A DNA stretch of 64,000 nt, taken from Bacteroidota bacterium. Lineage in GTDB: Bacteria > Bacteroidota > Rhodothermia > JANXDC01. Shown here in pieces: positions 1 through 64,000 of the stretch. The position numbers and the translations under genes were made by a program. The stretch lies in contig JANXDC010000015.1 of the NCBI GenBank assembly GCA_025059945.1, positions 62,001 through 126,000 of the forward strand, written 5' to 3'. The notes under the pieces were generated by a model that saw only the letters and a program-made list of their open reading frames with translations, had not been told where the DNA came from and ran no database searches. How positions within the stretch are numbered: the stretch's first letter is position 1; each line of letters starts with the position of its first letter.

Positions 1-598
1 ACGGGGATTCCGTCTGGGCCACCAAAATCCCGTCCGCGCCCAAAATCCGCGCCACATCCCGATAAAAGGCCTCCCCGAATAGGCCTTCGGCGATGCCAAT
101 GGGATCTGTCGAATCCACGATGACGACGTCGTAAAAACTCGAGGGAGCCTGGCGCGCGAAGGCCACCCCGTCGGCCAGATGCAGACGCAATCGGGGATCA
201 TCGAAAGCGCAGGCGAGGTTGGGGAAAAAAGCGCGCGCTGCCTCTACGACTGCGGCATCTATCTCGACCAGATCCACTTGCTCCACCTCGGGATGCCGCA
301 GCACCTCCCGCACCGTTCCTCCATCCCCACCTCCTACGACGAGCACCCGACGAGGAGCCTCTAGCAAGCAGAGCGCGGGGTGACTGATCATCTCATGGTA
401 GATGAACTCATCGCGTTCCGTAAGCATCACAAGCCCATCTAGGGTGAGGATCCGCCCAAAGGCGTCGGTCTGCCAGACCTGCACCTGTTGATACGGGCTG
501 CGCCGGCTGTAAAGCAGCTCTTCGACTCCGAAGGTCTGCCCCGTACGACCTTCCCAGTACTCGGTGTACTGGATTTGATGAAACTTCGCCGTGCTCAT
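1..598 (-). CDS. speE: Spermidine synthase, C-terminus cut by window edge
   Basis: Aminopropyltransferase that moves the aminopropyl group of decarboxylated S-adenosylmethionine onto putrescine to make spermidine in the cytoplasm. The visible 199 residues begin MSTAKFHQIQYTEYWEGRTG. They contain the GGGDGGTVREVL nucleotide-binding loop, the acidic DLVEIDAAV strand that binds the cofactor, the VDSTDPIG active-site loop and a terminal TESP, all typical of the family. The ATG at 598 follows a GGGGA tract. The gene lies 79 bp downstream of speD, which supplies its substrate, so the two form one operon. The final part of the protein (roughly 80-100 residues in typical homologues) is outside the window. 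Confidence 0.95.
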   Translation of the reverse strand, partial: MSTAKFHQIQYTEYWEGRTGQTFGVEELLYSRRSPYQQVQVWQTDAFGRILTLDGLVMLTERDEFIYHEMISHPALCLLEAPRRVLVVGGGDGGTVREVLRHPEVEQVDLVEIDAAVVEAARAFFPNLACAFDDPRLRLHLADGVAFARQAPSSFYDVVIVDSTDPIGIAEGLFGEAFYRDVARILGADGILVAQTESP

Positions 599-619
599 GG
601 TTTTTCCCCGGCATAAGGG

Positions 620-655
620 AAAAAACACCAGGGGGGCGGAAAGAAGCCGCCCCCC
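620..655 (-). terminator. GC-rich hairpin with T-run between speD and speE
   Basis: On the minus strand a 9-bp perfect stem (GGGGGGCGG at 631-639 pairing with CCGCCCCCC at 647-655) with a 7-nt loop is followed five bases later by six T residues (620-625). It sits between speD and speE. It could be a partial terminator that lowers speE expression relative to speD, or an mRNA-stabilising structure. Seen directly; function inferred. Confidence 0.5.
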
Positions 656-677
656 AAACGAACGGCGCGCGTTTCCT

Positions 678-1070
678 TCAAGCCATTTGCGCCGCTTCTA
701 CGGGCTTATGGCGCACGGGCTCTGGGAAAAGCCCCCGCTTGAGCTCCATGCTGGATACGCTGCGCGATTGAAACTGCTGTTGCAGATGACGCTGGATCAC
801 CCAGGGATCGATCGTCTCCCCGCAGGTGAAGATGTCCACCGCCGCGTACCCGTATTCGGGCCACGTATGTATGGCGACGTGCGACTCTGCGATCACGACA
901 ACGCCGCTGACGCCGTGAGGGCTGAAGGCATGAAAAGAATCCGCGACAATGGTGGCCTTCGACTGGCGCACGGCTTCGAGTAAAATGGCGCGAATTCGGC
1001 GCTCGTCGTTCAACACCTCCGGGTCGCACTGATAGAACTCGACCAGGATTTGTCTTCCGAGAGCTTGCAT
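678..1070 (-). CDS. speD: S-adenosylmethionine decarboxylase proenzyme
   Basis: Makes decarboxylated S-adenosylmethionine, the aminopropyl donor for spermidine. It is a pyruvoyl enzyme that cleaves itself between Glu62 and Ser63 in AESHVAIHTWPEYGY; Ser63 becomes the pyruvoyl group, with His68 and Cys83 (FTCGE) as the processing and catalytic partners. With the start at 1070 the protein is 130 residues, and these positions coincide with the numbering I recall for the Thermotoga enzyme. That start also has an AAGGAGG site 6 nt upstream, whereas the in-frame GTG at 1091 lies upstream of the ribosome-binding site. First gene of speD-speE, behind a long structured leader. Confidence 0.95.
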   Translation of the reverse strand: MQALGRQILVEFYQCDPEVLNDERRIRAILLEAVRQSKATIVADSFHAFSPHGVSGVVVIAESHVAIHTWPEYGYAAVDIFTCGETIDPWVIQRHLQQQFQSRSVSSMELKRGLFPEPVRHKPVEAAQMA

Positions 1071-1341
1071 CGCTACCCTCCTTGCTCGCACCCCCCGCCT
1101 CTAGGCGGGGTCTAAGATTGCATGTTTTGACGGCTTCTTGAGCCGCCACCCATACAACCGCGGTCCTGGTAGACGAAGGGTAGGGGGGATGCCGGAAGAC
1201 GTTCAGAAGTGAAACGCTTGGCTCACATCCCCTAGGGTCGATCCACCAGCCGCTAGCGCTGCACCGCCTCCCAAGAGGCCGGCGCTGCCAGACACGAACG
1301 GATGCGCTCCTAGGCAGGCAGCCGACCTCCGTTCGGCAGGC
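1071..1341 (-). promoter_or_regulatory. Long structured 5' leader of speD-speE
   Basis: If transcription starts at the promoter at 1348-1376, speD carries an untranslated leader of about 270 nt. I can see several hairpins on the minus strand: an 8-bp CGAACGGA/TCCGTTCG stem with a lower CTGC/GCAG clamp (1296-1340), a CGGCT/AGCCG hairpin near 1130-1146, and a perfect CCCCGCC-TAGA-GGCGGGG hairpin (1093-1110) ending about 10 nt before the AAGGAGG site. No known riboswitch core was recognised. Together with 1342-1460 this accounts for the non-coding stretch between speD and the DUF885 gene. Confidence 0.45.
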
Positions 1342-1347
1342 GCTGCA

Positions 1348-1376
1348 AGTATACAAAAACTTCACATCAAGGGCAA
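1348..1376 (-). promoter_or_regulatory. Putative promoter of speD-speE
   Basis: Minus strand reads TTGCCC (1371-1376), 17 nt, TATACT (1348-1353). Good -10 match and ideal spacing; the downstream TATACTTG also approaches the Bacteroidota TAnnTTTG box. Predicted start near 1341. Confidence 0.45.
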
Positions 1377-1460
1377 TCTAGGGCGTGCTTGCCCGCTAGA
1401 ATGGAGGGGTTGGATATTGCACGTAATCCGTGTAACCCCGGTGAGCATAGGAGTTTGGCC

Positions 1461-3194
1461 GTGGTGATCTGGGTTTTCCTAGCTTGGCTGATAGGAGGGT
1501 CTTCGGATCCACTACGCGCGCTTCTAGATTCCGTTTGGGCCTTTCGGTTACGAGAGGATCCGCTTCTGGCCACTTATCAGGGTTTTGAGCTGGGAGCCGA
1601 TCGGCTGCCCAGCCGGCGGCCGGAGGACTTGGCGCGCTATGCGCGTGCCCTGGATCGCTTCTGGGCGCAGCTTTCCCTGATCGATCGAGCCCAACTAGCG
1701 GCCGAGGAGCGCCTTGCTTACGACGTGCTGCGGCATTGGCTGGAAAACGAGCGGGCCGAACACCGATTCGGCGCCTATCGGATTCCCATCACCTCCGATG
1801 ATGGCTTTCACATCGCCTTTACGCGGCTTCCCCAATGGACGCCGTTTCGTCGCGAACAGGATTACATCTGGTATCTAGCCCGTCTGCGGGCCTTCCCGGA
1901 TTGGGTCCGCCAGCACATCGCCCTTATGCGCGAAGGCATCGCCCGCGGTCAAACGCTTCCGGCCGCTATCCTGGAGGGCTATGAGGTCACCATCGAAGGG
2001 CTTCTGCGACCTGAGCCTGAGCAGACGGTCTTTTTCGCGCCTTTTCGCCGTTTCCCGGCCGCCGTACCGCCAGAACGCCAAGAGGCGCTACGGACGGAAG
2101 CGCGACGCGTGATTCGGGATTCCGTGCAGTATGGATATCGGCTGTTTTTGGAGTTTTTTACCCGGGAGTACCGCCCCAAAGCCCGACGCACCATCGGCAT
2201 ATCGAGCGTGCCCGGAGGGCGAGAGTATTATGCACACCTGGTACGTTACTACACTACTTTACCCTTGAGCCCTGAAGAAGTACACCGAATCGGTCTGGAA
2301 GAAGTACGCCGCATCCGGGCAGAGATGGATTCCGTCATGCGGCAGACGGGCTTTAAGGGGACCTTTGCGGAGTTTCTGGAATTTCTGCGCACCGATCCCC
2401 GTTTCTACGCGCGCACCCCAGAGGAGCTGCTCAAAGAAGCCGCCTGGATCGCCAAACAGATGGATGGCCGCCTGCCGCGGCTGTTTCACGTCCGTTCCCT
2501 GCCCCGGCTGCCTTATGGCGTGGCCCCTGTGCCGGAGCACCTTGCCCCCCGCTACACCGGGGGGCGCTACGTGCCCGCTCCAACCGAAGGCACGGAGGGA
2601 GGCTATTATTGGGTCAACCCGTATCCGCTAAACGGACGCCCCTTGTACGTGCTGGAGGCGCTCACTTTGCATGAGGCCGTGCCCGGTCATCACTTGCAGT
2701 ACGCCCTCCGCCAGGAGCTGACACAGGTGCACCCGTTTGTGCGCTCGATCAGCTTTTCGGCTTTCGGCGAGGGCTGGGCCTTGTACGCCGAGCGCCTGGG
2801 TAAAGAGGTCGGTTTTTACGCCGACCCATACCGGGAGTTTGGAAGGTTAACTTACGAGATGTGGCGCGCCTGTCGGCTTGTGGTCGACACAGGCCTGCAC
2901 GCCATGGGATGGAGTCGAGAGCAGGCCATCGCATTTCTGGCCGAACACACCGCGCTATCCCGACATGAAGTGCAAACGGAAGTAGACCGCTATATCGCCT
3001 GGCCAGGCCAGGCTTTGGCCTACAAAATAGGGGAGCTCAAGATCCGAGAACTGCGGCGCAGAGCCGAAGCGGCCTTGGGGCCCCGTTTTGACGTGCGGGA
3101 TTTTCATGACGTGGTCCTACGCGGCGGCAGCATCCCGCTTCCGACCCTTGAAGAGCGCGTAGAGACCTGGATCCAACAGACTCGCTCCCGATAA
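1461..3194 (+). CDS. DUF885 family putative metallopeptidase
   Basis: Member of the DUF885 family, large and poorly characterised proteins whose hallmark is HExxPGHHxQ, a presumed zinc site. Here HEAVPGHHLQ begins at residue 404 of 577, followed downstream by the conserved GEGWALYAE segment. Start chosen at GTG 1461, which has an AGGAG site 7 nt upstream; it gives a short hydrophobic N-terminus (VIWVFLAWLIGG) that fits a signal peptide or anchor. An upstream in-frame ATG at 1389 gives an N-terminus with no such feature. Ends 11 bp before the next gene, so probably heads a three-gene operon. Family assignment is firm; substrate unknown. Confidence 0.85.
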   Translation: MVIWVFLAWLIGGSSDPLRALLDSVWAFRLREDPLLATYQGFELGADRLPSRRPEDLARYARALDRFWAQLSLIDRAQLAAEERLAYDVLRHWLENERAEHRFGAYRIPITSDDGFHIAFTRLPQWTPFRREQDYIWYLARLRAFPDWVRQHIALMREGIARGQTLPAAILEGYEVTIEGLLRPEPEQTVFFAPFRRFPAAVPPERQEALRTEARRVIRDSVQYGYRLFLEFFTREYRPKARRTIGISSVPGGREYYAHLVRYYTTLPLSPEEVHRIGLEEVRRIRAEMDSVMRQTGFKGTFAEFLEFLRTDPRFYARTPEELLKEAAWIAKQMDGRLPRLFHVRSLPRLPYGVAPVPEHLAPRYTGGRYVPAPTEGTEGGYYWVNPYPLNGRPLYVLEALTLHEAVPGHHLQYALRQELTQVHPFVRSISFSAFGEGWALYAERLGKEVGFYADPYREFGRLTYEMWRACRLVVDTGLHAMGWSREQAIAFLAEHTALSRHEVQTEVDRYIAWPGQALAYKIGELKIRELRRRAEAALGPRFDVRDFHDVVLRGGSIPLPTLEERVETWIQQTRSR

Positions 3195-3205
3195 CAAGCT
3201 CGCCG

Positions 3206-3751
3206 ATGCGATCCCTGGTAAACATATCCCGGCTTCGCCGCATTGCCGGTCTTGGGCTGCTCGCACACGTGCTGCTCTCCCTGGTAGGCTGCTCAGGACC
3301 CGAAGAGCGCCTTCGGCGCATCGAGACCCTGCGCGTGGCGCTCTCCGAGCGGCCCGCGGATCGCGGAGTGGCCGACTCTTTGGCGCGTGAGGCGATGGCC
3401 TTCGTTGAGCGCTACCCCCAACATGCTCGAGCCCCCGAAATGCTGTTCTTGGCTGCCCAGCTCTATGGGGGGCTATTAGATCGCCCAGCAGAGGCCATCG
3501 GCCTACATGAACGCTTACTGGAACGCTATCCCCACTCGCCTCAGGCGGAAAACGCCCTGTTTATGATCGGCTACCTGGCCCATAACGCCTTAGGTGACAC
3601 CGCCCGGGCTCGCAGAGTATACGAGGCCTTTCTGGCTCGGTACCCGGATAGCGACTTGGCCTCTGGCGTGCGCTTTGAGCTGCGCACGCTGGGTAAATCG
3701 CTTGATAGTTTATTGCAAACGATTCCGGGGCTATCGGACTCAACCCCATGA
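3206..3751 (+). CDS. TPR-repeat lipoprotein, YbgF/CpoB-like
   Basis: 181 residues. The N-terminus has basic residues, a hydrophobic stretch and the lipobox LVGC with Cys29, so it should be a lipid-anchored envelope protein. The remainder is helical with tetratricopeptide-like units (RYPQHARAPEMLFLAAQLY, RYPHSPQAENALFMIGYLA, RYPDSDLASGVRFELRTLG), each built around RYP as in tol-pal YbgF/CpoB proteins. It probably mediates protein contacts in the periplasm. Its last codons overlap the start of the DUF58 gene by 4 bp (ATGA), implying translational coupling. A specific function cannot be read from sequence. Confidence 0.8.
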   Translation: MRSLVNISRLRRIAGLGLLAHVLLSLVGCSGPEERLRRIETLRVALSERPADRGVADSLAREAMAFVERYPQHARAPEMLFLAAQLYGGLLDRPAEAIGLHERLLERYPHSPQAENALFMIGYLAHNALGDTARARRVYEAFLARYPDSDLASGVRFELRTLGKSLDSLLQTIPGLSDSTP

Positions 3752-4674
3752 GCGATGATGCGCGCGCCATATTGAACCCGCGCTTAGCGAGCCGCATCAA
3801 AAGCTTTGAGCTTCGGGCGCGTCTGATCGTTGAGGGCTTCATCACAGGCCTGCATCGCAGCCCCTATCATGGCTTTTCGGTCGAATTCGCCGAACATCGG
3901 GCCTATCATCCGGGCGATGAACTGCGCTACGTGGACTGGAAGGTGTACGGTAAATCCGACCGCTTCTACGTCAAGCAGTACTTGGAAGAGACCAACGTGC
4001 GCGCCTACGTGGTGCTGGATACGAGCAGCTCGATGCGCTATCGGCAGCGCGCGGCGCTCTCTAAACTCGCCTATGGGGTTCACGTAGCCGCCGCCCTGCA
4101 TTATCTGATGCTCCTGCAGCGGGATGCGGCGGGGCTGGTGCTCTTTGATGAGGCGATTCACGGGTGGCTTCCGGCCCGCTCGGCCCCCGGCTATCGACGT
4201 TTGCTCCTGAGCCGGCTGGAGGCGCTGCTTCGAGAGGCACCCCCAGAGGAGCGCCGGCGGACCGCGGCCGCCGCCGCGTTACACGAAGTGGCCGAACGGC
4301 TTCGACGTCGAAGCCTCGTGATCGTGATCACAGACCTGCTAGAAGACGACCCCGACTCACTTTGGGCCGCACTGCGCCATCTGCGCTACCGCAAGCACGA
4401 GGTGATCTTGTTTCACGTTCTGGAGGCGGCAACCGAGCGCCGGCTGGAGTTTCCCCATCAGCCCGTGATCTTTGAGGACATGGAAACGGGCGAGACGATC
4501 GCGTTGGAGCCGGGCGCGTTGCGGCGCGCCTATCAGGAGGCGATGGAGGGCTTTCTGGAGGCCTTTCGGCGGCGCTGCCGCGAAAACCGCATCGATTTTG
4601 TCGAGCTGGACACGGCTACGCCTTACGACGTGGCCCTATTGCACTATCTAGGCAAGCGCGGCAAGCTCTATTGA
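3748..4674 (+). CDS. DUF58 domain protein (von Willebrand A-like fold)
   Basis: 308 residues. It carries the DUF58 signature YHPGDELRYVDWKVYGKSD (from about residue 51) followed by VVLDTSSSM, a DxSxS motif like the metal-ion site of von Willebrand A domains. DUF58 proteins are commonly encoded with MoxR-type AAA ATPases and are thought to act as chaperone partners. No MoxR gene lies in this window; the neighbours are a TPR lipoprotein (4-bp overlap) and the DUF885 peptidase. Its 3' end overlaps by 7 bp the stop region of the convergent sulfite-oxidase-like gene. Confidence 0.85.
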   Translation: MSDDARAILNPRLASRIKSFELRARLIVEGFITGLHRSPYHGFSVEFAEHRAYHPGDELRYVDWKVYGKSDRFYVKQYLEETNVRAYVVLDTSSSMRYRQRAALSKLAYGVHVAAALHYLMLLQRDAAGLVLFDEAIHGWLPARSAPGYRRLLLSRLEALLREAPPEERRRTAAAAALHEVAERLRRRSLVIVITDLLEDDPDSLWAALRHLRYRKHEVILFHVLEAATERRLEFPHQPVIFEDMETGETIALEPGALRRAYQEAMEGFLEAFRRRCRENRIDFVELDTATPYDVALLHYLGKRGKLY

Positions 4675-5330
4675 CCCTTGCTGGGCCGCTCCAGGCGGCT
4701 AATTCGCTGCCGCCACGCAGAGCGCACGCGTTCAAGGGGCTCCCCATAGCGCTGCTCCTGCCACGGGTCGCCGATCAGGTGATAGCCCCGCTCCTCCCAG
4801 AAACCGGCCTGCATCTCCGTCTGCAGCTCCAGGCCGCAGAGGTATTTGGCGCTCTTCCAGGCGTATAGCTGCGGCACCAAAAGCCGCACCGGAGCGCCGT
4901 GCTCGGGGCTTAGGGGGGCGCCATTGAGCGTGTCGGCCAGCAGCGCATCTTCCTCCCACAGATACTCCAAGGGCACGTTCGTAGTATACCCCTCTAGCCC
5001 ATGGGCCATCACCTGCACGGCTCCCGGCCAGGGCTGGGCGCGCTCTAAAATGAGCCGAACGGGTACCCCTTCCCAGCGCAGCGCCCGCTTGGACCAACCC
5101 GTAACGCAATGAAAGTCGGCCACCACCTCCACACGAGGTAGCCCCTTGAACGCCTCCCAGCTGAGCTCAAAAGGATTATCGCAGGCGCCCCAAATGCGCA
5201 GCCGGTAGCTGCTCGGATCGAAGCGGGGCCGATTCGGGGTAATGTCGTATATGGGGAAGGTATCTATGTACCGCTGTCCCGGGGGTGCGGGGCGGCGCAA
5301 AGTGGGGCTTTCGAGGTGTAGGGGCTTCAT
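4668..5330 (-). CDS. Sulfite-oxidase-like molybdopterin oxidoreductase (YuiH type)
   Basis: 220 residues resembling the molybdopterin-binding domain of sulfite oxidases. The motif DFHCVTGWS places Cys75 as the likely molybdenum ligand, with LRIWGACDNPFELSW before it and the conserved RLLVPQLYAWKSAKYL after it. There is no signal peptide or twin-arginine motif and no haem or dimerisation domain, unlike periplasmic MsrP, so it is probably a cytoplasmic single-domain enzyme of unknown substrate. moeA (22.4 kb) and mogA (37.5 kb) elsewhere in the window fit a Moco-using cell. Start ATG overlaps the upstream stop (ATGA), indicating coupling. Confidence 0.85.
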   Translation of the reverse strand: MKPLHLESPTLRRPAPPGQRYIDTFPIYDITPNRPRFDPSSYRLRIWGACDNPFELSWEAFKGLPRVEVVADFHCVTGWSKRALRWEGVPVRLILERAQPWPGAVQVMAHGLEGYTTNVPLEYLWEEDALLADTLNGAPLSPEHGAPVRLLVPQLYAWKSAKYLCGLELQTEMQAGFWEERGYHLIGDPWQEQRYGEPLERVRSAWRQRISRLERPSKGQ

Positions 5331-6289
5331 GGGGCTACTTCCGCCGGAGGATAGCGTAGAGGGGGCAGCAAGGATTCAATCCATTTTCGCCGGGGCTCCA
5401 ACCAAGGGGGCAGAATCAAGCGCTCCCCAAGATGATCGGGATCCTCGTCTATAGCAAAACCCGGACCATCCGTGGCCAACTCGAAAAGCACACCGCCGGG
5501 TTCGCGAAAGTACACGGACCGAAACCAGAACCGATCGATCGGCGGGGTGGGCGAAAGCCCCGACAAGAGCAAGCGCTCCCGCACCGCCTCCTGATGGGCC
5601 GCGTCCACCACGCGCCAGGCCAGATGATGCACCGTGCCCACCCCCCAACGGCCCGAAGCCGCTTCGGGCCGAACCTGCACGTCCAAGTACCCTCCTGCTG
5701 GATCTTCAGGGGAACGAAACCGCATCCAGGCGCCATCGCTGGCCGAGCGCTCAAAGCCGAAGCCCTCCACCAGCAGCCGGGCCGTGGGTTCTAGCGTGCG
5801 CACCCAGATGCGCGCCGCATGCAGGCCTCGGATCTGCCATGCCGCAGGCACAGGGCTTTCGAGCCAGGGGTTAAAGGGGCGCTCCGCAACAGAGGCCGCC
5901 TCCACTAGCGCTAAGCGCAGCCCGTGCGGATCGGAGAAGGGCAGTTCGCGCTCGCCAAAGCGCTCTTGTGGGGCCTCGGTGGCCACTCCATAACGATGCA
6001 AGCGCTCCTGCCAATAGGCTAGCGCTCCAGGGGGCACAGCCAGGGCCACTTCCACGCTCAAACCCGCACCCAGCCGCCCCGGGGGCATATCCTGCCAAGG
6101 GAAAAAGGTGAGCTCCGTTCCCGGGTGGCCCTCTGCGTCCGCATAGAACAAATGATACACGCCGGGATCATCCTGGTTTACGCTGCGCTTGACCAGGCGC
6201 AGCCCCAGGATCCCCACATAAAAATCCAGGTTCTCCTGGGCCGGGCCCGAGATGGCCGTTACGTGATGCAATCCCCCTACCGGTCTCAT
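5327..6289 (-). CDS. VOC-family ring-cleaving dioxygenase (MhqO/LinE-like)
   Basis: 320 residues with two tandem vicinal-oxygen-chelate halves. The first starts at GLHHVTAISGPAQENLDFYV (residue 5), the second near IRGLHAARIWVRTLEPTARL (about 153). The repeats and overall length match bacterial MhqO/LinE-type proteins that open hydroquinone or catechol rings using Fe(II). Candidate metal ligands are His9 (second His of HHVT), His222 in GTVHHLAWRV and the Glu of GGVLFELATDGPGF. The substrate may be a quinone or aromatic pollutant, or an endogenous compound; sequence alone does not decide. Overlaps the downstream sulfite-oxidase-like gene by 4 bp. Confidence 0.85.
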   Translation of the reverse strand: MRPVGGLHHVTAISGPAQENLDFYVGILGLRLVKRSVNQDDPGVYHLFYADAEGHPGTELTFFPWQDMPPGRLGAGLSVEVALAVPPGALAYWQERLHRYGVATEAPQERFGERELPFSDPHGLRLALVEAASVAERPFNPWLESPVPAAWQIRGLHAARIWVRTLEPTARLLVEGFGFERSASDGAWMRFRSPEDPAGGYLDVQVRPEAASGRWGVGTVHHLAWRVVDAAHQEAVRERLLLSGLSPTPPIDRFWFRSVYFREPGGVLFELATDGPGFAIDEDPDHLGERLILPPWLEPRRKWIESLLPPLRYPPAEVAP

Positions 6290-6354
6290 GGCGTTCTTCC
6301 CGAAGTACCCTCCAGGCCTATAATGCCTCCGGGGGGATCTGCGGTTCCCGGGCT

Positions 6355-7161
6355 TTACCAGCGCACCAGGTGCACGTTGGGCAGCACGCGGCCTAGGAAG
6401 CGTTCCCCAAGCGTGCGGAACCGAAGCGGCACGTCCGTTACGTAGAACTCATATCGGGGCGGATGGCGGGAGGGGTTAAGCAGGCGCATTTCCTGCAGCA
6501 GCCCGGCGACGCGCTCGGCCATCGCCTCCGCGGAATCGACCAGTTGCACCTCTGGCCCCATTACCTCCTGCAGCAGGGGCTTTAGCAACGGGTAATGCGT
6601 GCACCCGAGCACGAGCGTGTCGACGCGCGCCGCCAGCACGGGCCGCAGGTATTCCTGGGCGACCATGCGGGTCACCGGGTGATCCAGCCATCCCTCCTCG
6701 ACCAGAGGCACAAAGAGCGGACAGGCCTGCGAAAAAAGCCGCACCTCGGGATCCAGGCTGTGTATGGCACGCGCGTAGGCGTTGCTGTTTACCGTGGCCG
6801 GTGTGCCGATTACGGCCACCCGCTTTGTGCGCGTAACGGCCACGGCCATGCGGGCTCCGGCCTCGATCACGTCCAGAACGGGAACAGGGGAGAGCTCATC
6901 CAGTACGGAATAGGCCACCGCGGCGATCGTGTTGCAGGCCACTACGAGCAACTTGACGCCCCGTTCGAGCAGAAAGCTCGCGATTTGGGTCGCATAATGG
7001 GCGATCGTCTCCACGGACTTCACCCCGTAGGGCACGCGCGCGGTGTCGCCGAAGTAGAGCAGATGCTCAAAGGGCAGCCGATCCATGAGGGCCCGCATCA
7101 CGGTCAGGCCCCCGATGCCGGAATCGAACACCCCGATGGGGCTTTCAGGATGCAGGTGCAT
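6355..7161 (-). CDS. murI: Glutamate racemase
   Basis: Converts L-glutamate to D-glutamate for peptidoglycan. 268 residues, the usual length. Key features: VFDSGIGGLTV (Asp13, Ser14), the first catalytic cysteine Cys76 in VACNTIAAVAY, the second Cys187 in LGCTHYPLL, and the GDTARVPYG loop. It follows the lamin-tail gene by 4 bp on the same strand and so is probably co-transcribed with it. No substrate-site changes noted. Confidence 0.96.
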   Translation of the reverse strand: MHLHPESPIGVFDSGIGGLTVMRALMDRLPFEHLLYFGDTARVPYGVKSVETIAHYATQIASFLLERGVKLLVVACNTIAAVAYSVLDELSPVPVLDVIEAGARMAVAVTRTKRVAVIGTPATVNSNAYARAIHSLDPEVRLFSQACPLFVPLVEEGWLDHPVTRMVAQEYLRPVLAARVDTLVLGCTHYPLLKPLLQEVMGPEVQLVDSAEAMAERVAGLLQEMRLLNPSRHPPRYEFYVTDVPLRFRTLGERFLGRVLPNVHLVRW

Positions 7162-7165
7162 AGGC

Positions 7166-9010
7166 CTATCGCCCCCGACCGCGCACCAGCACCAAAACGG
7201 CTCGATAGGTCTCGGTGCGGGGTGGATCCAGATAACTGGCCTCCAGGAGCACCACGTAGGGACCCGTTGGCACAGGCGAGCGAGCGTGGTCGTGGCCGTC
7301 CCAGACCCAATAGCCCTCAGGGGGAACGAGCGCGCCGGCCGGGACGAGCTCCCGAATCAGGCGGCCGCGAAGGTCGAAAATGCGCACCCGCGCGAAGGCC
7401 GGTTCGGCTCTTCTAAGCCGATAACGCAGCAGCGCATATTCTTCGTGTCCGTCTCCGTCCGGAGAAAACGGGTTGGGCTCCGCCCAGAGGCCCTTGTGCC
7501 CCGGTTGCGAATCCGGCGCGCTTACGGTGTTGGGCCTTCCCGGCGTTCCGCCCAAGGGGTCGGCGCTAGTGGCCCAGTTGCTCGGATCCGTGGTGGGCCT
7601 GCGCACATGGCGCCTTTCCAACGCGCGGCCGCGCCGATCATAAAGGGCCGGATGATGCCAGCTGGGCTCATAGTAGAGGCTATCGATCAAGGTTCCGTCG
7701 GGACGGCGCAGCACGATCGCGTCGCCGTCGTTGGACAGCCCCAAATCCTGAGCGCGCTTGATCACAAGGCGCGCCGTGCGGGGATCCGGTAAACCGAAGA
7801 AGCGCACCAGCCGGCTTTCGGAGGCCGAAAGCGTATCGGCGGTGAGGACCAGAAATTGGCCCGGCTCCAGCACAAGGGGCTCAGAGCTGAGCACGTGGCG
7901 CACCACGCGCCCTCGAGCGTCCGGCCGGCGATGCCAGGTCCAACCCTGCAGCGAAAGCGGACGCGTTCCAGCGTGGTAAAACTCCACGTATTCGGGCTGT
8001 CCGGCCAGGGGTTCATAGAGCACCTCGGTGATGCGCAATGCGCCCGGTTCGGCGTCGTTCGGATCCCAGTAGCGCACCTCAAGTTCGGCGCGCGCCAGCA
8101 AACGGCCGAAGCCGTCGCGCACGCCCTGAACGCGCAGCGTGTAGGGCCGACCGCTCTCGAGCGGCCTCTCCAGGCGCAACAGGGCCTCCTGCCCGCCGGA
8201 CATTAGGCTCACCCAAGAAGCCCGAATCGGGCCGGGTTCGAGCACATAGGCCGCGGGCCGTTCGGCCGAGCTCACTTCCACCGGGTGGCTATAGCGCACC
8301 CGCAGCTCCTCTGCCGCAACGACCCAGGCGCCGACCAGCGCAAAGGGGCGCTCATCGGGTTTGGCGCCGTCCCCCCAGACGGCCTCCACGTCATCGAAAC
8401 CGTAGGCCGCGCCCGTCGTGGCGCTGTGCTTCACCCAGATCCCCAGGTAGCTGCTGTGGCTTAAGGCTGTGTCCCGTACGGGTCCATATCGCAGACCGTT
8501 GACTTCGAGCCACCAGGAGCCATCTAGGCGGCGCTCTACGCGCAACAAGAACAGGTGCTCGGTGCCGCTCCACAGCGCAGGCGTGCGCAGCAGCTCAAGC
8601 CGGCGCGCCCCCTCCTGGCGCACCAGGCGCAGATCATCGGCATTCGTGGTCCCGATTTGCACGTAGTAGCCGCGAAGCGGCTCCTTGAGCTCCGCTTGAT
8701 CGGCCATGAGGTACCAGCGCACCCCGTTGGCCGTGCTCAAGTTCACGCCGCTTATGCGCATCCAGATGCTCCAGGAGCCGTAGGCGATCGGCGAACGGGT
8801 GGCCAGATACAACGTGTCGGCCATCGGGCGACCCTGGCTGCGCAGCCGGTTTCCCTCGGATTCCCGGACGATCCGAAAGCGCTCAAGCGTGCCCATCCAG
8901 GCGGGATTCCGGGTGAGGTCGCCGTCTTCGAAGTCGTCCCGAACCACCTGAGCCTTCAGGATAGCGGGCCCAAGCAGATGAAGCGCGAACAGGACCGCTA
9001 CGAGTCGCAT
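7166..9010 (-). CDS. Secreted lamin-tail domain protein with FlgD-like C-terminus
   Basis: 614 residues from the ATG at 9010, which has a GGAGG-type site upstream and overlaps the preceding gene by 13 bp. N-terminal signal peptide (MRLVAVLFALHLLGPAILKAQ). A lectin/laminin-G-like region (DDFEDGDLTRNPAWMG onwards) is followed by an Ig-like segment, a lamin-tail domain (LRITEVLYEPLAGQPEYVEF to GRPNTV) and a final FlgD-type Ig module (EPNPFSPDGDGHEEYALLRY ... VPTGPYVVLLEA). Multidomain secreted proteins of this type are common in Bacteroidota and Rhodothermota and are usually surface or extracellular. The end lacks an unmistakable type IX sorting motif. Confidence 0.8.
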   Translation of the reverse strand: MRLVAVLFALHLLGPAILKAQVVRDDFEDGDLTRNPAWMGTLERFRIVRESEGNRLRSQGRPMADTLYLATRSPIAYGSWSIWMRISGVNLSTANGVRWYLMADQAELKEPLRGYYVQIGTTNADDLRLVRQEGARRLELLRTPALWSGTEHLFLLRVERRLDGSWWLEVNGLRYGPVRDTALSHSSYLGIWVKHSATTGAAYGFDDVEAVWGDGAKPDERPFALVGAWVVAAEELRVRYSHPVEVSSAERPAAYVLEPGPIRASWVSLMSGGQEALLRLERPLESGRPYTLRVQGVRDGFGRLLARAELEVRYWDPNDAEPGALRITEVLYEPLAGQPEYVEFYHAGTRPLSLQGWTWHRRPDARGRVVRHVLSSEPLVLEPGQFLVLTADTLSASESRLVRFFGLPDPRTARLVIKRAQDLGLSNDGDAIVLRRPDGTLIDSLYYEPSWHHPALYDRRGRALERRHVRRPTTDPSNWATSADPLGGTPGRPNTVSAPDSQPGHKGLWAEPNPFSPDGDGHEEYALLRYRLRRAEPAFARVRIFDLRGRLIRELVPAGALVPPEGYWVWDGHDHARSPVPTGPYVVLLEASYLDPPRTETYRAVLVLVRGRGR

Positions 9011-10185
9011 GAGCTCCAGCCCTCCGGAGGCCACTGACGCAGCACCTCCCCCATCAGCACCACGGCCAGGGGCAGGGCCCGCTCGTCTACGTCGAATCGG
9101 CTGTCGTGCAGCTCAAAGCAGCTCTGCGGGCTTCCGCAGGTCCCCACGCGGATCATGGCCCCGGGCGCGTGCTCCAGATAGCGGGAGAAATCCTCCCCCC
9201 ACATGCTGGGGCGTTCGATCTCCCGGACAGCCTCGGGGCCGAACAGGGCTCGGGCAAGACGGCGCGCATGCTCCACAAGGCGCTTGTCGTTGCAAACGGG
9301 GGGAGATCCGCGCTGGATTTCCAGCAGGCATTCGACGCCGCTGGCCTTGGCCAAGGCGTGTGCGATCTGAGCCAGAGCCCGATGCCAGCGTTCCCGATCT
9401 TCGGGATCCGTAGTGCGCAACGTGCCCGCAAGCTCCACAACATCAGGGATCACGTTCAGGGCCGTTCCGGCGCGCAGATACGTCAGAGCCCAGACGGCCG
9501 GCTGCCGGGCGTCGTGCACGCGGCCGGCCAGCCCATAGCAGGCCTGCGCGATCTGCACGGCCACCCAGACGGGATCCGGCGCCTCATGAGGACGCGAGGC
9601 GTGCACCGTGCGGGGTCCGCGCACTAGAAGCCGCACGACGTCGGTGGCAGCGCTCAGAGCACCCACCCGGAAACCGAAAGCCCCCACGGGCAGGGTCGGA
9701 TCTACGTGCACGGCGTAGATCGCCTCCACCCCCTCCATGACGCCGGCTTGCACCATCTGCAGCGCCCCGCTGGGCGTGGGCTCCTCGGCGGGCTGAAAGA
9801 ACACCCGAATAGACCCCGACCAATCGGAGCGCTCCAGCAGATAGCGCACCACCCCCAGGGCGATGGCCACGTGCGCATCGTGCCCGCACAAATGGGCTAC
9901 GCCGGCCCGGGATGAGGCGTAGGGGGCCGTCTTGGCGTCCGCTACGGGAAGGGCGTCGATGTCGGAGCGGTAAGCCCGAAGCGGCCCCGGCCCGCGGCCA
10001 AAGAGCTCGACTACCACCCCCGTTCCGGCCACGCGGCGAGGGCTAAGGCCCAAGGCGCGCAGTTGCTCTTCGATAAAGACGGCCGTCTCGCGCTCCTCGA
10101 AGCCCACCTCCGGATTTCGGTGCAGGTGACGCCGCAGGCGCACCAGCCAATCGGCCCAGGGAAGCTGAGGCGCAACCGCGCACAT
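8998..10185 (-). CDS. M20 family amidohydrolase (N-acyl amino acid hydrolase-like)
   Basis: 395 residues. Metal-dependent hydrolase of the M20D group that includes N-acyl-L-amino-acid, hippurate and indole-acetyl-amino-acid hydrolases. Markers: LHRNPEVGFEE near the N-terminus, YRSDIDALPV, CGHDAH (metal ligands), FFQPAEEP (catalytic and ligand Glu pair), and AVHVDP in place of the usual xxHxxP. Start set at ATG 10185; the longer frame would begin with TTG at 10221. The exact substrate is not evident. It lies 48 bp downstream of uvrA on the same strand and overlaps the lamin-tail gene. Confidence 0.88.
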   Translation of the reverse strand: MCAVAPQLPWADWLVRLRRHLHRNPEVGFEERETAVFIEEQLRALGLSPRRVAGTGVVVELFGRGPGPLRAYRSDIDALPVADAKTAPYASSRAGVAHLCGHDAHVAIALGVVRYLLERSDWSGSIRVFFQPAEEPTPSGALQMVQAGVMEGVEAIYAVHVDPTLPVGAFGFRVGALSAATDVVRLLVRGPRTVHASRPHEAPDPVWVAVQIAQACYGLAGRVHDARQPAVWALTYLRAGTALNVIPDVVELAGTLRTTDPEDRERWHRALAQIAHALAKASGVECLLEIQRGSPPVCNDKRLVEHARRLARALFGPEAVREIERPSMWGEDFSRYLEHAPGAMIRVGTCGSPQSCFELHDSRFDVDERALPLAVVLMGEVLRQWPPEGWSSCDS

Positions 10186-10233
10186 GGTGTCCCCATCTAG
10201 ACCGTTCAGAGGACTACGCAATAGATGGGCTCG

Positions 10234-13128
10234 TTACGGTTTCTGCAGAACGCCGCCTGCCGGGATATCCCATTTCGGCCACGGTTCCCGCACCCCGCGC
10301 TCGAGCTCTACGCGCAAAAACCGGCCTGTGTGGCTTTCCGGACAGGCCGCCACGACCTCCGGGGGGCCTTCGGCCACAAGACGCCCGCCGGCCTCTCCGC
10401 CCTCAGGACCCAGATCGATGATCCAATCGGCGACCTTGATGACCTCCGGGTTGTGCTCGATAACGAGCACCGTGTTGCCCCGATCGACCAGAGCCTGCAG
10501 CACCAGCAGCAGCAGGCGCACGTCCTCAAAGTGCAGCCCGGTCGTAGGCTCATCCAGAATGTAAAGCGTGCGCCCCGTCCCCGGACGGCTCAATTCCGCG
10601 GCCAGTTTGATCCGCTGCGCCTCCCCGCCGGAGAGGGTCGTGGCGGGCTGCCCGAGCCGTATGTAGCCCAAGCCCACCTGTTCCAACACGCGAAGCCGGC
10701 GCGCGATCGCGGGCACGGACCCAAAGAAGGTGAGCGCCTCGGAGACGTTCATCTCCAGTACATCCGCAATCGAACGCCCCCGGTAGCGGACCTCCAGCGT
10801 CTCCCGGTTGTACCGTCGCCCTCCGCAGAGCTCGCAGCGCACGTGCACGTCCGGCAAAAACGCCATCTCGATGCGCTTGATCCCGGCCCCCTCGCAGGCC
10901 TCACAACGGCCGCCCGGAACGTTAAAAGAAAAGCGGCCCGGCGCGTAGCCCCGGATCCGAGACTCCGGCAGCTGGGCAAACAGGTCTCGAATCAAGGTAA
11001 AAAGACCCGTGTAGGTGGCCGGATTCGATCGGGGGTTGCGGCCGATCGGGCTCTGATCGATCGCGATCACCTTATCGAGGTGCTCCAGCCCCTCGATCCG
11101 ATCGTACTGAAGCGCCCCAAGCGCGGCCCGATGGTAGTGACGCGCCAGGGCCGGATACAGAGTCTCGTTGACGAGCGTGGACTTGCCCGATCCGCTCACC
11201 CCCGTTACGCAGATCAGGGTTCCCAGGGGAAAGCGCACGGTGAGATTTTTGAGGTTGTGCCCCCGGGCGCCATGCAGCACTAGAAAACGCCCGTTGCCCG
11301 TGCGTCGCTGCGGTGGGATCGGGATGTAGCGCTCCCCGCGCAGATAAGCCGCCGTTAGCGAAGGGCCATCGAGCGCTTGCGGCGGGCCCACGGCCACCAC
11401 CTGTCCGCCCTGTTCGCCCGCACCCGGCCCCAGGTCGATTACGCAATCGGCCGCTTCGATCGTGTCCCGGTCGTGTTCGACGACCACGACCGTGTTGCCC
11501 AGATCGCGAAGCCGTCGTAAGGAGGCGATGAGACGCTGGTTGTCCCGGGGATGGAGCCCAATAGAAGGCTCATCCAGAATGTAGAGCACGTCCACTAGTT
11601 GCGTGCCGATCTGCCTAGCCAGGCGCACGCGCTGGGCCTCTCCGCCGGAGAGCGTATGCATAGGGCGATCTAGACTCAGATACCCGAGTCCCACCTCCTG
11701 AAGGAACTCCAGTCGGCTCGAGATCTCCCGCAAAATGGGCTGGCCGATAGCCTGCTGGCGCGCGCCCCAACGCTCTGGTAGCCCTCGGAGTCGCTCCCGG
11801 AGCGCGGCCGCGTCCATACGGCTCATATCGGCGATGTTAAGGCCGTCTATGCGTACGGAAAGGCTTTCGGGCCGCAGCCGCCCCCCGCCGCAGGCGCGGC
11901 ACCTCTGCGGGCGCATAAACGATTCGGCCCACTCGCGCTGGGTCTCGCTTGAGGCCCGTTCTCGGACGTTTTCGATGTAGGCGGCAAGCCCCTCAAAGCG
12001 AATTCGGTAAGGACGGCCCCCCTCTTCAAGCTCCAACACAACGGGCTCCTCCCGGCTTGTCCGCCCCCAAAGCAGAACGGATCGGGCCTCTTCGGAAAGC
12101 TCCTCTAGCGGGGTATCGAGGGCAAAACCAAAACGCTGGCCCAGAAACGTTAGGGCGCGTCGAAACCAGTCGCCTGGGGCGGGCTTGCCGATTGGGGCCA
12201 GTCCGCCCTGCAAGATGCTCTTGCGCGGATCCGGGATGATCCGGTCCGGATCGGCCCGCAGCGTCTCTCCGAGCCCCTGGCATTCGGGGCAGGCTCCGTG
12301 CGCAGAGTTGAACGAAAAACTATGCGGGGCCAGCTCCGGATAGGCGATCCCGCACTGCGGGCAGCTCAGGTGCCGGCTTAAGAAAAACTCCTCCTGCGTA
12401 TCGAGGCGGCGCACGATAAGGGATCCCCTCCCCAGCTCCAAGGCCAGCTGCACGGACTCGCGCAGCCGGACCTTCTCGTGGGGATCGACCCGAAGTCGAT
12501 CGACAACAACCTCGATTGTATGCGTTCTGTAGCGGTCCACCTGCAGGCCCGAGCTCAGCTCGCGGATCTGCCCGTCGATGCGCACCCGCGTAAAGCCCTG
12601 CTGGAGCAGCCGTTCAAACAGCTCCCGATAGTGGCCCTTGCGGCCCCGCACAAGCGGAGCCAACATCTCCAGCATAACCCCGCAGGGCAGGGCCCGCAGC
12701 TGCAGCACGATCTCCTCATCGCTTAGCTGCCGCATGCGTTGGCCGCATTGATAGCAGAAGGCCTCCCCTAAGCGGGCGAATAGAAGCCGCAGAAAATCGT
12801 AAATCTCCGTAACGGTGCCGACCGTGGAACGAGGGGTGTAGCCGGTTGTTCGCTGCTCGATGGCGATCACCGGACTGAGGCCCTCGATCTGGTCCACGTC
12901 CGGACGTTCTAGCACACCCAAAAACTGCCGCGCATACGGGCTAAAGGTCTCCAGATACCGGCGTTGGCCCTCGGCGTAAAGCGTATCGAAGGCCAGGGAG
13001 CTTTTGCCGCTTCCAGAAAGGCCCGTAAATACGATTAGCCGGTAGCGGGGCAGCACCAGGGAGATGTTCTTCAGGTTGTGCTCCCGCGCCCCCGAGATCC
13101 GGATGCCCTGCTGCGTCCCCGTCGACAT
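10234..13128 (-). CDS. uvrA: Excinuclease ABC subunit A
   Basis: DNA damage recognition ATPase of nucleotide excision repair; loads UvrB at lesions. 964 residues, full length. Two ABC ATPase modules: Walker A GLSGSGKSSLAFDTLYAEGQ near residue 35 and GVSGSGKSTLVNETLYPAL near 655, each with its signature (TLSGGEAQRVRLARQIG and TLSGGEAQRIKLAAELS) and Walker B (LDEPSIGLHPRD and LDEPTTGLHFED). Zinc-binding cysteines appear as CPQCG/CPECQ, CRACGG and CEACEG/CELCGG. mfd lies at the other end of the window; uvrB and uvrC are not present. Confidence 0.98.
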   Translation of the reverse strand: MSTGTQQGIRISGAREHNLKNISLVLPRYRLIVFTGLSGSGKSSLAFDTLYAEGQRRYLETFSPYARQFLGVLERPDVDQIEGLSPVIAIEQRTTGYTPRSTVGTVTEIYDFLRLLFARLGEAFCYQCGQRMRQLSDEEIVLQLRALPCGVMLEMLAPLVRGRKGHYRELFERLLQQGFTRVRIDGQIRELSSGLQVDRYRTHTIEVVVDRLRVDPHEKVRLRESVQLALELGRGSLIVRRLDTQEEFFLSRHLSCPQCGIAYPELAPHSFSFNSAHGACPECQGLGETLRADPDRIIPDPRKSILQGGLAPIGKPAPGDWFRRALTFLGQRFGFALDTPLEELSEEARSVLLWGRTSREEPVVLELEEGGRPYRIRFEGLAAYIENVRERASSETQREWAESFMRPQRCRACGGGRLRPESLSVRIDGLNIADMSRMDAAALRERLRGLPERWGARQQAIGQPILREISSRLEFLQEVGLGYLSLDRPMHTLSGGEAQRVRLARQIGTQLVDVLYILDEPSIGLHPRDNQRLIASLRRLRDLGNTVVVVEHDRDTIEAADCVIDLGPGAGEQGGQVVAVGPPQALDGPSLTAAYLRGERYIPIPPQRRTGNGRFLVLHGARGHNLKNLTVRFPLGTLICVTGVSGSGKSTLVNETLYPALARHYHRAALGALQYDRIEGLEHLDKVIAIDQSPIGRNPRSNPATYTGLFTLIRDLFAQLPESRIRGYAPGRFSFNVPGGRCEACEGAGIKRIEMAFLPDVHVRCELCGGRRYNRETLEVRYRGRSIADVLEMNVSEALTFFGSVPAIARRLRVLEQVGLGYIRLGQPATTLSGGEAQRIKLAAELSRPGTGRTLYILDEPTTGLHFEDVRLLLLVLQALVDRGNTVLVIEHNPEVIKVADWIIDLGPEGGEAGGRLVAEGPPEVVAACPESHTGRFLRVELERGVREPWPKWDIPAGGVLQKP

Positions 13129-13234
13129 ACTGATCTTGCCGATCGCCTCTTCGCTTTATCCCCAGAGAACGCGACAGCCCACCTCCATCAAGAGGCGGGC
13201 TTGGAGGGAAAACCGAATGCGTCCGAACCCCGGC

Positions 13235-15325
13235 TCAAGAGGGGCGCAAGAACAGATGACGGCGGTCTTCGATCTTGGCCCGCTTGCGCAGCTCTTGCAG
13301 CCATTGCCCCATGAGCTGGGAGCGCTTCTGGGAGAGCAACGCCTCGCGGATGCGCTGCCGATCCGCAGCCGGTATGGCGCGCAGATCCGGTTCTGTTACC
13401 CGCACCGCGCGCAGTAGATAAGCCCCCTGCTGACCGGCCAGCACAGGCGAGATTTGGCCTGTACGCAGCCCCAGGGCCGCAGCTATCAGGACAGGCTCCG
13501 ATCCCACCGCCGGCAACACGGGGTTTTGCAGGGAAAGCCCCTGGGCCGTCTGTACAGACACCGAAAGGGCCTGAGCCACCGCGGCCAGATCCTTGTGCGC
13601 TTCGGCGGCCTTGCGGAGCCGCTCTAGGGCCAACTTGCGGCGCTCCTCCTGCAGCACTTGGGCTCGGATGGCCTCTTTGACCTCTTCATAGGGTCGATAC
13701 CCCTCGGGGCGGCGGCTTTTCAGGCGCGCCACGACAAAGGATTCGTCCATCTCGATCGGAGGGCTGATTTCCCCAATTTTGGCGGATTTGGCGAAGTGCA
13801 GTAGGGGCCCCGCCACTCCAACGCCCGGCACAAACCGGCTCTCTTCGGTCAAATCAAAGGTCTGCACCTGCAGGCCCCGCCGCTGCGCCTCCTGGTCGAA
13901 ACCGGACTCGCGGGCGAAGTAGCGGAAGTCCTCGGCCGATTCTTGCACCCGGGCCACCGTCGTGGTGGGGTCCGCCTCGATGCGGCGGCTCAGATCCGCG
14001 ATCCGGTACTCCGCGGTGCTGCGGCCCTCGACGCGAATGATGTGATAGCCGAAGCTCGTCTCCACGGGCCCCAGAAGCTGCCCGGGGCGCGCCCCGAAAG
14101 CGGCTTCCTCGAACTCTTTTACCATCCGTCCTCTGCCGAACCAGCCCAGATCCCCGCCTCGGGAGGCCGATCCGGGATCCTGGGAGACCTCCCGCGCCAC
14201 AGCGGCGAAATCCTCTCCGGCGCGAAGCCGAGCGAGCACGGACTCGGCCTTGCGCCGCGCCTCGGCCTTGTCGGTTCCAAACGCAATCAAGATGTGCCGA
14301 GCCCGCACGACCGGCTCTTGGGCTGTCCGGGTCTCGAGGACCTTCACCACATGCACCAACGTCCCGTCGTTGAGGGGACCTACGACCTCCCCTGGGCGCG
14401 CCCGCTCTATGGCGTTGGCCAGGGGCTCGGCCAGCTCCGAAAGCTTGACAAAGGCGCGCGAATACGGGCTTAGGCTGCCGTGTTGGACCAGGAAAAGCGA
14501 GTCGTTTTGCGTTTGCGCAAAATCGTTCTTCAGCTGGGCCAGCTCCTCGATCGTGCGCAGCGTGTCCTGTCGCGTGGGCTTTTTCGAAAACAGCACATAT
14601 TCGATCGTATAGGCGGCCGGAACCCGGTACTCCCCGCGGTGCGCGCTATAGTAGCGCCGCAGATCCCCGTCGGTGAGCTTGAGCTCGGACTCCGGAATGC
14701 TCGCATACGATAGCATTACGTACTCTATGTCGACCGTCTTGCGCTCCAGATAGTAGCGGTAACGGATCTCCCCTTCGCTTACGCGCGCAATGGAGGCTAT
14801 GAGCTGTTCCAGCTTTTCCGCCTCCCGTTTGCGGCGCAGATAGTCCTCAACCTGCAACCAGCCCTCGCGGGTCTCCGGGGCGCGAATGGCCGCCAGCAAC
14901 GCGTTGCGGTCGATACGGCCGTCCGGACCGGCGAATTGTTGCTGGATGAAAGGATCGGGGTTTTCGCCTACGACGAGCTCCAAGATTTCGCTTTCGCTCA
15001 CGCGCAGGCCCAGCCGACGGGAGAGCTCCCGACGCAGGATGTCGTTTGTCAGGCTCTGCCAGGCCATATCCCGGTAAAGCTCCACCATCTGAGGGGAGGC
15101 GCCTTCGCCCGTCTGCTGCTGATAGGCCTGCAGGTATCGATCCACGGTTTCGGTGTATTCCTGATACGTGATCGGATGACCGTCGACCTCGCCCACGTGG
15201 GTGCGCTGGGTGCCCAGAGCCTCAAAGAGGCCGGCGTCGGTCATCACCCAAATCAGGCCAAAGGCGATCACCAGGGTCCACAAAATCAGATGGGTGTTGT
15301 CCCGCAAGCGACTCATCAAGCCCAT
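13235..15325 (-). CDS. ppiD: Membrane-anchored periplasmic peptidyl-prolyl isomerase (PpiD/SurA-like)
   Basis: 696 residues. A short cytoplasmic start, one membrane helix ([19 protein letters not shown]), a SurA-N-like chaperone region ([20 protein letters not shown] onward), then a parvulin rotamase domain ([20 protein letters not shown] ... [17 protein letters not shown] ... [12 protein letters not shown]). This architecture is that of PpiD, which assists folding of exported and outer-membrane proteins at the inner membrane. Start ATG 15325 was preferred over a TTG at 15352; another ATG at 15316 is possible. Likely followed by uvrA after a 106-bp gap containing an imperfect hairpin. Confidence 0.88.
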
Positions 15326-15395
15326 GGATGGACACCCCTGTTCCGTTACCAAAACGGACGCGAACCGTTACGTTTCGATCCGCCCGGGTCTCGCG

Positions 15396-15425
15396 AATAT
15401 ACGCGGAGCGGTTCACCGGACGCAA
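15396..15425 (-). promoter_or_regulatory. Putative promoter of ppiD
   Basis: Minus strand TTGCGT (15420-15425), 18 nt, TATATT (15396-15401), in the divergent region between ppiD and the TPR gene. A heptamer CCGTTAC occurs twice on the plus strand, at 15343-15349 and 15365-15371, 22 bp apart (two helical turns), within the predicted leader; possible operator half-sites. Confidence 0.35.
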
Positions 15426-15484
15426 AAAGGCAATTGGTACGACGCTTGTGCGCTCCTTTGGCCAACCCACCAGGGAAACGCTAC

Positions 15485-16426
15485 ATGGCTCAACCCAGAA
15501 AAAACAACACCCCCGAGGCGCCCTTTTCCGTCGACACCACAATCCGACATGCTCCGCTCGGCGCGCTCTGGCCCGGACTTGCCACCGGGCTTGAGCAGGC
15601 GGACTTGCGGGACTGGGGGGCGCTGCATCAGCACGCCGCCTCTTATAAGCCAGAGCCGTCAACGGAGGCCGAGGTGGCGCAGCTGCGCATTTTTTGCGCC
15701 CTCGAGCTGGGACTATACGAAGAGGCCGTGCTGGCTTTGGAGGCCGCGCCGGCCGGATCGATTCAGGATCGCGGCGTTCGGTTGTGGCTGGAAGCCCGTC
15801 TGCAAGAGCGACGTATAGGGCCCAAGCCCGGCTTTTACGCCTACGAACGAGCCTATACGGTGCTGCGCCACCTGCGCAGGCCCCCCTGGCTGGTGTTGAC
15901 GCTCGACGGGCTGGGCCGCACGGCTTATGCGCAGCGCGACTATGCTACAGCCGCCATGTACTACCAACATGCCCTTAGCATAGCTCGTCAGGAGGGCTTC
16001 CGCCCTTGGCTTCAGGTACTGACTCATAACGTGGGGGTTAGCCTACAGCATCTGGGGGGCTTGCAGGAGGCGGAGCGTTACCTGCAAGAGTCCCTGAGCC
16101 TAGCGCAGGAGATGGGCGAAGAATGGGCCCAAGCGTTAAGCCTGTATCACTTGGCGCGCTTGTATCATGAGCGCATGCGCTACTATGGGCTAGCCATCCC
16201 CTACTACGAGTGCGCCCTGATCTTGTTCGCTCGCCAGGGAGCTCAGGAGCTGTACGCCCAGGCCCGCTCCGGACTGGTGCGCTGCCAACAGGCGCTCGAC
16301 GCCTTGAACGTGGCCGCAATCGTAGGGCTTCTATCCCCCGAAGAGCTTGAGGCCCGCTACGTGCGAAGCCTGGTCGAACACTTCAGCCATACGCCTCGGC
16401 CTGAAGCTTATGGCCGTTCAGCCTAA
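15485..16426 (+). CDS. TPR-only protein, paralogue of the downstream TPR-HTH regulator
   Basis: 313 residues, no signal peptide or membrane segment, so cytoplasmic. Helical repeats fit tetratricopeptide units, e.g. ATAAMYYQHALSIARQEG, EAERYLQESLSLAQEMG and LAIPYYECALILFARQG. After the repeats it has the segment LNVAAIVGLLSPEELEARYV then RSLVEHF, which closely matches LDIAKVLGFMDLQELRQRYV then TGLVDGF in the regulator at 16744-17733, but it stops just where that protein's HTH begins. It therefore looks like a DNA-binding-deficient paralogue. Start ATG 15485 is the first after the divergent promoter region. A 43-residue lipoprotein gene follows after 57 bp with no obvious terminator between. 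Confidence 0.75.
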   Translation: MAQPRKNNTPEAPFSVDTTIRHAPLGALWPGLATGLEQADLRDWGALHQHAASYKPEPSTEAEVAQLRIFCALELGLYEEAVLALEAAPAGSIQDRGVRLWLEARLQERRIGPKPGFYAYERAYTVLRHLRRPPWLVLTLDGLGRTAYAQRDYATAAMYYQHALSIARQEGFRPWLQVLTHNVGVSLQHLGGLQEAERYLQESLSLAQEMGEEWAQALSLYHLARLYHERMRYYGLAIPYYECALILFARQGAQELYAQARSGLVRCQQALDALNVAAIVGLLSPEELEARYVRSLVEHFSHTPRPEAYGRSA

Positions 16427-16483
16427 ACCTTCTGGACGCGAAGCGATCCCAGCACCCCCCAAACCAATATAGGAGGTGGCCCG

Positions 16484-16615
16484 ATGCGCAAAGCTCTGCT
16501 TCTCAGCCTACTGCTGGCGCTGGCAGCCGGCTACGTCGGTTGCGCCGTCGAGCTGCTTGGCCCAGAACAGCAGACCCATCAGGTGCGCGGCGGCGACGAC
16601 GTGGACGACACCTAG
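16484..16615 (+). CDS. Small lipoprotein, 43 residues
   Basis: Strong AGGAGG site 7 nt before the ATG. The N-terminus MRKALLLSLLLALAAGYVGC is a complete lipoprotein signal: two basic residues, a leucine/alanine-rich core and a lipobox ending at Cys20. The mature part is only 24 residues, hydrophilic and acidic at its end (GGDDVDDT). It is wedged between two paralogous TPR proteins, an arrangement recalling Rap-Phr and related peptide-sensing modules in which a TPR receptor is paired with a short exported peptide. That role is inference; it could equally be a structural entericidin-like lipoprotein. Confidence 0.8.
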   Translation: MRKALLLSLLLALAAGYVGCAVELLGPEQQTHQVRGGDDVDDT

Positions 16616-16686
16616 TGCGTCCGCGCAGCGGGGCCCGGAGATGGAACGCAAAAGCGCTGCCCCTGGTAGGGGCAAAAAATATTACT

Positions 16687-16716
16687 TTGGTAACGCATAC
16701 GCGGAATGCATAAATT
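16687..16716 (+). promoter_or_regulatory. Putative promoter of the TPR-HTH gene
   Basis: TTGGTA (16687-16692), 18 nt, TAAATT (16711-16716). An AT-rich patch in a GC-rich context; TAAATTGA also resembles a Bacteroidota -7 box. A TGCCCC/GGGGCA hairpin at 16658-16674 lies just upstream. Confidence 0.4.
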
Positions 16717-16743
16717 GATGGGGGCGTCGGGTAAGGGGAGGTC

Positions 16744-17733
16744 ATGGAAGCAACCCTACTTGCAGCCAAAAACCTCGCGGCCTTTCTGGAAGAAGTGGAA
16801 CGCCGCATCGAGTCTGGAGAGCTATCGGAAGCGCTCCTGCTCTGCCGTCAGGCGTTAGAACAACTTCCCGAGCACGAGAGGAGCTCGCGTGTGCGCATCG
16901 AGCTGGAGATGGCCAATGCGTACTTGCGACTCAAAGATCCCAAAGTCTTTGACCTGCTCAATCGGATTCCGGTTCAAACCGACTTGGAACGGGCCATCTG
17001 GCTGGTGCGCTACGGCTCGGCCCTGCTGCGGCTGCATGGCGACAGCGCCGGGGCGCGCGAGCAATTCGAGAGGGCGTATTTGCTTTTCCGCGAGCTACAC
17101 GAATACGACTGGATGGTTCGGGTGATGACCAACATCGGCAATACCTACCGGGCCGAGCACAATTTCGAGCAGGCTCAGGAGGCCTACAGCCGAGCTTACA
17201 ACCTGGCCAAACGTCATGGGCTGCGCCGCCGATTTGTCTTCATCTTCAACAATAAAGGGGTCTGCTTTCAGGACGAAAACCGCTTTGATGAGGCCGAGGA
17301 TTACCTAAAACGCGCCTATACGCTGGCCCGCGAACTGGGGGATCGGCTTATGGAGGCCACCACGCTAGCCAATTTGGCCGATCTCTACGAGGCGATGGGC
17401 TATTTTGGCCTGGCCCTGGAGTACTACCGCGCCGCCCTGCAGCTATATCGGGAGCTGGGGGCGATTCGGGATTACGAGCGCAAATACGCCGCCTATGAGC
17501 GCTGTAAGGATAAACTAGAACGACTCGACATCGCCAAGGTGCTCGGCTTCATGGATCTACAAGAGCTGCGCCAGCGCTACGTAACGGGTCTTGTGGATGG
17601 ATTCATCGGCATCCCCGGCATTCGCAACCAGTCCGACATCGGCCGACGTATCGGCCTCACCCGGCAGGCCATCCATAAGAACGTGCGCCAGTACCGGCGC
17701 ATCCAATTCCGCAAAAACGAAGAAGAGCTATAA
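16744..17733 (+). CDS. TPR regulator with C-terminal helix-turn-helix
   Basis: 329 residues with an AGGGGAGG-type site just before the ATG. The central region is made of TPR units (e.g. NIGNTYRAEHNFEQAQEAYS, NNKGVCFQDENRFDEAEDYL, NLADLYEAMGYFGLALEYYR). A linker shared with the upstream TPR-only protein leads to a C-terminal HTH at about residues 297-317 (SDIGRRIGLTRQAIHKNVRQY) and a basic tail. No kinase, receiver or enzymatic domain, so it is probably a transcription regulator whose TPR part senses a ligand or partner. It has its own promoter and is followed by terminator-like hairpins. The order TPR then HTH is the reverse of the classic RRNPP regulators. Confidence 0.8.
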   Translation: MEATLLAAKNLAAFLEEVERRIESGELSEALLLCRQALEQLPEHERSSRVRIELEMANAYLRLKDPKVFDLLNRIPVQTDLERAIWLVRYGSALLRLHGDSAGAREQFERAYLLFRELHEYDWMVRVMTNIGNTYRAEHNFEQAQEAYSRAYNLAKRHGLRRRFVFIFNNKGVCFQDENRFDEAEDYLKRAYTLARELGDRLMEATTLANLADLYEAMGYFGLALEYYRAALQLYRELGAIRDYERKYAAYERCKDKLERLDIAKVLGFMDLQELRQRYVTGLVDGFIGIPGIRNQSDIGRRIGLTRQAIHKNVRQYRRIQFRKNEEEL

Positions 17734-17742
17734 ACGGTCTCT

Positions 17743-17809
17743 CGGGGCCGCAGCGCCAGGCAGGCGGCCCCGAAGTCGGTTGACATTCCCCGATAAAACC
17801 GGCTTTTTT
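17743..17809 (+). terminator. Terminator after the TPR-HTH gene
   Basis: Two consecutive hairpins: a 9-bp CGGGGCCGC/GCGGCCCCG stem (17743-17772) and a 7-bp GTCGGTT/AACCGGC stem (17775-17803, one G-U pair) followed by six T residues (17804-17809). The second has the form of an intrinsic terminator. Confidence 0.6.
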
Positions 17810-17844
17810 GCTTCACCTCTGCGCCCACAAAGCGGAATAAAGCC

Positions 17845-18888
17845 ATGTCGGTTGACCAGCACAACATGCACGGCATCTTATGCCGGTTTCCGGAGGACTG
17901 GTCCGAAGCGCACGCGCTGGCCACCGAGGCGTTGGCCGATTGGCTTCCGAGCCGGCCCGTACATCAGGTGCTCGTGGCGGGCATGGGGGGATCCGCCATT
18001 GGGGGGGATCTATTGCGCGCGTACTTGCGCGATCGCGCGCCGGCGCCGATTCTGGTGTGTCGACATTACAGCGTGCCGACTTTTGTCGGCCCGCATACGC
18101 TGGTGCTCGTCTGCAGCTACTCCGGGCAGACCGAGGAGACGCTCTCCGCCTACGAGCAGGCCGTCGCCCAAGGGGCGCAGGTGCTGGTGGTCAGCTCTGG
18201 CGGTCGGGCGGCCGAGCTGGCCGCCCGGTACGGCCATCGGCTCGTGCGCATTCCGCCGGGCAGACCGCCTCGCACGGCCCTGGCTTACCTATTCGCCCCG
18301 CTTCTGCATGCGGCCTGGCGGGCCGGACTTTGTGCGGACCCGCACACGGAAATCGCCGAAACGGCTCAGCTGCTGGAAGCCCATCTAGCCCGATACGCGC
18401 ACGCCTCCGAACACAACCCCGCCGTGCGCCTGGCCCAAGCCCTTTTCGGTAAGCTGCCGATCCTCTACGCCGGGCACGGCCCCATGGAGGCCGTGGCCTT
18501 GCGCTGGCGAGGGCAGCTAGCGGAAAACGCCAAGGTCCTGGCCTACGGGCACGTGTTGCCGGAGATGAACCATAACGAGATCGTAGGCTGGCAGAACCTG
18601 CCCGAGCTGCTTCGGCAGATGGCCGTCGTGTTCTTGCACGATCCGGAGGATCACCCCCGCGTTCGGCAGCGCATGCGCATCACGCGTCGCCTCATACAGC
18701 CCCACGCCGCCTCGGTTCATGATCTGTACGCGGAAGGACAGGGCCGACTGGCCCGCATGCTGGGGCTTATTTATCTAGGAGACTGGACGAGCTATTATCT
18801 AGCGCTCCTTTACGAGGTCGATCCGACGCCTGTGGCGAAGATCGATCTCCTCAAAGCCGAGCTAGCCAGCTGGAACGCCGAAGCGTAG
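17845..18888 (+). CDS. Bifunctional phosphoglucose/phosphomannose isomerase (SIS domains)
   Basis: 347 residues. Interconverts glucose-6-P or mannose-6-P with fructose-6-P. The SIS fold is marked by VLVAGMGGSAIGGDLLRAYL near residue 36 and the phosphate-binding CSYSGQTEETLSAYE near 91. The C-terminal segment EMNHNEIVGWQ is diagnostic of the archaeal/bacterial bifunctional PGI/PMI family and carries its catalytic Glu and His. Sits between the TPR-HTH terminator and serine dehydratase (12-bp gap), probably an operon with the latter. Confidence 0.93.
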   Translation: MSVDQHNMHGILCRFPEDWSEAHALATEALADWLPSRPVHQVLVAGMGGSAIGGDLLRAYLRDRAPAPILVCRHYSVPTFVGPHTLVLVCSYSGQTEETLSAYEQAVAQGAQVLVVSSGGRAAELAARYGHRLVRIPPGRPPRTALAYLFAPLLHAAWRAGLCADPHTEIAETAQLLEAHLARYAHASEHNPAVRLAQALFGKLPILYAGHGPMEAVALRWRGQLAENAKVLAYGHVLPEMNHNEIVGWQNLPELLRQMAVVFLHDPEDHPRVRQRMRITRRLIQPHAASVHDLYAEGQGRLARMLGLIYLGDWTSYYLALLYEVDPTPVAKIDLLKAELASWNAEA

Positions 18889-18900
18889 TAGGCCCCACCT

Positions 18901-19836
18901 ATGCCGGTATTTGAGCGCTTTCGCGAATGGTTCGTCTACTGCGAACGAGAGGGCATCGACCTGGCCGAATCCATGGTCCGCTACGAAATGGAGCTCAAGG
19001 GGCGCAGCCGGGAAGAGATCTACGCGCGGCTGGATCGGGCCTTGGGGGTCATGGAGGAGGCGGTGCAAAAAGGCCTCGAGCAGCAGATGCGCTCCCGAAG
19101 CGGCCTCCTCGGAGACTGGGGCAAGCGCGTGGCCCGCTCCCGTGTGTCCATTCTGGGTCCGCAGGTGACGGCCGTTATCGCTCGGGCGCTAGCGGCTAAG
19201 GAGGTCAACGCCTGCATGGGCCGCATCGTGGCCGCGCCCACGGCGGGCTCCTCGGGGATCCTGCCGGCTATGCTGACGGTGCTCATGCAGGAGCACAACA
19301 TCCCCCGAAGGCGCATCCTGGATGGGCTGCTTGTGGCGGCCGGGATCGCGCTCATCATCGAGCGTCGGGCCGGGATCGCGGGGGCTGTGGCCGGATGCCA
19401 GGCCGAGACCGGATCCGCGGCCGCCATGGGGGCGGGGGCCGTTGTGTACCTGTTGGGGGGAAGCGCAGAGCAGATCGGCAACGCCGTGGCGATCGCCCTG
19501 CAGTGCCTGCTGGGGCTCATCTGCGATCCCGTAGCCGGGCTCGTAGAGGTGCCCTGCGTGGTGCGCAACGCCTCAGGGGCCCTTGTGGGGTTTGCCGCGG
19601 CGGAGATGGCCCTGGCCGGGGTGCCGAGCGTGATCCCGGTCGACGAAGTGGTCGATGTGCTGGCCGAGCTTGGACAGGCCATGGATGCGCGTTACAAGGA
19701 GACAGCCCTCGGGGGATTGGCCACCACGCCAACGGGCAAGGCCATCGCACAGCAGGTGCTGATACAAGACGTGCCCATCTTGGGATCCGACCCCTCAGAA
19801 GGGGACCCTAGTCCCGATACGCAAAGCGCGCCGTAA
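18901..19836 (+). CDS. sdaAA: L-serine dehydratase, iron-sulfur type, alpha subunit
   Basis: 311 residues. Deaminates L-serine to pyruvate and ammonia using a [4Fe-4S] cluster. Cluster cysteines are in VNACMGRIVAAPTAGSSG, GLICDPVAGLVE and VPCVVRNASGA. The length and N-terminus (starting FERFREWFVYCEREGIDLAE) match the alpha chain of the two-subunit enzyme. The beta chain (SdaAB) is not adjacent and not in the window, so it must be elsewhere or be dispensable. The 3' end overlaps by 29 bp that of the convergent tryptophanase-like gene, another pyruvate-forming ammonia lyase. Confidence 0.93.
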   Translation: MPVFERFREWFVYCEREGIDLAESMVRYEMELKGRSREEIYARLDRALGVMEEAVQKGLEQQMRSRSGLLGDWGKRVARSRVSILGPQVTAVIARALAAKEVNACMGRIVAAPTAGSSGILPAMLTVLMQEHNIPRRRILDGLLVAAGIALIIERRAGIAGAVAGCQAETGSAAAMGAGAVVYLLGGSAEQIGNAVAIALQCLLGLICDPVAGLVEVPCVVRNASGALVGFAAAEMALAGVPSVIPVDEVVDVLAELGQAMDARYKETALGGLATTPTGKAIAQQVLIQDVPILGSDPSEGDPSPDTQSAP

Positions 19837-21178
19837 AGTGGCGCAGCACGGGTGGTTCCCAGGTGATGCGCATGCCGCGCAACCGCTGCCGATGGGCGTA
19901 GACCTCGCGCACAACCTCGATCACGTAGTCCATGTGGCTCTGCGTGTAGACGCGCCGGGGAATGGCCAGGCGGACCAAATCCATGGGCGCCGCCTTCTCG
20001 GAGCCATCCGGCTGCCGGCCGAACATGACCGTGCCGATCTCGCAGCCCCGCACCCCGCCGTGCACGTACAGCTCCACGGCGAGCACCTGACCCGGATACT
20101 GCAAAGGAGGGATGTGGGGCAAGATGGCGCGCGCATCCAAATACACCGCGTGTCCGCCGACGGGCCGCACGATCGGCACACCCGCCTCCATGAGATGCCG
20201 GCCCACGTACTGCGTGGAGGCGATCCGGTAGCGCAGGTAATCTTCTTCGATCACCTCCTCCAGGCCCACCGCAATGGCCTCCAGGTCCCGGCCGGCCAGG
20301 CCCCCATAGGTGGGGAAGCCCTCGGTTAGGATAAGCAGGGTCCGCGCCTGCTGGGCCCACGCCTCATCGTTGAGGGCAAGCCAGCCGCCGATGTTGGCTA
20401 GCCCGTCTTTTTTGGCCGACATCGTACAGCCGTCGGCATAGGAGAACATCTGGCGCACGATCTCCAAGACGGACTTGTCCGCGTAACCGGGCTCGCGCAG
20501 CTTGATAAAGTAGGCGTTTTCGGCAAACCGGCAGGCGTCGATAAACAAGGGGACCCCGTAACGGCGGCACACCTCGGCCGTGGCCTGGATGTTGGCCATC
20601 GAGACGGGCTGCCCGCCGCCGGAGTTGTTCGTAACCGTGAGCATACACAGGGGCACGCGCTGCGGGCCCAGACGCCGCAATAGCTCCTCAAGCCTTTCCA
20701 CGTCCATGTTGCCCTTAAACGGGTGCTCCAGCTGCGGCTGCAGGGCCTCGGGTATCGGCAGGTCCACGGCTTCGGCCCCGGTGAATTCGATGTTGGCCCG
20801 GGTGGTGTCAAAGTGCGTGTTGCTCGGGATGATCTTACCGGGCCCCCCGAGGATGGAGAAGAGGATCTTTTCCGCGGCCCGGCCCTGATGCGTGGGGATG
20901 ATGAAACGAAAGGGCATAAGCCGGCGCACGGCCGCTTCGAAACGATCAAAGGAGGGGCTTCCGGCGTAGGACTCATCGCCCTGCATCATGGCGGCCCACT
21001 GGCGCGCGCTCATGGCGGCCGTGCCGGAGTCCGTCAGGAGATCGATGAGCACGCGCTCGGCATCCAGGGCGAACAGGTTGTAGTGGGCCTCGGCGATCCA
21101 ACGCTCCCGCTCCTGGCGGGTGCTCATGCGAATGGGCTCAACGGATTTGATGCGAAACGGCTCGATGATGGTCTTCAT
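19808..21178 (-). CDS. tnaA: Tryptophanase / tyrosine phenol-lyase family PLP enzyme, predicted tryptophanase
   Basis: 456 residues, exactly the length of tyrosine phenol-lyase (TPL), and TPL-like over much of its length (PFRIKSVE, AMSARQWAAMMQGDESYAGS, FSYADGCTMSAKKD, GGHAVYLDAR). PLP lysine is Lys257 in SAKK, with Asp214 and Arg217 in IDACR. Yet the residues known to set substrate choice are tryptophanase-like: Asp124 (Thr in TPL), Ile381 (Arg in TPL) and His447 (Phe448 in TPL). I therefore predict tryptophan to indole, pyruvate and ammonia. No ribosome-binding site precedes the ATG; translation is probably coupled to an overlapping small ORF. Confidence 0.85.
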   Translation of the reverse strand: MKTIIEPFRIKSVEPIRMSTRQERERWIAEAHYNLFALDAERVLIDLLTDSGTAAMSARQWAAMMQGDESYAGSPSFDRFEAAVRRLMPFRFIIPTHQGRAAEKILFSILGGPGKIIPSNTHFDTTRANIEFTGAEAVDLPIPEALQPQLEHPFKGNMDVERLEELLRRLGPQRVPLCMLTVTNNSGGGQPVSMANIQATAEVCRRYGVPLFIDACRFAENAYFIKLREPGYADKSVLEIVRQMFSYADGCTMSAKKDGLANIGGWLALNDEAWAQQARTLLILTEGFPTYGGLAGRDLEAIAVGLEEVIEEDYLRYRIASTQYVGRHLMEAGVPIVRPVGGHAVYLDARAILPHIPPLQYPGQVLAVELYVHGGVRGCEIGTVMFGRQPDGSEKAAPMDLVRLAIPRRVYTQSHMDYVIEVVREVYAHRQRLRGMRITWEPPVLRHFTARFAYRD

Positions 21179-21297
21179 GGGTTTTGAGCTTCAGCTGAGG
21201 CCGCGCGATCTGGTGTCCTTAAAATAGAGGCTACGCCCGCCAGCACAGGCCGGATCTCCCCGCAAACAGCCGCCAGAGGGGGAACGAAACGATCCAT
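21175..21297 (-). CDS. Small ORF (40 aa) translationally coupled to tnaA
   Basis: An ATG at 21297 directly follows AAGGGAGGAC, itself abutting the stop of the radical SAM gene. The frame runs 40 codons and its TGA overlaps the tnaA ATG (ATGA). The peptide begins MDRFVPPLAAVCGEIRP and ends AEAQNP. It is not recognisable and has no Trp, so it is not a TnaC-like stalling peptide of the known type. As tnaA lacks its own ribosome-binding site, the small ORF could exist mainly to deliver ribosomes to it. Spacing of the site to the ATG is short (2-4 nt). Confidence 0.45.
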   Translation of the reverse strand: MDRFVPPLAAVCGEIRPVLAGVASILRTPDRAASAEAQNP

Positions 21298-21305
21298 GTC
21301 CTCCC

Positions 21306-22415
21306 TTAAGCCCACCGGGGTGAATCCGATCCTTTTAAGACCTCAAATAGGTCTTCTTGCTCGGGCACGCGTCGAAAGCGCGTCGTACACAGCTGGGGCG
21401 GGGGGCGATCCAGGCCATAACGACGAGCAAAGACCACAAACAGACGCCCGATGAATGTGGCGTAGGGGCCTGAACCCACCATGCGGTAGCCGAAGGCGGA
21501 GGTGTTTAGCTTGCCCTCTCGGACCGCGCGAATACGCCCCAACACCCGATCGGAGCGATCCGGATAGGTGCGGGCCAACCAGTCTTCGAAAAGTTCCTTT
21601 ACCGCATAAGGCAAACGCAGGAGCCCATAGCCAGCCCATTGAGCGCCGTGTTGGGCGGCCTCTTGGAGCAATCGGGGGATTTCGTGATCCGTCAGCCCCG
21701 GGATCACGGGGGCGATGTTGACGCCCACCGGTACGCCGCGCTCGCGGAGACGCGCGATCGCCTCCAGGCGCCGGGCCGCTGTCGAGGTGCGGGGCTCCAA
21801 GTGGCGACGCAGCTCGGGGTCCAGCGTGGTCAGGGAGATCGTAACGGTTACGAGCTCCAGACGAGCCAGCTCCTGCAGCAGATCCACGTCCCGCAGGATG
21901 AGGGCGTTTTTCGTGATAATCGCCACGGGGTTGCGGAAAGCCAGAAAAACCTCCAGACAGCGCCGGGTGAGGCCCAGTCGGCGTTCCAGGGGCTGATAGG
22001 CGTCCGTGTTGGGCGCCAGCACCACAGGCTGCGGCCTCCAGGAGGCGCTTCGAAACGCGCGAGCCAGCAGCTCTGGGGCATCGAGCTTGACCACGATCCG
22101 GGTCTCGAAATCCAGCCCCGAGGAAAAACCCCAATACTCATGTGTGGGTCGGGCGTAGCAATAGATGCAGCCGTGCTCGCAGCCCCGATAAGGATTCAAG
22201 CTATAGCGAAATCCCACGTCTGGGCTGCGGTTTTCGGAAAGCACCTCCTGAGAGCGGTCCCGGTACACCTGCACCGATACTTGACGGGCGAACTCAGGGG
22301 GCTCGAAGTACGGGGCCAGTTCCTCTGAAGGGAGCTCCACGTGCAGCGGCTCAAACCGGTTCGGAGGATTGTAGGCCGCCCCACGGCCTTTAGCGAGCGG
22401 AGGATGTCTGCGCAT
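21306..22415 (-). CDS. Radical SAM protein, SplB-like / PA0069 family
   Basis: 369 residues from ATG 22415 (MRRHPPLAKGRGAAYNPPNR). The radical SAM cluster motif is GCEHGCIYCYARPTHEYWGF, with CxxxCxxC cysteines binding the [4Fe-4S] cluster. The flanks (VGFRYSLNPYRGC before it, FETRIVVKLDAPELLARAF after it) and the PVGVNIAPVIPGLTD segment match the PA0069 group of unknown function, distantly related to spore photoproduct lyase. The start overlaps the end of moeA by 26 bp, so the pair is co-expressed. The substrate is unknown; DNA repair or cofactor chemistry would both be guesses. Confidence 0.88.
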   Translation of the reverse strand: MRRHPPLAKGRGAAYNPPNRFEPLHVELPSEELAPYFEPPEFARQVSVQVYRDRSQEVLSENRSPDVGFRYSLNPYRGCEHGCIYCYARPTHEYWGFSSGLDFETRIVVKLDAPELLARAFRSASWRPQPVVLAPNTDAYQPLERRLGLTRRCLEVFLAFRNPVAIITKNALILRDVDLLQELARLELVTVTISLTTLDPELRRHLEPRTSTAARRLEAIARLRERGVPVGVNIAPVIPGLTDHEIPRLLQEAAQHGAQWAGYGLLRLPYAVKELFEDWLARTYPDRSDRVLGRIRAVREGKLNTSAFGYRMVGSGPYATFIGRLFVVFARRYGLDRPPPQLCTTRFRRVPEQEDLFEVLKGSDSPRWA

Positions 22416-23667
22416 GATACGGCATCCCGGCAGAAGCGACGAAAGGCTCCGGCTCTGTGGCCCACAACTCCAGTTCCACCTCCGTTTCCGCGGGCACAGG
22501 GCCCCAAGCTTCCGGCAGATGCAGCAAACAGGTGGCTGCGACAAGCGAACTGACCAGGTGCGAACCCTGCGGCCCGGTGGGGCGCACGCCGATGCGGCCA
22601 TCGGGGCGCAAGCGCCATCGGGCGCGCACAAACGTATACAGCCCCGGCCGCTTGGCCGCAAAGGGCTCCTCCAGCATCCCGCGCAGCCGAGCGCGATGCG
22701 TGGGCCTAAGGCCCATGATGTAGCGCAACGCGGGCCGCACGTACTGATCAAAGCAGACCCCGGCCGAGACCGGATTTCCCGGCAACCCGAAAAACGGCTT
22801 CCCCCGTAGAAGGCCGAACAGCAAGGGCTTACCGGGGCGCTGGCGCACACGCCAGAAGACGCGCTCAAAGCCCAGCTTCTCGAGCACGGCCTGCACGTAA
22901 TCGAAAACCCCCACCGAGACGCCCCCTGTGCTCAGCACCAGGTCCGCTGCGGCATGTGCCTCCTCGAAAGCCCCCTGGAGGGCGTCCGGGTCATCCCGCA
23001 CGGTGGCCCGATAGGTTACCTCGGCCCCTTCTCGTCGGCAGAGGGCCTCAAGGAGATAGCGGTTGCTGTTCCGGATCTTACCCGGAGGGAGCGCTGAGCC
23101 TGGATCGACCAGCTCATCTCCTGTTATCAGAATCGCCACACGGGCCCGTCGGCGCACGGGAAGCTCGGCCCAACCGGCTGCAGCAGCGGCCGCTATGGCG
23201 GCCGGCTCCAGCACGAGGCCCTCCTCCAAAACCGTGGCCCCTTCGGGCATATCCTCGCCGGCTTTGCGGATGTTCCGGCCCGGGGAGATGGGCTCTCGGA
23301 TGCGCACCCATCCATCTGGCTCTACGGTAGCGATCTCTTGCTCCGCAACTGCGTCGGCTCCTGGAGGAAGGGGCGCTCCCGTTAGGATCTGCACGGCCTG
23401 TCCGGGCCGCAATACCTCGGGCCATACTGTGCCGGCCCGCACCAGCCCGACAAGACGCAAGCGAACGGGCGCCTGGTTCGTGTCCGCTGCGCGCAGCGCA
23501 TAGCCATCCATGGCCGAGGTGTCGAAAGGCGGCACCGGATCCCGGGCCCGGATGGGTGAGGCCAGCCCCAATCCCAGAGCCTCCTCAAGGGGTCGCCTCT
23601 CCATAGGCAAAGGCGCAAGCCGGGATAAGATAAGCGCGTGCGCCTCCGAGACAGAGACCAGCTCCAT
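22390..23667 (-). CDS. moeA: Molybdopterin molybdenumtransferase
   Basis: 425 residues. Inserts molybdate into adenylylated molybdopterin in the last step of Moco synthesis. Hallmarks: PPFDTSAMDGYALRA, GAPLPPGADAVAEQE, the MPT-binding ITGDELVDPGS and LSTGGVSVGVFDYV, and FGLPGNPVSAGVCFDQYVRP. It fits with mogA (37.5 kb) and the sulfite-oxidase-like enzyme (4.7 kb) as parts of a dispersed Moco system. First gene of a probable moeA, radical SAM, small ORF, tnaA run. ATG 23667 has no strong ribosome-binding site. Confidence 0.95.
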   Translation of the reverse strand: MELVSVSEAHALILSRLAPLPMERRPLEEALGLGLASPIRARDPVPPFDTSAMDGYALRAADTNQAPVRLRLVGLVRAGTVWPEVLRPGQAVQILTGAPLPPGADAVAEQEIATVEPDGWVRIREPISPGRNIRKAGEDMPEGATVLEEGLVLEPAAIAAAAAAGWAELPVRRRARVAILITGDELVDPGSALPPGKIRNSNRYLLEALCRREGAEVTYRATVRDDPDALQGAFEEAHAAADLVLSTGGVSVGVFDYVQAVLEKLGFERVFWRVRQRPGKPLLFGLLRGKPFFGLPGNPVSAGVCFDQYVRPALRYIMGLRPTHRARLRGMLEEPFAAKRPGLYTFVRARWRLRPDGRIGVRPTGPQGSHLVSSLVAATCLLHLPEAWGPVPAETEVELELWATEPEPFVASAGMPYHAQTSSAR

Positions 23668-23785
23668 GGAAATTGTGCCCTTGAGGTCAAAAAACTACCG
23701 CGCCCCGTATCCGAACGCAAGCCTGGCGTGCCGGGGCCGCGGCGAGGTTCGGCGGACTGAAAGCCGGGCCATCTCGGGGTTAGGC

Positions 23786-23814
23786 TTGCGGAAAACAGGG
23801 ATTTTTTGTAAAAA
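23786..23814 (+). promoter_or_regulatory. Possible promoter of the LytM-like gene
   Basis: TTGCGG (23786-23791), 17 nt, TAAAAA (23809-23814), with a T-rich spacer, 50 bp before the ATG at 23864. Modest match only. Confidence 0.3.
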
Positions 23815-23863
23815 TCGGGCGCACGCTCACAAGCCGCTTCTAGCACCCAGGGAGACCGAAGCC

Positions 23864-24343
23864 ATGGCTCTTCGATGGTGTTTCCTGTGTATGGGCTGCT
23901 TGATTTCGGGCTGGATCGCTCAAGGCACCTATGCGAACCCTTCGGAGGAGCTGGCACTACAGCGTCCGGTCAACGCGCCCGTTTGGCGCGGCTTTGGGCT
24001 GCATTTCCACCCCTTGTTGCGCAAAACCCAAATGAACCTCGGCGTGAGCTTTGTGGTGCAAACGCGCACCCCTGTATATGCCGCCGCGGAGGGTCGGGTA
24101 CGGGAGATCAACCGGAACCTAAGCCGAGGCTTGTACGTGATCATCGAGCACGGGCGAGGCTACGAGACCGTATACGCCCATCTGAGCCGGGTCTTGGTCG
24201 AACGCGGTCAGCGCGTAGAGCTCGGGGCGATTATCGGCTACGTAGGCGAAGGGGAACGGGCTAGCACCACCCACGTGCTGCGCTTCGAATTGCACCGCCG
24301 CGGCAACGCGATCAACCCAGAGCCGTATTTCCGAAAAGGTTAA
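23864..24343 (+). CDS. Degenerate LytM (M23) domain protein, probably non-catalytic
   Basis: 159 residues. A signal peptide (ALRWCFLCMGCLISGWIAQG) is followed by an M23/LytM fold: FHPLLRKTQMNLGVSF, TPVYAAAEGRV, LYVIIEHGRGYETVYAHLS, GQRVELGAIIGYVGEGERAS and THVLRFELHRRGNAINPEPY. The zinc site is lost. Where active enzymes have HxGxD this protein has NLGVS, and where they have HLHFE it has VLRFE; the YAHLS histidine is kept. Similar loss occurs in EnvC and NlpD, which activate amidases rather than cutting peptidoglycan. Start ATG 23864 follows GGGAG; the upstream in-frame extension lacks support. Confidence 0.85.
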   Translation: MALRWCFLCMGCLISGWIAQGTYANPSEELALQRPVNAPVWRGFGLHFHPLLRKTQMNLGVSFVVQTRTPVYAAAEGRVREINRNLSRGLYVIIEHGRGYETVYAHLSRVLVERGQRVELGAIIGYVGEGERASTTHVLRFELHRRGNAINPEPYFRKG

Positions 24344-24386
24344 CACCCCCTCAGGTGCCGCCTCAGACCAAGCACACAGGCGCACT

Positions 24387-25034
24387 ATGGTATCGCTGGC
24401 GCTCATCTTGATATTAAGCTACCTGGTAGGGGCCATCCCCACAGGTGTGCTCATCAGCCGTCGCCGTGGGATAGATATCCGAGAGCACGGTAGCGGCAAC
24501 CCCGGCATGACGAATACCTGGCGGGTGCTGGGATGGCGGGCCGGGGTGCTGGTGGGGCTACTGGACATGGGCAAAGGCTTGGTGGCCACAGGCCTTATCG
24601 CCACGTTGCGTATAGACAGCTTGCCGGCTGGGTTAGCCAATTGGCAGGTGGAGAGAATCCTAGCCGGCCTGGCGGCCGTGCTCGGGCACATGTATCCGAT
24701 ATGGAGCAGGTTCCGGGGCGGAAAGGGCGTCAGCACCTCAGCCGGGGCGTTACTGGCCATCACGACTTGGACTACGCTCATCTGCGCCGGGATCTTTGTG
24801 CTGGTTGCGCTCCTATCTCGGTATGCCTCCTTGGGCTCAATCGCAGCGGCGCTGGCGTTTCCGATTGTGCTGGCTATTCGGAAATACATATTTCATGTGC
24901 CTCTTGACAACGCCCTGCTGCCTTTCGGCGTACTGCTGGCGGGGGTGATCTTATATGCGCATCGTGCCAACATCCGACGTCTGCTCAACGGAACGGAAAA
25001 CCGGATTCGGTTACCCTCATGGCGTCTTCGGTAG
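24387..25034 (+). CDS. plsY: Glycerol-3-phosphate acyltransferase PlsY (copy 1)
   Basis: Inner-membrane enzyme that transfers acyl groups from acyl-phosphate to glycerol-3-phosphate, the first step of phospholipid synthesis. 215 residues with about five to seven hydrophobic segments. Family motifs: the N-terminal GAIPTGVLISRRRGIDIREH then GSGNPGMTNTWRVLG; VLGHMYPIWSRFRGGKGVST; and LLNGTENRI near the end. Immediately followed by gpsA (6-bp gap), which makes its glycerol-3-phosphate substrate. A second, more divergent PlsY lies at 50421-51017. Confidence 0.95.
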   Translation: MVSLALILILSYLVGAIPTGVLISRRRGIDIREHGSGNPGMTNTWRVLGWRAGVLVGLLDMGKGLVATGLIATLRIDSLPAGLANWQVERILAGLAAVLGHMYPIWSRFRGGKGVSTSAGALLAITTWTTLICAGIFVLVALLSRYASLGSIAAALAFPIVLAIRKYIFHVPLDNALLPFGVLLAGVILYAHRANIRRLLNGTENRIRLPSWRLR

Positions 25035-25040
25035 GTTGAC

Positions 25041-26084
25041 ATGACTGGGCGCACGGCGATCTTGGGCGCGGGCAGTTGGGGCACGGCTCTGGCCGTGTTA
25101 TTAGCCGAACAACGCCGCCGCGTGGTGTTGTGGGCCAGACGCGCCGAACAGGCCCAACTGTTAGAGCAAACCCGCACCAACCCCACCTATTTGCCGGGGG
25201 TGCGACTACCCCAGGAAGTGCGCGTAACAGCCGACCTGGAGGGGGCGCTACGCGAAGCGGATATGGTCGTGGTGGCCACCCCTTCGCACGCCGTCCGGCA
25301 GCTGGCTGAACGCATGCGGCCGTACGTCACGGCCGGCATGATCCTGGTGAGCGTCACCAAGGGGATCGAGGCGAGCACCCTGAAAACCGTCACGCAGATC
25401 TTAGCCGAAACCTTGCCTCAACTGCCCGAGACCCAACTGTGCGTACTGCACGGCCCCAGTCATGCTGAGGAGGTGGCGCGTCATTTGCCCACCACCGTAG
25501 TCGCGGCCTCCCGGGAGATCGAAACAGCCCAGACGGTGCAGGAACGCTTCATGACCCCCATGTTTCGGGTCTATACGAACACGGATCTAGTGGGCGTCGA
25601 GATCGCGGGGGCGGTCAAGAACGTGCTCGCCATCGCGGCCGGCATCTGCGACGGGCTCGAACTGGGCGACAACACAAAAGCCGCTCTCATCACGCGCGGT
25701 CTTGCTGAGATGGCCCGACTGGGGATAGCTATGGGGGCTTCGCCGCTTACCTTCGCCGGTTTGGCTGGGATTGGGGACCTGGTCGTCACCTGCATGAGCC
25801 GACACAGCCGCAACCGCTACGTAGGGGAACAGATCGGTCGGGGCCGCCCCCTGGAGGCGGTCCTCGCCGAGATGCCCATGGTCGCCGAGGGCGTGCGCAC
25901 CACGCGCGCCGTGCACGCCCTGGCCCAACACCACCAGGTGGAGATGCCCATCAGCACGGCCGTCTATGAGGTCCTGTTCGCCGGGAAGACACCGCAACAG
26001 GCTGTCTTGGAGCTGATGACTCGCTCAGCTAAAGAGGAGCACTGGCTCGGCGGGCTTTCGGTCTCCGCCTATCCCGGCTCTTAA
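25041..26084 (+). CDS. gpsA: Glycerol-3-phosphate dehydrogenase [NAD(P)+]
   Basis: Reduces dihydroxyacetone phosphate to sn-glycerol-3-phosphate for lipid synthesis. 347 residues, typical. The N-terminal dinucleotide loop is LGAGSWGTALAVLLAEQ. Also seen: the VSVTKGIE segment, the HGPSHAEEVARHLPTTV substrate loop, the catalytic-lysine region GAVKNVLAIAAGICDGLELG, the NTKAALITRGLAEM motif and TFAGLAGIGDLVVTCMSRHS RN-type C-terminal motif. Operon partner of plsY. The downstream AlbA-type gene follows after 53 bp and may be read through. Confidence 0.97.
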   Translation: MTGRTAILGAGSWGTALAVLLAEQRRRVVLWARRAEQAQLLEQTRTNPTYLPGVRLPQEVRVTADLEGALREADMVVVATPSHAVRQLAERMRPYVTAGMILVSVTKGIEASTLKTVTQILAETLPQLPETQLCVLHGPSHAEEVARHLPTTVVAASREIETAQTVQERFMTPMFRVYTNTDLVGVEIAGAVKNVLAIAAGICDGLELGDNTKAALITRGLAEMARLGIAMGASPLTFAGLAGIGDLVVTCMSRHSRNRYVGEQIGRGRPLEAVLAEMPMVAEGVRTTRAVHALAQHHQVEMPISTAVYEVLFAGKTPQQAVLELMTRSAKEEHWLGGLSVSAYPGS

Positions 26085-26137
26085 AAGAGGCTTTGACGTT
26101 CGAGTACTGTGCTTAGCCGCCAAAGGAGCCCCCACAT

Positions 26138-26794
26138 ATGAGCCCCGAGGCCCTCCGGCAGCTCATCGCCTTGGGCGAGGGCTTCCGCGTAGAATTCAAG
26201 CGCAAAGTACCGACGGCCGACAAGCTGGCTAAAACCTTGGTGGCGTTTGCCAATTCACAAGGCGGGCATATTTTGATCGGAATCGATGACAACCGAACCG
26301 TGATCGGAGTGCGCAGCCCCGAAGAGGCGGAGTTTGAAATCGAACAGGCCGCGCGCCATCATTGCGATCCTCCGATCGATTACGCGCTCGAACTCATCGC
26401 TTACGCCGGCCGCGAGGTGCTCGTCATCTACGTGCCGGAGAGCTCCCGGAAGCCCCATTTCCGGATCGGCCCGGAGGGCCGCACGGCGTTCGTCCGGGTT
26501 CAGGACAAGAGCCTAGAGGCCGGCGTGGAACTGGTGCATCTGCTGCGAGAAGAACGCAAAGAGCGACCCCTTCGGCTTCAATATGGCCCTCACGAGGAAC
26601 AGCTCTTCCGCTACCTCAATCATTACGAGCGCATCACGGTGCGCCAATTCAGCCGCATGGTGAACATCTCCCTTCGCCGCGCCTCCCGGATTCTGGTCAC
26701 GTTGATGCGCGCAGGCGTGCTGCGGTTGCACCAGACGGAGCGGGGAGCATTCTTCACCCTAGCCCACGAGCTTCCAGAAAACGGAGCCCGCTAA
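26138..26794 (+). CDS. AlbA/Schlafen-type putative nucleic-acid-binding protein
   Basis: 218 residues with a good AAAGGAG site. The N-terminal 120 residues are an AlbA_2 (divergent AAA-4/Schlafen) domain: FRVEFKRKV, TLVAFANSQGGHILIGIDDN, DYALELIAYAGREVLVIYVP and the RTAFVRVQDKS end motif. The C-terminal part (RITVRQFSRMVNISLRRASRI) looks like a winged helix. This architecture is usually called a putative transcriptional regulator. It follows plsY-gpsA and its 3' end overlaps that of the PLP decarboxylase by 4 bp. Its target is unknown. Confidence 0.8.
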   Translation: MSPEALRQLIALGEGFRVEFKRKVPTADKLAKTLVAFANSQGGHILIGIDDNRTVIGVRSPEEAEFEIEQAARHHCDPPIDYALELIAYAGREVLVIYVPESSRKPHFRIGPEGRTAFVRVQDKSLEAGVELVHLLREERKERPLRLQYGPHEEQLFRYLNHYERITVRQFSRMVNISLRRASRILVTLMRAGVLRLHQTERGAFFTLAHELPENGAR

Positions 26795-28218
26795 CGACCC
26801 AAGCGAACCCGATGGCGGGCCGCATCCAGGGCCTCAAGCAGGGCGTCCACGTCCTCTGGGCCGGTGCGGTAGTTGGTGATGCAGGCCCGGATAACGGTGT
26901 GGTGGCCGCGCAGCCGGGCCGTGGAAACCCAAGCCCGACCGGAGCCGATGAGCTCGCGCACGATCGCCTCATGATGGGCGGCATCTTCGGCAAAGGCGGG
27001 GTCAACTACGCAAGCCAGCGGCAGGGGGGTGGCGTTTTGCAGCGCCCAGCCTCGATCGCAAAGCCCCTGACGCAGCCTGTGGCCCATCGCGACCATGTGT
27101 CGGATGGCCGTCTCATAGCCCTGACGGCCTAAGCTCATGAGCGAAAACCAGACCTTGAGCCCCACAAAGCGGCGCGACCACTGAAGCGAACGCGCAAAGG
27201 GATCCGGAACCCCCCAAGAGGCGGCCTCACGAGGCATGTAGGTCTCCGGAACGCGAAAGGCGCGCTCCAGCATCTCAGGATGCCGGCTCAGACAGAGGCC
27301 GGCTCCCATGGGGACGGAAAGCCACTTATGCGGGTCAAAGGTGATGGAATCGGCCCGCTCCACCCCCTTCAGCCAGGGACGGTATTCCGCCACGAGCGCC
27401 ACGGCTCCGGCCCAAGCGGCGTCGACGTGATACCAGAGCCCCTCGGCCTGCGCCAGATCCGCAAGCGCCTCCAGCGGGTCGATCACCCCGGCGGCCGTTG
27501 TGCCGGCCGTGCCCACGAGCAAAAAGGGCTCAAGGCCCTGGCGCCGATCTTGGGCGATTTGCCGGGCCAGCGCCTCCAAATCAAACTGGAGCGTTTCCGT
27601 TACGGGCACCACCCGGACGGCCTCCCGGCCTAACCCGCTCACCTGGGCGGCCTTGAGCAGGGAATGATGCGCCTCTTCGGAGACGTAGAGCACGGGCTGG
27701 GCCCGAAGCGCGCGCAAACCCACCCGCCCCACCTCGGAGAAACGCGCGCAGAGCGCCAAAAGCAGAGCGGTATGGTTGGCCTCCGCTCCGCCCGAGGTGA
27801 AAACGCCGTCGCTTTCCGCCTCGGGCCAGCCGAACTGAGCGCCAAACCATCGCACTAGACGCCTTTCCAGCTCCACGGCGAACGGGCTGTGGGTCCAGGC
27901 CGCCAGTTGGGGGTTGAAGAGGGCCACCAGAAACTCGGCCGCCACCCCCATGGGCGTCGGAGCGGGATTGAACAGGCCAAAGTAGCGCGGATGGGGCGTG
28001 TGCACCTGATGCTCTCTTAGCTGTTCCACCCCCCAACGGAGCACCGCCTCGGGCGAAAGGGGCTGCTCAAAGCGGTGCGATTCTAGCTCCTGCCGTAGCC
28101 CTTCGGGATCCCAGCGGGGGCTAACGGGCAGGCGCAAAACCTGCGCCCAGTAGGCCTCCGCCACCTCGGCCAGCTGCGCCCAAAGCGCCCTTCTCGTTTC
28201 GGGATCTAGATCAAGCAT
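26791..28218 (-). CDS. PLP-dependent group II decarboxylase (aromatic amino acid / glutamate decarboxylase-like)
   Basis: 475 residues from ATG 28218. Fold-type I PLP enzyme: HPRYFGLFNPAPTP near the N-terminus, GVFTSGGAEANHTALLLAL (cofactor phosphate region), VSEEAHHSLLKAA (His stacking on PLP), VGTAGTTAAGVIDPL, WYHVDAAWAGA (Asp) and the Schiff-base lysine in FDPHKWLSVPMGAG. These match the aromatic-L-amino-acid decarboxylase/GAD group. The preferred substrate cannot be read; tryptophan, tyrosine, glutamate or aspartate are possible. Divergent from the SDR gene with 76 bp between. Confidence 0.88.
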   Translation of the reverse strand: MLDLDPETRRALWAQLAEVAEAYWAQVLRLPVSPRWDPEGLRQELESHRFEQPLSPEAVLRWGVEQLREHQVHTPHPRYFGLFNPAPTPMGVAAEFLVALFNPQLAAWTHSPFAVELERRLVRWFGAQFGWPEAESDGVFTSGGAEANHTALLLALCARFSEVGRVGLRALRAQPVLYVSEEAHHSLLKAAQVSGLGREAVRVVPVTETLQFDLEALARQIAQDRRQGLEPFLLVGTAGTTAAGVIDPLEALADLAQAEGLWYHVDAAWAGAVALVAEYRPWLKGVERADSITFDPHKWLSVPMGAGLCLSRHPEMLERAFRVPETYMPREAASWGVPDPFARSLQWSRRFVGLKVWFSLMSLGRQGYETAIRHMVAMGHRLRQGLCDRGWALQNATPLPLACVVDPAFAEDAAHHEAIVRELIGSGRAWVSTARLRGHHTVIRACITNYRTGPEDVDALLEALDAARHRVRLGR

Positions 28219-28294
28219 GGCCTTTGAATAGCTTCCGGGGAGCCGTAAATTCTCATCCCGATTTCGCTCAGCGCAACCGTCGTAGGAGGCCGCA

Positions 28295-28987
28295 ATGCTT
28301 CGAGATCGTGTGGTGGTGATCACGGGGGCCGGCCGGCTGGGACGGGCCCTGGTGCGGCTGTTTTCCCAAAGCGAACCGGGGGGACTGGTCGTGATCAGCC
28401 GCCGCGCCGAATCCCTGCACGCTCTGGAGGTGAGCGGGCAACCGGATGCGTCCTGGTGGGGGCTGACGGCGGACCTGACTCAGGAAGCCGAGGTACAAGC
28501 CGCCTTTGAGGCCGTGCATGCCCGATGGGGCCGTTTGGATGTGCTCATCCACACGGTGGGCACCTGGGCCGGAAGTCCCCTGCTGGAGACGTCTCTAGAG
28601 GCCTGGGAGGACCTCATGCGGCTCAACCTGAACAGCGCCTTCCTGTGTTTTCGAGAGGCGCTGCGCTGGATGCAGCCGCGCCGCTACGGGCGCCTGATCG
28701 CCATCGCCTCTATGCAGGGTCTAGAGCGGGGGCGCTCCGGGCAGGCGGCCTACTCGGCCTCCAAGGCGGGCCTAATCCGCCTTGTGGAGTCCGTGGCGCT
28801 GGAATATTGGGGCTCCGGGATCACGGCCAACGCCATCGCCCCGAGCCTGATTCGGGAGGCCGACCAGGAAGGGCCGGGTGTTTCGGCAGAGGCTGTAGCG
28901 CGGCTTTGCCTGTTTTTGGCCCAAGAAGAGGCCGGAGCGATCTCCGGAGAAACCCTGCGCATCTATGGGGATTACCCTATCCTCTAG
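28295..28987 (+). CDS. Short-chain dehydrogenase/reductase
   Basis: 230 residues, strong AGGAGG site 5 nt before the ATG. Rossmann loop VITGAGRLGRALVRLF, VLIHTVGTWAG in place of the usual NNAG, the LNLNSAFLC helix, the catalytic Ser in IAIASMQGLERG, and YSASKAG with the catalytic Tyr and Lys. Classical SDR similar to FabG. The substrate is not deducible from sequence or position. Confidence 0.9.
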   Translation: MLRDRVVVITGAGRLGRALVRLFSQSEPGGLVVISRRAESLHALEVSGQPDASWWGLTADLTQEAEVQAAFEAVHARWGRLDVLIHTVGTWAGSPLLETSLEAWEDLMRLNLNSAFLCFREALRWMQPRRYGRLIAIASMQGLERGRSGQAAYSASKAGLIRLVESVALEYWGSGITANAIAPSLIREADQEGPGVSAEAVARLCLFLAQEEAGAISGETLRIYGDYPIL

Positions 28988-29030
28988 CCCGCCCCCAGGC
29001 CTCGGGGAGCTCTTGGCGGGGGCTTACTTT
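28986..29030 (+). terminator. Possible terminator after the SDR gene
   Basis: AGCCCGCC (28986-28993) can pair with GGCGGGGGCT (29015-29024) with a small bulge, followed by the weak T-tract TACTTT. The right arm overlaps the queA -35 region, so terminator and promoter are interleaved. Confidence 0.35.
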
Positions 29031-29041
29031 AAGCGTATATT
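29013..29041 (+). promoter_or_regulatory. Putative promoter of queA-ispD-ispF
   Basis: TTGGCG (29013-29018), 17 nt, TATATT (29036-29041). Predicts a leader of about 115 nt before queA; no preQ1 or other known riboswitch was recognised in it. Confidence 0.45.
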
Positions 29042-29163
29042 TATCTTGATGTCCTTGGCGCCTGTGGCTTCAGCGTGCGCGCACACAGGGTCATAGCAAC
29101 GCCCCGCCGACGGCTTCCTCTCAATAGCCCGCCGCACTTCTGGTCTCCAGAACAGGAGCAGGC

Positions 29164-30237
29164 ATGAACCGCTTTGTGGAAGGGGTTACGTACAAACTTT
29201 CCGACTTCCGGTACTCCTACCCCGCTAAGCTCGTAGCTAAGTATCCGGCCGAACCTCGGGACAGCGCCCGGCTCATGGTCGTGCACCGGGATACGGGGGA
29301 GATCGAACATCGCATCTTTCGAGACATCGTGGAATACTTCCAGCCCGGCGACGTGCTGGTGCTGAACGACACGCGGGTGTTCCCAGCCCGTTTGTTTGCC
29401 CGCAAGGAAAAAACCAACGCCAAAATCGAGGTGCTGCTTCTACGCGAACTGCAGGCGGAAAACCGCCTATGGGATGTAATCGTAGACCCAGCCCGCAAAA
29501 TACGCATCGGCAATAAGCTCTACTTCGATGAGGGCCTGGTGGCGGAGGTCATCGACAACACCACCTCTCGGGGACGGACTATTCGCTTCATTTTCGACGG
29601 CACCAACGAGGAGCTCTATGAGGTCATCGACCGGATTGGCACCACGCCCATTCCGCCCTACATCAAGCGCAAAGCCGAGACCCGGGACAAAGAATGGTAC
29701 CAAACCGTGTATGCTCGCAATAGGGGCTCCGTGGCAGCCCCCACAGCCGGACTGCACTTCACCGAAACGCTCCTGCAACAGTTGCGCGACAAAGGGGTGG
29801 AGATCGCCTACGTCACCTTGCACATCGGCCTGGGCACCTTTCGGCCCGTAGAGGTGGAGGACCTGACCAAGCACCGCATGGACTCGGAATTCTTCTCGAT
29901 CTCCCCAGAGGCGGCCCGCATCGTCAACAGCGCGCTAGAGCGACGAGGCAATTACGTCTTCGTCTGCGGCACCTCCTCGGTACGCGCCGTGGAATCCAGC
30001 ATCACAGCGGACAACCGCTTGAAAGCGGGCAGCGCCTGGACGGACAAGTTCATCTACCCCCCGTACGACTTCAAGATCACCCAGCGGCTCATCACCAACT
30101 TCCACATGCCCGAATCCACCTTGCTTATGCTCGTATGTGCTTTCGGGGGCTATGACCTGATCATGCGGGCCTATCGGACGGCCATTGAACAGGAGTACCG
30201 GCTCTTCAGCTACGGCGATGCAATGCTGATCATTTAA
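29164..30237 (+). CDS. queA: S-adenosylmethionine:tRNA ribosyltransferase-isomerase
   Basis: Transfers and isomerises the ribosyl part of SAM to preQ1 in tRNA, forming epoxyqueuosine at the wobble position. 357 residues, full length. Motifs: LSDFRYSYPAKLVAKYPAEP, DVLVLNDTRVFPARLFARK, GTTPIPPYIKR, GSVAAPTAGLHFTETLLQQL, YVTLHIGLGTFRPVEVEDL and the C-terminal LITNFHMPESTLLMLV. AGGAG site 5 nt upstream. ispD follows 3 bp later, so it heads queA-ispD-ispF. Confidence 0.97.
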   Translation: MNRFVEGVTYKLSDFRYSYPAKLVAKYPAEPRDSARLMVVHRDTGEIEHRIFRDIVEYFQPGDVLVLNDTRVFPARLFARKEKTNAKIEVLLLRELQAENRLWDVIVDPARKIRIGNKLYFDEGLVAEVIDNTTSRGRTIRFIFDGTNEELYEVIDRIGTTPIPPYIKRKAETRDKEWYQTVYARNRGSVAAPTAGLHFTETLLQQLRDKGVEIAYVTLHIGLGTFRPVEVEDLTKHRMDSEFFSISPEAARIVNSALERRGNYVFVCGTSSVRAVESSITADNRLKAGSAWTDKFIYPPYDFKITQRLITNFHMPESTLLMLVCAFGGYDLIMRAYRTAIEQEYRLFSYGDAMLII

Positions 30238-30240
30238 AAC

Positions 30241-30951
30241 ATGGCGGTAGCGGCCCTCATCCCCGCAGCCGGATCCGGATCCCGGATGGGCGGCGAACGC
30301 CCCAAGCAGTTCCGTTTGCTGGGTGAGCTACCCCTTCTGGTGCACACGTTGCGCATCTTTGAACATCACCCCGCGGTGACGGCGATTTACGTAAGCTTGC
30401 CCCGCGCCTTTATGGATGAGGTGGCGCTCTGGGTGTACCGGCATGATCTGCGTAAGGTGAAAAAGCTTCTGCCCGGCGGGCGCACCCGTCAAGAATCCGT
30501 CTGGCAGGCCCTGCGCGCCGTGCCCGAGGAGATCGAGTGGGTGCTCGTGCATGACGCCGTGCGACCGTTTGTGCCCAAGGGCCTTCTAGACGCCATAATA
30601 GAGGCCATGCGCGCATACGGGGCAGCTATTCCGGCCGTGCCCGTAGTGGATACCCTGAAGCGTGTTGACCCCAATGGATGGGTCCAACAGACGCTAGACC
30701 GCGCGGCCCTGCGCGCCGCGCAAACCCCGCAGGCCTTCCGGCGTGATCTGCTCATGCAGGCATACGAGCGCGCCCGGGCCTGCGGGCTGGAGGCCACCGA
30801 CGAGGCCAGCCTCGTAGAGGCCCTGGGAACCCCGGTGCGCGTCGTGCCCGGAGCTCCGGAAAACCGCAAGCTCACCACGCCAGAGGATTGGGCCTGGGCC
30901 GAATGGTGGTTGCAGCAGCAAAGCAATCCGGTCTCGGGACACAGGCCATGA
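30241..30951 (+). CDS. ispD: 2-C-methyl-D-erythritol 4-phosphate cytidylyltransferase
   Basis: Third step of the MEP isoprenoid pathway: MEP plus CTP gives CDP-ME. 236 residues. Nucleotide-binding loop [20 protein letters not shown] at the N-terminus, [52 protein letters not shown] and [10 protein letters not shown] with the [11 protein letters not shown] end motif. Its stop overlaps the ispF start (ATGA), so the two consecutive-pathway enzymes are separate but coupled rather than fused. Confidence 0.96.
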
Positions 30952-31433
30952 CACGCCCCCTACGCATCGGGTTTGGCTACGACGTGCACCGGCTGGTGCC
31001 GGATCGCCGGCTGGTGCTGGGTGGCGTGGAGATCCCCTACGAGAAGGGCCTGCTCGGCCACTCCGACGCCGACGTGCTGCTGCACGCGATTTGCGATGCC
31101 TTGCTGGGGGCGGCCGCCCTAGGAGACATCGGGCAGCGTTTCCCCGACACCGATCCCCGATACGCAAACGCCAACAGCCTGGAGCTGCTGGAAGAGGTCG
31201 GAGACGCGGTTCGCGCCCAAGGCTACCGGATCGTCAACATAGACGCGATGCTCGTGCTGCAGGCCCCCAAGATCGCCCCGTATCTGCTGCAGATGCGGCA
31301 CAACATCGCCCGCGCCCTCCGCCTTGCCCTGCACGAGGTCTCAATCAAAGCGACCACAAACGAGGGCCTGGGCTTTGTCGGACAAGGGGAAGGGGTCGTG
31401 GCCTACGCCCTGGCCGCCATAGAAGAAAGGTAA
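30948..31433 (+). CDS. ispF: 2-C-methyl-D-erythritol 2,4-cyclodiphosphate synthase
   Basis: Cyclises CDP-ME 2-phosphate to MEcPP in the MEP pathway. 161 residues. [20 protein letters not shown] carries the zinc Asp and His; [20 protein letters not shown] carries the third zinc ligand His; [13 protein letters not shown] and the [20 protein letters not shown] substrate loop follow. ATG 30948 overlaps the ispD stop. Confidence 0.97.
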
Positions 31434-31546
31434 GGTTCCTTTCCTGTTTCGTCCTTGGCCTTTCCCCAGGAGCCGTTCTGCTCAGGTGTTTTATCGTCCG
31501 GCACGGGCTTTGATAAGCCCCTTGTGGCAAAGAGCAACCAAAGACC

Positions 31547-31711
31547 ATGTACCGGGTCTACCTTCAATTGCAAAACGGAGGGCGCTGGCTGCTAGCGGAG
31601 TTCGTCGCTTTAGAGGAGGCGCTGGTCTTCGCCGAGCGCTTTAGCCTGCTTGTGCCCGGCGCGCTCCGGATCGAGATCCAGCATGTCCCCGTGGGCGCGC
31701 AGGCGGCCTAG
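31547..31711 (+). CDS. Hypothetical small protein (54 aa)
   Basis: Begins MYRVYLQLQNGGRWLLAEFV, then an amphipathic helix ALEEALVFAERFSLLVPGAL, and ends IEIQHVPVGAQAA. The composition reads like a compact alpha/beta protein, not random. Its stop codon interlocks with that of yidC on the other strand (31708-31711), leaving no spare sequence between the convergent genes. There is no good ribosome-binding site (only AAAGA 3 nt upstream). No family recognised. Confidence 0.5.
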   Translation: MYRVYLQLQNGGRWLLAEFVALEEALVFAERFSLLVPGALRIEIQHVPVGAQAA

Positions 31712-33495
31712 CGGCGGATCGGCCTTTTGGGCTTGGGAGCTCGAGCCTGTCGGGATTTTTTGCCCTGCAGCTCGGCCATGAGCGTGGCGTGATCGATCTC
31801 GGTGCGCACAAAGAATTTGAGCTGCAGGATCGTAAGCAGGTTGAAGACCAGATAGTAAAGCGAAAGCCCGGCGGCCACGTTGTTGAAGAACAAAAAGAGC
31901 AGGATCGGAAACAGGTAGTTCAAGAAGGCCATCTGAGCTTGGCTCGATCCCGGGCTTGACATGCGGGTCTGCAAAATCATCGTAAGCGCCATAAGCAAGG
32001 TAAAGCCGCTCACGTGATCCCCATAAAGGGGGATCGTAAAGGGCAGGTCCAGGATCGAGTCGGGGGCGGAAAGATCTTTACACCACAGAAACCCCTTCTG
32101 CCGGATTTCGATCACGCTCGGAAAGAAGCGCCAGAGCGCGATCAGAATCGGCAACTGCAAGAGCATAGGCAGGCACCCCCCTAGCGGGTTGATCCGCAGC
32201 TCGCGATAGAGCTTAAGCATCGCCTCCTGCTGCTTCTGCGGGTTGTCGGGATATTTGGCCCGGATCGCCTCCAGTTCGGGCTGCAGAGCGCGCATTTTGG
32301 CCATGGACTCATAGCTGCGAGCCGTAAGGGGATGCAGGACGAGCTTGACGAGCAAGGAGAACAAAACGATCACAAGCCCGTAGTTCGGAATAAACCGCCC
32401 CAGAAACGTAAAGACGGGGATGAAGACGTATTGCGTAAGGGGCCGCACGATCCAGTCCAGCCAACCCGGACCGAGGTTCACCATGCGATACAGGTCTTTC
32501 TTATAGGCGGCCAGCCGATAGTACTCCATGGGCCCCAAGTAAAGCCGGAAATGCTTCTCCCAGGATGAGGCTTCCGGATCAAAAGGTACGATCAGACGCG
32601 CCCGATAATGCTCGACGTAAGCGGAATCCTCCGGCCCAGAACCGCGCCGCAGCCCCACGAGCTCTGCCCCCTCCGTGGGCTCGGTGGGCATGAGGATGGC
32701 CGTAAAGTAGTGGTTGCGCACGGCCACCCAGTCGACTTTGCCGCTGAGCGTTTTGCGCTCTGTGGGCTCTTTGTCCAGCCGAACGGCCTCCAGCACCCGG
32801 CCGGAGTAGGCGAAGGCGCCCATCTCCAGGGCCTCGGTCTTGCGATCTTTTTCGGCAAAGGGCAGGCCGCTATCCCAGATAACGTCCAGCTGCCGGCCGG
32901 CGATCACCTCCTGTAGCCCCTCGGCCTTGAGGCGGAGTCCGATCTCGTAGCTTGCTCCTGTAAAGGTGTACTCTAGCTGCAGCCGGCGCAGACTGTCGAG
33001 CGCAAGTACAAAGGGTAGGCGCAAGGTATCAGAGGCCCTCAGGCGCAGCGTATCGGACCCGTTGGGCTCGAGTAGCGAGAAAATTAGCCGGCGCGTTTCG
33101 ACGTTGCGGTTCGTCTTGGTTAGCCAGCCCAGCTCTAGGGCGCCGCGCGCGGAGTCGGCGATCAGACGAACCGGACGCCCATCCCAACTCCGGTAGCGCT
33201 TCAAGGTTAGCTGCCGAATCGTCGCCCCTCGGTTGGAAAGCTCAGCCGTATACAGCTCGGTCTCCACGACCAGACGTCGCTCCTGACCCCGCAGGGCAGC
33301 GCCAAAAAGATCCAGGCTGTCCGCCTCCATGGGGACTTCGGCCGGAGAGCCCGTCCTTGCCGGCTCTTGGGTCGCGACCGTATCCTGATCGACCCGAGAG
33401 GGCCGCGGAGGCGGTGGGGGAGGGGTCAGGTAGTAGAGCCACACCATCATGATGAGGGTGATGAGAACAAGACCGATGACGGTGCTTCGATCCAC
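31708..33495 (-). CDS. yidC: Membrane protein insertase YidC/Oxa1
   Basis: 595 residues. Inserts and folds inner-membrane proteins, with or without SecYEG. GTG start at 33495 with GGAGG 7 nt upstream. One N-terminal membrane helix (VIGLVLITLIMMVWLYYLT), a large periplasmic beta domain (about 70-340), then the conserved five-helix core beginning near YVFIPVFTFLGRFIPNYGLV, with the hydrophilic-groove Arg in LVLHPLTARSYESMAKMRAL and a basic tail ending RAPKPKRPIRR. The long periplasmic domain is the Gram-negative form. Last gene of rpmH-rnpA-yidD-yidC. Confidence 0.97.
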   Translation of the reverse strand: MDRSTVIGLVLITLIMMVWLYYLTPPPPPPRPSRVDQDTVATQEPARTGSPAEVPMEADSLDLFGAALRGQERRLVVETELYTAELSNRGATIRQLTLKRYRSWDGRPVRLIADSARGALELGWLTKTNRNVETRRLIFSLLEPNGSDTLRLRASDTLRLPFVLALDSLRRLQLEYTFTGASYEIGLRLKAEGLQEVIAGRQLDVIWDSGLPFAEKDRKTEALEMGAFAYSGRVLEAVRLDKEPTERKTLSGKVDWVAVRNHYFTAILMPTEPTEGAELVGLRRGSGPEDSAYVEHYRARLIVPFDPEASSWEKHFRLYLGPMEYYRLAAYKKDLYRMVNLGPGWLDWIVRPLTQYVFIPVFTFLGRFIPNYGLVIVLFSLLVKLVLHPLTARSYESMAKMRALQPELEAIRAKYPDNPQKQQEAMLKLYRELRINPLGGCLPMLLQLPILIALWRFFPSVIEIRQKGFLWCKDLSAPDSILDLPFTIPLYGDHVSGFTLLMALTMILQTRMSSPGSSQAQMAFLNYLFPILLFLFFNNVAAGLSLYYLVFNLLTILQLKFFVRTEIDHATLMAELQGKKSRQARAPKPKRPIRR

Positions 33496-33524
33496 AGCGC
33501 ATCCTCCGGCTTTGGGCCGAACGC

Positions 33525-33737
33525 TTAGGGCACGGGGTCAAACCCGCCTGGATGAAAGGGGTGGCATCGCAACAGCCGCCGCAGCCCTAGATATGCGCCC
33601 TTAAGCGCCCCATAGCGCCTGATGGCCTCGGCGGCGTATTCGGAACAACTCGGATAGAACCGACATGCGGGGGGTAGGTGCGGAGAGAGCACGCGCCGAT
33701 ACAGCCAAATAGCGGCCAACAGCACCCTACGCAGCAT
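33525..33737 (-). CDS. yidD: Membrane protein insertion efficiency factor
   Basis: 70 residues from ATG 33737, which has AGGAG 4 nt upstream; an in-frame TTG at 33749 is less likely. The family core [18 protein letters not shown] with its cysteine is present, as is the [13 protein letters not shown] end motif. It overlaps rnpA by 11 bp and precedes yidC by 29 bp, the classic order. Peripheral membrane protein that assists insertion. Confidence 0.96.
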
Positions 33738-34122
33738 ATTGCTCCTCAAGCACCTGGATCAGGGACCGCATAGCCTCCCGAAGCTCAGCGTAGCGCGTCT
33801 TGCCCGTTCCCCGGAAGATAAACACAAGCGCCAGCGTATGAGGGCGCTTTTGAAACGCCTCCAGCAGGGGGGCCTTGTGTAGGCGATAGCACTCCCGCAT
33901 ACGGCGTCGGATGCGGTTGCGAAGGACGGCCGTTCCCACCCGACGCGTTACGGCAAAAGCCACTTGCACAGGGGCTTCTTGTCGCGCCACGCAGGCAGCC
34001 ACCACCCGAATCGGGCCCGAAGCCCAGGATTGGCCTTCGGAGAAGACGCTTGCAACAAGCTTGCGGCGGCGCAACCGTTCTGATTTGGACAGACGCGCCC
34101 GCGGCTGGCCCTCGGAGGCCAT
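33727..34122 (-). CDS. rnpA: Ribonuclease P protein component
   Basis: 131 residues. Binds the RNA subunit of RNase P, which removes 5' leaders of pre-tRNA. Basic N-terminus ([20 protein letters not shown]), and the signature [27 protein letters not shown]-like helix that contacts P RNA. Starts 11 bp after rpmH. The P RNA gene itself was not seen in this window. Confidence 0.95.
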
Positions 34123-34133
34123 GGGGAACCGCT

Positions 34134-34289
34134 TTACTTATGCCAGACCTCGTCGCTGACGGTGAGCCGATATCGCCCTTTGGCGCGGCGACGGGCCAAC
34201 ACCGCACGCCCTTGCTTGGTGGCCATGCGAGCCCGAAACCCGTGGGTGCGCCGACGCCGAATCCGGCTGGGCTGATACGTGCGCTTCAT
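34134..34289 (-). CDS. rpmH: 50S ribosomal protein L34
   Basis: 51 residues beginning [20 protein letters not shown], continuing [18 protein letters not shown], the textbook L34 sequence, with a short C-terminal extension ([11 protein letters not shown]). Translated directly from the minus strand; ATG at 34289, TAA at 34134-34136. First gene of the rpmH-rnpA-yidD-yidC operon. dnaA, often adjacent to rpmH in other bacteria, is not here; two tRNA genes lie divergently upstream. Confidence 0.97.
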
Positions 34290-34387
34290 GGATCACGATC
34301 CCTGCTTTCGCTTCAAGCGACCGCGCGATACGCGCTACATAGGAAAACAGAGCAGACAAAGTTACGGAGAATCCCCCAAAAAGCAAC

Positions 34388-34417
34388 TTGACAAGCCCCA
34401 AACGGCCGCGTTAATAT
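34388..34417 (+). promoter_or_regulatory. Strong promoter of the tRNA-Gly/tRNA-Val unit
   Basis: TTGACA (34388-34393), 18 nt, TAATAT (34412-34417), 13 bp before the mature 5' end of tRNA-Gly. Near-consensus sigma-70 promoter; TAATATTG also fits the Bacteroidota -7 box. Confidence 0.7.
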
Positions 34418-34430
34418 TGGCTTACCCGTT

Positions 34431-34503
34431 GCGGGCGTAGCTCAGTTGGTAGAGCATCAGCTTCCCAAGCTGAGGGTCGCGGGTTCGATTCCCGTCGCCC
34501 GCT
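34431..34503 (+). tRNA. tRNA-Gly (anticodon CCC)
   Basis: 73 nt. Acceptor GCGGGCG pairs with CGCCCGC; D arm GCTCAGTTGGTAGAGC; anticodon arm TCAGC-TTCCCAA-GCTGA with anticodon CCC; T arm CGGGTTCGATTCCCG; discriminator T. The 3' CCA is not encoded. Confidence 0.95.
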
Positions 34504-34508
34504 CCCGC

Positions 34509-34537
34509 GGGGGCGGCTTTCCGCCGCCCCCTTTCTT
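34509..34537 (+). terminator. Hairpin with T-tract between the tRNA genes
   Basis: GGGGGCGGC (34509-34517) pairs with GCCGCCCCC (34523-34531), followed by TTTCTT. It has terminator form but lies between tRNA-Gly and tRNA-Val with no obvious promoter after it, so it may act as a partial terminator or processing signal. Confidence 0.55.
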
Positions 34538-34542
34538 AGTTT

Positions 34543-34617
34543 GGGCGGTTAGCTCAGTCGGTCTAGAGCACCTGCCTTACAAGCAGGGGGTCGGCGGTTC
34601 GAATCCGTCACCGCCCA
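34543..34617 (+). tRNA. tRNA-Val (anticodon TAC)
   Basis: 75 nt. Acceptor GGGCGGT pairs with ACCGCCC; anticodon arm CCTGC-CTTACAA-GCAGG with anticodon TAC; T arm GGCGGTTCGAATCCGTC; discriminator A. CCA is not encoded. Confidence 0.95.
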
Positions 34618-34697
34618 CAAGAGTGTCGCTTTTGCCCCGAAGGCGTAACTGGGGCAGAAACGGCAGGCTTTTCCTTAAAAAATTTCCACCCGAATTC

Positions 34698-35993
34698 ATG
34701 ATCGCCCGCTATACGCGCCCCCAAATGGGGGCCATATGGAGCGAAGAGAACCAATATCGCTCCTGGCTTGAGGTAGAACTAGCCGCCTGCGAGGCCTGGG
34801 CCGAACTGGGCGTCATACCCCGAGAGGATCTAGAGGCCATCCGAGGCGGGGTGCGCCTGGATCCAGGCCGCATTCAGGAGCTGGAGCGCCTTACCCGGCA
34901 CGATGTAGTCGCTTTTACGCGGGCGATCGCAGAAAGCCTGGGACCGGAGCGCAGGTGGCTGCATTATGGTCTTACCTCCTCCGACGTCCTGGACACCGCC
35001 CTGGCGTATCGCCTTTTGCAGGCCAACCGGCTGCTTCGGGAGGGGCTGGCTCAGCTTCGCCAGACAATTGGGGAGCTGGCGCGACGCTACAAATACACGC
35101 CCATCATGGGCCGCACGCACGGGGTGCACGCGGAACCTACCACCTTTGGGCTCAAACTGGCGGTCTGGTATGTGGAACTGGGCCGCCAACAGCAGCGCTT
35201 TGAGGCCGCAGCCGAGGCCGTGCGCGTGGGCAAGCTCAGCGGCGCCGTGGGGACGTTTGCGCACCTGCCGCCTTTCGTGGAGGAGTACGTCTGCCGCAAG
35301 CTCGGCCTCGAACCGGAACCCGTGGCCACGCAGATCGTGCAGCGCGACCGACACGCCCACTACGTCGCTGTGCTAGCCCTCATCGGGGCCTCTCTCGAAA
35401 AGATCGCCATAGAGATCCGGCACCTGCAGCGCACCGAGGTTCGAGAGGTAGAGGAGCCCTTCTACGAGGGCCAAACGGGCTCCTCGGCGATGCCGCATAA
35501 GCGCAACCCCGTGGGGGCCGAGAACATAAGCGGCTGCGCGCGCCTGCTGCGCGGTAACATGATCGCCGCCTACGAAAACGTAGCCCTCTGGCATGAACGC
35601 GACATCTCGCATTCCGCCGTAGAGCGGGTTATCCTGCCCGACACCACGATCCTTTTGGATTACATGCTGGCGCGCATGCGCCATATCCTGGAGGAGCTGC
35701 GGGTCTACCCGGAGCGCATGCGCGCCAACTTCGCCCACAGCTTGGGGCTCGGCTTCTCCCAACGGGTTCTGCTTAAGCTCATCGAAAAGGGGCTAACGCG
35801 AGAGGAGGCCTACTCGGGCTTTGTGCAGCCCTTAGCCATGCGGGCCTGGGAGGAGGGACGCTCTTTTCGCGAGCTGCTGGAATCGGAAGAACGCGTTCGT
35901 CGGTACTTAACCGACCGGGATCTGGAAGAGGCCTTCAGCCTGGACCCCTACCTGCAATACGTCGATTACCTTTTTGAACGCGCCGGGCTTTAA
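34698..35993 (+). CDS. purB: Adenylosuccinate lyase
   Basis: 431 residues. Acts twice in purine synthesis, releasing fumarate from SAICAR and from adenylosuccinate. Start ATG 34698 (MIARYTRPQMGAIWSEENQY); further upstream the same frame runs through the two tRNA genes and is not coding. Motifs: HYGLTSSDVLDTALAY, GRTHGVHAEPTTFGLK (catalytic His), GAVGTFAHLPPF and the signature QTGSSAMPHKRNPVGAEN. No Shine-Dalgarno precedes the start. Probably transcribed from the tRNA promoter. Confidence 0.96.
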   Translation: MIARYTRPQMGAIWSEENQYRSWLEVELAACEAWAELGVIPREDLEAIRGGVRLDPGRIQELERLTRHDVVAFTRAIAESLGPERRWLHYGLTSSDVLDTALAYRLLQANRLLREGLAQLRQTIGELARRYKYTPIMGRTHGVHAEPTTFGLKLAVWYVELGRQQQRFEAAAEAVRVGKLSGAVGTFAHLPPFVEEYVCRKLGLEPEPVATQIVQRDRHAHYVAVLALIGASLEKIAIEIRHLQRTEVREVEEPFYEGQTGSSAMPHKRNPVGAENISGCARLLRGNMIAAYENVALWHERDISHSAVERVILPDTTILLDYMLARMRHILEELRVYPERMRANFAHSLGLGFSQRVLLKLIEKGLTREEAYSGFVQPLAMRAWEEGRSFRELLESEERVRRYLTDRDLEEAFSLDPYLQYVDYLFERAGL

Positions 35994-36439
35994 CGGCGAT
36001 ACCAAGGGCCCGAACGGGCCAGAATCTGACGCAAATACTGGGTGATCTCCGTCTGCAGCTTGGTGTAGTTCGGGGTGCTTGGATCCAGATACCGCAGCGC
36101 GTACTGAAAATAGACGCGCGACTCCTGATACCGCTCCTGCGTGTACAATACCCGCGCCAGCCAGTAATTCGCGGAAAAATCGCGCGGGTTTCGGGCCAGC
36201 ACCTGACGAAAGCGCATCTCGGCGGGCGTGTACTGCCCGATGGCATAAAGACGAATGCCTACGCTGAGCTCTTGCGACAAGTTTTGCCCGTAGATTTCGT
36301 ATGCCGCCACCTGAGGCTCCGGAATGCGCCGCGACGCCACATCGAGCAGGTCCTCCCGCACAGGGGGGCCGGAGGGCGCGCATGCGTTGAGTCCCAAGCC
36401 GATACCGAAGAGCGCAAGCTGACTGCCCAAGCGCCTCAT
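35990..36439 (-). CDS. TPR-containing lipoprotein
   Basis: 149 residues. Two tandem ATGs (36442 and 36439) follow GGAGGCA; the second has the better spacing (5 nt). Lipoprotein signal MRRLGSQLALFGIGLGLNAC with lipobox Cys at about residue 20. The rest is short TPR-like helices (GIRLYAIGQYTPAEMRFRQV, NYWLARVLYTQERYQESRVY). Its 3' end overlaps the purB stop by 4 bp on the opposite strand. Probably an envelope scaffolding protein; no specific role is visible. Confidence 0.75.
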   Translation of the reverse strand: MRRLGSQLALFGIGLGLNACAPSGPPVREDLLDVASRRIPEPQVAAYEIYGQNLSQELSVGIRLYAIGQYTPAEMRFRQVLARNPRDFSANYWLARVLYTQERYQESRVYFQYALRYLDPSTPNYTKLQTEITQYLRQILARSGPWYRR

Positions 36440-36487
36440 CATTGCCTCCACAGGCTGTGCATGAAGCAGCCGCGCAGAAACCATACC

Positions 36488-36520
36488 AAAAAAGAAAAAA
36501 CCCCTGCCGTTCGGCAGAGG
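36488..36520 (-). terminator. Intrinsic terminator of the iscA-like operon
   Basis: Minus strand: CCTCTGCC-GAAC-GGCAGGGG stem (36501-36520, one G-U pair) followed by TTTTTTCTTTTTT (36488-36500). A strong terminator about 25 bp after the iscA stop. Confidence 0.85.
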
Positions 36521-36544
36521 CCCCCTACCAGTGGGCTCCTGTAA

Positions 36545-36907
36545 TTAGGTCGTAAAGGAGCTTCCGCAGCCACAGGCGCTTTTGGCATTGGGGTTGTGAA
36601 AGACGAACCCACGCGCGTTAAGTCCATCGTGATAGTCCAGCACCGTGCCCATGAGGTACAGCGCGTGGCGGCGGTCGACGATCAAACGGATACCGTTTTG
36701 CTCGAAGATGTCATCGAACTCCCGCGGCGTATCGAAGCCCAGCACATAGGATAACCCCGCACATCCCCCGCCTTGCACGCCTACACGCAGGCCATACTCG
36801 GCGGGCACCTGCTTTTCCTCTATGATGCGCTTGATCTCCTCCGCGGCGCGGGCCGAAAGCACTACTGGGGCCAACGTATCGGAGCGAACCTCTGGGCTTG
36901 TGTTCAT
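36545..36907 (-). CDS. Iron-sulfur cluster assembly accessory protein (IscA/ErpA family)
   Basis: 120 residues. A-type carrier that passes Fe-S clusters to client proteins. Contains the three conserved cysteines: Cys in GGGCAGLSYVLGFD and the paired ones in SACGCGSSF at the C-terminus. Which subtype (IscA, ErpA, SufA) is not clear, so no symbol is given. Clients in this window would include the radical SAM protein and serine dehydratase. Followed by a strong terminator. Confidence 0.93.
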   Translation of the reverse strand: MNTSPEVRSDTLAPVVLSARAAEEIKRIIEEKQVPAEYGLRVGVQGGGCAGLSYVLGFDTPREFDDIFEQNGIRLIVDRRHALYLMGTVLDYHDGLNARGFVFHNPNAKSACGCGSSFTT

Positions 36908-36986
36908 GGATGCGCCTCCTGCTGGTACACTTTCGTTATCTGCAAGCTAGGCAAGCCCGTTTTGTGTGTCAAGCTAACGCCACCGC

Positions 36987-37478
36987 CTATGGCCTAGGTT
37001 CCCAAGGGTCCCAGTGGGGGCGCCAGGGGCGCAGAGCGCGCGGCGGCCCCAACACCTCGCGGTACCAGAGGGCCCACCGGAGGGTCTCCCCCCGCAAGGG
37101 CGGAAGTTGCGGGCTCGGAGGCAAGCGGAGGGGGGGTGCGACAGATGGCCGAGCCTTTTTCTCAGGAGGGGGCTCTGAATCGAAAAAGCGACCCCTCTCA
37201 AAAGACGCCTCTTGGATCGCCCCCTCTGTCCACCGAAAACGCTCCTCAACGCGCTCGGCAGTAGGGGCGGGCAACGAGGGAGCGGGCTCCGCTTCGAGGG
37301 TGAGCTCAGCCAGCGCGCGCCGGATCTCCTGAAGCGCCTCTTCCACGGCCTCGGCATGACGTCTCCGCGGGGCCTGCGGCGCCGGGGCCTCTTGGGGCGC
37401 CCGCTGACGGCCGCGAAACAGAAAAACCCAGACCCAGTACAGCACCAAGGCCCAAAACAGCAGCTCTTCAAAGCTCAT
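36987..37478 (-). CDS. Hypothetical membrane-anchored protein
   Basis: 163 residues from the ATG at 37478, which has GAGGAGG nearby; a GTG two codons earlier is possible. One N-terminal membrane helix (FEELLFWALVLYWVWVFLF), then a proline- and arginine-rich, acidic and low-complexity cytoplasmic-type tail (APRRRHAEAVEEALQEIRRA, later PPLRLPPSPQLPPLRG). No family recognised. It overlaps the end of mogA by 11 bp and lies downstream of era-mogA, so it may be read with them. Confidence 0.6.
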   Translation of the reverse strand: MSFEELLFWALVLYWVWVFLFRGRQRAPQEAPAPQAPRRRHAEAVEEALQEIRRALAELTLEAEPAPSLPAPTAERVEERFRWTEGAIQEASFERGRFFDSEPPPEKKARPSVAPPLRLPPSPQLPPLRGETLRWALWYREVLGPPRALRPWRPHWDPWEPRP

Positions 37479-37953
37479 GCCCACCTCCTCGCAATAGCGT
37501 TACGGCATGCGAAAGCAGCTCCCGCAGATCAGGCAGCAGCTCCGATATGGCCTTCGGGCTTCCGGGCAAGTTGACGATAAGCGTGCGGTTGCGAATGCCA
37601 GCTATGGCGCGGCTCAAGATCGCCAACGGCGTATGGCGTCGGCCCTCGGCGCGCATCCACTCCCCCAGGCCCGGCACCAACCGGTCACAGACGGCCTGCG
37701 TGGCCTCTGGGGTGACGTCTCGCGGTCCCGGACCGGTGCCCCCCGTGGTGAGCACAAGCTCTGCGCTCAGCGTGTCGCTAAAGCGCCGAAGCGCGGCCTC
37801 GATCTGCTCCCGCTCATCGGGCACGACTTCATAGGCGACGACCATGAAGCGCTCGTCCAAGGCCTCGCGCAGGCTCGGCCCGCTTCGGTCCGCGTAAATG
37901 CCGCGAAAGGCCCGATCGCTTACGGTCAGGATTCCGGTCCGAATGGGCTCCAT
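37468..37953 (-). CDS. mogA: Molybdopterin adenylyltransferase (MogA/MoaB family)
   Basis: 161 residues. Adenylylates molybdopterin before MoeA inserts molybdenum. Motifs: ILTVSDRAFRGIYADRSGP, YEVVPDEREQIEAAL, LVLTTGGTGPGPRDVTPEAT (MPT-binding GGTG) and LIVNLPGSPKAISELL. Starts 6 bp after era. Functional partner of moeA at 22390-23667. Confidence 0.93.
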   Translation of the reverse strand: MEPIRTGILTVSDRAFRGIYADRSGPSLREALDERFMVVAYEVVPDEREQIEAALRRFSDTLSAELVLTTGGTGPGPRDVTPEATQAVCDRLVPGLGEWMRAEGRRHTPLAILSRAIAGIRNRTLIVNLPGSPKAISELLPDLRELLSHAVTLLRGGGHEL

Positions 37954-37958
37954 GCTCG

Positions 37959-38885
37959 CTATAGCTTATAGCCGTAACTGCGCAAGTACGCGGCCTTGCG
38001 CCGCCAATTGGGCCGCACCTTTACGTGCAGCTGCAGGTAAACCGGACGCCCCAAGAAGGCCTCGATATCGGCTCGGGCCCGTATGCCCAAAGCCTTGATC
38101 CTGCTTCCGTCTCGCCCCAACAGAATAGCCCTCTGCGAAGGGCGTTCGAGTACGATCTCGGCGTCGATGAAATCCTTGCCTTCGGGCCGCTCCTTGAAGG
38201 CGACGATGTTGACCTGAGCGGAGTAGGGGATCTCCTCCTCGAAAAGCTCGAAGATCTTCTCCCGAATCAATTCCGCCACAAAAAAACGCTCCGGATGAGC
38301 ACTCAGGAGTTCCTTCGGATAAAAAGGCGGCCCGAATGGAATAGCCTGGAGGATCCGCTCCTTAAGGGACGGCACGTTGTAGCCGGTTAGCGCCGAGATC
38401 GGAATAAGGTCGGCAAAGCCAAACCGGTCCGCATATTGGGCCAGAACGCGGCGGCTCTGGTCCTCGGAGACCGCGTCGAGCTTGTTTACGGCCAATAGCA
38501 CGGGCTTGGAGAGGCCCCGTAGGTACTCCAAGCTCGGATCCTGGGGATCCGGGCGCGTGGCGTCTACCAGAAACAATACCGCGTCGGCCTCGCGCACGGC
38601 CTCCTCTACGGCTCGCATCATAGCCCGGTGCAGTAAATACTGGGGTGCGATAACGCCCGGCGTGTCGAAGAAGACAACTTGGGCGTTTTCCTCGTTTAGA
38701 ATGCCCAAGATCCGATGACGCGTCGTCTGAGGTTTGGCCGAAACGATGGAGAGCTTTTGGCCCAATAATGTGTTTAATAGGGTGGACTTGCCCGTGTTGG
38801 GCCGACCGAGCAAGGCCACATAGCCCGCCCGATGGTCCGGGGGCAAATGCGCCTCGAAGGGCGCTATGGTCAGCTCATCGGCCAT
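37959..38885 (-). CDS. era: GTPase Era
   Basis: 308 residues from ATG 38885. Essential GTPase that binds the 3' end of 16S rRNA during 30S maturation. G1 LLGRPNTGKSTLLNTLLGQK, G2 region KPQTTRHRILG, G3 DTPGV, G4 NKLD, and a C-terminal KH domain (about 205-300) with the QRAILLGRDGSRIKALGIRA loop. Transcribed from a near-consensus promoter overlapped by an inverted repeat; heads an era-mogA-hypothetical group. Confidence 0.96.
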   Translation of the reverse strand: MADELTIAPFEAHLPPDHRAGYVALLGRPNTGKSTLLNTLLGQKLSIVSAKPQTTRHRILGILNEENAQVVFFDTPGVIAPQYLLHRAMMRAVEEAVREADAVLFLVDATRPDPQDPSLEYLRGLSKPVLLAVNKLDAVSEDQSRRVLAQYADRFGFADLIPISALTGYNVPSLKERILQAIPFGPPFYPKELLSAHPERFFVAELIREKIFELFEEEIPYSAQVNIVAFKERPEGKDFIDAEIVLERPSQRAILLGRDGSRIKALGIRARADIEAFLGRPVYLQLHVKVRPNWRRKAAYLRSYGYKL

Positions 38886-38912
38886 GACCCCAGCAAGTAG
38901 GCACGGCGTGGG

Positions 38913-38945
38913 ATTATACGCAAGCGGCGGCCAGTTCAAACTGGC
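38913..38945 (-). promoter_or_regulatory. Promoter of era with overlapping inverted repeat
   Basis: Minus strand TTTGAA (38935-38940), 16 nt, TATAAT (38913-38918), start predicted about 20 nt before the ATG. A perfect palindrome-like GCCAGTT-CA-AACTGGC (38930-38945) covers the -35 element, as a repressor operator would. Confidence 0.55.
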
Positions 38946-39006
38946 ACGGCGACCCAATTTGGCCGTAGATTTGCGCAAGGTACCCTAAAAACGAACGAGG
39001 AAGCTC

Positions 39007-39327
39007 ATGGTTTCGCTCCTGCAAGTGCTGCTCATGGCCCCCCCTCCGGAGGGGCAAGCGCCCAACCCTTTGGCCACGTTTTTGCCGCTGATCCTGATCT
39101 TTGTGGTCTTCTATTTCTTCATCATTCGGCCCCAGCAGAAACGCCAGCGGGAGAAACAGAAAATGCTGGAGGCTCTGCAGAAGGGGGACAAGGTCGTCAC
39201 GATCGGGGGCATTCACGGCCGAGTCGTAAGCGTCGACGGCGATACGGTCTTGCTGGAAGTGGACGAAGAGACCAAGATCCGGTTTGACAAAAACGCCATC
39301 GCGGCCGTGTTGGCCAAAAAGGAATAG
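39007..39327 (+). CDS. yajC: Preprotein translocase subunit YajC
   Basis: 106 residues. Accessory of the SecDF complex at the inner membrane. One membrane helix (TFLPLILIFVVFYFFIIRPQ) followed by QKRQREKQKMLEALQKGDKV and VVTIGGIHGRVVSVDGDTVL, typical of the family. Divergent from era. secD and secF are not adjacent; ribBA follows after 15 bp. Confidence 0.95.
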   Translation: MVSLLQVLLMAPPPEGQAPNPLATFLPLILIFVVFYFFIIRPQQKRQREKQKMLEALQKGDKVVTIGGIHGRVVSVDGDTVLLEVDEETKIRFDKNAIAAVLAKKE

Positions 39328-39342
39328 GGCCGCCCTTAAGGT

Positions 39343-40572
39343 ATGGAGCCGATTCGTTTTCACACCATCCCGGAAGCCCTCGACGACCTGCGCCAGGGCA
39401 AGCTTGTGATCGTGGTCGATGACGAAGATCGGGAAAACGAGGGGGATTTCATCGGGGCAGCGGCCCTCTGCACCCCGGAGATGATCAACTTCATGGCCAC
39501 GTACGGCCGGGGGCTTATCTGCGTGGCCATCACCCGGCAGCGGGCCGAGGAGCTCAGGCTGGAGCCTATGGTGCGGGACAACACGGCTCTACATGGCACG
39601 CCCTTCACAGTATCGGTCGACTACACGATCGGCACCACGACGGGCATTTCGGCCGCCGATCGGGCGCGCACGGTGCGCGCCCTAGCCGATCCCCAAGAGG
39701 TTCCCGAGCACTTCGCCCGGCCCGGTCACGTCTTCCCGCTCCGGGCCGCCGAAGGGGGTGTGCTTCGAAGGGCCGGACATACGGAGGCCGCCGTGGATCT
39801 GGCCCGACTGGCGGGGCTTTACCCGGCCGGCGTGCTTGTGGAGATCATGAACGAAGACGGCTCCATGGCCCGCGTGCCCGACCTATACCGGGTGGCGCAA
39901 CGGTTTGGGCTTAAGCTCATTACGATCAAGGACCTCATCGCCTATCGGATGCGCACGGAGTCCCTGGTTGAAGAGGTGATCTCCGTGCAGCTACCCACCC
40001 GGTTCGGGGATTTCCGGCTCAGCGCGTTTCGAGACATCATCACGGGCGAAGAGCACCTGGCCTTGACCAAGGGCAGCTGGAGCCCCGAAGAGCCGGTGCT
40101 CGTGCGCGTGCACTCGCAGTGCGTAACGGGGGACATCTTCCACTCCTTGCGCTGCGACTGCGGAGACCAACTCGAAGCCGCCCTCCAGATGATCGCCAGC
40201 TCCGGAAAGGGCGTCTTCTTGTACATGAAGCAGGAGGGGCGCGGGATCGGGCTATTAAACAAGCTTCGCGCCTATAAGCTGCAGGAAGAGGGCCTCGATA
40301 CGGTCGAGGCCAATGAGGTCTTGGGTTTCCGGGCGGACAACCGCGACTACGGCATCGGATGCCAAATCCTCTGCGCCCTCGGGGTGCGCAAGATGCGCCT
40401 GATCACCAACAACCCCATCAAGCGAATCGGAATCGAAGGCTACGGGCTGGAGATCGTCGAACGGGTGCCCATCGAGGTCCCTCCGAATCGCCATAACCGT
40501 CGCTACCTAGAGGCCAAACGCGACCGGCTTGGACACCTGATCTTGCTTGATCAGCGTCCTTCTCAACCATGA
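39343..40572 (+). CDS. ribBA: Bifunctional DHBP synthase / GTP cyclohydrolase II
   Basis: 409 residues. Supplies both branches of riboflavin synthesis. The N-terminal half (DHBP synthase) has [51 protein letters not shown] and [11 protein letters not shown]. The C-terminal half (GTP cyclohydrolase II, from about 205) has [20 protein letters not shown] with the zinc cysteines, and [20 protein letters not shown]. The 3' end overlaps the TldD-like start by 4 bp. No FMN riboswitch was seen upstream, and the gap to yajC is only 15 bp. Confidence 0.97.
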
Positions 40573-41942
40573 ACCTCCCCTGGGATGCAGAAGCGCTGCT
40601 ACAGATGGCGCATCGCCTTCGAGGGGGGGGATACTTTGCGGATCTTTTCCTGGAAAAAACCCTTGAGCGCTGGTTTTGCCTGCTACCGGATGGGTCTTGT
40701 CAGATCAAACAAGACGGCTACCAAGGAGCGGCCCTCCGAGCCTGGACCTCCCCGCTTGAGGTCCGCTTTTGTGCGCTTGAGGGCACGGCTCTGAGAGAAC
40801 TACGCGCCGCCGTCGAAGCCCATCGCCTGCCCGGATCCGCACCCCTGCAGTCGGATTTGCGTATTATCACGGTCAAACCGGCCACATCCGAAGAACCGTC
40901 AGAGGACCTGATTCAAGAGGCCCTCGCTAGCCTGCGGGCGCTGGTATACGACGCCCTGCCCCAAATAGCGCACCTGGAGGCGACCCTCATCCTAAACGAA
41001 CGTCACAAATGCATTGTCCACACGGAAGGCCGTCTCATCGAGGAATACAGCCGCAGCTGGACGGCTCGCGTAGAAGTCGCCCAGCGGGGTCCTCGGGGCC
41101 TCATGCGGGCCCTTTACCTGAATGGGGGCATAGGAGGCCCGGAGGCCTCCTGGATCGCGCTGCCGGAAGAAGCGCTTAGATGCCTTTACCAAGACCTTGA
41201 ACGACAGCGAGAGGCCCAGACCCTGCGGTCAGGTTCGTATCCGGTGCTGCTGGGCCCGGGCTGGACCGGCATGTTCTGGCATGAAGCACTGGGGCATCGC
41301 GTGGAGGCGGACGTATGGTCGGCCCAAGACGGACGACCTCGACCAGGAGCCCGCATCGCCTCGAGCGCCGTTACGCTCTGGGACTGGGGCACCCTTCCGG
41401 GAGGGCGGGGATCGGCGGCTTTTGACGATGAAGGCACCCCGCAACAGCAAACCCTGCTAGTCGCCGAGGGCGAACTGGTGGGCTTGCTCACCGATCGGCT
41501 TTGGGCGGCCCGGCTGCGCCGAAGCCCGACCGGAAACGGACGGCGGATGAATTTTCGGCACCCGCCCCTGCCCCGCATGACGAACACCGTGCTCGCCCCC
41601 GGGCCATACAGCGCAGACTCCCTTCTAGAGGGGCTTGAGGAGGGGTTATGGGTTCTGCGCCTGGGTCCGGGAGGTGTGCTGCCCGATTCGGCGAAAATCT
41701 GGTTTGAGGTCGTAGAGGCGTACTGGGTAGAACACGGGCGCGTCCGCTATCCCTTAGCGCCCTTTCGCCTCGTCGCCTCATCCGATCGGCTCCTAAAAGG
41801 TGTGCTGGCCGTGGGCAACGATCTGCACCTTGGCGCGGCATATGGAACTTGTCTCAAGCAGGGGCAGGCGCTTCCGGTCTCCGCCGCCTCTCCGAGCGTG
41901 CTCATAGGCGCAATTCGCGCGATAGCCCACAACCCAGCCTAA
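40569..41942 (+). CDS. TldD/PmbA family metalloprotease
   Basis: 457 residues. TldD-type proteins, usually as TldD-TldE pairs, degrade unfolded peptides and process some ribosomal peptides. The TldD-type zinc motif is [16 protein letters not shown] (HExxxH), with [20 protein letters not shown] and MTNTVLAPG also characteristic. The partner TldE/PmbA is not adjacent. Start ATG overlaps the ribBA stop; AlkA-like follows after 14 bp, in one apparent operon yajC-ribBA-tldD-alkA-acyP. Confidence 0.88.
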
Positions 41943-41956
41943 ACGGTTCAATCGGC

Positions 41957-42577
41957 ATGGAGCGATCTCGCTGGAAACAGGCCGAAGAGCACCTAAGCCG
42001 GGTCGATCCGGTGTTGCGGGAGCTGATCGAGACCCTGGGCCCGTGTACGCTGGAGGCGCTCGGGCCGCCCTTCGATGTGCTCTGCCGAGCCGTTATCGGA
42101 CAACAGATCTCCATACGCGCGGCGCGAAGCATCTACCAGAGGCTATGTCAGGCAGTGGGACAAGAGCGCTTGGATCCAGAAACCGTACTAAGAACGCCAG
42201 AGGCAAGCCTGCGGCAGATTGGGCTTTCCCAGACCAAGACGCTCACCCTGCGGCGCGTAGCGGAGGCGATCTGCGAGGGCCGCCTGGATCTGGAAGCGCT
42301 CGCCACGGCACCGGCGGAAGAGGTCTACGGCCGGCTTACCGCCTTTTCTGGCATCGGCCGGTGGACGGTCGAAATGGTGCTCATCTTCGCCTACCTTCAT
42401 CCCCGGGTGCTCCCCCTGCAAGATCTGGGGCTTCAGCGGGCGATACGACTGCGATACAACCTAGGGGAACTAGCACGTCTTGAGGCGCTTCGGATTATCG
42501 CTCGCCCCTGGGCCCCCTATGAAACCATCGCTACCTGGTATCTGTGGAAAAGCGTAGACGGAGACCCCAGCCTATGA
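41957..42577 (+). CDS. DNA-3-methyladenine glycosylase II-like (AlkA family)
   Basis: 206 residues from ATG 41957. HhH-GPD glycosylase that removes alkylated bases. Motifs: RAVIGQQISIRAARSIYQRL near the N-terminus, the helix-hairpin-helix LTAFSGIGRWTVEMVLIFAY (about 128-147), and the catalytic Asp156 in LPLQDLGLQRAIR. It lacks the extra N-terminal domain of E. coli AlkA, like many short bacterial homologues. No iron-sulfur cysteine cluster. Its stop overlaps the acylphosphatase start. Confidence 0.9.
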   Translation: MERSRWKQAEEHLSRVDPVLRELIETLGPCTLEALGPPFDVLCRAVIGQQISIRAARSIYQRLCQAVGQERLDPETVLRTPEASLRQIGLSQTKTLTLRRVAEAICEGRLDLEALATAPAEEVYGRLTAFSGIGRWTVEMVLIFAYLHPRVLPLQDLGLQRAIRLRYNLGELARLEALRIIARPWAPYETIATWYLWKSVDGDPSL

Positions 42578-42843
42578 AGGCCGTTCAGGCGCGCATCACC
42601 GGACGCGTGCAGGGCGTAGGTTTTCGATACTGGGCCTTAAGGAGAGCTCAGTTCTTGGGGCTTTCCGGTTGGGTCCGTAACGAGGCAGATGGCTCCGTAA
42701 GCCTTCTCCTTATCGGGCCGGAGCAACAGGTTGAGCAAATGCTGCTCTGGTGCCAGGATGGTCCACCAGCAGCCCGCGTGGAGGATATCCAGACGACCCC
42801 GCTGTCCAGTCTTCCCCCCATCTCTGGTTTCTCTATTCGATAA
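42574..42843 (+). CDS. acyP: Acylphosphatase
   Basis: 89 residues. Hydrolyses acyl phosphates. Contains GRVQGVGFRYWALRRA with the catalytic Arg and the phosphate loop, and GWVRNEADGSVSLLLIGPEQ with the catalytic Asn. ATG 42574 overlaps the TGA of the glycosylase gene. Last gene of its operon before the DnaA-box region. Confidence 0.95.
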   Translation: MKAVQARITGRVQGVGFRYWALRRAQFLGLSGWVRNEADGSVSLLLIGPEQQVEQMLLWCQDGPPAARVEDIQTTPLSSLPPISGFSIR

Positions 42844-42927
42844 GCCCCACATCGAAAAAAGTTCTGTTGTAGCTATAAGGCCCGTGGAAAAGAGGAAAAA
42901 CACGCTTGAGTCCCTATGACTCACAAG

Positions 42928-43237
42928 TTGTACACAGTATTACTCACATCGTGGATAACGAGAATGACGAGTTTGGGCTGCAGCGAGCGCGTTATCCACA
43001 TATTCACATATCAGAAGCCTTTTGTGCTGTTGGGTTATACACAAGTGCAACCAAGTGAAAAACCGGTGAACGAGATGTGGAAGATCGGGTTTCTTATCCG
43101 CTCCGGAGGCACATGTCATGAGTTTTCCCCAGCCAACTCACACCCTTTCCTTACACCTATCCCCATCCCTTTTCACAGCTGATATGCACCGCGTTCGGGA
43201 AACTAGCTTAATGGGAGGTTATACACATTGTGGATAA
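42928..43237. other. oriC: DnaA-box cluster, candidate replication origin
   Basis: A non-coding gap of 466 bp (42844-43309) holds six DnaA-box-like 9-mers within 310 bp. Plus strand: TTGTACACA (42928-42936), TTATCCACA (42992-43000), TTATACACA (43035-43043), TTATACACA (43219-43227). Minus strand: TTATCCACG (42950-42958) and TTATCCACA (43229-43237). Two match the strict consensus, two match TTATNCACA, and two have one mismatch. The gap is visibly richer in A+T than its surroundings. A GC-rich hairpin closes it at 43267-43286. dnaA and dnaN are not adjacent. Confidence 0.7.
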
Positions 43238-43256
43238 AATGTAAATAAGTTTCGCC

Positions 43257-43286
43257 CCAAAACAAAGGCCCGCCGTAAGGCGGGCC
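43257..43286 (-). terminator. Terminator of the split ribonucleotide reductase operon
   Basis: GGCCCGCC (43267-43274) and GGCGGGCC (43279-43286) form an 8-bp stem with a 4-nt loop. On the minus strand it is followed by TTTGTTTTGG, 23 bp after the stop of the small reductase subunit gene. It also insulates the DnaA-box region. Confidence 0.75.
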
Positions 43287-43309
43287 GATTTCTCAAATGG
43301 GTTATACGT

Positions 43310-43915
43310 TTAGTGATCACATCTGGAATAGCCGCAATCCGGATCGATGCAGACGAGGCATCCGGCCTCGATTTTCACGCTTCTACGCCCACAATCCGGG
43401 CAGAGCTTCAGCTCTGTGCTCTCTTGAGAGGGGACACGAGCTTCGGAGCCCGGCTGGCTAGATCCCGAGGGCATGCACCCGATATCCTGGAAGAAGCGCT
43501 CGATGATCTCAGCGACCTCCGCGTAGAAGGAGTGTATGTAACGGCCGTTTTTAAAGTAGCCTCCGTTGGGGTCGTAGATTCCCTTGAGCTCCTCCAGGAT
43601 GAAAGTTGCGTCCGTGGATTTCCGAAAGATGGCCGAGATCAGCCGTGTTAGCACGGCGTACTCGGCGGCCCGCGTCAGATCTTTGGAGTTAATGAAGATC
43701 TCAATGGGCCGCTTGCGGCCGTTTTCCTCAATGTAGCCCAGTGTGATGTAGACGCTATGCTTCACAAAGCCGCTGCGCAGCTTATAAACCTTCGCTTCTA
43801 CGACATCAGGACGCGTTACGATCACCCCGGAATCGGTGCCCAACTGCGGGCCGGCGATGGGTTTTTCGATTTTGATCTCCTCCACCTCGACCGGCATCGT
43901 CGGGAGTTCTAACAT
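43310..43915 (-). CDS. Class II ribonucleotide reductase, C-terminal subunit (NrdJb-like)
   Basis: 201 residues matching the C-terminal TSCPD-type domain that most class II reductases carry in one chain. KVYKLRSGFVKHSVYITLGY, EIFINSKDLTRAAEYAVLTR and LEELKGIYDPNGGYFKNGRY lead to a zinc-ribbon end LCPDCGRRSVKIEAGCLVC then DPDCGYSRC. In intact enzymes the C-terminal cysteines shuttle electrons to the active site. It follows the large chain by 58 bp, so the enzyme is encoded as two polypeptides, as in Pseudomonas NrdJab. Confidence 0.85.
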   Translation of the reverse strand: MLELPTMPVEVEEIKIEKPIAGPQLGTDSGVIVTRPDVVEAKVYKLRSGFVKHSVYITLGYIEENGRKRPIEIFINSKDLTRAAEYAVLTRLISAIFRKSTDATFILEELKGIYDPNGGYFKNGRYIHSFYAEVAEIIERFFQDIGCMPSGSSQPGSEARVPSQESTELKLCPDCGRRSVKIEAGCLVCIDPDCGYSRCDH

Positions 43916-43973
43916 GACCGCCTCCTCATGACGTTAACGGGCTTTATTGTAAGGAAGCAAACAGGGACATCGC

Positions 43974-46484
43974 TTAATTCTGATGCAGCCTAACGTCTGG
44001 CAAAGACTCAAGCTGGGGTGAGCCAGACTGTTGTCGGCGTTCCAAAAGGTGATAGACGGTTGTCAAGCGCCCGTTCGGCAGGCGCACGACCTCGTCTCCG
44101 GCCGCTTCTAACGTGGTGCCATCGGCCAGGCGAATGCGAAACCGCTTGTCTTTGATCTCTTGAAAGCGCGTCTTTTTGCCGTCCACGCTGAGAATGGGAT
44201 AGCGGCTGCCGTCTCGATACACCGTAATGCCTTTTAGGCCGTTTCTCCAGGCCTCCAGGTAGATGTTTGAGATGACCTCCGGCTCTATGTCCTCGGGCAA
44301 GTTCACCGTGGAGGAAATAGAGTGATCGATGTAGCGCTGGCAGATAGCCTGAATCCGCACGCGCATCGAGGGGTCGATGTGATGCGCCGTGCGCAGAAAA
44401 TGCTCCGGAAGCAGCTCCGCCAGATCCACGTGCTGCGCCCGCTCCGAAAGGCCATGCATGTCTAAGTAAGCCTGCACCGTGCTGTGGAAGACCCGGAAGA
44501 ACTGGTTGCCGAAGGACTCCGAACGTCGGGTATAGTACAGGGCGAAGATAGGTTCGATACCCCCGGATACCCCGATGTAGTGTCGCCCCTCGTGTTCAAA
44601 GGCCAAGACGATGTTGGAAATCGTGCCCGTGGGCGCGATCGACAGCAGGGCGATGTTGCGCAGGCCGTGTTGGCGGATCAAGGCCTGTGTTTCCGGCCAA
44701 AGCGCTTCCTGGAAAAAGGGTCCTTGGCTATAGCAGTCGAAAGCAAACAGCGGCGAAGGCCCTTTTTCGGCAGCCAGCTTCGCAGAGGCCTGATAGGCGG
44801 CGTTGGCGATGTGGGCCATCACCTGTTCCAGCAGTTCGAGGGCCGCGGGGCTGTCGTAGCCGATGCCGAGCTGGTTGAGCATGTCCGCGATGCCCATCAC
44901 GCCCAGGCCTAGCCTTCGGGTCTCGGCCGCTGCCCGGCGCTGCTTCTCCAGAGGGTTGAGCACCTCGTTCCAGCTTACCACGTTGTCCAGAAAGCGCACG
45001 GCCTCCTGGGTGGCCTCCCAAAGGCGATCCCATTCGATCGCCGCGTCGGGCCGGTAGCCGTTGCGCACAAAACGGCTCAAATTCAGCGACCCCAGGTTGC
45101 AAGCCCCCCCGTCTTCTAGCGGCACCTCGGCGCACGGATTGGTGCAGGAAATCGGACGCCCCACGTAGTTGGAGGGGCTATAGCGCACCATAGTGGACCA
45201 GAAGATGAGCCCAGGCTCGGCTGTGCGGTAGTTGCCCTCTACAAAAGCATCCCAGATATCGCGGGCCTTGACTAGGCGCCGGATCTCCCCTGTGGGCTCT
45301 GAGCCGAAATACAGCAGAAAATCTCCGCCATAGCGGATGGCTAGGTCGTAGGCGCGCTCCGGAAGCTCTATAACGTAATCCCCAAACACGTCGCGCTGGG
45401 AGGGGTCCCGCAAAAGAGCCTCATCGAGCTTCGGAAGACCCTCTTGAGAAAGAAAGCGGTTGAGCGCCTCCAGATCCTCAAACACTCGCCACAGCTCATA
45501 GGCCCGAATATCCTTGGAGGGGATACCCGAAGCGTAGTGGAGCTCCGGGCCCTGATAGGCCTGTCGCAGCGTGGAGCGCGTCAGCTTACGGTAAACCAAC
45601 AGCGCCTGCGGCCCGTAACGGGTCTGCTCGTCTACGGCCTGCATGAACTCATCGGAGACCTTGATGCTGATGTTGGCAAAACGCACCTGCGTATTTTCCA
45701 TCACCTGGCGTTCGATCTCCCGCAGTTGCCGCTCCGAAAACAGCCCCGTCCATTGGCATTGCTCCACGATCTGGCGCGTGACCCAATTCGGGATCTTTTT
45801 GACCCGGATAAAGTCCAGCACGTCCGGGTGCTTGACATCGAGGGTGATCATAAGCGCCCCGCGCCGTCCGGATTGACCGATGAGCCCCGTGGTGAGGGAA
45901 AACAGCTCCATAAAGGAGACCGCCCCCGTGGAACGATCGGCTGCGTTGTGCACCACGGAGTCCTTGGGTCTCAAGGGGGAGACGTCCACCCCAATCCCTC
46001 CGCCGAAGGAATAGGTGCGGGCGCACTCGTAAGCGGCCTGGTAGATGGCCTCAATTGAGTCCTCTGCTATCTGGGTGACGAAGCAGTTGGCCAGCGTCTT
46101 GACCCGATACAAATCTCCCGCGCCAGCGATTACGCGGCCGCCGGGGATGAAGCGCCCCTCGTACAGAAGCCGATAGAAGGCCTCCGCCCACTGCCGCCGC
46201 TTGGCTTTTTCGGGCTCGATGGCAGCCATGAAGGCGGCAAGGCGCACGAAAACGTCCTCGGGGCGCCTTTCTATCAGGTTGCCCTCGAGGTCCTTGAGAT
46301 AGTACTTCCGCTGATAGATGTTCGTGGCCAGCTCGTTGCCGCCCAGGTAATCGGGATGGCTGGGCAGCTGCCCCCTCTGCACCTTCTGGCTGAGATAGCG
46401 GTGTAGCTCCGCGTATCCGTTAACACGCTCCGGACCGATTCGTCGGGCCATCTTCCCTTGATGGGCGAACATGCGCTCTAGCAT
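43974..46484 (-). CDS. nrdJ: Adenosylcobalamin-dependent ribonucleotide reductase, catalytic subunit (NrdJa)
   Basis: 836 residues. Reduces ribonucleotides to deoxyribonucleotides using a B12-derived radical, so it works with or without oxygen. Cysteines line up with the family: Cys134 in TLANCFVTQ and Cys462 in GGACNLGSLNLS as the redox pair, Cys451 in TNPCAEVPL as the thiyl radical site with Glu453 beside it. The effector/substrate segments SFGGGIGVDVSPLRP and IAPTGTISNIV are present. It ends without the usual TSCPD/zinc domain, which is in the next gene. GGGAGG lies 11 nt before the ATG. No ATP cone was seen at the N-terminus. Confidence 0.95.
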   Translation of the reverse strand: MLERMFAHQGKMARRIGPERVNGYAELHRYLSQKVQRGQLPSHPDYLGGNELATNIYQRKYYLKDLEGNLIERRPEDVFVRLAAFMAAIEPEKAKRRQWAEAFYRLLYEGRFIPGGRVIAGAGDLYRVKTLANCFVTQIAEDSIEAIYQAAYECARTYSFGGGIGVDVSPLRPKDSVVHNAADRSTGAVSFMELFSLTTGLIGQSGRRGALMITLDVKHPDVLDFIRVKKIPNWVTRQIVEQCQWTGLFSERQLREIERQVMENTQVRFANISIKVSDEFMQAVDEQTRYGPQALLVYRKLTRSTLRQAYQGPELHYASGIPSKDIRAYELWRVFEDLEALNRFLSQEGLPKLDEALLRDPSQRDVFGDYVIELPERAYDLAIRYGGDFLLYFGSEPTGEIRRLVKARDIWDAFVEGNYRTAEPGLIFWSTMVRYSPSNYVGRPISCTNPCAEVPLEDGGACNLGSLNLSRFVRNGYRPDAAIEWDRLWEATQEAVRFLDNVVSWNEVLNPLEKQRRAAAETRRLGLGVMGIADMLNQLGIGYDSPAALELLEQVMAHIANAAYQASAKLAAEKGPSPLFAFDCYSQGPFFQEALWPETQALIRQHGLRNIALLSIAPTGTISNIVLAFEHEGRHYIGVSGGIEPIFALYYTRRSESFGNQFFRVFHSTVQAYLDMHGLSERAQHVDLAELLPEHFLRTAHHIDPSMRVRIQAICQRYIDHSISSTVNLPEDIEPEVISNIYLEAWRNGLKGITVYRDGSRYPILSVDGKKTRFQEIKDKRFRIRLADGTTLEAAGDEVVRLPNGRLTTVYHLLERRQQSGSPQLESLPDVRLHQN

Positions 46485-46521
46485 AATGCATTAGACCTCC
46501 CGTGTGTCGAAACACGTAAGC

Positions 46522-46550
46522 AAGTACGCAACCTACAGGCGGTTCGTCAA
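46522..46550 (-). promoter_or_regulatory. Promoter of the ribonucleotide reductase operon
   Basis: Minus strand TTGACG (46545-46550), 17 nt, GTACTT (46522-46527). The spacing is ideal. A small inverted repeat CGTGT/ACACG (46501-46515) lies just downstream. No NrdR box or cobalamin riboswitch was recognised. Confidence 0.5.
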
Positions 46551-46567
46551 GAAGAAGGGATGAAGTT

Positions 46568-46704
46568 TTTTCCACAGCGCGCCTTCGAGCATAAGATGGG
46601 TCAGAACCGGGCGTGCCTCCCCGTGGGGCCCTCCCAAAAGGAGGGCAAGGGACAAATCAAGTAGCATGCCAAATTTTAGCCCCGATCGTCGGCTTTTATC
46701 CACA
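46568..46704. promoter_or_regulatory. DnaA boxes upstream of the reductase promoter
   Basis: TTTTCCACA (46568-46576, one mismatch) lies 18 bp upstream of the -35 element, and a perfect TTATCCACA is at 46696-46704. Between them is a CCCTCC/GGAGGG hairpin (46629-46645). E. coli nrdAB is known to be controlled by DnaA through boxes at its promoter; a parallel arrangement here is inferred. The rest of 46485-46824 shows nothing else I can name. Confidence 0.5.
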
Positions 46705-46819
46705 ATCATCGGCCTATCTCCCAGAAAGGTCCGTTATGCAGAAACGAACCCGTCGCCCTCTGGCCCTTCAGATCCCGGCCTAGAGCAGTAGAGCAAAGAG
46801 GCTACGCGTTGCTGGCCTC

Positions 46820-46854
46820 AAAAAGGTGACGGGGCCCATGGGGGCCCCGTCACC
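46820..46854 (-). terminator. Strong terminator of the ECF-sigma envelope operon
   Basis: A perfect 13-bp stem, GGTGACGGGGCCC (46825-46837) with GGGCCCCGTCACC (46842-46854), 4-nt loop; on the minus strand followed by TTTTT (46820-46824). It lies 33 bp after the last gene of the operon. Confidence 0.85.
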
Positions 46855-46887
46855 ATAGGTAGCATAGGAGGAGGGAAGGAAAGTGGC

Positions 46888-47343
46888 TCATAGGTCGGGG
46901 TGTTGAAGAAGCCGTTCGCGCAAAGCCCGTAGCCTCGCCTCTAGCTCCCGCACCTGCCGCTCCAGGGCCTCTAGTTCGGCCTCCGGGTCCCTTCGGGGGT
47001 CATTGAAGCGTTCCAGTCGGAACCGGATCTCGGGCAGGCGCAAGAAGATCGAATCATCCCGCTCAAGCCGAAAGCGAGGAATCCAGATGCGCCGCTCAGG
47101 CCTGTAGAACCATAGCCATCCCAATAGGCCGTAGCGCCACTCGGTCTTGGGTAAGATCAAGACTCGCTCTCCGGAGTCGAGCCGAAAGGCGACCACGCCG
47201 TCTGGGTCGGGTTTAAGCTCGCGTCCATTGAGCCAGATGCGGCCCTCTTGGATGCGAATCGTATAGGCGCGTGCGCTCACGGTGTCGGAATCGGCGTGCG
47301 CCGTAAGCGCTAAGCCTAAAAACAAGATCGCCACAGAGGTCAT
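46888..47343 (-). CDS. Secreted coiled-coil protein, sigma-operon member 5
   Basis: 151 residues from ATG 47343, with AGGAGG 9 nt upstream. Signal peptide MTSVAILFLGLALTAHADSD. A beta-rich domain contains IQEGRIWLNGRELKPDPDG (from about residue 31), resembling VRNGRAYINGHEAVPGAIPEG in the 233-residue protein two genes upstream. The C-terminal 40 residues (EAELEALERQVRELEARLRA) form a predicted coiled coil. No known family was recognised. It is the last gene of the operon, 13 bp after the barrel gene and before a strong terminator. Confidence 0.75.
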   Translation of the reverse strand: MTSVAILFLGLALTAHADSDTVSARAYTIRIQEGRIWLNGRELKPDPDGVVAFRLDSGERVLILPKTEWRYGLLGWLWFYRPERRIWIPRFRLERDDSIFLRLPEIRFRLERFNDPRRDPEAELEALERQVRELEARLRALRERLLQHPDL

Positions 47344-47356
47344 CTTTACCGGCCTC

Positions 47357-48682
47357 CTATTGCAGGATGATCTGCACCCCACGTCCGCTGGTGCTTCCGA
47401 ATCGGGGATTGACCACGGCGGTGTAAATCGCCCCAAACGTATAGGTCAACCCCAGGTTGATCCAGTAGTGGTAATGCGTGGCCAACTGCCGCTGGCGCAG
47501 CAAAACCTCCTCCTCTGTTGCCCCTCGCCTAGGAAGGGAGAGTTGGTCTTGGATCCACGAGAGCCTGCCCGAAAGGTCTAGGCCCAGGCCTTTGAGCAGG
47601 CGTAAGTTGACGGATCCCCAGAACGTGAGCCTTCGCTTGCCCCAATCGTGGAAGTAGTTTAAGCCCTCTACAGAGGCGCTCGCAGAACCCCAGGGCTCTC
47701 GGAACTCCAGGGCCAGCGTAAGGTGCTGCGCCCAAAGCCCCTCCGCCGTTTTGCCGAAGATCGTCTCCTCCCGGTATCGGCTCCAGCTTGGCCCCACCCG
47801 GTAGAGGATGCGAAACTGCCGTCGGGTGGCCTCGGCGTAGGGAAAAAGATTGTATTCGAAGGCCGGTTTGAAATCCACGCTCCAGGCGAGGTTGTTGAAC
47901 GTGGAGCGCGCAAGACCGGCAAACGCTCCTGCGGACCCATGCGAGCCTAGACTCCGCACCAAAAGCGCGTTAACGCTCTGGCTCCAGTTCGTCGTCCTCA
48001 GGTCTCGGCCGCCCAACTTGAAGAGGCTCCAGCCATGGTTGTAGGCTACCGTGAGCGTAAACTTCCAATCCGGCGTGATGTGGCGCGCCGAAAGCGCACC
48101 GTAGTAGTTCGCGTATCGCTGGGATTGCTCCCCGCTGAAAAACCCGTTGGCCGATAGGCTAAAGACCCAGTTCTTCCAGCGATCCCTGGGAGGTGCGGGG
48201 TTCGTGGCATCCGAGGGGGACTCATGGACGAGCCGCAGTTGGTCCGCTATCGGGGTGCGGGCCGCATAGCGCGTCAGGCCCAGGCGCAGCATTTGCGCCA
48301 GCTTTCGGCGTTCCGTGTCGGCTGCGCTCTGAGGTGGCAGGGCGAAACGAAGCGTATCGAGAAGGCCCGCAAAACGGCGCCGCCCTTGAAAGGTGAGCGT
48401 GTACGCTACGCCCCCCGCTCCGGTCGGTTGTGTGGTTACCAGCACGTACACCTCTGCTTGCGCCGGATCCCGCACGTAATGCACAAAGGCCACCTGGGTT
48501 TGGATGTAGTCTAGGTCGCAGTGCCCGCCTGGACAGTCGACATAGACCTGGGGGGCCTGCTGCGACGCGCCCACAGACCTACTAGCTGGGGGCTGAGCGT
48601 GCAGGGGCTCGTGTGCTAAAACCGCGGCCCCAAGCAGTACACATGCCCCACAGCGCGCATGCTGGCTCCTACTCGCCCCCAT
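47357..48682 (-). CDS. Putative outer-membrane beta-barrel protein, sigma-operon member 4
   Basis: 441 residues with AGGAGG 8 nt before the ATG. Signal peptide ends near Ala29-Gln30 (EPLHAQ). An N-terminal domain has PQVYVDCPGGHCDLDYIQTQ, VAFVHYVRDPAQAEVYVLVT and YTLTFQGRRRFAGLLDTLRF, a recurring pattern in uncharacterised proteins of Bacteroidota and Gemmatimonadota as I recall them. From about residue 170 alternating amphipathic strands (WKFTLTVAYNHGWSLFKLGG, RLTFWGSVNLRLLKGLGLDL, HYWINLGLTYTFGAIY) indicate a barrel. Overlaps the preceding gene by 14 bp. Confidence 0.78.
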   Translation of the reverse strand: MGASRSQHARCGACVLLGAAVLAHEPLHAQPPASRSVGASQQAPQVYVDCPGGHCDLDYIQTQVAFVHYVRDPAQAEVYVLVTTQPTGAGGVAYTLTFQGRRRFAGLLDTLRFALPPQSAADTERRKLAQMLRLGLTRYAARTPIADQLRLVHESPSDATNPAPPRDRWKNWVFSLSANGFFSGEQSQRYANYYGALSARHITPDWKFTLTVAYNHGWSLFKLGGRDLRTTNWSQSVNALLVRSLGSHGSAGAFAGLARSTFNNLAWSVDFKPAFEYNLFPYAEATRRQFRILYRVGPSWSRYREETIFGKTAEGLWAQHLTLALEFREPWGSASASVEGLNYFHDWGKRRLTFWGSVNLRLLKGLGLDLSGRLSWIQDQLSLPRRGATEEEVLLRQRQLATHYHYWINLGLTYTFGAIYTAVVNPRFGSTSGRGVQIILQ

Positions 48683-49370
48683 TTCGGCGTCCTCCTAGGA
48701 GCTCCCGCAGCCGACGCTCGATGATCTGCTCGCGCAGTCGCTGGCGTTCTTCTAAAGTTCGATTGAGGCGCTCTAGCTCCTGTTGCAGGCTTTGGATCTG
48801 TCGTTGGTACAGGCGTTGCTGAAGCTCAAAAAGCTCGTTTAAGTGGTTGCGCAGGCGCCCCTCAAGGGCCCGCACCTGCTCGGCCGGAATCTGGTTCGCA
48901 TACGGCTCCCCAAGCAGCCGATGATACCGGGCCAGTAGCTGATCCAGCTGCACTTCCAGGGCCTGCATCTGCGTCTCCCAGGCTTGTAGGCGGGCCCTCT
49001 GAGCGGCTAGCTCTTGCTCCGGAATCTCTTGTCCCAGTAGGCCGGGTCCAAACGGAAAGGGGTTGACGAAACGGGCCCGGGGGCTTGCGCCCTCCAGGGC
49101 CTCTGCCGGCCGTAAGCGGCCGTCCACCGAGAACGCCCAGCGCCTGCCCCCGCGATCCGTGAATATTCCCCAGCTATTGGGTCCTGCGAGCACGATGCGA
49201 ATGCCGTTCAAACCCCTAAGGTCCAGGCCCTCGGGTATCGCCCCTGGAACCGCTTCATGGCCGTTGATGTAGGCCCGTCCGTTGCGCACCTCCAGGCTGG
49301 CGCTTTGGCCGCGGGCCAAGGTCGCGGCCCACAGGATCGCGCCTAGCGCCCAAACACACGAACGCCTCAT
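48669..49370 (-). CDS. Secreted coiled-coil protein, sigma-operon member 3
   Basis: 233 residues from ATG 49370, with AGGAGG about 10 nt upstream. Signal peptide MRRSCVWALGAILWAATLAR. Beta-rich domain at about 25-90 (LEVRNGRAYINGHEAVPGA, GIRIVLAGPNSWGIFTDRGG). Residues 115-225 are a long heptad-type coiled coil (AAQRARLQAWETQMQALEVQ ... LQQRLYQRQIQSLQQELERL). It shares the GRxxxNGxE motif and overall plan with the 151-residue protein at the end of the operon. Its ATG overlaps the stop of the membrane protein gene upstream. No known family recognised. Confidence 0.75.
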   Translation of the reverse strand: MRRSCVWALGAILWAATLARGQSASLEVRNGRAYINGHEAVPGAIPEGLDLRGLNGIRIVLAGPNSWGIFTDRGGRRWAFSVDGRLRPAEALEGASPRARFVNPFPFGPGLLGQEIPEQELAAQRARLQAWETQMQALEVQLDQLLARYHRLLGEPYANQIPAEQVRALEGRLRNHLNELFELQQRLYQRQIQSLQQELERLNRTLEERQRLREQIIERRLRELLGGRRNGGE

Positions 49371-49756
49371 GGGATGGACTCCTCCTGCGCACTTTGCACT
49401 TCTTGGCTTACCACCTGCTGCATCCAGACGATCTGATGCTGCACCGTTTGTAGGCGGGGTTGCAGATGGAGGCTGGGGTAATCCCACTCTAAAAGCTCAG
49501 GCCTTGTGAGGGGGTCAAGTGCCTCCGGGTTCTGGGTCCTTAGCGCGATTTCGTTGCGGGGATAAAAACGCCACCAAGCGGTTCCCGCGGCGATCGCCAG
49601 GAGCGCGGCGGCCACTAGGCGCACCCCCCAGCGACGCAAACGCCGGATGCGAACCCGGTGTCGGGCCGCCTGCCGCAACCCTTCTAGAAGCTCCGGCGGA
49701 GGGGACCAGGTGGGCGTCGCCCACCGGCGCGTCCAGTCAAAAGGCTCACAGGACAT
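49367..49756 (-). CDS. Single-pass membrane protein, candidate atypical anti-sigma factor
   Basis: 129 residues. About 44 cytoplasmic residues with an arginine-rich stretch (RHRVRIRRLRRWGVR), one membrane helix (LVAAALLAIAAGTAWW, about 48-62) and an outer-side tail of 65 residues. Its position right after an ECF sigma gene (11-bp overlap) is where anti-sigma factors lie, and the topology fits. However there is no HxxxCxxC zinc motif, and the cytoplasmic part is short for a known anti-sigma domain. The anti-sigma role is inference from context. Confidence 0.65.
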   Translation of the reverse strand: MSCEPFDWTRRWATPTWSPPPELLEGLRQAARHRVRIRRLRRWGVRLVAAALLAIAAGTAWWRFYPRNEIALRTQNPEALDPLTRPELLEWDYPSLHLQPRLQTVQHQIVWMQQVVSQEVQSAQEESIP

Positions 49757-50318
49757 AGCTCCGTTGCACCCGCTCTCGAAGTTTGCGCACCGCGTAGTGC
49801 ATACGCGCCAGAACCGTGTTCAGAGGGACGCCGAGCAATTCGGCGATTTCTCGGAAGGAAAGCTCCCCGTAGAGCCGCAGCAACACGACCTCGCGCTGGG
49901 GATCCGAAAGCTCCTCGATCCACCGCCGCAGGAGCGCCTCTTGCTCCTGGGCCTCAAGCGCCTCCAGCGGATCCGGTTCCTCCGCGCTGAGCTCCAGCTC
50001 TTGGCCGTCTTCTTCTCTGCACACCTCGGCCGACGTGGCCCGCGGGCCCGTGCCGTTTCTGCGCCAATGATCCACCCACACTCGGTAGGCGATGCGCAGC
50101 ACCCAGGGCAAAAAGCGCCCCTCATGGCGGTACTGCCGAGGCAGGGCCTCAAGAACGCGCAGGAAGGTCTCTTGAAACAGATCTCGGGCCGTCTCCGCGT
50201 TTCCGCTTCGCCAGCGCAGGAAGCTGTAGACCCGGTCCCCATAGCGCTCCACAAGCGCACCGAAGGCCCGCTCATCGCCGCGCTCTACGTAGGCCCGAAT
50301 CAACTCGGCATCGCCCAT
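49746..50318 (-). CDS. ECF-type RNA polymerase sigma factor
   Basis: 190 residues. Region 2 at about 18-88 (ALVERYGDRVYSFLRWRSGN, DLFQETFLRVLEALPRQYRH, GRFLPWVLRIAYRVWVDHWR) and region 4 at about 125-182 with the helix-turn-helix LSFREIAELLGVPLNTVLAR. A linker of about 40 acidic residues separates them. Region 3 is missing, as in all ECF sigmas. First gene of a five-gene operon whose products lie in the inner membrane, periplasm and outer membrane, so it likely answers an envelope signal and may control its own operon. Divergent from the second plsY. Confidence 0.93.
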   Translation of the reverse strand: MGDAELIRAYVERGDERAFGALVERYGDRVYSFLRWRSGNAETARDLFQETFLRVLEALPRQYRHEGRFLPWVLRIAYRVWVDHWRRNGTGPRATSAEVCREEDGQELELSAEEPDPLEALEAQEQEALLRRWIEELSDPQREVVLLRLYGELSFREIAELLGVPLNTVLARMHYAVRKLRERVQRSYVL

Positions 50319-50347
50319 CCGGTCGGCCGCGGTCTTCCCACGGATAC

Positions 50348-50357
50348 TAACGCGTTA
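50348..50357. promoter_or_regulatory. Palindrome between the ECF sigma gene and plsY2
   Basis: TAACGCGTTA, a perfect 10-bp palindrome in the 102-bp divergent gap. It could be an operator or part of an ECF promoter. I could not assign -35/-10 elements for either gene with confidence. Confidence 0.3.
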
Positions 50358-50420
50358 AAGCTTCGTTTTATTGTACGGAGATGCGGTATTTTTCGATCGC
50401 GTACAAGGGGCAGGGCCGCC

Positions 50421-51017
50421 ATGATTCCCTTACTCGAAGGGGCGCTAGTAGGCTACGCGCTGGGCTCTTTTCCGACGGCGTATCTGCTGGTGCGCTGGCA
50501 AACGGGCCTAGATATCCGCCAAGAAGGCTCGGGCAACGTCGGCGGGCGCAACGCCTACGAGGTAACGGGTAGCCGCGCAATCGGCCTCTTAACCGGCCTC
50601 GGAGACGCCCTCAAGGGGCTGCTGGCCCTTCTCGTGGCGGGTCTGCTCTGGCGTGGGGATCCGAATGTGCTCTGGGCTAGCGCCGTAGGCTCAGTGGCCG
50701 GGCACAACTACAACCTGTGGCTTTCCTTGGGAGCCGGTCGGCTTTCCGGCGGCAAGGGTCTGGCCACAGCGGGGGCCATCTTGCTTTTGCTCGCCCCCTG
50801 GGTTGTGCTCGCCTGGTGTCTACTCTGGTGGGCGAGCTATCGGTTCTGGCTGCGCGATATTAACCGAGCCAATATCGTGGCCACGCTCTGGGTTGGCCTT
50901 CTGGGGGGATGGCCCTGCGGGGTCGAAGCGGCGCTCGCGCTCGGGATCCTAAGCGCGCTTGTGCTGGGCAAGCACCTTCCGGATGCGCGGCGGTGGTGGG
51001 CCGAGCTTAAGGCCTAG
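50421..51017 (+). CDS. PlsY-type glycerol-3-phosphate acyltransferase (copy 2)
   Basis: 198 residues, multiple membrane segments. PlsY motifs: [60 protein letters not shown] and a C-terminal [12 protein letters not shown]. Differences from copy 1 at 24387-25034 include NVGGRN instead of NPGMTN and [14 protein letters not shown] instead of FRGGKGVST. It may be a second enzyme with another acyl preference, or a PlsY-like protein of altered function. Start ATG 50421 follows AGGGG. Its stop overlaps that of convergent pdxJ by 4 bp. Confidence 0.85.
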
Positions 51018-51730
51018 GCGCGCACCAGGGCCAACATGTCCCGCACGGCCTGCTCTAGACCCACCAATACGGCTCGGGCTATGATCGCATGCCCGATGCT
51101 GACCTCCTCCACATGCGGCACGCTGCGCTTAAAGAGGGGGAAGTTCTGATAGTCCAGCCCGTGTCCGGCGTGCACGCGCAGCCCAAGCTCATGGGCTAGC
51201 TGAGCCGCGTCGCGCAGCAGGGCCAGCTCATGCTGCCGTTGTCGTTCGCTTGGGGCGTTGGCGTAGTCCCCCGTGTGCAGCTCGATAGTCTGTGCTCCGA
51301 CGGCCCGCGCCCATTCTATCTGCACCGGATCGGGGTCCACAAACAGGCTCACCTCTATCCCCGCATCCTGCAGGCGCTTTACGATGGGATCCAACGTAGC
51401 CGCATGCCGGCGCACGTCCAGTCCGCCCTCGGTCGTGAGCTCCTGTCGGCGCTCGGGCACCAAGGTGGCCAGGTGGGGACGGGTTTGCAGGCAGATCTGC
51501 ACCATCTCGTCTGTGGGGGCCATCTCGAAGTCGAGCTTCCCCCTTACGACCTCCTTGAGCAGGCGCACGTCGCGGTCTGTAATGTGGCGCCGATCCTCGC
51601 GCAGATGAAAGACAATACCGTCGGCGCCGGCCAGCTCACAGAGCACAGCCGCGTGTACGGGATCCGGCACTCGGGCTGCGCGCGCGTTGCGCAGCGTGGC
51701 CACGTGATCGATGTTAACCAGTAGCCGCAT
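51014..51730 (-). CDS. pdxJ: Pyridoxine 5'-phosphate synthase
   Basis: Condenses 1-deoxyxylulose 5-phosphate with 3-amino-2-oxopropyl phosphate to give vitamin B6 phosphate. 238 residues, typical. Motifs: [20 protein letters not shown] at the N-terminus, [19 protein letters not shown] (His and Arg), [59 protein letters not shown] and [15 protein letters not shown] users in the window include tnaA and the group II decarboxylase. pdxA was not seen. Confidence 0.96.
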
Positions 51731-51806
51731 CTGTGCGTTCTCTCCCCCTTCAGCCTCGACGCGAAGTTTTGTATTTTACCGACGTCACGCAAGCCGCAGC
51801 GGGTGC

Positions 51807-52370
51807 ATGCTGGGACCGGTGCGCGAACTGAGAGCGGGGCTGCTGCTCATCGCCCAACCGCTTCTGTGGGATCCGAACTTCCGGCGCACCGTCGTGTTGC
51901 TCTGCGAGCACGACGCCTCCGGGTCCTGGGGGCTGGTGCTCAACCGTCGGCTGCCCATCACGCTTCGGGAGGCTGCTCCCGCGTACTTCGAGCGCGATCT
52001 GCCCCTGTTCTATGGAGGCCCCGTGCAGCCCAATACGCTGCACTATGTGCATCGCTATGGGGAGCTGATGGAGGGCGCCCATCGGGTCTCAGAGGGCATA
52101 TACTGGGGCGGCTCCCTGGAGACCCTTCAGGCCCTGCTGCGGCAGCGTGAGGACATAGAGGGGGGATTGCGCTTCTTTGCCGGTTACGCCGGCTGGTCCC
52201 CTGGCCAGTTGCAGAGAGAGTGCGAGCGGAACGATTGGGTTGTCATGCCGGCTGATTCGCGAGCCGTCTTTGACCTAGACCCTGAACGCTTATGGCGGGA
52301 GCTGCTTTATGGGCTCGGTGGCGAATACCGCATGTTGGCCAACTTTCCGGAGCACCCCAGCTTGAATTGA
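51807..52370 (+). CDS. YqgE/AlgH family protein (DUF179)
   Basis: 187 residues from ATG 51807. Family markers: LRAGLLLIAQPLLWDPNFRR, VVLLCEHDASGSWGLVLNRR, LFYGGPVQPNTLHYVHRYGE, GIYWGGSLETLQALL, FAGYAGWSPGQLQRECERND and WVVMPADSRAVFD. Conserved in many bacteria; function unresolved (linked to alginate regulation in Pseudomonas). Followed by a hairpin and the oppositely oriented tRNA-Gln. Confidence 0.93.
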   Translation: MLGPVRELRAGLLLIAQPLLWDPNFRRTVVLLCEHDASGSWGLVLNRRLPITLREAAPAYFERDLPLFYGGPVQPNTLHYVHRYGELMEGAHRVSEGIYWGGSLETLQALLRQREDIEGGLRFFAGYAGWSPGQLQRECERNDWVVMPADSRAVFDLDPERLWRELLYGLGGEYRMLANFPEHPSLN

Positions 52371-52389
52371 GATTCGTCCTTGGGAGAAA

Positions 52390-52421
52390 GGGCAAATAAA
52401 GAGGGCCGCCCTCGGCGGCCC
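52390..52421 (-). terminator. Terminator of tRNA-Gln
   Basis: GGGCCGCC (52403-52410) and GGCGGCCC (52414-52421) form an 8-bp stem with a 3-nt loop. On the minus strand it is followed by TCTTTATTTG, six bases after the tRNA end. It may also stop yqgE transcripts from the other side. Confidence 0.6.
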
Positions 52422-52427
52422 CTTAGG

Positions 52428-52500
52428 CTGCCCGGAGAGGATTCGAACCTCTAACCCCCTGATCCAGAGTCAGGTGCTCTGCCAGTTGAGCTACCGGGCA
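52428..52500 (-). tRNA. tRNA-Gln (anticodon CTG)
   Basis: 73 nt on the minus strand. Acceptor TGCCCGG pairs with CCGGGCA; D arm GCTCAACTGGCAGAGC; anticodon arm CCTGA-CTCTGGA-TCAGG with anticodon CTG; T arm GAGGTTCGAATCCTC; discriminator G. CCA is not encoded. Confidence 0.95.
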
Positions 52501-52593
52501 GTGCTGAGGCCAAATTTACGCACGCCATCCCACCCTCGCAAGGGGCGGGATCTTTTAGCGGTTTTTGGGGTAGATGGGCGGGGCTAACCGGTC

Positions 52594-54471
52594 ATGCACC
52601 ACGAGGCGCGTCATCGGTACGATGTGGTCGTAATCGGCGGCGGACATGCCGGCATAGAGGCCGCCGCGGCCTCGGCCCGCATGGGCATGCGCACGCTGCT
52701 CATTACGATGAACTTGCAGAACATCGGCCAGATGTCCTGCAATCCCGCCATTGGGGGCATCGCGAAAGGGCAAATCGTACGCGAAATCGACGCCCTAGGG
52801 GGGGTCATGGGGCTCGTCACGGACCGAGCCGCCGTGCAATATCGGATGCTCAACCGCTCCAAGGGCCCCGCCATGTGGTCCCCCAGGGCGCAATGTGATC
52901 GGATGCGCTACGCCTGGGAGGCGCGAAAGGAGCTAGAGCGCATCGAGCGACTGCACTTTCGACAGGACACGGTCACGGAGCTGCTCATCTCCGGAGACCG
53001 GGTGCGGGGCGTGCGCACGCTGCTCGGGGGGGAATTCGGGGCCGAGGCCGTGGTGCTCACCGCCGGCACCTTTCTGAACGGGATCTTACACGTCGGAGAG
53101 CGCCAGCTGCGCGGCGGCCGGGCCGGGGATCCAGCGGCCCTCGGGCTTACGGAGTTTCTGGTTCGGCTGGGCTTTGAAGCAGGCCGGTTCAAAACCGGCA
53201 CCCCTCCCCGTATCGACGGGCGCAGCGTGGATTTCGCACCCATGCTAGAACAGCCCGGAGATCCGGACCCTAGGCCCTTCTCGTTCTTGCACGACCGCGT
53301 CCTGATCGAGCGGCAGCTGTCCTGCTGGATCACGTACACTTCAGCTCGGGTGCACGCCATTCTGCGGGAGGGCTTCGACCGATCTCCCATGTTTACGGGG
53401 CGCATCCAGGGGCGCGGACCGCGCTACTGCCCTTCGATAGAGGACAAGATCCACCGATTTGCCGACCGAGAGCGTCATCAGCTGTTTCTGGAACCGGAGG
53501 GCTGGGACACGACCGAGATGTACCTCAATGGGTTTTCCACCAGCCTTCCGGAGGAGGTTCAGGTGCGCGCCCTTCGGCAGATCCCAGGTCTCGAGCGGGC
53601 GCGTCTGCTGCGACCGGGCTACGCGATCGAGTACGACTACTTCCCTCCCCATCAGCTGACCCCCAGTCTGGAGACCAAGCGCATAGAGGGGCTCTTCTTC
53701 GCGGGTCAAATAAACGGCACGACGGGTTACGAGGAGGCGGCCGCGCAAGGGCTCATGGCGGGCATCAACGCGGCCCGACGCGTGCAGGGGCGCGAGCCGC
53801 TCATCCTGGGCAGAGACCAAGCCTACATCGGCGTGCTCATAGACGACCTCGTAAGCAAGGGCACAGACGAGCCCTACCGGATGTTCACCTCGCGCGCGGA
53901 GTTCCGCACGCTGCTTCGGCAGGACAACGCCGATCTGCGCCTGACCCCCATCGGCAGGGAGATCGGGCTCGTAGACGAGACCCGCTGGTCCCGCTTTGAG
54001 GTCCGGCGTCGGATGATAGACGCCTTTAGCGAAGCCCTGCAGGCGCTGCGGGCGCGGCCTGAAGACCTAAACGGCTGGCTTGAGAGCCGGGGCTCGGCCC
54101 CGATCCGGCAGCCCACCTCCGCGCGCAACCTGCTAACCCGGCCAGAACTTGCGCTGCGCGACCTGGCCGAGGCCCTTCCCGGACTCGGTCGGCTGCTGCG
54201 GGAGGTCCCGCCGGAGGTGGCTGAACAAGTGGAGATCCAGATCAAATACGCCGGCTACATCGAAAAAGAACGCGAGCTGGCCGAAAAGGCCCGAAGGCTT
54301 GAAGAGTTGCGCATCCCGCCGGATTTCGACTTCGACCGGATCCCGGCCCTCTCCGCGGAGGCGCGCGAGAAGCTCAAGCGCGTGCGCCCGCGCTCGATCG
54401 GCCAGGCCGCGCGCATCAGCGGCGTAAGCCCCGCCGACGTGTCCGTGCTGCTCGTGTATTTGGGCCGCTAG
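52594..54471 (+). CDS. mnmG: tRNA uridine-5-carboxymethylaminomethyl modification enzyme MnmG
   Basis: With MnmE, modifies the wobble uridine of several tRNAs. 625 residues, full length. FAD-binding [20 protein letters not shown] at the N-terminus, [94 protein letters not shown], and the C-terminal helical domain ([20 protein letters not shown]). Its stop shares one base with the rsmG start. Known partner mnmE is not in the window. Confidence 0.97.
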
Positions 54472-55139
54472 TGTTTCACGTGGAACATCCCTGGCTGCGG
54501 GCCCTGGAGCTCGATTCGCGGCGGTGGGCGCAGCTGCGCCGGTATGCCGAGCTGTTGCGAACCTGGAGCCAGCGTCTGAACCTCGTCTCCCGCCGCGACC
54601 TAGATCGGATCTGGGAGCGTCACGTGCTGCACAGCCTCTCGATTGCGCGCCGTCGCTTTGGCCCCGGCGACTGGGTGTTGGACGTGGGCACCGGGGGAGG
54701 GCTTCCGGGGATTCCGCTTGCGATCGCCTTCCCGGAGGCCCGTTTCCTGCTGCTGGACGCCACGGCCAAAAAGGTGGCCGCCGTTCGAGCCATGGTCCGC
54801 GAGTTGGGGTTGGAGCACGTGGAGGTGCGCCATGGTCGCGCGGAGGGGCTGCGAGAGCGCTTTACGCACGTTGTAAGCCGGGCCGTAGGCCCTCTGGATG
54901 TGCTTTGGTCCTGGGTAGGGCCGCTGCTGTTGCCGGCCTCTGGGGTTGAGTTGCCGGAACGATGGGCTTCTGGGCTGATCGCGCTAAAGGGCCCGGATTG
55001 GGCTGAGGAGGCCGCGCGTCTGCGCGGCGTGCGCGTGGAGGCCGAGCCTATAGAGGCGTTTTGGCCCGATCCCCTGATGGCGGGTAAGTTTCTTGTGCAC
55101 GTGCGCCCGGAGTCGGAGGCCGGGCCTCTATTGGCTTAG
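54471..55139 (+). CDS. rsmG: 16S rRNA (guanine527-N7)-methyltransferase
   Basis: 222 residues. SAM-dependent methyltransferase of 16S rRNA. GTG start overlapping the last base of the mnmG stop. The opening MFHVEHP is encoded by a parS-like sequence, a known peculiarity of rsmG genes. Motifs: RHVLHSLSIARRRF, DWVLDVGTGGGLPGIPLAIA (SAM site), RFLLLDATAKKVAAVRAMVR, VSRAVGPLD and LIALKGPDW. Ends within 12 bp of the convergent mfd stop. Confidence 0.95.
   Translation: MFHVEHPWLRALELDSRRWAQLRRYAELLRTWSQRLNLVSRRDLDRIWERHVLHSLSIARRRFGPGDWVLDVGTGGGLPGIPLAIAFPEARFLLLDATAKKVAAVRAMVRELGLEHVEVRHGRAEGLRERFTHVVSRAVGPLDVLWSWVGPLLLPASGVELPERWASGLIALKGPDWAEEAARLRGVRVEAEPIEAFWPDPLMAGKFLVHVRPESEAGPLLA
54472..54487. 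promoter_or_regulatory. parS-like ParB binding site
   Basis: TGTTTCACGTGGAACA differs at one position from the bacterial parS consensus TGTTTCACGTGAAACA. It lies in the first codons of rsmG, encoding FHVEH. parS sites bind ParB and seed chromosome segregation near the origin. It is about 11 kb from the DnaA-box cluster. parA and parB are not in the window; mfd follows rsmG instead. Confidence 0.75.
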
Positions 55140-58100
55140 GGTAAGGTTGGGCTCAAGTTGCCGCAAGATCTGGAGGAGCTCTTCCAGGGAGTGCACCTCC
55201 GGCAGGAGCACCACCAGACGATCCTTTTTTTGGCGCAGCCGGTAGGGCCGTCCCAGAGCGCGCAGCCCCTCCAGAAGGGCCTCCAGGCGCGGGCCCTGGT
55301 AGAAGTCCGTCTGGTCCGCCGGCGGCGCCTCGAGGCTGAGCTGGCGTCGCCGCCAGGAGAGGCGCGCAAGCCCAAGGCGGGCCGTCATGCGTTTGAGCCG
55401 GATCGCCTCCAGCAGGTAGCGGGCCGCCTCCGGAAGCGGCCCGAAGCGGTCGCGCAGTTCGTCCTCGATGTCTTGAAGCTCCGCCTCGTCGCGAACGGCC
55501 GCTAGGCGCCGGTACAGGCGCAGGCGCTCCAGGGGGTCCTCCACGTAGCTTTCCGGCAGGTGTGTGGGCAGCTCGAGGTCTACGGAGGCCTCTGGTGCCT
55601 CGGGCTCCGCGCTCGAGGTCTGGGCTGGGAGGTCTGGGAACTCCTCTGCGCGCAGCTCCTGTAGGGCTTCATCGAGCAGCCGATAGTACATCTCCAGTCC
55701 CACCTCCGCGATAAAGCCGCTCTGTTCGGCGCCCAACAGGTTGCCCGCGCCTCGAATATCCAGGTCGCGAAGGGCGATCTCAAAGCCGCTTCCCAGCTCG
55801 CTATGGGCTTCGATCGCCTGCAGGCGCTCGCGCGCTTCTTGCGTGAGCGTGGCTAGGGGGGGCACGAGCAGATAACAGTAGGCCTGTCGGTCGCTTCGCC
55901 CAACGCGGCCCCGCAGCTGGTGCAGGTCCGCTAGCCCGAATCGGTGCGCGTTGTGGATGAGGATCGTGTTTACGTTCGGCAGGTCGAGGCCCGATTCGAT
56001 GATGTTCGTGCACACGAGCACGGTGTATTCCCCGTTCATGAACCGATACATGACCCGCTCTAGCGTTTGCGCCGGAAGTTGGCCGTGCGCAATCGCTACC
56101 CGGGCCTCCGGGACGGCGCGCTGGACCATCGCGGCCACCTGGGCGATGTCCGAGACCCGGTTGTGCACGAAAAAGACCTGTCCGCCGCGGCCGATTTCGA
56201 AACGGATCGCCTCTCGGATGATGCGCTCGTTGGTCACGTGCACCTCTGTGTGCACCGGAAGCCGATTGGGGGGCGGTGTCGTGAGCAGCGATAAATCCCG
56301 AACGCCCATGAGGGATAGCTGCAGGGTTCGGGGTATAGGGGTGGCGGTGAGGGTGAGCGTGTCGACGTTGACCCGCAGCTGCCGCAACTTCTCTTTGGCC
56401 GACACCCCGAAGCGCTGCTCTTCGTCGATGATAAGCAGCCCCAGATCTTTGAAGACCACGTCTGCGGAGAGCAGCCGGTGCGTGCCGATCAGGATATCTA
56501 CGAGCCCACGTCGCAGGTCCTCTAGGATCGCCTTGATGCGCCCGCTCGGCACGAAGCGAGAGACGACCTCCACGCGCACCGGGAAGCGGGCCAGGCGCTC
56601 GCAAAAGGTGCGGTGGTGCTGATGGGCCAAGATCGTGGTGGGCACAAGCACGGCCACCTGTTTGCCCTCTTGTACGGCTTTGAAGGCGGCGCGCACGGCG
56701 ATCTCGGTTTTGCCGAAGCCCACATCGCCGCAGACGAGGCGGTCCATGGGGATGGGCTTTTCCATGTCCGCCTTCACCTCAGCTGTGGCCCGGGCCTGAT
56801 CGGGGGTGTCTTCAAACGGGAAGGAGGCCTCCAGCTCCAGCTGCCAGCTCGTGTCAGGGCCGAAGGCGTAGCCTTGCGCGGCCCGTCGCTGTGCGTACAA
56901 CCGGATCAGATCCCGCGTGATGTCCTTCAGACGCTGCTTGGTTCGCCGTTTGGTCGTCTCCCATTCCGAGCTGCCCAGGCGCGTGAGTTTGGGCTCTTGG
57001 CCTTCCCGGGCTCGGTACTTCTGCAGCTTGTGCAGGCCGTAGAAGGGCACGTACAGCACGTCCCCTCCGTGGTAGAGGACGCGCACCACCTCGTACTCGG
57101 CGCCTTGGATGGTAATGCGGGTTAAGCCGGCGAACTTGCCAATCCCGTAGTCCACGTGCACGACGTAGTCCCCGGGACGCAGCTCTTCAAGTAGCCGCAT
57201 GGGAGGACGTCTGCGGCGCTGCAGACGCTCCGGTAGGCGAGGAGGGCGACGGAAGATCTCGTGGGCCGTCAAGACTGCAAGGCCGAGCTCGGGCCAAACA
57301 AAGCCACCGCTCAGATGACCGGGGCTGATCTGCAGGCGCTCGCTCTGCTCCCCTAGCAAGTCCGCCAGGCGGCGGGCCTCCAGGTAAGAGCCGGCCGCGA
57401 TCGTGATCCGGTAGCCGGACTGGAGCTGTTCCTCAATCCAGCTGCGCAGGAGCTTAAGCTCTCCGTGGGTCTCCGGATGGGGTTTGGCGCCGAGGTCGAA
57501 TTCCTCGGCGGCACCTCGGGGTTGAAGGGGGCCGGCCCAAAGCAGGCTCTGCTCGGAGGACCACCGGCGAAAGGCGCTAGCCGAAACATATCGGAGCTCG
57601 AAAGGAGGCCAGCGCGGATCTTGGGCCACTTGCCCAAAGGCCTCCCGGGTTGTTTTCTCGTGTATGGCCCACAGCTCTTCGATTAACATGGGATTGTAGA
57701 GCACTACGACCGGGGGCTCCGGCCAGTAGGTCCATATGGGCGCCCATTCGGAGAACGCGCCCTCTTGCAGGGGCGGCACGAGCAGGACCTCTTCGAGGAA
57801 GGAGAGGGAACGCTGGCTTTCCGGATCGAAGATCCGCAGGGTCTCTATTTCGTCCCCGAAAAACTCGATCCGAATCGGTTCAGGGCTTGTGTAGGGGAAG
57901 ACGTCCACAATCCCGCCGCGGGCGGCAAAGGAGCCGGGCTCCCGCACAAGAGCGGCGCGCGCAAAGCCGTGCTCCCGAAGCCACCCTAGGAGCGCGTCGC
58001 GGCCCATGACTTGACCCCGACGGAGCCGTAGGGTCTGCACCGCTAGAGACTCCGGAGGGGGGACGCGCTCGAAGGCCGCGGCCACGGAGCAAAGGAGCAC

Positions 58101-58448
58101 GGGGGCGGGGCTTGCACGCAGCGCTAAGAGCGCCTCGCAGCGCCGGGCTAGGCTGCCGGGATCGGGGAGTTGGTCGGGATTATAGGGTCTGGAGCCGCTT
58201 TCGGGAAGATATACGAGCTCCCATCCTAAAGTGGGCCCGTCGATCAACCAGCGTCGCGCTTCTTCTTCGCTAGGCACCAAGATCCACAAGGGCCTTCGAT
58301 AACGCCGATAGAAACGCTCCAGTAGCGCGGGCAACAAGGCTCCGGGAGCTCCGCGCACCTGCACAAGCTCCCGTTGAAGTGCGCCCAGCCGCCCTAGCAT
58401 CTGCTGGGCCGTTGGGGATCGCTCAAGGGCATGCTTGATCGCGTCCAT
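55128..58448 (-). CDS. mfd: Transcription-repair coupling factor
   Basis: 1106 residues from ATG 58448; an upstream frame extension would need a TTG. Removes RNA polymerase stalled at lesions and recruits UvrA. UvrB-like N-terminal region; RNAP-interaction domain PGDYVVHVDYGIGKFAGLTR; helicase core with Walker A VCGDVGFGKTEIAVRAAFKA, DEEQRFGVSAKEKLRQLRVN, LTLTATPIPRTLQLSLMGVR, IIESGLDLPNVNTILIHNAH and QLRGRVGRSDRQAYCYLL; and a TRCF C-terminal domain. uvrA lies 42 kb away. The strand opposes mnmG-rsmG. Confidence 0.97.
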   Translation of the reverse strand: MDAIKHALERSPTAQQMLGRLGALQRELVQVRGAPGALLPALLERFYRRYRRPLWILVPSEEEARRWLIDGPTLGWELVYLPESGSRPYNPDQLPDPGSLARRCEALLALRASPAPVLLCSVAAAFERVPPPESLAVQTLRLRRGQVMGRDALLGWLREHGFARAALVREPGSFAARGGIVDVFPYTSPEPIRIEFFGDEIETLRIFDPESQRSLSFLEEVLLVPPLQEGAFSEWAPIWTYWPEPPVVVLYNPMLIEELWAIHEKTTREAFGQVAQDPRWPPFELRYVSASAFRRWSSEQSLLWAGPLQPRGAAEEFDLGAKPHPETHGELKLLRSWIEEQLQSGYRITIAAGSYLEARRLADLLGEQSERLQISPGHLSGGFVWPELGLAVLTAHEIFRRPPRLPERLQRRRRPPMRLLEELRPGDYVVHVDYGIGKFAGLTRITIQGAEYEVVRVLYHGGDVLYVPFYGLHKLQKYRAREGQEPKLTRLGSSEWETTKRRTKQRLKDITRDLIRLYAQRRAAQGYAFGPDTSWQLELEASFPFEDTPDQARATAEVKADMEKPIPMDRLVCGDVGFGKTEIAVRAAFKAVQEGKQVAVLVPTTILAHQHHRTFCERLARFPVRVEVVSRFVPSGRIKAILEDLRRGLVDILIGTHRLLSADVVFKDLGLLIIDEEQRFGVSAKEKLRQLRVNVDTLTLTATPIPRTLQLSLMGVRDLSLLTTPPPNRLPVHTEVHVTNERIIREAIRFEIGRGGQVFFVHNRVSDIAQVAAMVQRAVPEARVAIAHGQLPAQTLERVMYRFMNGEYTVLVCTNIIESGLDLPNVNTILIHNAHRFGLADLHQLRGRVGRSDRQAYCYLLVPPLATLTQEARERLQAIEAHSELGSGFEIALRDLDIRGAGNLLGAEQSGFIAEVGLEMYYRLLDEALQELRAEEFPDLPAQTSSAEPEAPEASVDLELPTHLPESYVEDPLERLRLYRRLAAVRDEAELQDIEDELRDRFGPLPEAARYLLEAIRLKRMTARLGLARLSWRRRQLSLEAPPADQTDFYQGPRLEALLEGLRALGRPYRLRQKKDRLVVLLPEVHSLEELLQILRQLEPNLTLSQ

Positions 58449-58541
58449 AATGTGTCCGAAAGCCAAGGCCGGCCCATGCAACAGAGCCCAGACGGGCCTG
58501 GTTCCCCGTATAGGGATATCGGAGGCTAAGCGGGTTTACGC

Positions 58542-58575
58542 TTGATCTTAGTAGTAAAATATGTTATTATCATAT
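58542..58575 (+). promoter_or_regulatory. Promoter of the XRE regulator with overlapping operator-like repeat
   Basis: TTGATC (58542-58547), 17 nt, TATTAT (58565-58570). An inverted repeat ATATG-N7-CATAT (58559-58575) spans the -10 box. This AT-rich island stands out from its GC-rich surroundings. Autorepression by the adjacent HTH protein is a reasonable inference. Confidence 0.5.
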
Positions 58576-58623
58576 ACCAAAAAGAGCTATTACAGAGGCC
58601 CCTTGTAAGCACGCGAGCGTAGC

Positions 58624-58908
58624 ATGCCTATTCAGTGTCGTCTGCGTCACCTCATGGCCGAGCGCAAAATCCGGTCCGTGCGAGCCCTTGCCCTTGAAGT
58701 CCCGATCTCGTATCAGACGCTTAACGCGTTGTATAAGAACGAAACCACGCGCATCGATTTTCGCACCATCGAGGCGCTATGCCAGTACTTTCGGTGTCGG
58801 GTGGGGGATCTGTTGGTGTGGGACGGGGAGCCCCTTGAGAGCCCGGTTGCCCGTCAGCCCGAACTCCGCTTGGTACGCCGTCCAAAGCGAGAGCTTTACG
58901 ACTTGTGA
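58624..58908 (+). CDS. XRE-family helix-turn-helix regulator
   Basis: 94 residues. Cro/CI-type HTH (RLRHLMAERKIRSVRALALE, then SYQTLNALYKNETTRIDFRT, CQYFRCRVGDLLVWDGEP) similar to small YozG-like repressors, followed by a basic tail. It is monocistronic, facing M28 peptidase convergently with only 1 bp between stop codons. No toxin or phage genes nearby, so its target is probably itself and unknown genes elsewhere. Confidence 0.85.
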   Translation: MPIQCRLRHLMAERKIRSVRALALEVPISYQTLNALYKNETTRIDFRTIEALCQYFRCRVGDLLVWDGEPLESPVARQPELRLVRRPKRELYDL

Positions 58909-58909
58909 A

Positions 58910-60289
58910 TCAGGGGCTGCGGCGCCTTGCGGGTCGGGGCCAAATCATGAGGCTTTCGTGCCCTTGCTCGTCGACGGCTTGCACGGCGAAAAAGTAGTTG
59001 TCCTTGGAGTATCCGACCAGCGTGACCTCGGTGCGGTTTCCCACGAAGAGCTTGCGCTCCCAAACTGGGGACGTCGTCTCGCGGATGAGCACGTAGTACC
59101 CGGCAAGATCCGGGGGTGTCGTCCCGGGCTTCCAGCGCAGGGTTGTGTCGTTGCTGAGCTCGCTGATGTCGATTTCTACCTCTTGGGGGGCGGCCGGGGC
59201 CCAAGCCAAATTGGCGACCACGGCCAGATTCAGGCGCGCCACCTGCGCCACGTAGGCGAAGTCGACGAACTCGGGCAGGTCCCCGAAGCTACGTCCGGCT
59301 TCCCTGCGCACGTTCTGATGTTGCCGATCGAAGTGCTCGTGCATCTCCGTAAGGCGAACCGCGGGGAAGCCTTGGCGGCTAAACGGGATGTGATCTCCTC
59401 CGCGCAGGAAGCGGTCTCGGCGGTAAATGAGCTTGACCTCGAAGTGATCCACGTAGCGTTCCCCGACCTCTTTGATGTAACGGGCCAGCTGGCGCGCGGG
59501 GCTATCGTTTTCCCCTCCGATGCTCTGGCGCAGTTGGGCCTCTTCGGGTGTTTCGGCTGCGGGCACGCCTTCGGAGAAGACGCGCAGGCGTTGATTGTCT
59601 TTCAGTCCTCGATCGCCCTCGGTGTTGCCCACGATGTCATTGGTGATCATGGCGATGATGTTCCAGCCCTCCCGTTTGGCCCGCTGCGCCAGGTGTTCGG
59701 AGCCCAACAGGCCCTGCTCTTCCCCTGCAAAGGCGGCCAGCACGATCGTGGCGTCGTACTCGTAGCGGCTCAGAATGCGCGCCAGCTCCAGAACCACGGC
59801 CACGCCGGAGGCGTCGTCGTTGGCTCCGGGCGCATAGGAGGTGCTGTCCATGACGTCGGAGGCGCGGCTGTCGTAATGGGCGCCCACCAAGATGACCTGC
59901 TTGTTTTGAGGGTCGCGGGCGGGCAGGATGCCCAGGATGTTCGCAAGTCGCACGCGCCGATCGACGCGACGTCCGTCGGGGTTCAGGGTGAAGGTGTCCA
60001 GCTCAACGCGCAGCCGTCCCCCGGAGACCTGGCTGTAGCGGCGCATTTCGGCCTCGATCCACCGGGCGGCGGCGCCGATGCCCACGCGGGGGTCGCGCTG
60101 CGTGCTGAGCGTATGCCGGGTGTAAAAGGCGGCCAGCGTTCGGATCGTGCGCTCGATTTCGGCCGGGGAGACGGCCCGCACCATTTCCTCAATGCGAGGG
60201 TCCCGCCGGATCGTAACGGGTTGGGCCTCCGTCGAGGCGGGACCCAGATAAGCAAATGCGCAAACCCATAGCGTCTTGCTCCATCGCAT
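58910..60289 (-). CDS. Secreted M28 family zinc aminopeptidase
   Basis: 459 residues. N-terminal signal peptide (KTLWVCAFAYLGPASTEAQ). The M28 catalytic domain holds the di-zinc ligands: GAHYDSRAS (His), APGANDDASGV (bridging Asp), AAFAGEEQGLLGS (catalytic and ligand Glu), AMITNDIVGN (Asp) and VRLTEMHEHFD (final His). Residues 355-445 form a fibronectin type III-like module (SNDTTLRWKPGTTPPDLAGY ... DNYFFAVQAVDEQGHE). Likely releases amino acids from peptides in the periplasm or outside the cell. Confidence 0.9.
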   Translation of the reverse strand: MRWSKTLWVCAFAYLGPASTEAQPVTIRRDPRIEEMVRAVSPAEIERTIRTLAAFYTRHTLSTQRDPRVGIGAAARWIEAEMRRYSQVSGGRLRVELDTFTLNPDGRRVDRRVRLANILGILPARDPQNKQVILVGAHYDSRASDVMDSTSYAPGANDDASGVAVVLELARILSRYEYDATIVLAAFAGEEQGLLGSEHLAQRAKREGWNIIAMITNDIVGNTEGDRGLKDNQRLRVFSEGVPAAETPEEAQLRQSIGGENDSPARQLARYIKEVGERYVDHFEVKLIYRRDRFLRGGDHIPFSRQGFPAVRLTEMHEHFDRQHQNVRREAGRSFGDLPEFVDFAYVAQVARLNLAVVANLAWAPAAPQEVEIDISELSNDTTLRWKPGTTPPDLAGYYVLIRETTSPVWERKLFVGNRTEVTLVGYSKDNYFFAVQAVDEQGHESLMIWPRPARRRSP

Positions 60290-60442
60290 AGCCTAGATCC
60301 TCGGATTATCCCCCACCTATAAGCTACGGCCGGATGCGAGCGGCGCTCAAGAGCTCGAGGCTCCTTCTTAGAAGCCTCTTAGGTTGGCTGGGGGCGCAGG
60401 TGCTTTCGTACTTTTATGCAATAGGCTTGGAGAAGAGGGGCT

Positions 60443-61774
60443 ATGTTTGAGGAGCTCTCTCAGAAGCTAGAGGCCGCGCTCAAGACACTGCGCGGCGAGG
60501 GCCGCATCACGGAGCTCAACATCGCTGAGGCGATGCGCCAGGTGCGCCGGGCGCTACTTGAGGCGGACGTGCACTATCAAGTGGCGCGGGACTTTACCGA
60601 GCGCGTAAAGGAGCGCGCCTTAGGGCAGCGCGTCTATGCGCAGGTTTCGCCTGGGCAACAGTTTATCAAGATCGTCTACGATGAGCTGGTCGCGCTTCTC
60701 GGTGGGCAGCGCGAGGAGCTTCGCTTTAGCGCGCATCCGCCTACGGTGATCCTGATCGTGGGCTTACAGGGTTCGGGCAAGACGACCTTTTCGGCCAAAC
60801 TTGCGGCGTATCTCAAGCGAAAAGGTCGCGCTCCTCTGCTGGTGGCGGCCGACGTACATCGGCCTGCCGCCATAGAGCAGCTGCGTGCGCTAGGAGCACA
60901 GATTCAGGTGCCGGTTTTCAGCCTGGCCGGGGCCGAGGCCGTGCGCGTGGCCGAAGAGGGGGTTCGAGAGGCCCGACGCGCTGCGCGCGACGTGGTGATC
61001 CTGGACACGGCCGGCCGCTTGCACATCGATGAGGCCATGATGCAGGAGGTGGCGGCCATCAAGCGGGCCGTGCGGCCGCAGGAGACGCTCTTTGTGGTCG
61101 ACAGTATGACCGGGCAGGACGCTGTGCGGGTGGCCAAGGCCTTCCAGGAACGGCTTGATTTCGACGGGGTGGTGCTGACAAAACTGGACGGAGATGCCCG
61201 CGGAGGGGCGGCTTTGTCGATCCGCTACGTGGTGCAGAAGCCCATAAAGTTCGCCTCAACGGGCGAGAGGCTCGATCAGCTGATGCCCTTTCATCCGGAC
61301 CGCATGGCGCAGCGCATTTTGGGCTTTGGCGATGTGCTCTCGCTCGTGGAGCGGGCCCAAGAGCAGTACGATCGGGAGCAGGCCGCCTTGTTGGAGCGCA
61401 AGCTTCGCAAGGCAGAGTTCACCCTGGAGGACTTTTACGCGCAACTGGGGCAGATTCGCAAAATGGGCTCCTTGCGGGAGCTTCTTTCTATGATCCCGGG
61501 CGCACAGAAAGCCCTGCCCAAAGATTGGGATCTGGATGAGCGCGCTTTGCGCCGCATTGAGGCCATGATTTGTTCCATGACCCCGGAAGAGCGCCGGCAT
61601 CCGGAGATCCTAAACGCGAGCCGGCGTCGTCGGATCGCGCAGGGAAGCGGGGTGGAGCTGCGCGAGGTAAACCAGTTCCTGCGCCAATTCGAAGAGCTGC
61701 GCCGCTGGATGAAGACCTGGCAGAAACTTGGCAAACAGGGCCGCACCTTGCGGGGCTTTCCGTTTTTTCGTTAA
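60443..61774 (+). CDS. ffh: Signal recognition particle protein Ffh (SRP54)
   Basis: 443 residues. Binds signal sequences at the ribosome and delivers them to FtsY. N domain MFEELSQKLEAALKTLRGEG, G domain with LIVGLQGSGKTTFSAKLAAY, DVHRPAAIEQLRAL, LDTAGRLHIDEAMM and LTKLDGDARGGAAL, and a methionine-bearing M domain (MGSLRELLSMIPGAQ ... SMTPEERRHPEILNASRRRR IAQGSG). RBS-like GAGGGG upstream. First of a translation/secretion cluster. The SRP RNA gene was not recognised in the window. Confidence 0.97.
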   Translation: MFEELSQKLEAALKTLRGEGRITELNIAEAMRQVRRALLEADVHYQVARDFTERVKERALGQRVYAQVSPGQQFIKIVYDELVALLGGQREELRFSAHPPTVILIVGLQGSGKTTFSAKLAAYLKRKGRAPLLVAADVHRPAAIEQLRALGAQIQVPVFSLAGAEAVRVAEEGVREARRAARDVVILDTAGRLHIDEAMMQEVAAIKRAVRPQETLFVVDSMTGQDAVRVAKAFQERLDFDGVVLTKLDGDARGGAALSIRYVVQKPIKFASTGERLDQLMPFHPDRMAQRILGFGDVLSLVERAQEQYDREQAALLERKLRKAEFTLEDFYAQLGQIRKMGSLRELLSMIPGAQKALPKDWDLDERALRRIEAMICSMTPEERRHPEILNASRRRRIAQGSGVELREVNQFLRQFEELRRWMKTWQKLGKQGRTLRGFPFFR

Positions 61775-61808
61775 CTTAAAGATCCCGACAAAATAAGGAG
61801 GCGCTCTT

Positions 61809-62267
61809 TTGGCCGTTAAACTGCGTTTGCGGCGCCTGGGGCGCAAAAAACGGCCGGTCTACGAGCTTGTGGCCGCCGATGCGCGCGCGCCCCGTGACGG
61901 ACGCTTCATTGAATCCTTGGGTCAGTACAATCCCTTGAGCGAACCGCCTGAAATCCGGCTGAAAGAGGAGCGGGTGCTGTACTGGCTGCGCAACGGGGCC
62001 ATTCCCACGGATACGGCCCGAAGCCTGCTCAGGCAGGCCGGAATCTTGCTCCGGTGGCACCTAGAGCGTTGGGGTAAAAGCCCGGAGGAGATTCAGGCCG
62101 CCTATGAGGCCTGGAAGGCGCAGCGGGAGGCCAAGCTGGAGGCCGTTCGGCAGAGGGTCATGATGCGCAAGGCAGAGCGTCTGGAGCAGGAACGCCGACT
62201 GGCCCAGCAACGAGCCGCCGCCCGGCAGGCTGCCGAAGCCGCAGCTGAGGGCGCAAGCGCCGAATGA
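61809..62267 (+). CDS. rpsP: 30S ribosomal protein S16
   Basis: 152 residues. Starts at TTG 61809 with AGGAGG 8 nt upstream; no ATG or GTG gives the conserved N-terminus [20 protein letters not shown]. Core motifs [14 protein letters not shown] and [17 protein letters not shown] follow. The C-terminal 60 residues (from [13 protein letters not shown]) are an Ala/Glu/Arg-rich helical extension beyond the usual S16 of about 80-90 residues, as in several FCB-group bacteria. Confidence 0.95.
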
Positions 62268-62352
62268 ACCTGTTAGCCCCGTCTTGCCCTCGCCCCAGGC
62301 TATAGCCATAGGCTCTGATCCTGGGCCGGGTTCGGATTAGGGGGAGGAAACC

Positions 62353-62610
62353 ATGAAAGATTTTGTGCTCCACATCGTGCAGCACCTGGTTGATCATCCG
62401 GAAGCGGTGTACGTGCGCGATGAGCTTGGCGCGGATGGGCGGGTGGTGTATCATCTGCGGGTTGATCCGCGGGATGTGGGCAAGGTGATCGGCAAGGGCG
62501 GAAAAACGGCGCAGGCGCTCCGGTTACTGCTTGCTGCTGCCGCCGCTCGGCGGGGGCAGCGGGCTCGGCTTTTGATCGCCGACGCACGATCCGATCGTAC
62601 TCCGTCATGA
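62353..62610 (+). CDS. khpA: KH-domain RNA-binding protein KhpA
   Basis: 85 residues. Single KH domain with LIxxLVDHPEAVYVRDEL-like start and the RNA-binding loop KVIGKGGKTAQALRLLL. Located between rpsP and rimM as in many bacteria. GGGGGAGGAAACC lies just before the ATG. Its stop overlaps the rimM start by 4 bp. Confidence 0.93.
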   Translation: MKDFVLHIVQHLVDHPEAVYVRDELGADGRVVYHLRVDPRDVGKVIGKGGKTAQALRLLLAAAAARRGQRARLLIADARSDRTPS

Positions 62611-63140
62611 TCTCGCCCGAGCAGTTGTGCTTGATCGGGCGCATCCGCCGTAGTCACGGGTTGCGCGGTGAAGTGCGGGTTTATCCCGAGACGGATTTTC
62701 CGGAGCGATTTGGCAAGCTTGAGCAAGTTTACATAGGGCCGGATCCGACTCGGGCGCGGCCGATGCGCGTAGAGCGGGTGCGCTTGGAGCTTACGCATCG
62801 GCTTCCCGTGGTACTCAAGCTGGCTGGCGTGCTCACTCGGACGCAGGCCGACACCCTTGTAGGTATGTCCCTCTACATCCCCGAGGAGGAGCTTTGGCCC
62901 CTTCCGGAGGATAAGGTTTACATCCACGACATCCTCGGCGCCCAAGTAGAGACGGAAGACGGACAATATTGGGGGCAGGTTCAGGATGTGTTGCGGATGC
63001 CGGCGCAGGATGTATACCAAATTCGGCGACCCGATGGGCGTTTGGTGTTGTTGCCGGCTGTGGAGGCCTTTGTGCTAGAGGTGGACGTTCAGAGGCGTCG
63101 GCTTTTGGTGCGCCCCCCTGAGGGGCTGTTGGACCTCTGA
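62607..63140 (+). CDS. rimM: Ribosome maturation factor RimM
   Basis: 177 residues. Binds S19 and assists 30S maturation. [20 protein letters not shown] at the N-terminus, the [20 protein letters not shown] linker region and the PRC-barrel [20 protein letters not shown], ending [12 protein letters not shown]. Overlaps khpA upstream by 4 bp and trmD downstream by 1 bp. Confidence 0.95.
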
Positions 63141-63832
63141 TGCGGGTCGATATCATCAGCGCCGTGCCCGGGCTTCTTGAGGGTCCGCTGCGGCACGGGG
63201 TGTTTCGGCGGGCCCAGGAGCGAGGCAGACTCGAGGTGATGGTGCACAACCTGCGCGACTACGGAATCGGCCGCTACAGGCAGATCGACGATTATCCCTA
63301 TGGCGGCGGGGCGGGCATGGTCTTGCGGCCAGAGCCTATTTTCGCCTGCGTCGAGCGTCTCATGGCCGAGCGGTCCTATGATGAGGTAATCTACCTTACG
63401 CCCGATGGCGTTCGTCTCACGCAGGCCTTGGTTAACGAGTTGTCGCTAAAAGAGAACCTCATCGTGCTCTGTGGGCATTACAAGGGGGTCGACGAGCGGG
63501 TGCGCCAGCGCCTGGTAACGCGCGAGATCTCGATCGGAGATTATGTGCTCTCCGGAGGGGAGTTGGCAGCTTTGGTCTTGCTGGACGCCGTGGTGCGCCT
63601 GTTGCCCGGGGTGCTGGGGGATGCTGAGTCTGCGCTCACGGACTCTTTTCAAGCGGGTATGTTGGACGCGCCCTGGTATACGCGTCCGGCTGAATTTCGC
63701 GGCATGCGCGTGCCCGAGGTGCTGCGCTCGGGAAATCATGAGGCGATTCGGCGCTGGCGCGAGGAACAGGCCCTGCAGCGTACACGTGCGCGTCGGCCGG
63801 ACCTGTTAGAGGATTCAGAAGCCCAAGCATAA
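63140..63832 (+). CDS. trmD: tRNA (guanine37-N1)-methyltransferase
   Basis: 230 residues. Methylates G37 next to the anticodon, using a SPOUT trefoil knot. Motifs: [96 protein letters not shown] and [18 protein letters not shown]. Shares one base with the rimM stop. Confidence 0.97.
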
Positions 63833-63843
63833 GGAAACGGACC

Positions 63844-64000
63844 ATGGAACAGCTGATGCGGATAGTGGAAGCCACGCAGCTTCGCGATGACATCCCCGCT
63901 TTTCGCCCGGGGGACACGATCAACGTGCATGTGCGCGTGATCGAAGGCGATAAAGAGCGCATCCAGCAGTTTCAGGGGGTCGTGATCGCCATTCGGGGCG
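63844..64000 (+). CDS. rplS: 50S ribosomal protein L19, cut by window end
   Basis: First 52 residues: [20 protein letters not shown] then [20 protein letters not shown] and [12 protein letters not shown], the conserved start of L19, which sits at the 30S-50S interface. It continues the rpsP-khpA-rimM-trmD-rplS order. The C-terminal half is outside the window. Confidence 0.96.

Follow-up and report, generated by a model that had tools for sequence, protein, structure and literature searches.

A predicted sigma-E-like control unit of outer-membrane protein biogenesis in a Rhodothermia bacterium

The window analyzed here, a stretch of 64,000 nucleotides from a bacterium of the class Rhodothermia (Bacteroidota), carries five open reading frames at 46888-50318, all of them on the minus strand. 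These genes and the signals that flank them are as follows.

46825-46854, minus strand: intrinsic terminator, 13-bp stem and TTTTT (RNA fold z = -4.4)
46888-47343, minus strand: P0005 (P3b), second P3-family member, secreted, 151 aa (aligns with the P3b proteins in families f6 and f7)
47357-48682, minus strand: P0004, outer-membrane barrel, 441 aa (AlphaFold pLDDT 84, Foldseek)
48669-49370, minus strand: P0003 (P3a), secreted protein, 233 aa (AlphaFold pLDDT 83, family alignment)
49367-49756, minus strand: P0002, single-pass anti-sigma protein, 129 aa (alignment with orthologues)
49746-50318, minus strand: P0001, ECF sigma factor, 190 aa (Pfam Sigma70_r2 and Sigma70_r4_2 above cut-off)
50349-50373, minus strand: predicted autoregulatory promoter, CAATAA-N15-CGTT (sole exact match in the window)

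Between successive genes, a preliminary description of the locus had given overlaps of 11, 4 and 14 bp, then a 13-bp gap; all are exact for the start codons chosen, and the genes lie where it placed them. The 13-bp-stem terminator that it claimed was likewise found, reading from 46854 to 46825 with TTTTT after the stem. All five genes are present in identical order in the sister species G001, at 46-71% identity, and the arrangement is therefore more than chance. An Rfam scan returned tRNAs and no other RNA family, and searches of Pfam, NCBIfam, PADLOC and PDB sequences with P0002 to P0005 gave no significant match.

P0001 contains sigma2 and sigma4 regions only, as is characteristic of ECF sigma factors. 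It belongs to a clade of its own, separate from the other ECF factors of the genome, in a tree that supports the orthology of this group (support 100/99), and members of the group are mostly present in a single copy per genome. Against the RpoE model TIGR02939 it scored 66.1 bits, below the cut-off of 236. Its neighbor P0002 comprises a 43-aa cytoplasmic part, a transmembrane segment at about residues 44-60 and a periplasmic tail in which W91 and W111 are invariant; this tail retains the deeply conserved Trp-Asp/Glu (W-[DE]) signature of the orthologues. Fourteen of 15 family members matched an NCBI anti-sigma model below its cut-off; P0002 itself reached only E 0.009, which is not significant. 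Whereas the orthologues are consistent with a four-helix anti-sigma domain before one transmembrane segment, the 43 residues that precede the segment in P0002 lack the three-helix sigma4-binding bundle and keep only a helix-4-like stretch. The preliminary description had singled out the missing zinc motif. Its absence from P0002 was borne out, but it is not the key oddity, given that HxxxCxxC is present in five of 11 orthologues outside the class and missing from the other six and from the class members seen. Judged by the alignment, the real oddity of P0002 is the loss of the whole three-helix bundle. The anti-sigma domain of this family thus occurs with zinc, without zinc and trimmed to about one helix.

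The two secreted proteins had been proposed to be paralogues, and this was upheld by the GRxxxNGxE motif that they have in common (GRAYINGHE, GRIWLNGRE) and by profile comparison (hhalign); the pair is also retained in other families. In the AlphaFold model, P0003 consists of a beta domain (23-101) and a helical hairpin (118-230), and it bears the C-terminal motif RxxIIExRLxELLG. P0005 is shortened and lacks the C-terminal ELLG motif; it matched P3a of G001 at E 5e-5. In the curated alignment by which we define the P3 family, no His, Cys or Met stands among the invariant or near-invariant columns. Foldseek searches with P0003 returned coiled coils at chance level only, with ZraP (3lay) among the weak matches (E ~2). 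The barrel protein P0004 is predicted by AlphaFold to have an N-terminal alpha/beta domain followed by 12 strands, and its Foldseek matches were OmpG/FadL, with TolB also among them.

Comparison across hundreds of genomes identified the conserved unit as the sigma factor, the single-pass anti-sigma protein and P3, frequently with a second P3. This core is spread over the class, and 11 genomes from two further families of the same phylum carry it as well. P3 adjoins the sigma gene in 39 of the 41 genomes compared, as well as in 11 loci outside the class. In every family but its own the core stands without the barrel, which lies inside the operon only in the two genomes of its own genus (G000 and G001) and elsewhere occurs as unlinked copies. 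The refuting condition named in the preliminary description, a sigma factor without the other four genes in related genomes, thus partly holds: the barrel is unlinked elsewhere, and the Balneolales-like families have the sigma factor and anti-sigma protein only. In these Balneolales-like genomes the W-D tail is present and P3 absent, so P3 is not required for the tail. A large barrel-like protein of another genome (L071 in G007), considered as a candidate fused anti-sigma factor, was rejected; it has a signal peptide and lacks an anti-sigma part.

Upstream of the sigma gene, most genomes carry the promoter motif RCAATAA-N15-CGTT. Of 32 regions upstream of sigma genes, 18 contain it, compared with no more than 4 for any dyad after shuffling; it is also present at 9-10 of the 11 outside loci, where the spacer is N14 instead of N15. 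In the window it occupies the gap between the sigma gene and a divergent plsY-like gene, 31 bp ahead of the sigma start, and is an addition to the preliminary description. The hallmark ECF promoter has AAC at -35 and CGT at -10 (PMC8103513); CGTT fits the latter, while CAATAA at -35 is without AAC. Together with the overlap of the sigma and anti-sigma genes, the conserved upstream promoter points, at the level of sequence, to autoregulation and cotranscription.

An exact-pattern scan of the bacterium's own genome yielded three sites only, namely before the operon, before degP and inside a gene. Both the operon site and the degP site recur in G001, where their spacers have diverged; degP is accordingly preceded by the motif in both genomes of the genus, and also in family f7. 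Using a position weight matrix built from the sigma-gene sites only, we found the motif before bamA in 14 of 22 genomes from nine families (p <= 0.01), whereas the controls gave 0/9 for second degP copies and 1/37 for barrel genes within the class. The latter count rules out the barrel as a general promoter target in the class; outside it, the promoter precedes unlinked barrel copies in two of four genomes. Among relatives, bamD and a surA-like gene also have the motif upstream, and the assignments of the targets as DegP, BamA and BamD lie above curated cut-offs. Exact sites in the class genomes showed a modest excess overall over the reversed control (61 vs 42), which became 49 vs 16 without three AT-rich genomes. 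Genes of the GLPGLI family and a second ECF sigma gene have sites upstream as well. No motif site was found before bamA of the own genus, so that the predicted regulon there comprises the operon and degP only. Sites before the own operon, degP, bamA, bamD and surA are found across genomes, not all in one genome. The motif before degP, bamA, bamD and a surA-like gene makes the predicted regulon sigma-E-like. An envelope-sensing sigma system had been suggested for the locus; the predicted regulon strongly supports the envelope-stress role, and the idea of all five genes as one conserved unit was not sustained.

On this sequence evidence, the operon is probably the autoregulated control unit of a sigma-E-like stress response of outer-membrane protein (OMP) biogenesis. 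In the resting state, the anti-sigma protein would keep the sigma factor at the membrane, and P3a, a chaperone-like hairpin protein, would guard or read the periplasmic Trp-Asp/Glu tail. Unfolded OMPs or envelope damage may then occupy P3, upon which the anti-sigma protein would be cleaved or change shape; the genome encodes an RseP homologue, and a DegS role does not stand out among the DegP paralogues. The freed sigma factor would raise the levels of DegP, the Bam machinery, P3 and, in its own genus, the barrel. With the sigma4-binding bundle lost in that genus, one anti-sigma helix is probably what mainly holds the sigma factor; the barrel may be an addition that serves as effector or sentinel. 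That P3 does the sensing is our inference. A fuller version, in which P3 forms a novel type of periplasmic sensor for OMP assembly and releases the Trp-Asp/Glu-tailed anti-sigma protein, with the operon's barrel in this genus as a sentinel OMP and the sigma factor held by a one-helix anti-sigma domain, is tentative and rather doubtful.

The genes encode parts for inner membrane, periplasm and outer membrane, and their order might instead suggest that the barrel is an integral sensor whose state reaches the anti-sigma protein by way of the two coiled-coil proteins. The system would then correspond to the barrel-bearing anti-sigma factor of Bacteroidales with its parts split into separate genes. 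Phocaeicola is known to have an anti-sigma factor whose single polypeptide carries a barrel at the C-terminus (PMC9308784), and outside the class the promoter ties the barrel family to the same sigma factor (2/4). We nevertheless consider this unlikely: every other family has the core without the barrel, the barrel genes of the class are without the promoter save for 1/37, and membership in the regulon is enough to account for the link. A general or starvation-related role of the sigma factor, with envelope genes as incidental targets, is quite unlikely. The sites at the GLPGLI-family genes and the additional ECF sigma gene would fit such a role, as would a flavobacterial ECF-type motif with CGT at -10 that is low-nutrient induced and linked to secretion genes (PMC9723704). 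The targets that recur across families, however, are OMP-assembly and periplasmic-protease genes, and the one intergenic site in the own genome apart from the operon's is that of degP.

Two further readings concern what the system would detect. Sensing of a metal or ligand, in the manner of CnrYXH or ZraP and with a metal-binding hairpin that switches the short anti-sigma protein, would agree with the short cytoplasmic segment, as in CnrY (PMC4598750), and with the hairpin fold and its weak ZraP match. That match is not significant, no metal-efflux genes are among the promoter targets found, and the lack of conserved metal ligands in P3 led us to reject this very improbable reading. Surface signaling of the FecI/FecR type, with the barrel as TonB-dependent transducer, draws on the joint encoding of a sigma factor, a single-pass protein and a barrel. 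It is hardly credible and was rejected on domain content, as FecR, plug and TonB-receptor domains are absent from all five proteins and their families, and the barrel has ~12 strands, not 22.

The operon, probably a sigma-E-like control unit of OMP biogenesis, is real and experimentally tractable: its conserved promoter, regulon core (operon, degP, bamA, bamD) and uncharacterized partner family make simple reporter and binding tests possible. OMP-assembly surveillance is poorly known outside Proteobacteria, and in the open-access literature we found no sigma-E-like system described for this bacterial branch. Three unnamed protein families also gain a functional context.

Several characterized systems resemble parts of this one. 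The N-terminal helical domain before one transmembrane segment in the P0002 orthologues recalls class I anti-sigma factors, both zinc (ZAS) and zinc-free (PMC7406223), whereas P0002 keeps the helix-4-like stretch only and the Trp-Asp/Glu tail is a signature of its own. CnrY-CnrX-CnrH also pairs an anti-sigma protein that is very short on its cytoplasmic side with a helical partner in the periplasm (PMC4598750), but it differs in its targets, and P3 is without metal-ligand conservation. The barrel-bearing sigma/anti-sigma pair of Phocaeicola and EcfO of Bacteroides fragilis, from the same phylum, likewise combine an ECF sigma factor with inner- and outer-membrane parts and envelope stress (PMC9308784). 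There, however, the barrel is fused to the anti-sigma factor; here the anti-sigma protein and barrel are encoded by separate genes, the barrel is not syntenic elsewhere, and it is dispensable in all other families. RpoE-RseA-RseB of E. coli is similar in its membrane-bound anti-sigma factor, periplasmic partner encoded in the operon, autoregulation and RseP homologue, and in a regulon, predicted here, with degP, bamA (yaeT), bamD (yfiO) and surA-like genes (PMC2215328, PMC8103513). It differs in its ECF group, in its promoter, which is replaced by CAATAA-N15-CGTT, and in its partner, here an unrelated hairpin protein; Pfam and NCBIfam detected no RseA or RseB domains in the operon. The five-gene cluster appears to do the job of E. 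coli sigma-E with another sigma group, another promoter and another periplasmic partner.

The minus-strand operon at 46888-50318 was reproduced in the window as the preliminary description had it, with all five open reading frames, their overlaps of 11, 4 and 14 bp and a 13-bp gap, and the terminator with a 13-bp stem at the operon end was also borne out. P0001, the ECF sigma factor, was the sole operon protein with a curated family; the single-pass anti-sigma protein P0002, the secreted paralogues P0003 (P3a) and P0005 (P3b) and the barrel protein P0004 had no over-cut-off match in the curated family searches. AlphaFold gave P0003 a long helical hairpin plus a small beta domain, and P0004 an N-terminal alpha/beta domain plus a 12-strand barrel. 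Structural neighbours of this barrel in Foldseek were OmpG and FadL; TolB was also among the matches, a link that is only suggestive because TM-scores were low.

The sigma group of P0001 was present in 167 of the 345 sampled genomes of the phylum, usually as a single copy, and in the tree formed a clade of its own (support 100/99) that excluded the remaining ECF factors encoded in the window's genome. A profile of the P3 family, to which P0003 belongs, matched in 51/345 genomes. Of 41 genomes compared, 39 had this match 0.5-2.3 kb 3' of sigma and in the same orientation; of the other two, one had it on a different contig and in one the sigma gene was absent from the list. Wherever it was read, the intervening gene encoded a single-pass membrane protein. 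Outside the class, presumably Rhodothermia, families f24 and f42 contributed 11 loci with the identical sigma/anti-sigma/P3 order, many of which share the 11-bp overlap with the window operon. Tandem P3 genes (P3a then P3b) occurred in several families, and P0005 is the genus's own shortened P3b. Balneolales-like families (f2, f4 and similar) kept sigma and anti-sigma and nothing else of the core. The five-gene system proposed at the outset held, in identical order, in the sister species G001 (proteins 46-71% identical), but elsewhere the core was sigma/anti-sigma/P3 or sigma/anti-sigma, with the barrel unlinked.

The P3 N-terminal beta domain was also seen in secreted proteins of roughly 400-480 residues encoded away from the sigma gene (L161 in G038:C126, 3061-9289; L162, L163, L164), four of them consecutively in one genome. 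Separately, an AMIN-domain-like N-acetylmuramoyl-L-alanine amidase gene, identified by eye, lay 3' of the sigma/anti-sigma/P3 core in several families (L118, L127, L129, L136, L142).

At a loose threshold (E up to 0.1), 14 of 15 anti-sigma family members matched the NCBI anti-sigma model, the best at E 3e-10, below the model cut-off. Among the 11 f24/f42 members, HxxxCxxC was found in five and absent from six, and these members keep a periplasmic [LI]xW[DE]-like motif, after which comes a helix. P0002 has only 43 residues N-terminal to the membrane and is without helices one to three of the anti-sigma domain; its conserved periplasmic tail is retained, and W91 and W111 do not vary across the alignment of the class. 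The three missing helices are those that bind sigma4 in class I anti-sigma factors (PMC7406223), and CnrY is a precedent for a very short anti-sigma domain (PMC4598750). Three loci (L122 in G336, L150 in G227, L147 in G007) encoded, 3' of sigma, anti-sigma proteins whose cytoplasmic anti-sigma module is repeated in tandem, in two to about five copies, before one transmembrane segment, each repeat ending in a PxRPxxxVLxAVxAAA-like helix.

Within 260 bp upstream of each of 32 sigma orthologues, the dyad CAATA-N16-CGTT was found in 18, against at most four for any dyad in three shuffle sets. The consensus was RCAATAA-N15-CGTT[A/T] in the class and ACAATAA-N14-CGTT(T/A) outside it (9-10 of 11 loci). 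Hallmark ECF promoters carry AAC at -35 and CGT at -10 (PMC8103513), with which the predicted motif agrees at -10 only. The site in the window is:

50349-50373, minus strand, predicted promoter site, 31 bp before the sigma start

Exact sites in the genome itself numbered three: at the operon, 5' of degP (whose product scored 490 bits, above the cut-off, as a Do-family endopeptidase) and one intragenic. Both the operon site and the degP site recurred in G001, where their spacers had diverged, and a further site there was intragenic. Across 20 other genomes of the class the exact pattern occurred 61 times versus 42 for the reversed control, and 49 versus 16 without three genomes rich in control matches. 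Non-operon sites lay 5' of bamA (L174, L203, L201), bamD (L180), a surA-like gene (L178) and degP (L189, L219), as well as 5' of GLPGLI-family genes and of a second ECF sigma gene. As an independent check, a matrix built from sigma-gene sites alone matched (p <= 0.01) upstream of bamA in 14 of 22 genomes from nine families, with a binomial P of 3e-23 that is overstated because the genomes are related. It matched 5/30 degP copies, with 0/9 among the second copies. At several bamA loci read, skp-like genes lay 3' with rseP close by, and the window's genome has an over-cut-off RseP homologue. The GLPGLI-family (Porph_ging) genes with the motif encode secreted proteins in four f7 genomes (L187, L188, L215, L220). 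The second sigma gene (L209 in G031, L210 in G025, L214 in G325; orthologue G000:C4:384948 in the window's genome) makes a sigma cascade possible.

The barrel family is widespread, but outside the genus it was not in the sigma operon, and its position between P3a and P3b was confined to the genus. Elsewhere its genes were solitary, adjoined BlaI/BlaR1-type genes or formed tandem pairs. By the matrix (p <= 0.01) only 1 of 37 barrel genes of the class had a site; outside the class the promoter preceded 2 of 4. For P0004, an effector role is likelier than a sensor role. The adjoining genes at seven loci (L042, L046, L048, L064, L068, L069, L074), for a BlaI/MecI-type repressor and a BlaR1/MecR1-type M56 peptidase, suggest a second mode of regulation. 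At L031 and L033, from Aminicenantes metagenome genomes, two diverged barrel genes stood in tandem, and at L066 (G019, 4803-7660) a barrel gene immediately preceded a further ECF sigma gene together with an anti-sigma-like gene.

Operon, promoter, targets and conservation are established at the level of sequence. In the mechanism we propose, the membrane protein would restrain the sigma factor, and P3 would guard or read its periplasmic tail. Damage to the envelope or to OMP assembly would liberate sigma, by RseP-type cleavage or a change of shape, and the freed factor would raise DegP, Bam, P3 and, in this genus, the barrel. P3 is the main weak point, since Balneolales-like genomes have the anti-sigma tail without P3.

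The system appears to resemble sigma-E in its working, yet is not a member of the sigma-E family, as the sigma model, the RseA/RseB domains and the promoter all differ. We found no description of a sigma-E-like system for this branch in the open-access literature. Work on a flavobacterium has linked secretion genes to an ECF-type motif whose -10 element carries CGT (PMC9723704). Within the phylum, the closest system is that of Phocaeicola, whose anti-sigma factor bears the barrel in one polypeptide (PMC9308784).
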